Part shown: one piece after another, positions 1 through 26,344 of the stretch
Position numbering within the stretch: position 1 is the first letter of the stretch
How the letters are laid out: the number at the start of each line of letters is the position of its first letter
From: Planoprotostelium fungivorum
Lineage: Eukaryota; Evosea; Variosea; Cavosteliida; Cavosteliaceae
Assembly: GCA_003024175.1 (NCBI GenBank)
Contig: MDYQ01000307.1
Location: forward strand, 1 to 26,344
DNA: 26,344 nt
Reading direction: 5' to 3'
Position numbers and translations under genes: made by a program
Notes under the pieces: model-generated
What the model was told of the DNA's origin: nothing
The model's database searches: none
The model's input: the letters and a program-made list of their open reading frames with translations, nothing else

Positions 1-16
1 CTCTCAGATCACCAAC

Positions 17-2638
17 ATGATCTTCCGTCTGGCAGCCAACAGAGGAAATGTCTGCAAGTCGAGAAATTCCTATATATACCCTAGAACTCTTCAGAAATCA
101 GGACGGCAAGTTCGTTCTTTCAGTTCCTTTATTCAAGGAGTGGACGTGATTGTCATAGGGGGAGGTCAGGCTTTTGTATTGTGTCGATCACAGGTGTAAA
201 TGATTTTGCAGGTCATGCAGGTTGCGAGGCGGCAGCAGCTTCAGGTCGAATGGGTGCCAAAACTGTTCTCATTACACAGCGAAAAGTGAGCGTTTTCCAT
301 CAACCTTTGTTGTTGATCGAAAACAGGATACAATAGGTGAAGACATTCATGTTCGCCGGTCTGATGAATAATCGTGACAAAGGTGTGTTGAGCTGCAACC
401 CTTCTATAGGAGGTGTGGGTAAGGGTCACATCGTCAAAGAGATCGATGCTCTAGACGGTTTGATGGGCCGTGTGGCCGACTTAGCAGGTAAACAACAATA
501 TCCCCCCTTCTGTGAAAGATATCTGAAGGAAAAAAGGAATCCACTATCGAGTCTTGAACGTCACCAAAGGCTACGCCGTGCAGGGACCGAGGGCACAGAT
601 GGACAGAGACATCTACAAACAAAGCATGCAGCAGGTGAGACCTCCTCTCTTCTCGCCTGACGCCACCAGGAGCTCGAAAAGACACCCAACCTGAGCATTT
701 TAGAGGGAACCGTAGACGACATCTTAGAAGAGAAGGTGAGATAAAAGAGAGACGATCACTCACATCAAAAAGGAGACGAGCGGAAGTTACGTGAATCGAG
801 TGAAGGGGGTGAGACTGAAGGATGGAAGAGAAGTTCTATGTGGAAGCCTCGTGTTGACCACGGGAACGTTTCTCGGTGGTACCATCCACTGCGGGACGCA
901 CAGCCAACCTGCAGGTCAGTCGATCATTGTGCGATAGAAGGGTACATTTCAGCACGATTGGTGGATACGATAGGAATCGAGAGTTGAGACGCTCGATAGG
1001 TAGAGCTGGAGAGGGAGAAGAGGGAATCCATGCTCTAGCCGAGAACATGAAGAAGAACTTTCCACTGTCTCACATGAGAACGGGTACACCACCACGCCTG
1101 CACGGAAAGAGCATTCGGTACGACGACCTAGAGCCCCAACCCTCCGATGCAGAGCCACATCCACTCAGTTATCTCAACGTGGGCCACCGACCGAGAGAGA
1201 CCGTGACGTGTCACATCACCCACACCACCCAGCAGACACACGACATCGTCCGAGATCACATTCACCTCTCTCCAAAGTTGATCGGGAACGAAGGACATGG
1301 AGTGGGCCCGAGATACTGTCCTTCTCTCGAGAGTAAGGTGAGATGATATCGTAAGTGAAATGCTAAGGGAGATAGGTGAAGAGGTATCCCGACCGAACGC
1401 ATCACATTTTCCTGGAGCCGGAAGGATTGAATACAGATCTCGTCTACCCCAATGGAATCTCCACTTCTCTTCCCGCTGACATCCAGTTGTCCATGGTGAT
1501 GGATCGATGTTACCTCTCAGACTGAGACGAGACAGTTGAGGACGATACCTGGTCTGGAGAACGTGGAGATGGCCAGACCCGGATATTCGGTGGAGTATCT
1601 GTACAACGATCCCACGTCACTGCATCCTACGCTGGAGACCAAGAGGGTCAGTCATGAGTCGACCTCGCGTGAACTGAACGATTCGAAGGTGAAGGGTCTC
1701 TACTTTGCGGGGCAGTTGAACGGCAGCACTGGTTACGAAGAAGCGGCCGGGCAAGGATTATACGCAGGGATAAACGCCGCTCTATCCGTAGGAAAGCGTG
1801 AAGCCTTCTTGATGGATCGATCGCAAGGTGATCAACTCGAATATCACACGAGTAGAAGGAATAAGCTCCTCCCGTTTAACTGCACGATGAAGATTGAGGA
1901 AGAACAGGTTACATCGGAGTGATGGTGGATGATTTAGTCAACAAGGGAACGAAAGAGCCGTATCGGATATTCACTTCGAGATCAGAGTATAGATTATCGT
2001 TGAGACCGGACAATGCAGATCAACGTCTGACGGTGAGAGTGAAGAGAAGGAGAGGGTTGATGATCGTAGGCCATCGGACGCCAGCTCGGCTGCGTATCGA
2101 CAGAGAGAAACGCCATGTTCAACAAGAAGATGGAAGAGCTTTCGAGATATCGCCAGATGTTATCTTCTGTGTCCCTCACGGCGACAGCCTGGTCCAAGCA
2201 CGGAGCATCCATCGATCCACACGGAGTATCCAGGAGCGGACTGGAGGCCATCGGAAAGCATCGAGTGAGCATGGACAAGCTGAGAGAGATCTGGCCAGAA
2301 CAACTGAAAGACATGACGAGAGAGACAGAGAGACAGCTGACCATCGAGGCCTACTACCACGATCATCTCATCCGGTGAGAGCGAGAGACGTTTCAAAGTT
2401 GATGGAAAACAGACAGGAGCGCGAGATCGGCGTGTTTAAGAGAGATCTGAACAGGAGCATCCCAGAAGACTTTGACTTTGGCCGGTTGAAGTCTCTGTCG
2501 AATGAAGAGAGGGAGAAGTTGAACACGATGAAACCGAGGAGCATCGCAGCAGCGACATCGATCTGTGGGATCACACCCAACACTGTACTGGAGCTCATTC
2601 GCTTTTCGTCACCTCGGAGACCCATGAATATAGATTGA
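17..2638 (+). CDS. MTO1: Mitochondrial tRNA uridine-34 carboxymethylaminomethyl modification enzyme (MTO1/GidA/MnmG)
   Basis: FAD enzyme that with a MnmE/GTPBP3-type GTPase modifies wobble U34 of mitochondrial tRNAs. Exons by splice phase and family motifs: 17-164, 212-285, 327-336, 383-487, 537-634, 670-735, 773-914, 1000-1337, 1376-1495, 1536-1646, 1689-1827, 1908-2032, 2070-2374, 2413-2638; the total is 2007 nt, 668 residues, normal for the family. Residues 1-40 are rich in Arg and Ser without acidic residues, as expected of a mitochondrial presequence. The Rossmann motif [10 protein letters not shown] starts near residue 48. SCNPSIGG (near 81) and YCPSLE carry the two conserved cysteines; [22 protein letters not shown] and the C-terminal IPEDFDF and GITP blocks follow in the right order. 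The 10-nt exon supplies DTI plus one base of Gly. The 1647-1688 intron has no stop and is a multiple of three, so it could also be retained. The ATG at 17 is the first in frame, but an upstream exon outside the window cannot be excluded. Confidence 0.93.
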
Positions 2639-2843
2639 GTGTACTTTTTTGTATCACTGTTGGGGAGGGAGATAATCCGATGCATTGTCTCGATTCAGAA
2701 AGATTTATCTTGATTAGATATCAAACCGATGGTTTATTTCATGTACGAAACATTTCTTCCCCTCAATGCTCACAAATTGAATTCCTGAGATCTTGTTCGA
2801 CGCGTAGTAGTAGATGCAAGTAAGCAGTTCAGTGAAGAAGATG

Positions 2844-3263
2844 TCATGAACAGGATAATGAAGAATCTGGCTGCAAGAGTGAACGTTCACTGTCATTGTA
2901 TTCCATTGACAGTGTGTCATTTTGTATTATATTTCTGATCAATGTATATAACGCCAACGCCAATACAAGGTTGTAGAAGAGATTGGCTTGTTCTCTGAGC
3001 CAAATCCAGAGGAAGGTCCTACTGATCCAGGTGCATAGCCAGTCGAATCCAGACCCATAGTGGGGCAATTGTTGTGTTGAAGAGCACAATAAGGAATCTG
3101 GAGACCCCTTCACGGACTGCTGGAATAAGAAGGAGGAGGGCTGAGAAATCTTTGACAAAGTTGTAGATTGTATTGAATCTTGCCCAGTTCCCTCCTCCAA
3201 ACCACCGTGAGAGAATAGATGCGCTCACGGGAATACCCAGAACAATAACTGCAAAGATGATAC
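2844..3263 (-). CDS. Small multi-pass membrane protein, 5' end unresolved
   Basis: Unrecognised protein. The last exon is 2994-2844 and the one before runs from about 3263 to 3023, joined across a 28-nt GT-AG intron (3022-2995) in phase 2. The joined frame has hydrophobic stretches FAVIVLGIPV, FSALLLLIPAV, FLIVLF and LFYNLVLALALYTLI, so three or four membrane segments, and ends in a short polar Ser-rich tail. The first ATG in the upstream exon is at 3228, but the frame stays open to the AG at about 3264, so an upstream exon is likely. A possible upstream exon near 3480-3540 (reading KLIRRGVILTAWK) does not join in phase with it, and the intervening stretch would be unusually long for this window. 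It converges on MTO1 with 205 bp between stop codons. Confidence 0.55.
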
Positions 3264-3742
3264 CTGATTAGCAATTGGTTGGTGTGTCAGGAAGTGTGTT
3301 TGTGATGGCAGATAACATAGAATATAAAGGAGACAGGGATACCAAAGAACACGTGGAGCAGGAAGTGACGCGCCGACGTGCGGGCGTTAAGCGAATATAT
3401 AGAGAATACAAAAAAGAAGCGAGGACGAGGGCGAGTGAGCGCGGGCGAGACGGGATATCAGGACTCACCAGTGAGCGTTCTTCCAGGCGGTGAGGATGAC
3501 ACCTCGTCTGATTAGCTTGCCAGGCTGGTATTCCAATTATGTCATCGAAGGAGACGCTTTGTGTTGTTAAGGTCGGTCTTGAATTGAGCAAAATAGTCGA
3601 TCATCCTGCGAGCGACGTCAGAACTTGCAAGAGTGGTGGTGTTCACCTTTGTTTGCTTCTGATCTGTGCTGCCTCCGCTTGGAAATCCCCGTTGTAGCGC
3701 ATCAAACAGGACCTGTTCGCGCAACAGATTACCAATTCGACC

Positions 3743-4716
3743 ATGCAGGAACCAACCGCCACTTTCAGCATCACGTTCAGTCTTTTCGTCCCGTCGGTTG
3801 GTGGCATCAGCTCTCTTCTTCCAAACGACCACCCATCCAAGGGTCACTCCAACTCATGGTACTATCAGCAAATTTGGAAAGCTCTTCACAAATTCGGATA
3901 CCGACGAGTTCACTCCGTCTGGGCTTGTGAGACGACCTTCAGTCAGGCCACCCACCATGCAGCTCAGCTCAAGAATGCATGCTCCTGGATGGAGGTCCCC
4001 GGAGTCGTCAAACAGTTGGATGTTCTCGAAGTGCGCCCGCGACTTGACAGAGGCGCCATCATCAACACCCCAGAGCGAGCCCAGCCCCTGAACGTCCGAG
4101 ATAACAATTCGACAGATTCCCTGGAGGCAGTTCCTTGTGGTCCTTCAACTGAAGAGATGCTGGAAGACATTCTCATCTCGGACATCGACACACGAACTCT
4201 TCATAACGAGATCGCAGTAAGGTTGGGAGTCAAGTATCTCGCAGACGTCGATGAAACTGTTGAAAACAAAAAGTCCCTCCCCATCTGTGTGTACGGGAAG
4301 GTGAGACATTCATCGTACGGCATAAGGCATGACTGATTTGATCAATTTGAACTTTCGAACCATGGTCGCAGCTACCGTCCAATTCCAAAGGAGCAAGAAA
4401 CGCAAGACGGTCATCTTCCTCCTGGACACTGGCTCCCCTTATTCGACTCTCTGCGAAGAGGTGTGCACAGATCCTTGTCTGTTTCGACTGACCACCCCAG
4501 GTGATACAGGAGTTCAATGCCGATGTCACGGAGAATTTTCACATCTGGTTTGAGGGTTTACAGATTGCGGCCTCTCTCTCCGCCCCCCAGGGTAACTATC
4601 GTGACATCAATCTACTTGGTGCCCAGTCATTGGCATCCATGTCGGCTAGAATAGAGCTCAATTATGCCGACAATGCACACAAGGGGACTCTGAATATTGG
4701 ATTCGATTCATTATGA
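3743..4716 (+). CDS. Retropepsin-like aspartic protease domain protein
   Basis: Predicted aspartic protease of the retropepsin fold, or a fold relative. Exons 3743-4286, 4327-4460 and 4501-4716 join in phase (40-nt introns) to give 297 residues. The second exon carries the catalytic-type motif VIFLLDTGSPYSTL, that is hydrophobic strand plus Asp-Thr-Gly-Ser, near residue 207; about 60 residues later DINLLGAQSL matches the hydrophobic-Leu-Gly element that pairs with the active site in retropepsins. The protein then stops, so there is one protease domain and no reverse transcriptase, integrase or zinc knuckle. It is therefore more like host single-domain retropepsin-like proteins than a retroelement polyprotein. 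The N-terminal 200 residues are polar and unrecognised. The exact ATG is uncertain; 3743 is the first in the open frame and a later Met at about 3992 is possible. Confidence 0.6.
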
Positions 4717-4933
4717 AGTTAATGGTGTGTCTTGTATTCTTGAAGGAGAATTTTATTTCTGCGGGCCAAACGTGAAATTCCCGGGGCGTTTGTCTCGTTG
4801 CGACGACCTTTGCAGGTGAGAGGATGGCAATTCTCCTGTTCTGGGACCGAACAGAATTCCTCTCTGACGATAGAAGATGCTCGTTGTTGCAAGACTTCTG
4901 GTGATATTTATTCGTATCACGTCGAGCACCGAG

Positions 4934-5530
4934 TCATCCTCTTTACGCCATCCAAAGCCATCGGATTCAACTGTCGACGAGACGATGCTCCCTTGGCACG
5001 GTTTTCATCCGATGATCGTTTACATTGAGGGTAAATGAGAGCCCGTAGGATGGAAAGCAGTCACTATGGCCGTGAAACTTGGTGTAGCGAGCCGTCCCTA
5101 CCTCATTTCCTGCATCCCAGAGATTACAAAACACATCAAGCCGTATCAGGCCCTAGCAACCGTAGGAAGAATAGCTCAGAGACACAAGTTATCTGTCTGT
5201 GGAGATGGATGGTTTGGTCGGGCAGGGTACATGGAATCAGGGACGGATTTTTTGACCTTCGGTATGAAGCTGACTGAGGATGCACCGCTGTACACGATCA
5301 TGCTGCACAGATTACACAATGGGCAGTTCCGAGTGTTTTCAAACGGCCAAATACTAGTATCAGCCTACAGAGGAGACTCAGCGCTAATCGTAGCAACGTC
5401 AAACGCAACGACAGATGTCACAGACGAGCGGAGAATTCCCATAACGACTCCAGTCGATGCCATTCTTGTAGAACAAGTCAAACGGCTGCACAAGATGAAT
5501 AAGTCAGGTCTCACCTCTCTAGACAACTAG
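4934..5530 (+). pseudogene. PiggyBac-like DDE transposase remnant
   Basis: Fragment resembling the catalytic core of PiggyBac-family transposases. The reading frame gives VDETMLPWHG (first catalytic Asp in the family's D-E-x-M context), then YIEGK, stop, EPVGWK, then KLGVAS, then VCGDGWFG (second Asp in the D-x-W/Y-F context). After that comes ALIVATSN, matching the hydrophobic V-x-x-x-S/T-S strand, and finally MNKSG followed by an Asp-rich end where the third Asp is expected. A TGA at 5036-5038 interrupts the frame; removing an 18-, 27- or 30-nt GT-AG intron starting at 5031 would also clear it. No N-terminal domain is visible, because the retropepsin gene ends only 218 bp upstream, and no C-terminal zinc-binding domain or terminal inverted repeats were seen. 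The identification is by eye from motif order. Confidence 0.45.
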
Positions 5531-5787
5531 GAAGATCATCAGGTGATTTTGAAGATATTATGTTGATGTACAGCGAAGATTGAGACCAATAGGAGGAACA
5601 AAGATGCAGTTGGCTTGGGGTCTCATGGCTGGCGACCGAGATCTTGGCTCAGAATCACACCAAGACATTCTCATATTTATTTAAAGTAGGGTGACCCTCA
5701 GATGTCTGCTGTTGTTGAGTACACCGGTTGTACGTTGATGATTCGGTTTTTGCTGTCTGACCTAAAGACAAGCTAAGTTTTATTGTA
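5531..5787. other. Intergenic space between transposase remnant and receptor kinase
   Basis: No supported gene. It holds the 3' flank of the receptor kinase on the minus strand, including the AATAAA listed separately, and possibly decayed C-terminal sequence of the transposase. Short frames here contain stops and have no recognisable motif. Confidence 0.4.
5779..5784 (-). terminator. AATAAA polyadenylation signal of the receptor kinase gene
   Basis: Reading the minus strand, AATAAA follows the TGA stop (5790-5788) after only 3 nt. This gives an extremely short 3' untranslated region if it is used. Confidence 0.5.
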
Positions 5788-8700
5788 TCATACATTGTTC
5801 TCAGTCGACCTGCTCTGGGGTGCGCTGCTGCCCCTGGTGGCATTGTTGCGCTGCGAGCCATTGAAGGGGACATACATGGTGGTTGCATCAGAATCCGAAG
5901 GCTGTCCATATTCGAATTGCATCACCGGCTCCGGCTGCACACGATCAATCAACAACCTTCATCACAACAACACAAACCTTTGGTTCTGCAGATCGAACTT
6001 TGAGAAACTCGCAGATCTCTAAAAAGTCGGGTCTGTTCTCAGGCTCCTGCTCCCAACAGTCTGAACGCAATCAGAATTCCTTTCATGAAAGAGACAACGA
6101 TGACTCACTGATCATTAGATCGGTGAATTGAGCGGGAACTTCATCGGGGATGGCGAGTCTCGCTCCTGCCAACACATCCACGGCTGCGTTCACTGGAGTG
6201 ACACCCTCCCAGGGCTCCTTCTGAGTACAGATCTGGTCCCGTGTCAATCTTCATCGCTCTCCTTCCTCTCACCTCCCACACGGTGACACCAAAGGCGAAG
6301 GCGTCTGATTTGGTGGAATACTTTCTCATGTTGATGGCTTCGGGCGCCATCCATTTGATGGGTCCCACCATGGATTGAGTCTGACCTGCATTGTCCTCCG
6401 TCTCGGTGAGTCTGGACAATCCAAAGTCACTGATCTTGGGCTCTAAATGTTCCGTCAACAGAACGTTACGTGCTGCCAGATCTCTGTGTACGATCTGATA
6501 CGGTTCAGTGACGCCTGCAAGTCCTCCACTTCACCTTTTCGGCAGAGAGGTGAACCATTCCCAATGCGATACCCTTGATGAACTTGAACTTGGTGTCGTG
6601 GTCGAGGTCGGCGTTCTTGTTGAGGTAGCTCAACAGAGATCCTCCGTGACAGAATTCACTGTCTGAGTCAGGAGATGTGCCAACGTGGTGACTCACGTGA
6701 CCATTCCCAGTGGATCGGGGGTGACAGTGATTCCTAAGAACAAGACGACGTTGGGGTGAGGTCTCAGGTTCTGCATCAGCTTGATCTCTCCCAAGAACTC
6801 GTCTAAGCTCTGCTGAGTGAGAGTGGACTGGTTGATCACTTGTTTCACGGCCGCATTGATGCCTCTCCACTGCATTCCATCAGCTCTTGTGACGACGATT
6901 CATTCTCATCACCTGAACGCTGTAGACCACACCGAAAGCACCCTGACCGACCTTGACAAAGTTCTTCATCTCGTCCCACTTGAGAATGACGGCCTTGTCG
7001 TCCAGAGACACGCGTAGATCCATGGGGAAGGAGTCCGGCCCGTGTCTCTTCGATCTGATCTGCATCAGTTGATCTGTAATGGTGGATGACGTACCTCTTG
7101 ACGATGATGAGAGTGGCGACGACGACACCGACCAAGAGGAGGAAGACGACACCACCGACGACACCACCGATGATGGCAGCGCTGTTGGAGGAAGAGGGCT
7201 GGTTGGTGTTGGGTGCGTTGATTGCATCACCGGTGGGTGTGGGAGAAGAGCTGGTGGGAGGGTCGCTGGAGCAAGAGCCACCACCCGAAGCGCTGGCGAT
7301 ATAGTAGGTGCCTGTGTACCGTCAGAGAGTTGGATCGAATCGATGAATCACCGTTGGGGCAGGTCAAATTGCTCTGAGTGAATTGTCCATTGAGCACGAC
7401 GTTACCGTTGGTGGCAGTGGAGACGTCGTTCTGTGCAACGTTGTTGTTGGTTCCGGAGATTTGTCCGCTCGTGAAGACGTAAGCCATGGCACCCGAAGTG
7501 GCACTGTTATCCGTCGCGTTGGAATTAGACAGCAGAAGGGTGCTGCCGGAGACACCAAAGAGGGCACCTTGCTGAGCCGTGTTGTTGGTGAATGTGGAAG
7601 AAGAGACGTCAGCGTTCTGGTACATCATCATGACTCCTCCCTTCGGTGCCTGGTTTCCAGCGAAGCTAGAGCGATCGATGTTGGCATTGGTAACAGCTCT
7701 GCGAGATGAAGCTGCACGATTTAGTGATGTGAGACGATCATCACAGTATTCACCGGTGGGGGTGATGTCCAAGTGGAGTGCACCTCCCTCGGCTGTGGCA
7801 GAGTTGTAATTGAAGCGAGATCCAGTGACGTTGAGAGAGGGTGTGTTGATGTACACTCCGGCACCCTTCGAAGCAGCGTTGTGGAACATGTCCACGTCCT
7901 CCAGATAAACGGAGGAAGGGGATCTAGAGGAGATACCTCCTCCCGTGCTGCTGGCCGTATTGTAAGTAACAGTTGTACGGAAGATCTGGATCTGATGTCG
8001 TTCAGCGAATGCTTGTGAATGTGACTTACGGTGGTCTGTGTGGATACGTAGACGGCAGCTCCATCGGTAGCCCTGCTACAATTCAGCAAAGAGGAATATA
8101 AGAGATCCATGAAGAAGAGAGGTGGTAGAGCACTCACTTGTTACCGTTGAAGATGGAATCGTACACGGAGACAGTTGGGGTCTGAGAAGATGAGAAGGAG
8201 AGGAGAAAGGAGATCTCACCGCAGTTCCGAACACCCAGATAGAGCCTCCAGCACCGGTGGCAGTATTTCCAAGGAAAGCGGATGAGTAGACGACCAATTG
8301 TGTCATGGATCCCTGCACTGAGAGGACACCCCCGTTGCTCGCCTGAACAGGTCAATTTCTATATTCCATCGCTCTAACTCACCTGATTGTTCGAGAAGGT
8401 GCAGTTGTAGACGTTGATGCCCGTGCCAGAGGCGATCTTAGACACGGTGACGACTCCAGAGTTACCGGTGAAGGTCGTGTTGCTGAGAGTGACGATACCA
8501 AAGGAACCAGAGAGATAGATCACACCTCCTCCCACGTTATTGTTGCTCACGTAGGAATTGGCCACATTGATGTTTCCGATGCTGCCTTCAAAGTAGAGAG
8601 CACCCTGCGATCCAGTGTGGCTCAGCACTTGGGTGTTGACGAGAGAGACTGAACAACTGGAACAAGTGGTGGAGTAGGTGATGGTGGCTCCGGTGACACC

Positions 8701-11340
8701 CTGGTTGTTGGATAATACAGAATTGCTCAGAGACAGCGTCTGAAGATAACCGATGACCGTGATGGCACCTCCTCTCAGAGATGCACTGTTACCAGAGATG
8801 GTGACGTTATCTACGATCAACTGTCGAGAGATGAGACGTCATCGTGAGATCTCAAACTCACGTTCGTGACAGAGCTGAGCAATCCCACCAAGATACCCGT
8901 TCCCTGAGTGGCACTATTGCCCTGAGAGATAGTCAATCAGATGTACTATGATGGAATGAATGAGACACACCTGTAAGACGGCGTTGGTGAGGTATACGTT
9001 GTTGATGACGGTGTTGCTGATGAAGATTCCGTTCGTGTTGGACGGACCCAGTACGACGGAGCTGATGTTGAAGACAGAGATCTCGGCATCCGTGCACACG
9101 ATTCCGCTGCTGGTGGAGGACTGGAAATGCTGGAAGTTGACGTTGCTGACGGTGACCGCGATGGCTGGTTGAGTGGACACCTTCTTGATCTGAAGGCCGC
9201 AAGTGATGGCGCCAGTGTTCACCGCGTTGACGTTAGTGATGGAGATGGTGGATCCAGTGGGAGCGGACACGGTGATGAGACCGTATGAGCTGGAACCCGA
9301 GGTGATGTTCTGGATGTTGAGAGAGTCCATCTGCACGTTGCTGTTGAGGGAGCTGTAGAAGGTGGCACCTCCAGAGTTGGTGTGGGTGATGTTGCTCACG
9401 GTGATCTGCGCAATGGTACCGTACAGTCCCAGTGCATTGCGGTCTGCGTTTGAGCCATCGAAGACCAGGTTACGTGCGGTGACGCTGTTGAGAGTGCTGG
9501 TACTCCACACGTAGATGTGAGAGTATGCGAAGGAGTGGATGTTCCGGAAGACACTGTCGGTGATGGTCAAGTCCGGCCGGTTGACGGCACCCGAGCTCTT
9601 CCACAGAGAGATCATGACACCGGTGGAGTCGGCGAAAAGGTTGTTGCGGAAGGTGACCGTCTGTGCACTATCACTGACGAGAACGGCACCAGCGTTAGCG
9701 TTAACGTTTCTGAAGGTGCTGTCCACCACGGTGACGAGAGTGGTAGCGGAGTCACAGGCTGAAGGGATCAGCTGACCTGACGTGATGAATGGACTCACTG
9801 ATGACTGAGGCGGCGGTGCTGAGAGATGAGACGGGGCTCGTCACGGTGGGGTTGTATTCTGCGGTGTTGAGGATATCGGAGAAAGAGCTGCTGTAGACGT
9901 TGACGATGGCAGCCTGAGTGAAGAGGAAGGGATTGTAAGAAGTAGAGTTCCTGACCCGCACGTTACGCAGAGTGAGGGAGTTACCTCCTGTCAGGTGTCA
10001 GATGTGAGGTGGAGAGAGAGGTGACACAGGATGTGGATGCTCACCGTAGGCGGTGATCTGAGAGTTGTTGTACGAGAGGTCATAGAAGAGAGAGTCTGAG
10101 ATCTCGATGGTGGGATAGTTGGTGGCGTAGATGAAACTGTTGTCCATGCGACGGAAGGTGCTGTTTCGGACGGTGATGGAAGAGCCACCCGAGGTGGCAT
10201 AGAAGAAGGGAGCATTGGAACCACCCTCGAGGCTGACATTCTGCATGTAGACTATGGTGGATTGGACATTCCAGTACATCTGAACCTTGTTGTACTGGAA
10301 GGAAGTGTTCCTCAAGTCCAAGTTAACTGCAGGGTTCATCAGCACAGCCAGGTTCGGGGCAGTGTTGTTGACGAAGGTGCAGTTGGACATGGTGACGGGA
10401 GCGATCGAGAAAGATTGGGTGCTGACGATGTCGTTAAACCCGAAATTATTGTAGAAGTTGCAGTTGGTTATATTCATGGTGTAGGTGACGGAGGCGCTCA
10501 CGCATCGGGCACCTACAACAGAATCAGCATGTTAATCGGATGAGGAGAGATGAAGTACTCACAAATGTTGTTCGTGAAGTTTGAAGAATCGATGGTCAAG
10601 TAGAGGTAACTCTTCCTGTTGATGATACCCTGATTACTCGAGAAAGTGAAAGTGTTGTTGTTGAAAGTCGAACCGGTGATGCTGTATGTAGTTCCTCCAT
10701 TGAACGTGTAAAGAACAGAGATCCTAACGATGTTATCGGTGGAGACGATGTTGGTAGCATTGATGGCTCCGACAGATCCGAACCAGACAAAATGGATGAG
10801 ATTACTGCCGCTGACGACCAAGTTGGTCAAGGTGGACTGCAATGCGGTAGTGTTGAGGCAATCTACACACGTCAATTTATATTTCTGAGTGAGATTTATC
10901 TCACTGAAAGCGGAGATGTTTCTGAAGCTGCAGTCCGACACGGTGAGGTTGGTGCAGTTCAGTTGGAAGAGACCTCCATTGATGACGTTCGGAACGGTGA
11001 AATCCAAGTTAGAGATACTGATATTCTGAGCCCCGCTGATGGATATTGCAACATTGTTGACCGCGGTCCGGGTGTCGGCAGTGAGTATCACGGACTGAAG
11101 ACCATAGCGCGCGTTAAAGATGTAGGATTGCAGCGAAGGGGCACTGATGGGCCCGATCACTTGGAATACTATGTTCGGATCCGAGTTCTTTACAGCCGTG
11201 TTCCATGCTGCATCGACGTTAGTGTTTGACGATGCACTTCTAGACACACCTGTTGGAATATCCGAGTAGATAGTGATATTGTACACATCGGCTAAAGATA
11301 CAGCGACCAAGAAGGTCAAGAGAAGGCAGCGGTTGAGCAT
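5788..11340 (-). CDS. Single-pass receptor kinase: beta-helix-type ectodomain, membrane span, tyrosine-kinase-like domain
   Basis: Predicted cell-surface receptor kinase of 1577 residues. Exons: 11340-10563, 10512-10045, 9987-9799, 9758-8971, 8921-8862, 8820-8383, 8342-8220, 8181-8138, 8072-8030, 7991-7754, 7696-7352, 7311-7095, 7054-6913, 6869-6697, 6658-6535, 6494-6273, 6220-6109, 6060-5978, 5934-5788; all phases agree. A signal peptide (MLNRCLLLTFLVAVSLA) starts at 11340; an in-frame ATG at 11367 would add nine residues. About 1150 residues of Asn/Ser/Thr/Val-rich repeats (pattern like NSTF-NN-A, VSNSTF) suggest a right-handed parallel beta-helix with many N-glycosylation sites. The membrane helix is near 1217-1241, followed by a basic KRSKR stop-transfer. 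The kinase has the GQGAFG loop, AAVK (Lys about 1300), HRDLAARN (Asp about 1395), DFG (about 1413), WMAPE and CW..P..RP, so all catalytic residues are present. HRDLAARN is typical of tyrosine kinases; specificity is not provable here. Confidence 0.88.
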
Positions 11341-11700
11341 AGTCCTGGTCCGGTGAAAATGACGCATGGACGAGGAGCTTCTCAGGACGAATATATCTTA
11401 CCTTTGTTCCGAGGGCTTCCTTCTCGCGATTTATTCTGAGATGTTGACGAGGTGGCGTGGCGGATGTTCTGGGAGAGGGGTTCATTGACCCGCGTGAGTC
11501 AAAAAAAGAATGAGAGAAATAAACCTGCGAGGGCCCAAAGTGCTTTAATCGTAAGTAACCTGCCAGTTGTCACTCCCGAGAGGGATGAAGATATCGATAA
11601 AGGAGATCAGCTTGCGAAAAGATCTGAGAACCCAATGCACTCCGGTAACATGGTTACCTGCGGGAGGTGAGGCTGCAGAAGAACATTCAAAGGAGGAGGA
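11341..11700. promoter_or_regulatory. Shared intergenic region of two divergent cell-surface genes
   Basis: About 360 bp separates the start of the minus-strand receptor kinase from the plus-strand esterase. No coding frame is supported in it. Both promoters must lie here unless they sit inside first exons. I see no clear TATA box. Short frames such as the one near 11452-11670 lack any family motif. Confidence 0.45.
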
Positions 11701-13172
11701 ATGAGCGACACAGGAGGACTTCTATTTTATTCGGTTCTTTGGGGTGAGCGAAATCTTCGCATGCGAGCCGATCACTAAGACCATCAGCTCTCCTAGTCGT
11801 GGTATCTGGGGCGTGTAATAGTCCTCTCCCCGATGGCTATGTTCCTGGTGTCACCACATCCTTCCAACTTGCTGCGGGCTGGGCTCTCTCACAGCCTTCG
11901 AGAAACTGGACTGTGCACATTCCGCAAGACTACGATCCGACCATCCCTACACCCGTAGTCTTCTCCTTTCACGGGGCTACACGAACTGTGGTCGATGAAG
12001 AAGACATCAGCGGTCTATCGGTCAACGGACTGAAGATAAATAATACCTCCTTCATCGCAGTATACCCGCAAGGTGTGGCGGGAACCAAAGGGACCACCGC
12101 CTGGATGGGTGATTCTTTCGGGATAGCATCGTAATATTGACAGCTGATAGGTGCTCCGTACTCTGCTACTGGTGTGGACGACGTTAGTTTCGTTCTACAG
12201 ATGGTACACAGACTGAGGAAGGACCTGTGTGTGGATGCCACTCGGATTTACGCTACTGGAAAGTCCAACGGAGGAGGATTCACTAATTACTTAGCTTGCG
12301 TTCCTGCCACAGGAAACCTTTTCGCTGCTTTCGGCACTGTGAGCGCGGCTATCTACACAGGTCAGTCCTTGCGCTCATCGGCTTATACTGAGTGACGGCA
12401 GACTATAGTTTCGGAAGATACAACAACTGTTCCATCAGTCGTGGGATACCCCTCATGGACTTCCATGGAACGGCCGATGACACCATCCTCTACAACGGAG
12501 GGTATTCCAATAATGCTTTGGTTATGTCGACACCCTATTTCGTCAATGGATGGGCTGCCCGTGATGGCTGCAATTTGAGCGATGTCACTGTGTCCATTGA
12601 CAACGTGGGTAACGTATCTCTGGTGATGACTGATGTTGTTGTAGGGAGTGGTCAATGTCACTACGTGGTCACTCAATTGCAGAGACAACACTTGTGAATT
12701 AATTATTCGATGAATCACTTCTGACGAGACTAAAGCGGTCATCCATTTCAAGATCGGAGGCATGGATCATGCTTGGCCTCGGACGACACTTCCAGCCAAG
12801 TGCAAGGGTGTGGCGGGCAACAACGATTGTGACCCCACCGTCATCAACGCCAACGATTACCTTCTTCCTTTTTTCACTCGCTATAATCTACCCTATGTGC
12901 CTCAAGATACCATAGTAGATTCCAGCACAACCAGTACGACAATCAGTACTTCCTTTACGACCTCCTCCACATCCTCCTCAGCGACGTCATCGTTGATGTC
13001 CCCAACCTCTTCCACTTCTTCCACAACAATAGTAGCAGGTAGTGCAACAATCGTGACAAATTATGCATCAACTTTTACCTCCTCCACACGAGTCATAACC
13101 GTCACATCATCGAGCAGTGCGACGAAACTCCTTCTTAGCGGGATCACAATTTTCATGCTTTTTGCTTTATAA
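11701..13172 (+). CDS. Secreted CE1/LpqC-type esterase (feruloyl or PHB-depolymerase-like), probable GPI anchor
   Basis: Alpha/beta-hydrolase of the family that includes feruloyl esterases, acetyl-xylan esterases and polyhydroxybutyrate depolymerases, 423 residues. Exons 11701-11743, 11788-12108, 12151-12360, 12402-12613, 12645-12693 and 12736-13172 join in phase. Splicing exon 1 to 2 creates a signal peptide ending near VSGACNS. Motifs: VVFSFHGA (oxyanion-hole strand), GKSNGGG (nucleophile Ser about 160), HGTADDT (acid Asp about 217), and GGMDHAWP (His about 290). These occur in the correct order. The 49-nt exon 5 supplies TTWSLNCRD, the usual W-x-x-C block before the His strand. The last 80 residues are a Ser/Thr-rich linker ending in a hydrophobic tail (LLLSGITIFMLFAL), as expected of a GPI-anchored or tail-anchored surface enzyme. 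The substrate is not deducible; an extracellular digestive role fits a phagotroph. Confidence 0.85.
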
Positions 13173-13293
13173 AGAGAGAACAATTTTACATCGAAACCCT
13201 GTAGTACTTGATGGCGGCCGTCAATATTCGTGTAAAACATTTTCGTGAACATTTATTGAAAGAATTTCGGAGAAGAACACATCGCCATCAACG

Positions 13294-15146
13294 ATGATGG
13301 AAAAGTGCCCCACGGAGGAACTCCAATTAGGAATTCAAGTGAGTTGAAACAGTGTCGCAGGTATTCCATTAAACTCTGACAGATTGCAACGATCCTTTCT
13401 TACGATGTTTGGAGAGCTGGGACTGAGTTGAAAGAAATCTATACGCAACATCAAGTAGATGTTCCCCGTGCGCTAGAAACAGATCACGTCCAGAAGATGG
13501 CTCGAATGATTGTAGAGGTGTCGAATCTATACAGACAGCTCGATATGTAATACGTGCAGGGTCTTAAATCACCCAAAGATGTCCTAGAGCCTATTCTTAC
13601 CGTACTGGACTCTTTCATCTCCATTGAGAAGATGTCATTTCTCTCTATGTGTCTGACGGAGGGTGTTTTCAAAGCACTCTCAAATGTTCTGTACGAAGAG
13701 TCAAGCTTCGAGATTGTGATTCAATCCATCACTATTCTCTCCAGAGCTGCAGAACGTGCCCCACAAGGTAAATATATACAGATTGTAAGATTTTCAACTT
13801 CAAACCAGCGAAGATCGAGATCGGTTCGTGGCTTATGGAAGATATCCTTCAATGGATGAAGAAGCAGATGACCATTCTCAACCTTCCACCTCCTGTATTA
13901 CGCACGGCGGCAGAACTCCTCGTTGTGCTATTATGCAAATGCAGGGAGAATCAGAAGATCCTCTTCCATGAGTGGTGCGAGATCGCCGCAGAGAGATTGT
14001 GAGTCACGGCATTCTGTCCATCGTCATACTATTTCAGGAATGACATCTGCTGGATGATCACCAAGGCCAACCATTATCCCTACCAACAACTTCTGATCGA
14101 GGCTCTGTGGCGTGCGACAGTATCTGCACCTGATAGGGAGAAATTCATGGAAGTGGGGTTTGGAGGAGACGTCTGGAAGGTCTTCACAAAGATTGAAGGA
14201 GGAAGACTCCAAGAAGGCATCCAAGACGTCGCTCGGATGATCAACTCAACGAACCCCGACACGAAGTGAATGAGATGAATGATGACACCATTGAACACCG
14301 CAGGATATTCCACTTCAGAGTGGGTGAGCTTCAGCTGATGGAAAGAATGTTCCAAAAGATTACATTCCAAGCCGACAAGGGAGGTCTATCCTTTTGTCTC
14401 GAGAATAGCTTGGTCGTGTTTCAGTATTCCAAATTGAGGATCATGAAGGAGGGTTTGTCAACAGGACACGATCGACATTGATCTTCACTTAGATAAGAAG
14501 ACCACAACCACCCAGTTATACCACACTGGCCCTTTCGATGTGATACTCAAAGACGGAGCAGAAGATCAGAGAACTCTGAAATTGATCTTCAGCGATAAGG
14601 AAAACTACGATGTGAGCGATTCAACCTTACAATTCACTGATATCAACCAGATGTTCATCACAAATGTACTCAAGCGGGCAGACCTCAAACCCGTGTGTAT
14701 CTCGTCGACAGACTGATCTGTGAGAAGATGACGACGTTAGGGCATCATCGGCATGTACCAAATACCCCGCTTATCAACTCGATCCAATTTTGAGCATACG
14801 ATCACAAGACAGGGCCAGACAGAAGATGGGGAGGGGGTGTTCAGAGTGACATGTAATCCATTGCAGAAGAGACTCCCGGAGGCCATCGGTACATCTGAGA
14901 GAAGGGAGGAGAACAAGGATGCCAATTTGTCTGATAGGAGAGGGGAGGTCAAGGACGTCGAAGGAGAAAGAAGCTGCAGTGATAGACCCAGGTGAACGAG
15001 AGAGGTATGGAGGTGCAACTGATGTGGTGAGGGAGGATAAATCACAGGGCACGAAGAGGAAGTTGGATGAGACCAGCGAGGTAGCGAAGAATTACATGGA
15101 TGATTTCATCTTCACAGGTACAGAAGACAGACGTGGGAGAGTTTGA
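13294..15146 (+). CDS. SYCP2-like meiotic chromosome axis protein candidate (ARM-like plus SLD module)
   Basis: A 500-residue protein from exons 13294-13338, 13383-13517, 13560-13767, 13809-13998, 14038-14265, 14304-14415, 14465-14692, 14741-14888 and 14938-15146, all in consistent phase. Residues 1-270 are helical and repeat-like. The stretch LIEALWRATVSAPDREKF, then VWKVFTKIE and VARMINSTN, resembles by eye the end of the ARM-like domain of vertebrate SYCP2 (EALCRMT, KAFKRIK, FLNLVNG). Residues 270-382 alternate strands (FHFRVGELQL, GGLSFCLEN, DIDLHL, LIFSD), fitting the Spt16M-like domain that follows in SYCP2. The last 115 residues are charged and contain a basic KRK patch. SYCP2, yeast Red1 and plant ASY3 recruit HORMA proteins to meiotic axes; this protein is far shorter than vertebrate SYCP2 and I see no long C-terminal coiled coil. 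The family call is from memory of the alignment and needs a profile search. The donor GTGTCG at 13518 is needed to skip an in-frame TAA at 13548. Confidence 0.55.
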
Positions 15147-15151
15147 ATAAA
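15146..15151 (+). terminator. AATAAA overlapping the stop codon of the SYCP2-like gene
   Basis: The TGA stop at 15144-15146 shares its A with AATAAA. It lies where a polyadenylation signal would be, giving a minimal 3' untranslated region. Confidence 0.45.
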
Positions 15152-15617
15152 ATGATATTGTATTCTGTCTTTCCTATCCTCTCCGCTCGTCCTATCTTCA
15201 GAGTGGAGCTGACCCATGCAGATGAGGATGACGACGGACTGTCTTCTCGTCGAGTATAGAGTCAGCTTGATCACCTTTCGTGCTGAAATGTACGAAGAGG
15301 ATATTGATTGAAATAAACCATTGAAAACTCCTCTCACTGCTTTGTACACTGATGTCCAAACTCTCAACTATAAATTTCGTGTGTCGAATGTGGTCCGGCA
15401 GTTGAACTCGGCATTCAAATTGTGAACGTCCCGCTCGAACGCACTCTTGTGCCCAGATTTCTTCATTCGATTGTGCAGTAGTTTTGGCCATCTCTTGGCC
15501 ATTAATTCGGCAAACGAATGGTGAACGTTCCGCTCGGGGCCCAGCTTCTGTATCACCTGTGGACATTGACACCTTGCTTACAGTATGGAGAAATGAGATA
15601 CGACGTGATACACATTT
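15152..15617. other. Convergent intergenic region, no confident gene
   Basis: Lies between two genes that end facing each other. A 124-codon minus-strand frame (15572-15198) is open but has no family motif and overlaps the diverged direct repeat described separately. I do not call it a gene. Confidence 0.4.
15429..15547. repeat. Imperfect direct repeat, two copies about 90 bp apart
   Basis: GTGAACGTCCCGCTCG (near 15422) and GTGAACGTTCCGCTCG (near 15520) differ at one base, and each is followed within 6-20 bases by GCCCAG. Approximate positions. The flanks are diverged, so this is an old local duplication. Confidence 0.4.
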
Positions 15618-17583
15618 TTATAGGGGTGGTGTGTATGTGACATCGGTATCAATGGTAAGATAATGGTTGTACCAGTTCATCTGAGGGTTAACGAACTGTA
15701 TTCCAGGAGTGGAGGGCAGAATGATTCCCTCTGACATCTTCCCATTGACTTGAGGCATGACAACATCGACGCAAAAGACGTCAAAGATCCAACCCAGATT
15801 GTCCATAGTGAAGTCTCCAATGTTACTTTGAGCTATTGTCCAATTCGATTTCAGGTACGTTAATTTCCCCTTTAATTTCCATCCATCCAGTGCTGCCTGT
15901 CGCAGATTAATGCGCGGTTTGCTGAGATGATGTATGAACACTCACGTCTCCGGAGGTTTGTACGGCACCCTTCAGAGTGAAAGCTAATTTAGGTTGATCT
16001 GAGGAACTATTTCCCATGAGATAGACTTGTAGATCACCTAGGGCTGTGACCGAGGCACCTGGTGGGCGTCAACAGATATTTTAGAGAATAGAAATTACCG
16101 CCCGGTGCGAATAACACTTTTGGTGTGCTCGTTACGTAGCTGACTATACTCAAATTTTGCCCCGGGTAATTTGCAAAGGGTGGTATCAGTGCTATCCATC
16201 ATCAGCTTACTATTGTATACAAGATCTCATACTCGAGAAATAGTCCGTGTTTAATTTGATGATGCTGTTGGATGGCACGTCCAACGGACCAAATTTGATC
16301 TTCATCATGTCTAGCTCGATTATTTCATATCCACGCACAGTGGTGAGCTCACCTGCTTGCAGGAGAGCAAAGGACATGGAGGTAGGTACGTATTCTGACA
16401 GAAACATGGTGATCATTCGGTTGGAGACCGCTCCTGTTGGTAACACAATCTGTGGACAGGCGTCTTCTGGACACTCTTTCGGTGCATCGGAAACATAAGA
16501 TTCCCCTGCAGAATGATATCACATGACCACCATCTCTTGATCTCAACTCACCTGACTCGAAAAGGACGATGTTGTTACCATCGAACTCAGGGTCCTTGAC
16601 CATACCGATGTCGAAGGCAACATTTGGAAGTATCTTCTGAATGACCAGAAAATTCATCAGTACCTTGTTCAGTCCCCCTGTACAGATTAAGCGTTCGAGA
16701 TGAATGAGTAGTACCTTCGATATTGGAATTCACTGCATCTTGTAACTTGCTGGCGATGTCATTTGACAGTGATTTATGGATCAACTTGAGGATAAAATTG
16801 TAGAATCCACTGTGAAGATTAGACAAGGGATGTACAACGATTGACTCACGATCCTTTTCCTGACACATGAATGTCCAATTTAGAGATGTGAACATTAGTG
16901 CTGACCACTTGAGCCTGAAGGTGCTCATCTTTCGCCTTCAGCTGGAGGAAGACTTCGACCTGTGCTGGTCAATCGAATTTGAGGCAAGTGACTCACAGAG
17001 GCCTCCACGTGAATTTGTGCTTCACCCGTTCCGGAGATATGAGGCCATGAATTCCTTCTATAATGCCAGTGACTGGTGGCATCCGTCTTGAAAGATTCAC
17101 TGTGTTGTCGGTCATTTGAATTACCTTGGATCACTCACATCTTCACAGAGAGACCTCGAATACCTCCCATTTGTGTGAGAGTAACTGTGGCTTGACTGAA
17201 AGAAGTGGAAGATAATTGGGCGTTACTCAACCAGTAGTGCAACTTTCCGATGGGTGATCCCACCTGTTTATTCAATTTTGGATGAACTCTCGTCTCACCT
17301 GTCCATCACTATCGGGGATGTGTACGTTCTGAACAATCTGATGCGATGAGCCGGGTTTCAAGTGTGTGGGTATCACCTTGTTAAGGACATCCAGACCAAC
17401 ATTTTTGAAATAGTCTAATGCACCTTGTGAAAAGGCGGTTGCGAATCCAGGCAGATGTGAGGCGGTTTGGCTCAAACTAACCGTTCGGTTAGTTGCGAGT
17501 GGTTGATGAACATCATAGTTCGGCTGATTCAATAAAGAGGTGGAGGTCGCAACCAAGATGAGAAGAAGAGAGCAGATCCTCAT
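15618..17583 (-). CDS. Secreted BPI/LBP/CETP-family lipid-binding protein
   Basis: Two-domain lipid- or lipopolysaccharide-binding protein of 533 residues, close to the family's usual 450-490 plus linkers. Exons: 17583-17299, 17263-17139, 17099-16997, 16959-16850, 16809-16715, 16677-16552, 16505-16233, 16191-16099, 16058-15946 and 15896-15618; all phases agree. The signal peptide is MRICSLLLILVATSTS. The N-terminal barrel begins with GALDYFKNVGLDVLNKVIP, the usual family opening helix, and continues through ISKLDIHVSGKGS and LIHKSLSNDIASKLQ. The C-terminal barrel has MFLSEYVPTSMSFALLQAGEL and the hallmark block SNIGDF followed by VVMPQVNGKMSEGIILP. In animals such proteins bind bacterial lipopolysaccharide or carry lipids; in a phagotroph an antibacterial or lipid-scavenging role is plausible but inferred. 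A two-cysteine patch ECPEDACPQ marks the inter-domain region. Confidence 0.85.
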
Positions 17584-17773
17584 TTTCCTTGTGTGACACG
17601 TTATTTGTGATTCTCATCTATTGAGCATTGTAGTTGTAGAGGCACATTTCATGACGTTCAATCATAACCGCGTCGACGCCTGCGAATGCGAATCGGAAGG
17701 AACGAAATTGAACACAATCACCTCACAATGGACAACACGACACCTACCGCTCAACCCACTCTCAGCCAGCTCA
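17584..17773. promoter_or_regulatory. Divergent promoter region
   Basis: 190 bp between the start codons of the BPI-like gene (minus) and the small plus-strand gene. Both must be transcribed from here. No specific motif is assigned. Confidence 0.4.
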
Positions 17774-18050
17774 ATGGCTGCGGCAGACCAATTCAAATCC
17801 TTCATTGGTCACCTCAATAATGCAAGAAATGATACCGTCCAGACAATGAGGATACTCCAGACTTTCTGGGCTCTAGCACAAAACGAGGGTGCTCCTCTCT
17901 GTACAGACCGACGCTCTCGTTAATCGTCTTCTTGAAAACGGCCCCTTCGAGTTCAACCTCCCTCCTGCTCTGTGGGTGGACCCTGTTTCACAACAATATC
18001 AAGATACGTACAACAACCTCGCCACAGGCACAGTGTACATAAAATACAGA
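17774..18050 (+). CDS. Small unidentified protein, 3' end unresolved
   Basis: Start ATG at 17774 (MAAADQFKSFIGHL). Exon 17774-17836 joins across a 40-nt GT-AG intron to 17877 onward in phase. The joined frame reads helical sequence followed by LLENGPFEFNLPPALW and QQYQDTYNNL, which looks like a conserved small-subunit protein, but I do not recognise the family. The frame stays open into the tandem repeat of the convergent minus-strand gene, where it gives a meaningless Val/Ala/Phe-rich translation. The true stop is therefore probably near 18050 after an unrecognised junction; the end given is approximate. The two genes overlap or nearly overlap tail to tail. Confidence 0.45.
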
Positions 18051-18096
18051 TTATTTGTAGTTATTTATTTGGAGGATATACCTGTGACGGTCAACA

Positions 18097-18260
18097 GCCA
18101 TTGTCGCGGTATCAGCAGCCTTTATTGTGGTGTCGGCGACCTTGTCGCGGTATCAGCAGCCTTTGTTGTGGTGTCGGTGACCTTCGTCGCAGTATCGACG
18201 GCCTTCGTCGTGTTTGTGGCCTTCGTCGCAGTGTCGGCAGCCTTCGTTGCGGTATTGGCG
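18097..18260 (-). repeat. Tandem 21-nt repeat encoding a seven-residue (D/N)TATKAA-type unit, eight copies
   Basis: Eight consecutive units of 21 nt, except one of 18 nt and one of 20 nt (18139-18158). On the minus strand each codes for variants of DTATKAA, DTATKVT and DTTTKAA. Two 42-nt double units near 18102-18185 are almost identical, so part of the array duplicated recently. The 20-nt unit lacks one base near 18143 compared with the others. Confidence 0.8.
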
Positions 18261-19114
18261 ATATTGTTGGGCCACCTCTTGCGGAGAAATTCTGGGATTC
18301 TGGTTCCGATGAACGTCGCTATGTAGGCCAACGTTGCCCCGCGGCCACAAAAGCTCTTGATCGAAAAGGAGCGAAGGTCTGCCTCCACATTATCTGGGGT
18401 TGCATGCGGCATGCCAAGCCTGTGTCGCCAGCGGTCGATCATTAGCTGGTCCGTCTTGGGTACGGCTGCAAAATTGCGGAGCCAGTGCGCACGCCTGGTT
18501 ACAAAATAAGTCGGTACGATGATGGCAGCGAACGTGGCAGTGTAGAAGGTGCCTTGCTGGAAGACTTCCCCAAACCAGAATGGGCTCACTGCTGCAAGTC
18601 TAGGCGAGTAAAACAGGGGGTAGTCTCGCGCAGCCTGGTCTATCTTTTCTTGAACACCTGATTTTCAGATCATTTCAAACATGTTCTTTACGACGCCATC
18701 AAGAACATCAGAAGTCGACTCACCAGCAGGTTGTGCGGGTCCCTTCGCCTTCACAGAATCGATAAATGCCTGATCGGACAATTTGAGCGAGAGGTTCAAC
18801 TCTCTTTCTGTTGCGATCTCTATCCACGTCCCAGTAGCAGTCTTCGCTGGTCTAATCGCCTCTTGATCTGGTAGTCGATCAACATCAGCGGCGAGGGCGT
18901 CTCTCTTGGCTTCGACAGTTGTGAGTCTTCTCAAATAAGAGTCGTCTCGAGGACGAGGATGTGATGTAATTTGTGGTGATGCTAATCTTGAGAAGCTCAC
19001 CACCTTGAGCGTTCGACTGAAACGAATCAAACGCTGAGTAACTCTTCGAGTAGTACAGAACCATCGAAATGGGGTGGAGTAGACTGTCCAAAGCAATGAG
19101 ACCATGCCAAGCAC
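18122..19114 (-). CDS. Membrane protein with C-terminal Ala/Thr/Lys heptad repeats, truncated by a frameshift
   Basis: Unrecognised protein of 308 residues from exons 19114-18724 and 18657-18122 (66-nt intron, phase 1). The N-terminus from the Met at 19114 is Arg-rich with hydrophobic residues and no acids, compatible with a mitochondrial presequence, but other frames upstream to 19338 are also open, so the start is uncertain. The middle has charged helices (VEAKRDALAADVDRL, ERELNLSLKL). A hydrophobic stretch ATFAAIIVPTYFV, near residue 155, is probably membrane-spanning, with a second weaker one ATLAYIATFIG. The tail is the heptad array TATKAADTATK, predicted to form an amphipathic helix of the kind that lies on lipid surfaces. 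A missing base in the array moves the frame to a TAA at 18122; without it the frame would continue to about 18050. Confidence 0.6.
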
Positions 19115-19339
19115 ATTGATTGCGTGGTGGGAAAGTCTGTAGAGGTGTTGACATAGATAGCCAGAACGTGAGCAACCGAGTTCCGTCGTTGAGTGTTTGA
19201 TGTGTACTCAGTGTCTGCTTCAGTGATGTTGTCAAAGCGAGAAGCTGACGTTGTCCACGTTGTCTGAGAATGATCTCTCCTCATGAGAATTTGAAGGGGT
19301 TCGCACGCTGTCAATTGGACCAAACTGAGAAGCACCATC

Positions 19340-20094
19340 TCTGCACGTCAGAAAAGGTAGGACGCTAAATCAAATATGAACATGTAGCTCTCCATCTGTG
19401 TGGAATGGATGACTTTGTGATTTCACCTCTATTTTTTTTGCAGTCATTTGGAGCCCTGTAGAGGTCCTGGAGACGATGCAACGAAAAATATGGAGAATAA
19501 AGATTGGGACTTGAAGCAGGATTGAACTTGCGAGTCGCAAAGTGCGGTTCGCAGATGCACATTCCAAAAACAAAATTTTTCGAGAAACAGCCCAGCCAGC
19601 CCCCTGACGCCCTGGCAGAAAGGATCCAGACGAGAGATGAACGTTTTGAGTGAGTATCCTCGTTGGTCCGATTGACCTCTACCTCCACCTTCTCGTCCTG
19701 CAGAACCTAAACTTAATCAAGTAATTATATGGTATGGTATGAAAGACGAACAGAGTCAGGGGGAGGCGAACTGAAATCACGCTGCATGACTGTAACCGGT
19801 GGTTGCTTCAAGGTATGTAAAGCATCTTGTATTTTTTCCCCTTGGCTTCAGCGAAACAAAAAGCGAATCATCTCATGATCTGAAGATCACGTGATGGTGG
19901 GAGCGCGATCACGCACGACCGCTATTCTTGTGAAACGGAGTTATAACTCTACTATGTCTCTTAGAATCCGTTGTGGCAGAGTGCCCTCATGAGGATCTCA
20001 TGGCAGAAGCGGAGGAAGAGGGATTCTCCAATTACAGAGTGGTCAATGTCATTTCCAACTGAATACACAAGTAAGCACTTCCCCACCACCAAAC
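19340..20094. other. Gene-poor stretch with unresolved short frames
   Basis: No confident gene. Plus-strand fragments look locally coding: 19555-19650 (HIPKTKFFEKQPSQPPDAL) before a good GTGAG donor, and 20000-20060 (EDLMAEAEEEGFSNYRVV). I could not join either in phase to a start and stop. A 107-codon minus-strand frame at 19365-19688 overlaps the first and has no motif. A short palindrome TTGCGAGTCGCAA lies at 19528-19540. Confidence 0.35.
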
Positions 20095-20301
20095 ATGCCT
20101 CCCAAAGCTTATGAGACTCCTGCAGATCTTGTACAGGCGGCCAAGGACTATGGCGGAGACATCCGGAGAGAACAGATGTCTTACATCACCCAAACCAGGA
20201 GTGCTGGTCAGAAAGCTTGACTAAGAGAGGAGGGATTGAGCACTTCCAACATCACTCCAGGCTTTCTTGACGCAGCAAAGGACATTGTCAAGAACAATTG
20301 A
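20095..20301 (+). CDS. Small two-exon gene, 50 residues, function unknown
   Basis: Exons 20095-20206 and 20261-20301 join in phase 1 across a 54-nt GTCAG...CCAG intron, giving MPPKAYETPADLVQAAKD, then a Gly-rich turn, a second helix, and SAGFLDAAKDIVKNN before TGA. Both halves share the pattern of Ala-Ala-Lys-Asp inside an amphipathic helix, giving a small internally similar soluble protein. I do not recognise a family. An alternative acceptor (AAAG at about 20107) could link the second half to frames upstream, so the start is not certain. Confidence 0.45.
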
Positions 20302-20702
20302 ACGGCTTTGTGAGCCACAAATAAATTGATCTCAGCCTATTCATGTGCGCCTGCCTTTTGCCTCCTTGTGTCTTTCGTATGAATTGAGTGTGTAGATTTC
20401 CACCCACTGCATAAAGCGAGTACAGAGCACACAAACGCTTACAAATGTTCTGCAGAGGATCACCAAACAGAACACAGGAGACAAGCATTCAGAGTGAGTC
20501 GAGTTGTAGAGAAATGGACTATAATACCCCCTTTTACTATGATGTCATGCAATAGTTGTATGGATCCATGACTGTCCTGTGATCTGATTGACTTCCGTTC
20601 TAATACATTAGGAAGCGATGCAGTCCCAGTGACCTCCCTGACTCACAATCACACTGAGTTGAGGGACATCAAAGTTGTATGAACAATCATAGATTGTTGG
20701 AG
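20302..20702. other. Intergenic stretch, nothing supported
   Basis: About 400 bp between two small genes. A 66-codon minus-strand frame (20488-20288) is present, but it overlaps the end of the small plus-strand gene and has no motif. No RNA gene signature was recognised. Confidence 0.4.
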
Positions 20703-21014
20703 CTACAGCAAGCCGCCAGAATCGATGTTGGTGGTATCCGACGATTCAACTCGATAGCTCACCCCATCGCTCCCGTCTATTCGCAGAGGTGGCTCTTTTG
20801 AGATCTCCTTCAATGCGAGAGGTGTGATGTTTGAGAGGGAAACACTGAAGAATGGTTCGGCTTGACTTGGAGTATCCGTTCTCTCAGAACCCGCACAAGG
20901 ATGGGGATGATGATCTCTGAGTCATGATGGTGAACAGAGAGAAGAGGATTTATTTGGGAGACATGATATCTAGCTACCGCTATCGCTGTGCGGAGCGGAT
21001 CGATTCCTTTTCAT
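20703..21014 (-). CDS. Small two-exon gene, 82 residues, function unknown
   Basis: Exon 21014-20978 begins MKRNRSAPHSDS and joins in phase 1 across a 63-nt intron (donor GTAGCT, acceptor TCAGAG) to exon 20914-20703. The joined protein continues with PFFSVSLSNITPLALKEI and PPLRIDGSDGVSYRVE before TAG. Total 249 nt. It is Ser/Asp/Pro-rich, with one likely beta-strand segment, and looks disordered at both ends. No family recognised. It lies head to tail behind the D-amino-acid oxidase gene on the same strand, 164 bp away. Confidence 0.5.
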
Positions 21015-21178
21015 CGTGTGGGACGGCACTGCCTTCTGTTTTGTTGGAACAAGAGACAAATCAAAAAAATACACTGATTTAGTGTGATTTTCCTCGGAGG
21101 GGCGGAGGATAATTCAGCGAAGAAATAAAGATACAACCAGATCATACGTCTCAATTCATCGACCAAAAAGAACTTTCT

Positions 21179-22580
21179 CTATTCCATGGCAAGGGTGACG
21201 ATCTTCTCAGCACAGCCCCATGATGTCTGATATCCCGCCCCCCCATGACCATAGTTATAGCCCACTCTGATCTTCCTTCCTCCTTCCTCATAATCTTGAC
21301 ACTCCACTCTCATACCTGGCATGGTCAATCATCGATCACTCACCCACTCACCTCCTTTCCTCGATGGCCTGTGACCCACCCCCACCTACAACATCACCAC
21401 CTGGAACTCCAAGGAGGCTCACCTCGATGACATCCAACGACTGTAAGGGTGTATCTCCCCGCTTCCGAGCCAGCCTCGGCTCCTGTTTCAAACAATCTCT
21501 GGCAATCTTCTCACTCATGTGTGGATTGGGAAGGTGAGACCAATTGTGAGCCTCCATGCATCCACCCAGTATGCACGTTCCATCCGATCTGGGTATGGCA
21601 TAACTGATCTCTGACGCTGATCGAACGTGGGTGAAGGTGTATCTAACATCTAGACGCGTGAATCTTGTGGCACTTTCTGTGAAACAGACATCTGTGATTC
21701 ATACCTGGGGCTCTGACCAGGAGTGTCTGTCCTAATGTGGGATAGACTAATTCATCGCAAACTCCGGGCAATCTTAACGCACCAATACCTCGATGTCTTC
21801 AGAGCGATGGTGGATGGAGTGGCTCACCTAAGCAGACGAATAGATAGTCGGGGGCAGGCACATTCCCCTCCTCCAAAGACAGAGGACGGAAGGTGGATTG
21901 GAGGTCTTCGATCTGATGCTTGATGATTCTTCCTCCCATCTTCTCGATTCTGCCTCTCAGGTACCTGTACGTGTGAGTGCGTTGCGATTGGTAGTTAAGC
22001 TCACTTGAGATAGGTTGGAGTGTTTAATGTGATGGTATTATATCGCTCACCAAAGACGGCTCCCTCAGGCAGCTCATCTGAAGGTACGACTTTGTAATCT
22101 GAAGGTCAATGAGAGATTCTGCAACGCTTAGCCTGCCGCGAATCGATTCACCTGGAACAAACGATTCAAACCAACGAGTGGGCACGGAAGGTTTGGTGTC
22201 GTAATAGTCTACACCGGGCACGATCATGATGCCTGCTTCCTCGGCAATCTGCTGATCTTGTGCAAGTTTCAACAGACATAGAAACGTTTCTCTTTCAAAA
22301 TCTAAGCAGGGGTCAAATGGACAATTTGAGAATGGACATACTCTGAAATCGTACATCATCTTCTTCTGCCACACTTCTCCAATGTGCGCCAGCCCAAGGA
22401 CTAGTGTATCTGATGTCCTTATCACCTGGAACGTGTTCGGCCAATATAGTTAGCTGATTAGAATCAGATGCGATCATTTTTGAAATCAACCTTGATTTTG
22501 GGGTATTTGGACAAAATTACGATACTAGTCGTGAGTCCTACAACTCCAGCTCCTAAAACAGTCACGTATTTACCGTCCAT
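21179..22580 (-). CDS. D-amino-acid / D-aspartate oxidase (FAD-dependent)
   Basis: Flavoenzyme that oxidatively deaminates D-amino acids to 2-oxo acids, ammonia and hydrogen peroxide, usually in peroxisomes. Exons 22580-22491, 22453-22342, 22301-22152, 22098-22005, 21964-21828, 21788-21705, 21649-21423, 21385-21352 and 21315-21179 join in phase to 354 residues, the normal family length. Motifs in order: VTVLGAGVVGLTT (FAD-binding Rossmann loop), YTSPWAGAHW (the family's S-x-x-A-G-x-x-W block), then CLGIGAL, GQTLLVRAPG, IPRSDGTCILGG, VGHRPSRKGG and the signature NYGHGGAGYQTSWGCA. The C-terminus is TLAME with no obvious SKL-type peroxisomal signal. D-Asp versus neutral substrate cannot be decided by eye; the GYQTSWG variant resembles fungal and protist D-amino-acid oxidases. 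Confidence 0.9.
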
Positions 22581-22886
22581 GATCTTCGATGTTGATGCGT
22601 GTACGATTTTTCCTTATCTTCAAGTTGAATTGACATCAGCGGCCCATCCCTTGAAAAAAGATGCACTACCACGCCATATCGTTTTTTATTCTCACGCAAG
22701 GTTCCAGAGATCTCTCTCCCTCTTGATGATGGATTTTGCCTGGGCTCATCAACATAAATTGCTCTCTCATTCTTACCTCTGCTTCCGGTAGGAGAGCTAA
22801 TTGAGCTTCTCTTCTGAGTGGATGAGATGACAATCCAGTCATGTAGGCGGGCCACCTGGCGTGGTCAGCGCTTACATGATACCTTT
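22581..22886. other. Intergenic region upstream of the oxidase gene
   Basis: 306 bp between the bL27m stop and the oxidase start, both on the minus strand. It should hold the bL27m 3' end and the oxidase promoter. Open minus-strand frames here have no motif. Confidence 0.4.
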
Positions 22887-23480
22887 TCACCTCTTGTTTC
22901 TTCCTGCAATTCCTCTTCTGGCTCGTGTGTAGCAAGCATTTTTGAATATCTCAGCGGCTCTCTGAGGATGTGATACATGCAGGTAAACCTGAGCTAAATG
23001 AGTGAGGTCAGAGGAGATAGATTATCGTAAACCTTATCATTGATCCTGTCTCTGGAAAAGCGAACGACTCCGTGATTGGAGGCATGGAGTGTGAACGATT
23101 TGCCTCGAAAGACGTTTTCACCTAGCGTCCATTCACTCCATGCAAGAGAGATTTAACCACTCACCAGCCAGCCACCTGCTTCCCTTTTGAGTGGCTAAGA
23201 TGTCATTGTATTTGACTTGCTCTCCGCTTCCCTTTCTTAGTCCATAATAGTGTGCGTTAGAATCTCTTCCGTTCTTTGATGTACCTCCTGCTTTCTTTGT
23301 AGCCCATCTACGTTGTTCTTTGGAAACCTCATCGATAGCATCTAACGGGGTTGGATTTGAACAGAAAAGTATAAAATCACCTCTAAACAAACAAGTTTTT
23401 GTCCCAAATGTGTTCAACGGTTTGAATGATGACACTGCCTTAATGGGCTGCAGATGCGAGAAAGAGGACAACATCTCCAA
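22887..23480 (-). CDS. MRPL27: Mitochondrial large-subunit ribosomal protein bL27m
   Basis: Protein of the mitochondrial large ribosomal subunit near the peptidyl-transferase centre. Exons 23480-23381, 23341-23165, 23121-23033 and 22988-22887 give 155 residues. Residues 1-33 form a Ser/Lys/Phe-rich presequence. The bL27 signature WATKKAGGTSKNGRDS is followed by YYGLRKGSGEQV, ILATQKGSRWLAGENVFRG and the TLHASNHGVVRF strand. The C-terminal extension ends in an Arg-rich tail (RARRGIAGRNKR). The first intron (23380-23342) is 39 nt with no stop and could be retained without shifting the frame; I removed it because it has a normal donor, a T-rich body and an acceptor. Confidence 0.92.
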
Positions 23481-23606
23481 TGTGATGTGATCTTCGACCT
23501 TCGAGTGTTGTAGTTCGAAAAATCATCTAATAATATAATTTATACTATTTTCGATACCAAAAATAGTTTCGGTTCGTGAACCATCATCACAAGCCAGAGA
23601 GCACAA
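23481..23606. promoter_or_regulatory. Compact bidirectional promoter between bL27m and CFAP53
   Basis: Only 126 bp separates the start codons of two divergent genes, one mitochondrial and one ciliary. The stretch is AT-rich near 23525-23570. No specific factor site is assigned. Confidence 0.5.
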
Positions 23607-25353
23607 ATGGTAAGTGTCTGAATCAGATGATACATAATAAGCTGAGTTATCTGCAGAAACGTCAGACGTCAGGTTTGCTGCGAGAGTATACGCAGAGGAG
23701 ACAGGCAGATGATGCGCGAGGAGATCAGTCAGCATTGAACAGTAATTTCGATCAACTCAGACAAAAAGCTGAATGGGAAGCAACATCACACATGAAGATG
23801 AAACAGGCCCAGGTGCGTGACAAATTCCACACTCTTGTAGCAGAGGAGAGCTACGCTCTCGAACGTCGTCGTAAAAAGTAAGTTTACCATTATGCGAATC
23901 TTACTTGGAAAGATTGGCGGACCTTCTGACTTACGAGGCCGAACAATATCAAAAGGAACTGGATGAATCTCAAGAGACAAGCGAGATGCGTCAGGAACGT
24001 ATGTTGGCAAGGGCCCGTGAATTGAAAGCAAAACGTGAAGAGGAGAGAAAGAAATTTGCACAGGAACAATTGGATCGGAGATGGCGGTAAGGAACGACAG
24101 AGCATATCACCCTGATTCATTGACAGCGATGAATCGGATGAATTGAGGCATCTAGCATCGCAGGATTTGGCAGAGAGAGTGAGGATAGAGCGATTGGGGC
24201 AGCTAAAGCAGCGAGAAGAGAAACTACAGAGAGAGCAAGAAGGTTTGATGCTGCTGTGTATCGTTTTCTGATTGAATGGTAGAACAACGATATTATGACG
24301 ACTTATGGGAGAAAGATCGACAAGTCAAGATGAATAGAGAGAAGCAAGAGACGGAGCGCCGCAAGAAATCAGCAGAATCAACATTGTCCATACTATCTCA
24401 TCAAATACAAGAAAGAAGAGACCTCACAGAGTCCCAGATGCAAGAGCTTCAAGATGAAGGACTTCGAGTGGTAAAAGTCTTACCGCTTCACTTCAACTTA
24501 TAATGAACAGAGGGAGACAACGGATCGTTATATAATGGAACAGCGAACCAAAGAACTTGATGATAGACAAAGGAAATATGCAGCCAAAGTGGAGATGGAT
24601 CGCATGAGCAGTCAGAAGAAGGCCGAAAAAGAGATGGAGTCGGCTCTTCAGATCGAGATGGACCGCGAGTTTGTAAGGCAGATGACACTGAAGGAGCGGC
24701 ACGCGAAAGAAGCCGACCAGAAGGCTAGAGAGCAGCGAACACACGATGGTATCAAGTGTGTACTGTGGAGGAGTCTGTAACTGAGCGGTTGAAAGATATC
24801 GACAATACCTAGAAGAAGAGCAACGAAAGAAGAATGTGGACGATACCGAGTTGAACATGACGCTGCAAAGGTCAGCAAATGAAATATGGCAGAAGCGGGA
24901 GGAGGTCAGGAGGAAGGAGGAGGATTTTCGAAATCGACTGACGACGGAAGTGAGCTCGCGTCGTTTTCTATGCAAGCTGATACTGGATAGGTGGCGAACG
25001 AGAGGAATAGACAAATGTCAGCGAAGAGGGATCACAAAATAGTCGAGAAGCAGGAGGCACTCGCTGAGAGGGAGAGAATTGAGGCTGATCGGCAGAGATG
25101 GGAGAGAGAGGAAAGAGAAAAGCAAGAGAAGAAGAGACAAGAGAGGTTGGCTGTGCAGCAGGCGCAATTAGAACAGATGGAGGGAAGGAAACAAACGAAA
25201 TATCAAGAACAGTACAGCGAACAGAATAGAGCAGACCAAGAGCGAGATCTGAAGGCACAACGCGAGCAACGCATACAACAAGAGATCGAGAAGGGTGCGC
25301 ACTACAAGAATTATAATCGAAAGAAGTTGAATATGAATGAAAGAGTCTTGTAG
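23607..25353 (+). CDS. CFAP53: Cilia- and flagella-associated protein 53 (CFAP53/CCDC11-like)
   Basis: Coiled-coil protein of the trichohyalin/plectin-homology group; CFAP53 is a microtubule inner protein of motile-cilium doublets. Exons 23607-23609, 23657-23877, 23913-24086, 24127-24242, 24283-24470, 24511-24748, 24813-24949 and 24991-25353 join in phase to 479 residues, near the usual 500 or so. After an N-terminal KRQTSGLLREYTQRR segment comes LADLLTYEAEQYQKEL with QETSEMRQERM, then EQLDRRWRDESDELR and YYDDLWEKDRQVK. These are the order and spacing remembered for CFAP53. The rest is a nearly continuous Glu/Lys/Arg/Gln coiled coil. In this model the first coding exon is only the ATG, directly followed by GTAAGT; an untranslated leader must precede it. 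The gene converges on the F-box-like gene with 51 bp between stops. Confidence 0.8.
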
Positions 25354-25404
25354 ATGGTCAATTATGTGTCATATAATATATAGTTTACATCGTCTGAATC
25401 TCCA

Positions 25405-26344
25405 TTAATCCACATGATCAAAGAGGTCGATGTCTGTTCACATCAGTGATCTCACGAGCAAACACTCACCATTGTCCATCGCATCCCCTTCGTCATCAGA
25501 ATCGTCTTGAAGGGCACCATGTTGTACGAGCAGGTGGAGCAGCTGTGCCGGGAGGTTCTGGAAGAAGGGAATCTGTACTCCAATATTGTACGCTGTGGCC
25601 TCTTCATGCATCACCGATGTGGTCACTCTTAGATTTTCATCCTCCAGTTCTGGACGCTCTCCTTTAGGTGGCATATCAAATCCAGTCAGTAGCACCCAAC
25701 AGCTCTCCATAATAAATCCCCTACTCATGTGAACCTTCATCTCCACATCATCTCCCACCAATTCTTTGTCCTGGAGAACACGTATGGTGGATAGTTGTTG
25801 ATCTACAACGATCAGCCATACCATGATGCATCACGTTTCTCACTTGGAGAAAGCTACCACGAGGGCCGGTCCTCCCCGCAGCCCCCTCGACCCATCTCCA
25901 CTTCCTCTCCACCTCCGTCAGGTACTCTGGCAGTGGCTTATCTGACGAGGGTGGAATGATCTGCACGATTCCTGAGGGAAGATACCTCGCACCTTCAGTC
26001 TCATCTCTCTGTCGTCTCTCACTTTTGTCTCATTGTGAGTTCATTATTCCACCAAGGATCACGTCTCGTCCAATCGCGACCCGCTGCCATCTTGAACCGA
26101 AAGTTCCACTCAATGGTGAACAATTCCTTCAAAATGATCAGAAGGCCCTTCAAGACCCTCACCTCTTCAGTACAGTACTGCCTCTCTGAGTCTGAGAGTG
26201 ATTCGACGTAAGCTCGTTTGGCTTGTTCCCCTCTCATGATTTTGAACTTGCTGGGTACATAGTCCTGATGAGCGTCAGTGTCAGTGTTCGACCGGTCAGC
26301 ACCTTATCGATCCATAAGCGTTCACAGGCCTCATACCAAACGGA
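25405..26344 (-). CDS. Conserved F-box-like protein with W-rich domain, 5' end outside window
   Basis: The partial gene runs off the right edge. Exons: 26344 (cut)-26303, 26264-26163, 26108-26023, 25985-25844, 25802-25759, 25720-25470 and 25433-25405, all in phase. The visible N-terminal part ACERLWIDKDYVPSKFK resembles the end of an F-box (C-x-x-LW-x-K-x-YVP). It is followed by a domain with WNFRFKMAAGRDWT, RRDPWWNNE, LPSGIVQIIPP, WRWVEG, YPPYVFSRTKNWGFIMESCW and an acidic tail (DDSDDEGDAMDN). I recall similar W-FRFK / DPWW / NWGF-ME-CW proteins, often with an F-box, in algae, diatoms and amoebae, without an assigned function. If the F-box is real, it would be a substrate receptor for an SCF ubiquitin ligase. 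Confidence 0.7.

What the first reader, a model, noticed from the sequence alone, without database searches (positions are those of the whole stretch)
13294..15146. Possible SYCP2/Red1/ASY3-type meiotic axis protein in a protist
After hand-splicing nine exons, the protein ends its helical domain with a pattern close to the last ARM-like repeats of vertebrate SYCP2 and is followed by a strand-rich domain where SYCP2 has its Spt16M-like domain. Axis core proteins diverge so fast that homologues outside animals, fungi and plants are hard to find. A compact 500-residue version would help root the family. The C-terminal 115 residues are where a HORMA-binding closure motif might lie.
Basis: partly seen in the sequence, partly recalled or inferred. 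Interest (0 to 1): 0.78.

Follow-up and report, generated by a model that had tools for sequence, protein, structure and literature searches.

The report
Possible SYCP2-like axis protein, unproven
A real, intron-rich gene in a compact eukaryotic genome makes a roughly 500-residue protein laid out like the front half of the chromosome-axis protein SYCP2, but the likeness is too weak to prove kinship and the part that normally builds axis filaments was not found.

Summary
The gene is real. A mechanical splicing search finds ATG 13294 to stop 15146, 503 aa; 0 of 1000 shuffles score as high. The SYCP2 reading is plausible but unproven. Aligned freely to mouse SYCP2, the protein's best alignment runs in register over the last helical repeats and the SLD (200-367 to 207-386), but its score is ordinary (1698 of 2000 pattern-preserving shuffles reach it); only the long in-register placement is unusual (44 of 2000). 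Pfam SYCP2 models do not match; the best profile hit is a sub-threshold importin-11-type helical repeat. Two folds of intron-containing stretches were too poor to use. No coiled coil was seen in the tail, so I do not file it as a family member. Tromer et al. [quoted passage not shown] the species here is unconfirmed. Mnd1, Hop2-type and Spo11-type domains occur in the genome; no meiotic HORMAD was detected, by weak searches. Status: SYCP2 N-terminal-like candidate without a coiled coil.

The parts
13294..13338 (+). exon 1 (start ATG)
   Evidence: splice model
13383..13517 (+). exon 2, helical repeats
13560..13767 (+). exon 3, helical repeats; encodes most of the sub-threshold importin-11 TPR hit (residues 51-147)
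13809..13998 (+). exon 4, helical repeats
   Evidence: helices in a low-confidence model
14038..14265 (+). exon 5, last helical repeats; residues 200-267 line up without a gap with mouse SYCP2 207-274
14304..14452 (+). exon 6, start of the strand-rich, SLD/PH-like domain
   Evidence: an alternative donor at 14416 is possible
14493..14611 (+). exon 7, SLD/PH-like domain
14651..14692 (+). exon 8, putative capping helix of the PH-like domain (inference)
   Evidence: one search reads through the 39-nt intron 14612-14650 in frame, so this intron may be retained
14741..14991 (+). exon 9, charged tail; its start is where SYCP2 and Red1 carry the HORMAD-binding closure motif
   Evidence: closure-motif position from PMC6349405 passages. 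instead ends this exon at 14888
15032..15146 (+). last exon (boundary uncertain; one search starts it at 14938), with an NLS-like KRKLDE stretch and stop 15144-15146; AATAAA at 15146-15151
   Evidence: ten alternative last introns. NLS-like is my label, from no call

Best explanation
The gene encodes a compact protein built like the N-terminal half of SYCP2: an armadillo-like helical solenoid, then a PH-fold (Spt16M-like) domain, then a short charged tail. Most likely it works as the chromosome-anchoring and HORMAD-recruiting half of a meiotic axis core protein: the solenoid and PH-like domain bind a chromosome-bound partner (cohesin or chromatin), and a peptide just after the PH-like domain may recruit a HORMA protein. 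Without a coiled coil it could not form axis filaments itself; it would act alone as an adaptor or need a separate coiled-coil partner. Shown: the gene and its splicing statistics, a tail without a recognisable coiled coil, and meiosis-type recombination domains in the same genome. Inferred: the domain order and PH fold (by eye and from low-confidence models), kinship to SYCP2, every binding step and meiotic use.
For: Real spliced gene. The best free local alignment to mouse SYCP2 runs in register from the last repeats through the SLD (200-367 to 207-386); alignments that long and in register arise in 44 of 2000 pattern-preserving and 20 of 2000 plain shuffles. End-to-end alignment of the junction (200-285 to 207-300) exceeds pattern-preserving shuffles at 3, 8 and 25 of 1000 with three matrices; the region was chosen after seeing the likeness. 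The best ungapped 60-residue diagonal has offset +7, in register (28 of 200 shuffles reach its score at some offset). Low-confidence models: late repeats all helical (8 helices), next domain mostly strands. Mnd1, TBPIP/Hop2, two TP6A_N/Spo11-like loci and RAD51/DMC1-type exons occur in the genome. Tromer et al. [quoted passage not shown] fungivorum.
Against: No match to Pfam SYCP2_ARLD or SYCP2_SLD, nor with either family in the genome (no control genome rang). The alignment score itself is reached by 1698 of 2000 pattern-preserving and 1386 of 2000 plain shuffles and by 29 of 823 decoy segments. The SLD alone is not above shuffles (90 to 390 of 1000 pattern-preserving, 49 to 178 plain). Mouse SYCP2 finds nothing in the genome at E<=10. 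No coiled coil. No Cor1/SYCP3 and no meiotic HORMAD with HORMAD1 or ASY1 queries; the one HORMA gene found reads as Mad2, so the partner may be missing. These genome negatives are exon-wise and weak.
Confidence: 0.45

Rival explanations
1. A generic ARM/HEAT-type helical adaptor with a divergent beta domain, unrelated to meiosis; the SYCP2 likeness is the common amphipathic-helix pattern plus chance register.
For: Best profile hit is Importin-11-like TPR (E 2.8e-4 whole protein, 9.6e-5 for the helical part, both under the curated cut-off); one reversed and four pattern-shuffled copies of the helical part gave no Pfam hit at 0.1, so the helical-repeat signal is probably real. SYCP2 alignment score not above shuffles.
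Against: The long in-register SYCP2 alignment (44 of 2000 shuffles) and the matching domain order and sizes; the hit covers only 51-147 and no importin family matched the rest.
Confidence: 0.42
2. An SYCP2-derived protein recruited to a non-meiotic chromosomal role, as kinetoplastids did with KKT16-18.
For: Precedent in PMC8131943 (passages). Here no coiled coil was seen and no HORMAD or Cor1 was found.
Against: No evidence of kinetochore association; meiosis-type recombination domains are present; the HORMAD searches had no positive control beyond Mad2.
Confidence: 0.08
3. The gene model is wrong or a decayed gene; the protein as spliced does not exist.
For: Tail splicing ambiguous (ten options), intron 14612-14650 may be retained, an alternative donor for intron 6 exists; codon usage support weak (6 of 10 exons).
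Against: Spliced-ORF score 1352 against a maximum of 1102 in 1000 shuffles; start, stop and 7 introns recovered mechanically.
Confidence: 0.05

Closest known systems
SYCP2 N-terminal region (mouse, PDB 5IWZ; Pfam SYCP2_ARLD and SYCP2_SLD)
   Same: Helical solenoid then strand-rich domain of similar sizes; in-register alignment over the last repeats and the SLD; tail starts where SYCP2 has its closure motif (PMC6349405, passages).
   Different: No Pfam match and not among the PDB sequence hits; about 500 aa against 1,500 (PMC5498334); no C-terminal coiled coil seen.
SYCP2-type gene of Planoprotostelium fungivorum noted by Tromer et al. 2021 (PMC8131943, passages)
   Same: Possibly the same gene: one SYCP2-type candidate in a protosteloid amoeba, with no significant sequences in reciprocal searches.
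   Different: Its sequence is in supplements I could not read; the paper asked for full ARM-PH-coiled coil order, and no coiled coil was seen here; the species of the window's genome is unconfirmed.
KKT17/KKT18 of kinetoplastids
   Same: ARM-then-PH order (PMC8131943, passages).
   Different: They have a C-terminal coiled coil and work at kinetochores; no sequence comparison was run here.
Importin-11-like TPR repeats (PF25758)
   Same: Sub-threshold profile hit over residues 51-147.
   Different: Below the curated cut-off; covers only positions 66-172 of a 371-position model.

Membership tests
SYCP2-type axis core (ARM-PH-coiled coil, criteria of Tromer et al. 2021) | N-terminal ARM-like helical solenoid | tested here: inconclusive
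   Sub-threshold helical-repeat Pfam hit; helices in a low-confidence model of exons 4-5; no SYCP2_ARLD hit
SYCP2-type axis core (ARM-PH-coiled coil, criteria of Tromer et al. 2021) | PH-fold / Spt16M-like domain after the solenoid | tested here: inconclusive
   No SYCP2_SLD hit; strands in a model of pLDDT 42; Foldseek gave nothing at E<=0.001
SYCP2-type axis core (ARM-PH-coiled coil, criteria of Tromer et al. [quoted passage not shown]
   In register (44 of 2000 shuffles) but score not above chance (1698 of 2000); single-sequence comparison only, no family profile of the junction available
SYCP2-type axis core (ARM-PH-coiled coil, criteria of Tromer et al. 2021) | C-terminal coiled coil | tested here: not met
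   Best 28-residue heptad window of the 122-residue tail (493-aa model) has 4 of 8 core positions hydrophobic. My own crude score on one of several tail models; the tail-to-tail neighbour leaves little room for more exons
SYCP2-type axis core (ARM-PH-coiled coil, criteria of Tromer et al. 2021) | HORMAD-binding closure motif after the ordered domain | not testable with these tools
   Position known from PMC6349405; no partner HORMAD found here to define the motif
SYCP2-type axis core (ARM-PH-coiled coil, criteria of Tromer et al. 2021) | Meiotic expression and axis localisation | not testable with these tools
   No transcripts or cells
Importin-11-like TPR repeats (PF25758) | Score over the curated cut-off | tested here: not met
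   20.5 bits whole protein, 22.0 bits helical part, cut-off 27

The most novel reading that the evidence does not exclude
A coiled-coil-less, minimal SYCP2-type axis protein kept in a lineage thought to lack the family: an axis adaptor that recruits its partner without building a filament, which would separate the anchoring and filament functions of axis cores.
Probability: 0.2. Interest if true: 0.65.

Novelty: new variant of a known kind. Interest (0 to 1): 0.36.

Why it matters
Amoebozoa are the unclear case in the published survey of axis core proteins (PMC8131943). If this genome is an amoebozoan one and the protein is a true SYCP2 relative, the family reached that lineage and lost its filament-forming end there, giving a natural test of what the ARM-PH half does alone. 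If it is a generic helical adaptor, the published absence stands.

Tried and rejected
Single-sequence tools do not prove kinship: BLASTP's best stretch is a 6-residue match elsewhere (E 8.5), phmmer's is 204-222 to 211-229 (E 0.069 for one target), hhalign's is 200-227 to 207-234 (P 0.11). End-free global alignment of the whole proteins was not above shuffles, and the one printed was a meaningless placement; in the same call the late region reached 31 of 1000 with BLOSUM62 but 171 to 257 of 1000 with BLOSUM45. Other weak Pfam hits: Gon7 (E 0.16; 0.024 and 0.059 for two pieces), under the cut-off, given no weight. PDB phmmer gave four weak hits (E 0.21 to 0.98), none to 5IWZ. Codon scores that counted stop codons looked perfect (10 of 10) but fell to 6 of 10 once stops and one of the two near-duplicate training genes were left out; I give the lower figure. 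An alternative intron 6 (donor 14416) is not separated by codon scores (-1.3 and -1.5 bits); I kept the first because it leaves a strand resembling SYCP2 (by eye). The decoy count is rough: its 823 segments are mostly shorter than the query, include pieces from the window itself (exons of this gene too), and overlapping loci count some segments twice. Viral contigs, queried with the first 404 residues: 3 stretches matched a pattern, none confirmed. Meiotic HORMAD: PF02301 found two exon matches at one place that I read, from recalled motifs, as Mad2; HORMAD1 and ASY1 queries gave nothing, which shows little. Species: I could not confirm Planoprotostelium fungivorum; the two papers I asked for are not held. 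Supplements of PMC8131943 were not open to me.

Full report
Observation. The window is the whole of contig C267 of a 36.86 Mb, 471-contig genome. Splicing by hand from ATG 13294 gives eight GT-AG introns of 38-48 nt and, with one of ten possible last introns, a protein of 493 residues ending at 15146. A dynamic-programming search that knows nothing of SYCP2 (ATG to stop, GT[AGT]...[CT]AG introns of 36-60 nt, fixed penalty per intron) finds the same start and stop, 503 residues and 8 introns, 7 of them the same. It reads through intron 14612-14650, which is in frame and open, and puts its tail intron at 14889-14937. Its score of 1352 compares with a mean of 403, sd 144 and maximum 1102 over 1000 dinucleotide shuffles, and with 261 on the opposite strand. 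So the gene is real, though its tail and one small intron are uncertain. Codon preference adds little: with stop codons left out, the model frame is best in 6 of 10 exons.

What the protein looks like. Residues 1 to about 268 read as amphipathic helices (by eye). The best Pfam hit is a sub-threshold one to importin-11-type helical repeats (residues 51-147, E 2.8e-4 for the whole protein, 9.6e-5 for the helical part); a Gon7 hit (E 0.16, or 0.024 for the second domain alone) is weaker still. One reversed and four pattern-preserving shuffled copies of the helical part gave no hit at 0.1, so the helical-repeat character is probably genuine. Residues 268-371 look strand-rich. The tail of 122 residues in the 493-aa model is charged, without a coiled coil by a simple heptad count (best window 4 of 8 core positions hydrophobic). 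The next gene, on the other strand, carries an LBP/BPI/CETP C-terminal domain in the ORF 15618-15941, which leaves little room for further exons.

Test of kinship with SYCP2. My typed human SYCP2 matched PDB 5IWZ (mouse) at 729 bits, which gave me the mouse letters. The window protein's four weak PDB hits do not include 5IWZ, and it has no SYCP2_ARLD or SYCP2_SLD hit, whole or in pieces; human SYCP2 as positive control hits both. Those two models match 9-187 and 278-389 of human SYCP2 and so leave out 188-277. In a free local alignment of the proteins (window residues 1-371) the best placement is 200-367 to mouse 207-386, with no gap from 200 to 267. Its score of 36 is ordinary (1698 of 2000 pattern-preserving and 1386 of 2000 plain shuffles reach it), but a placement that long and in register arises in only 44 of 2000 and 20 of 2000 shuffles. 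Among 823 stop-to-stop segments from the window and loci, a rough decoy set that includes pieces of this gene, 29 reach the score. End-to-end alignment was tried on five regions with three matrices. Pattern-preserving shuffles reach the observed score in 3, 8 and 25 of 1000 for the junction, 8 to 60 for the late half, 9 to 115 for the whole, 25 to 162 for the helical part, and 90 to 390 for the SLD alone, which is not above chance. Mouse SYCP2 finds nothing in the genome at E<=10.

Structure. Foldseek against the PDB gave nothing at E<=0.001 for either. I give these no weight beyond secondary structure.

Genome context. The genome holds Mnd1, a Hop2-type TBPIP domain, two TP6A_N (Spo11/TopoVIA) loci and RAD51/DMC1-type exons, none over the DMC1 cut-off exon by exon. 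A HORMA hit reads as Mad2 from recalled motifs. HORMAD1 and ASY1 queries, Cor1 and the SYCP2 families found nothing. These searches run exon by exon and no control genome known to hold the query was available for the negatives, so absences are weak. No paralogue of the gene was found: the six matches of the protein at E<=1 all lie in the window locus itself.

Comparison with what is known. Tromer et al. 2021 (PMC8131943; [quoted passage not shown] They did not detect the family in Amoebozoa, but call that status somewhat unclear because of one SYCP2-type gene in Planoprotostelium fungivorum with no significant sequences in the reciprocal searches. The window may be from that amoeba (short introns, compact genome: my inference), in which case this is probably that gene; I could not confirm it. 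West et al. 2019 (PMC6349405; passages) place the HORMAD-binding closure motif directly after the ordered N-terminal domain of SYCP2 and Red1, the position where the tail begins here. Feng et al. 2017 (PMC5498334; section 2, part 1 of 2) describe the mouse structure as fourteen ARLD helices followed by a PH-type SLD. A full-text search for SYCP2 with Amoebozoa listed 4 papers; I read passages of two (PMC8131943, PMC10907721), of which only the first speaks of an amoebozoan SYCP2-type gene; the other two were seen in the listing only.

Verdict. A real gene with SYCP2-like layout; kinship about even odds; not filed as a member because the coiled coil was looked for and not found.

Noticed in passing
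L013 and L014 (G000 C78:11562-12445 and C420:108673-109532): Two RAD51/DMC1-type genes whose DNA is 90% identical over about 1.9 kb, with a further 92% stretch of about 0.46 kb downstream: a recent duplication or strongly diverged haplotypes.
   Followed up: partly
window 876-2638 (+): Two open frames with MnmG/GidA-type hits (PF01134 and PF13932), exons of a tRNA-modifying enzyme gene.
   Followed up: no
window 8914-11367 (-): Run of long open frames; two of the three tested hit right-handed beta-helix (PF13229), one just over and one under the curated cut-off.
   Followed up: no
window 12762-13172 (+): Protein end with a long Ser/Thr-rich stretch and a hydrophobic C-terminus, like a GPI-anchored surface protein (by eye; no Pfam hit at 0.01), ending about 120 bases upstream of the gene.
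   Followed up: no
window 15618-15941 (-): LBP/BPI/CETP C-terminal domain in an ORF tail-to-tail with the gene (PF02886, E 5e-13).
   Followed up: no
L009, L010 (G000 C27 and C441): Two separate TP6A_N (Spo11/topoisomerase VI A) loci; two SPO11 paralogues are reported for Cochliopodium minus and Acanthamoeba in PMC9198077 (passages).
   Followed up: partly
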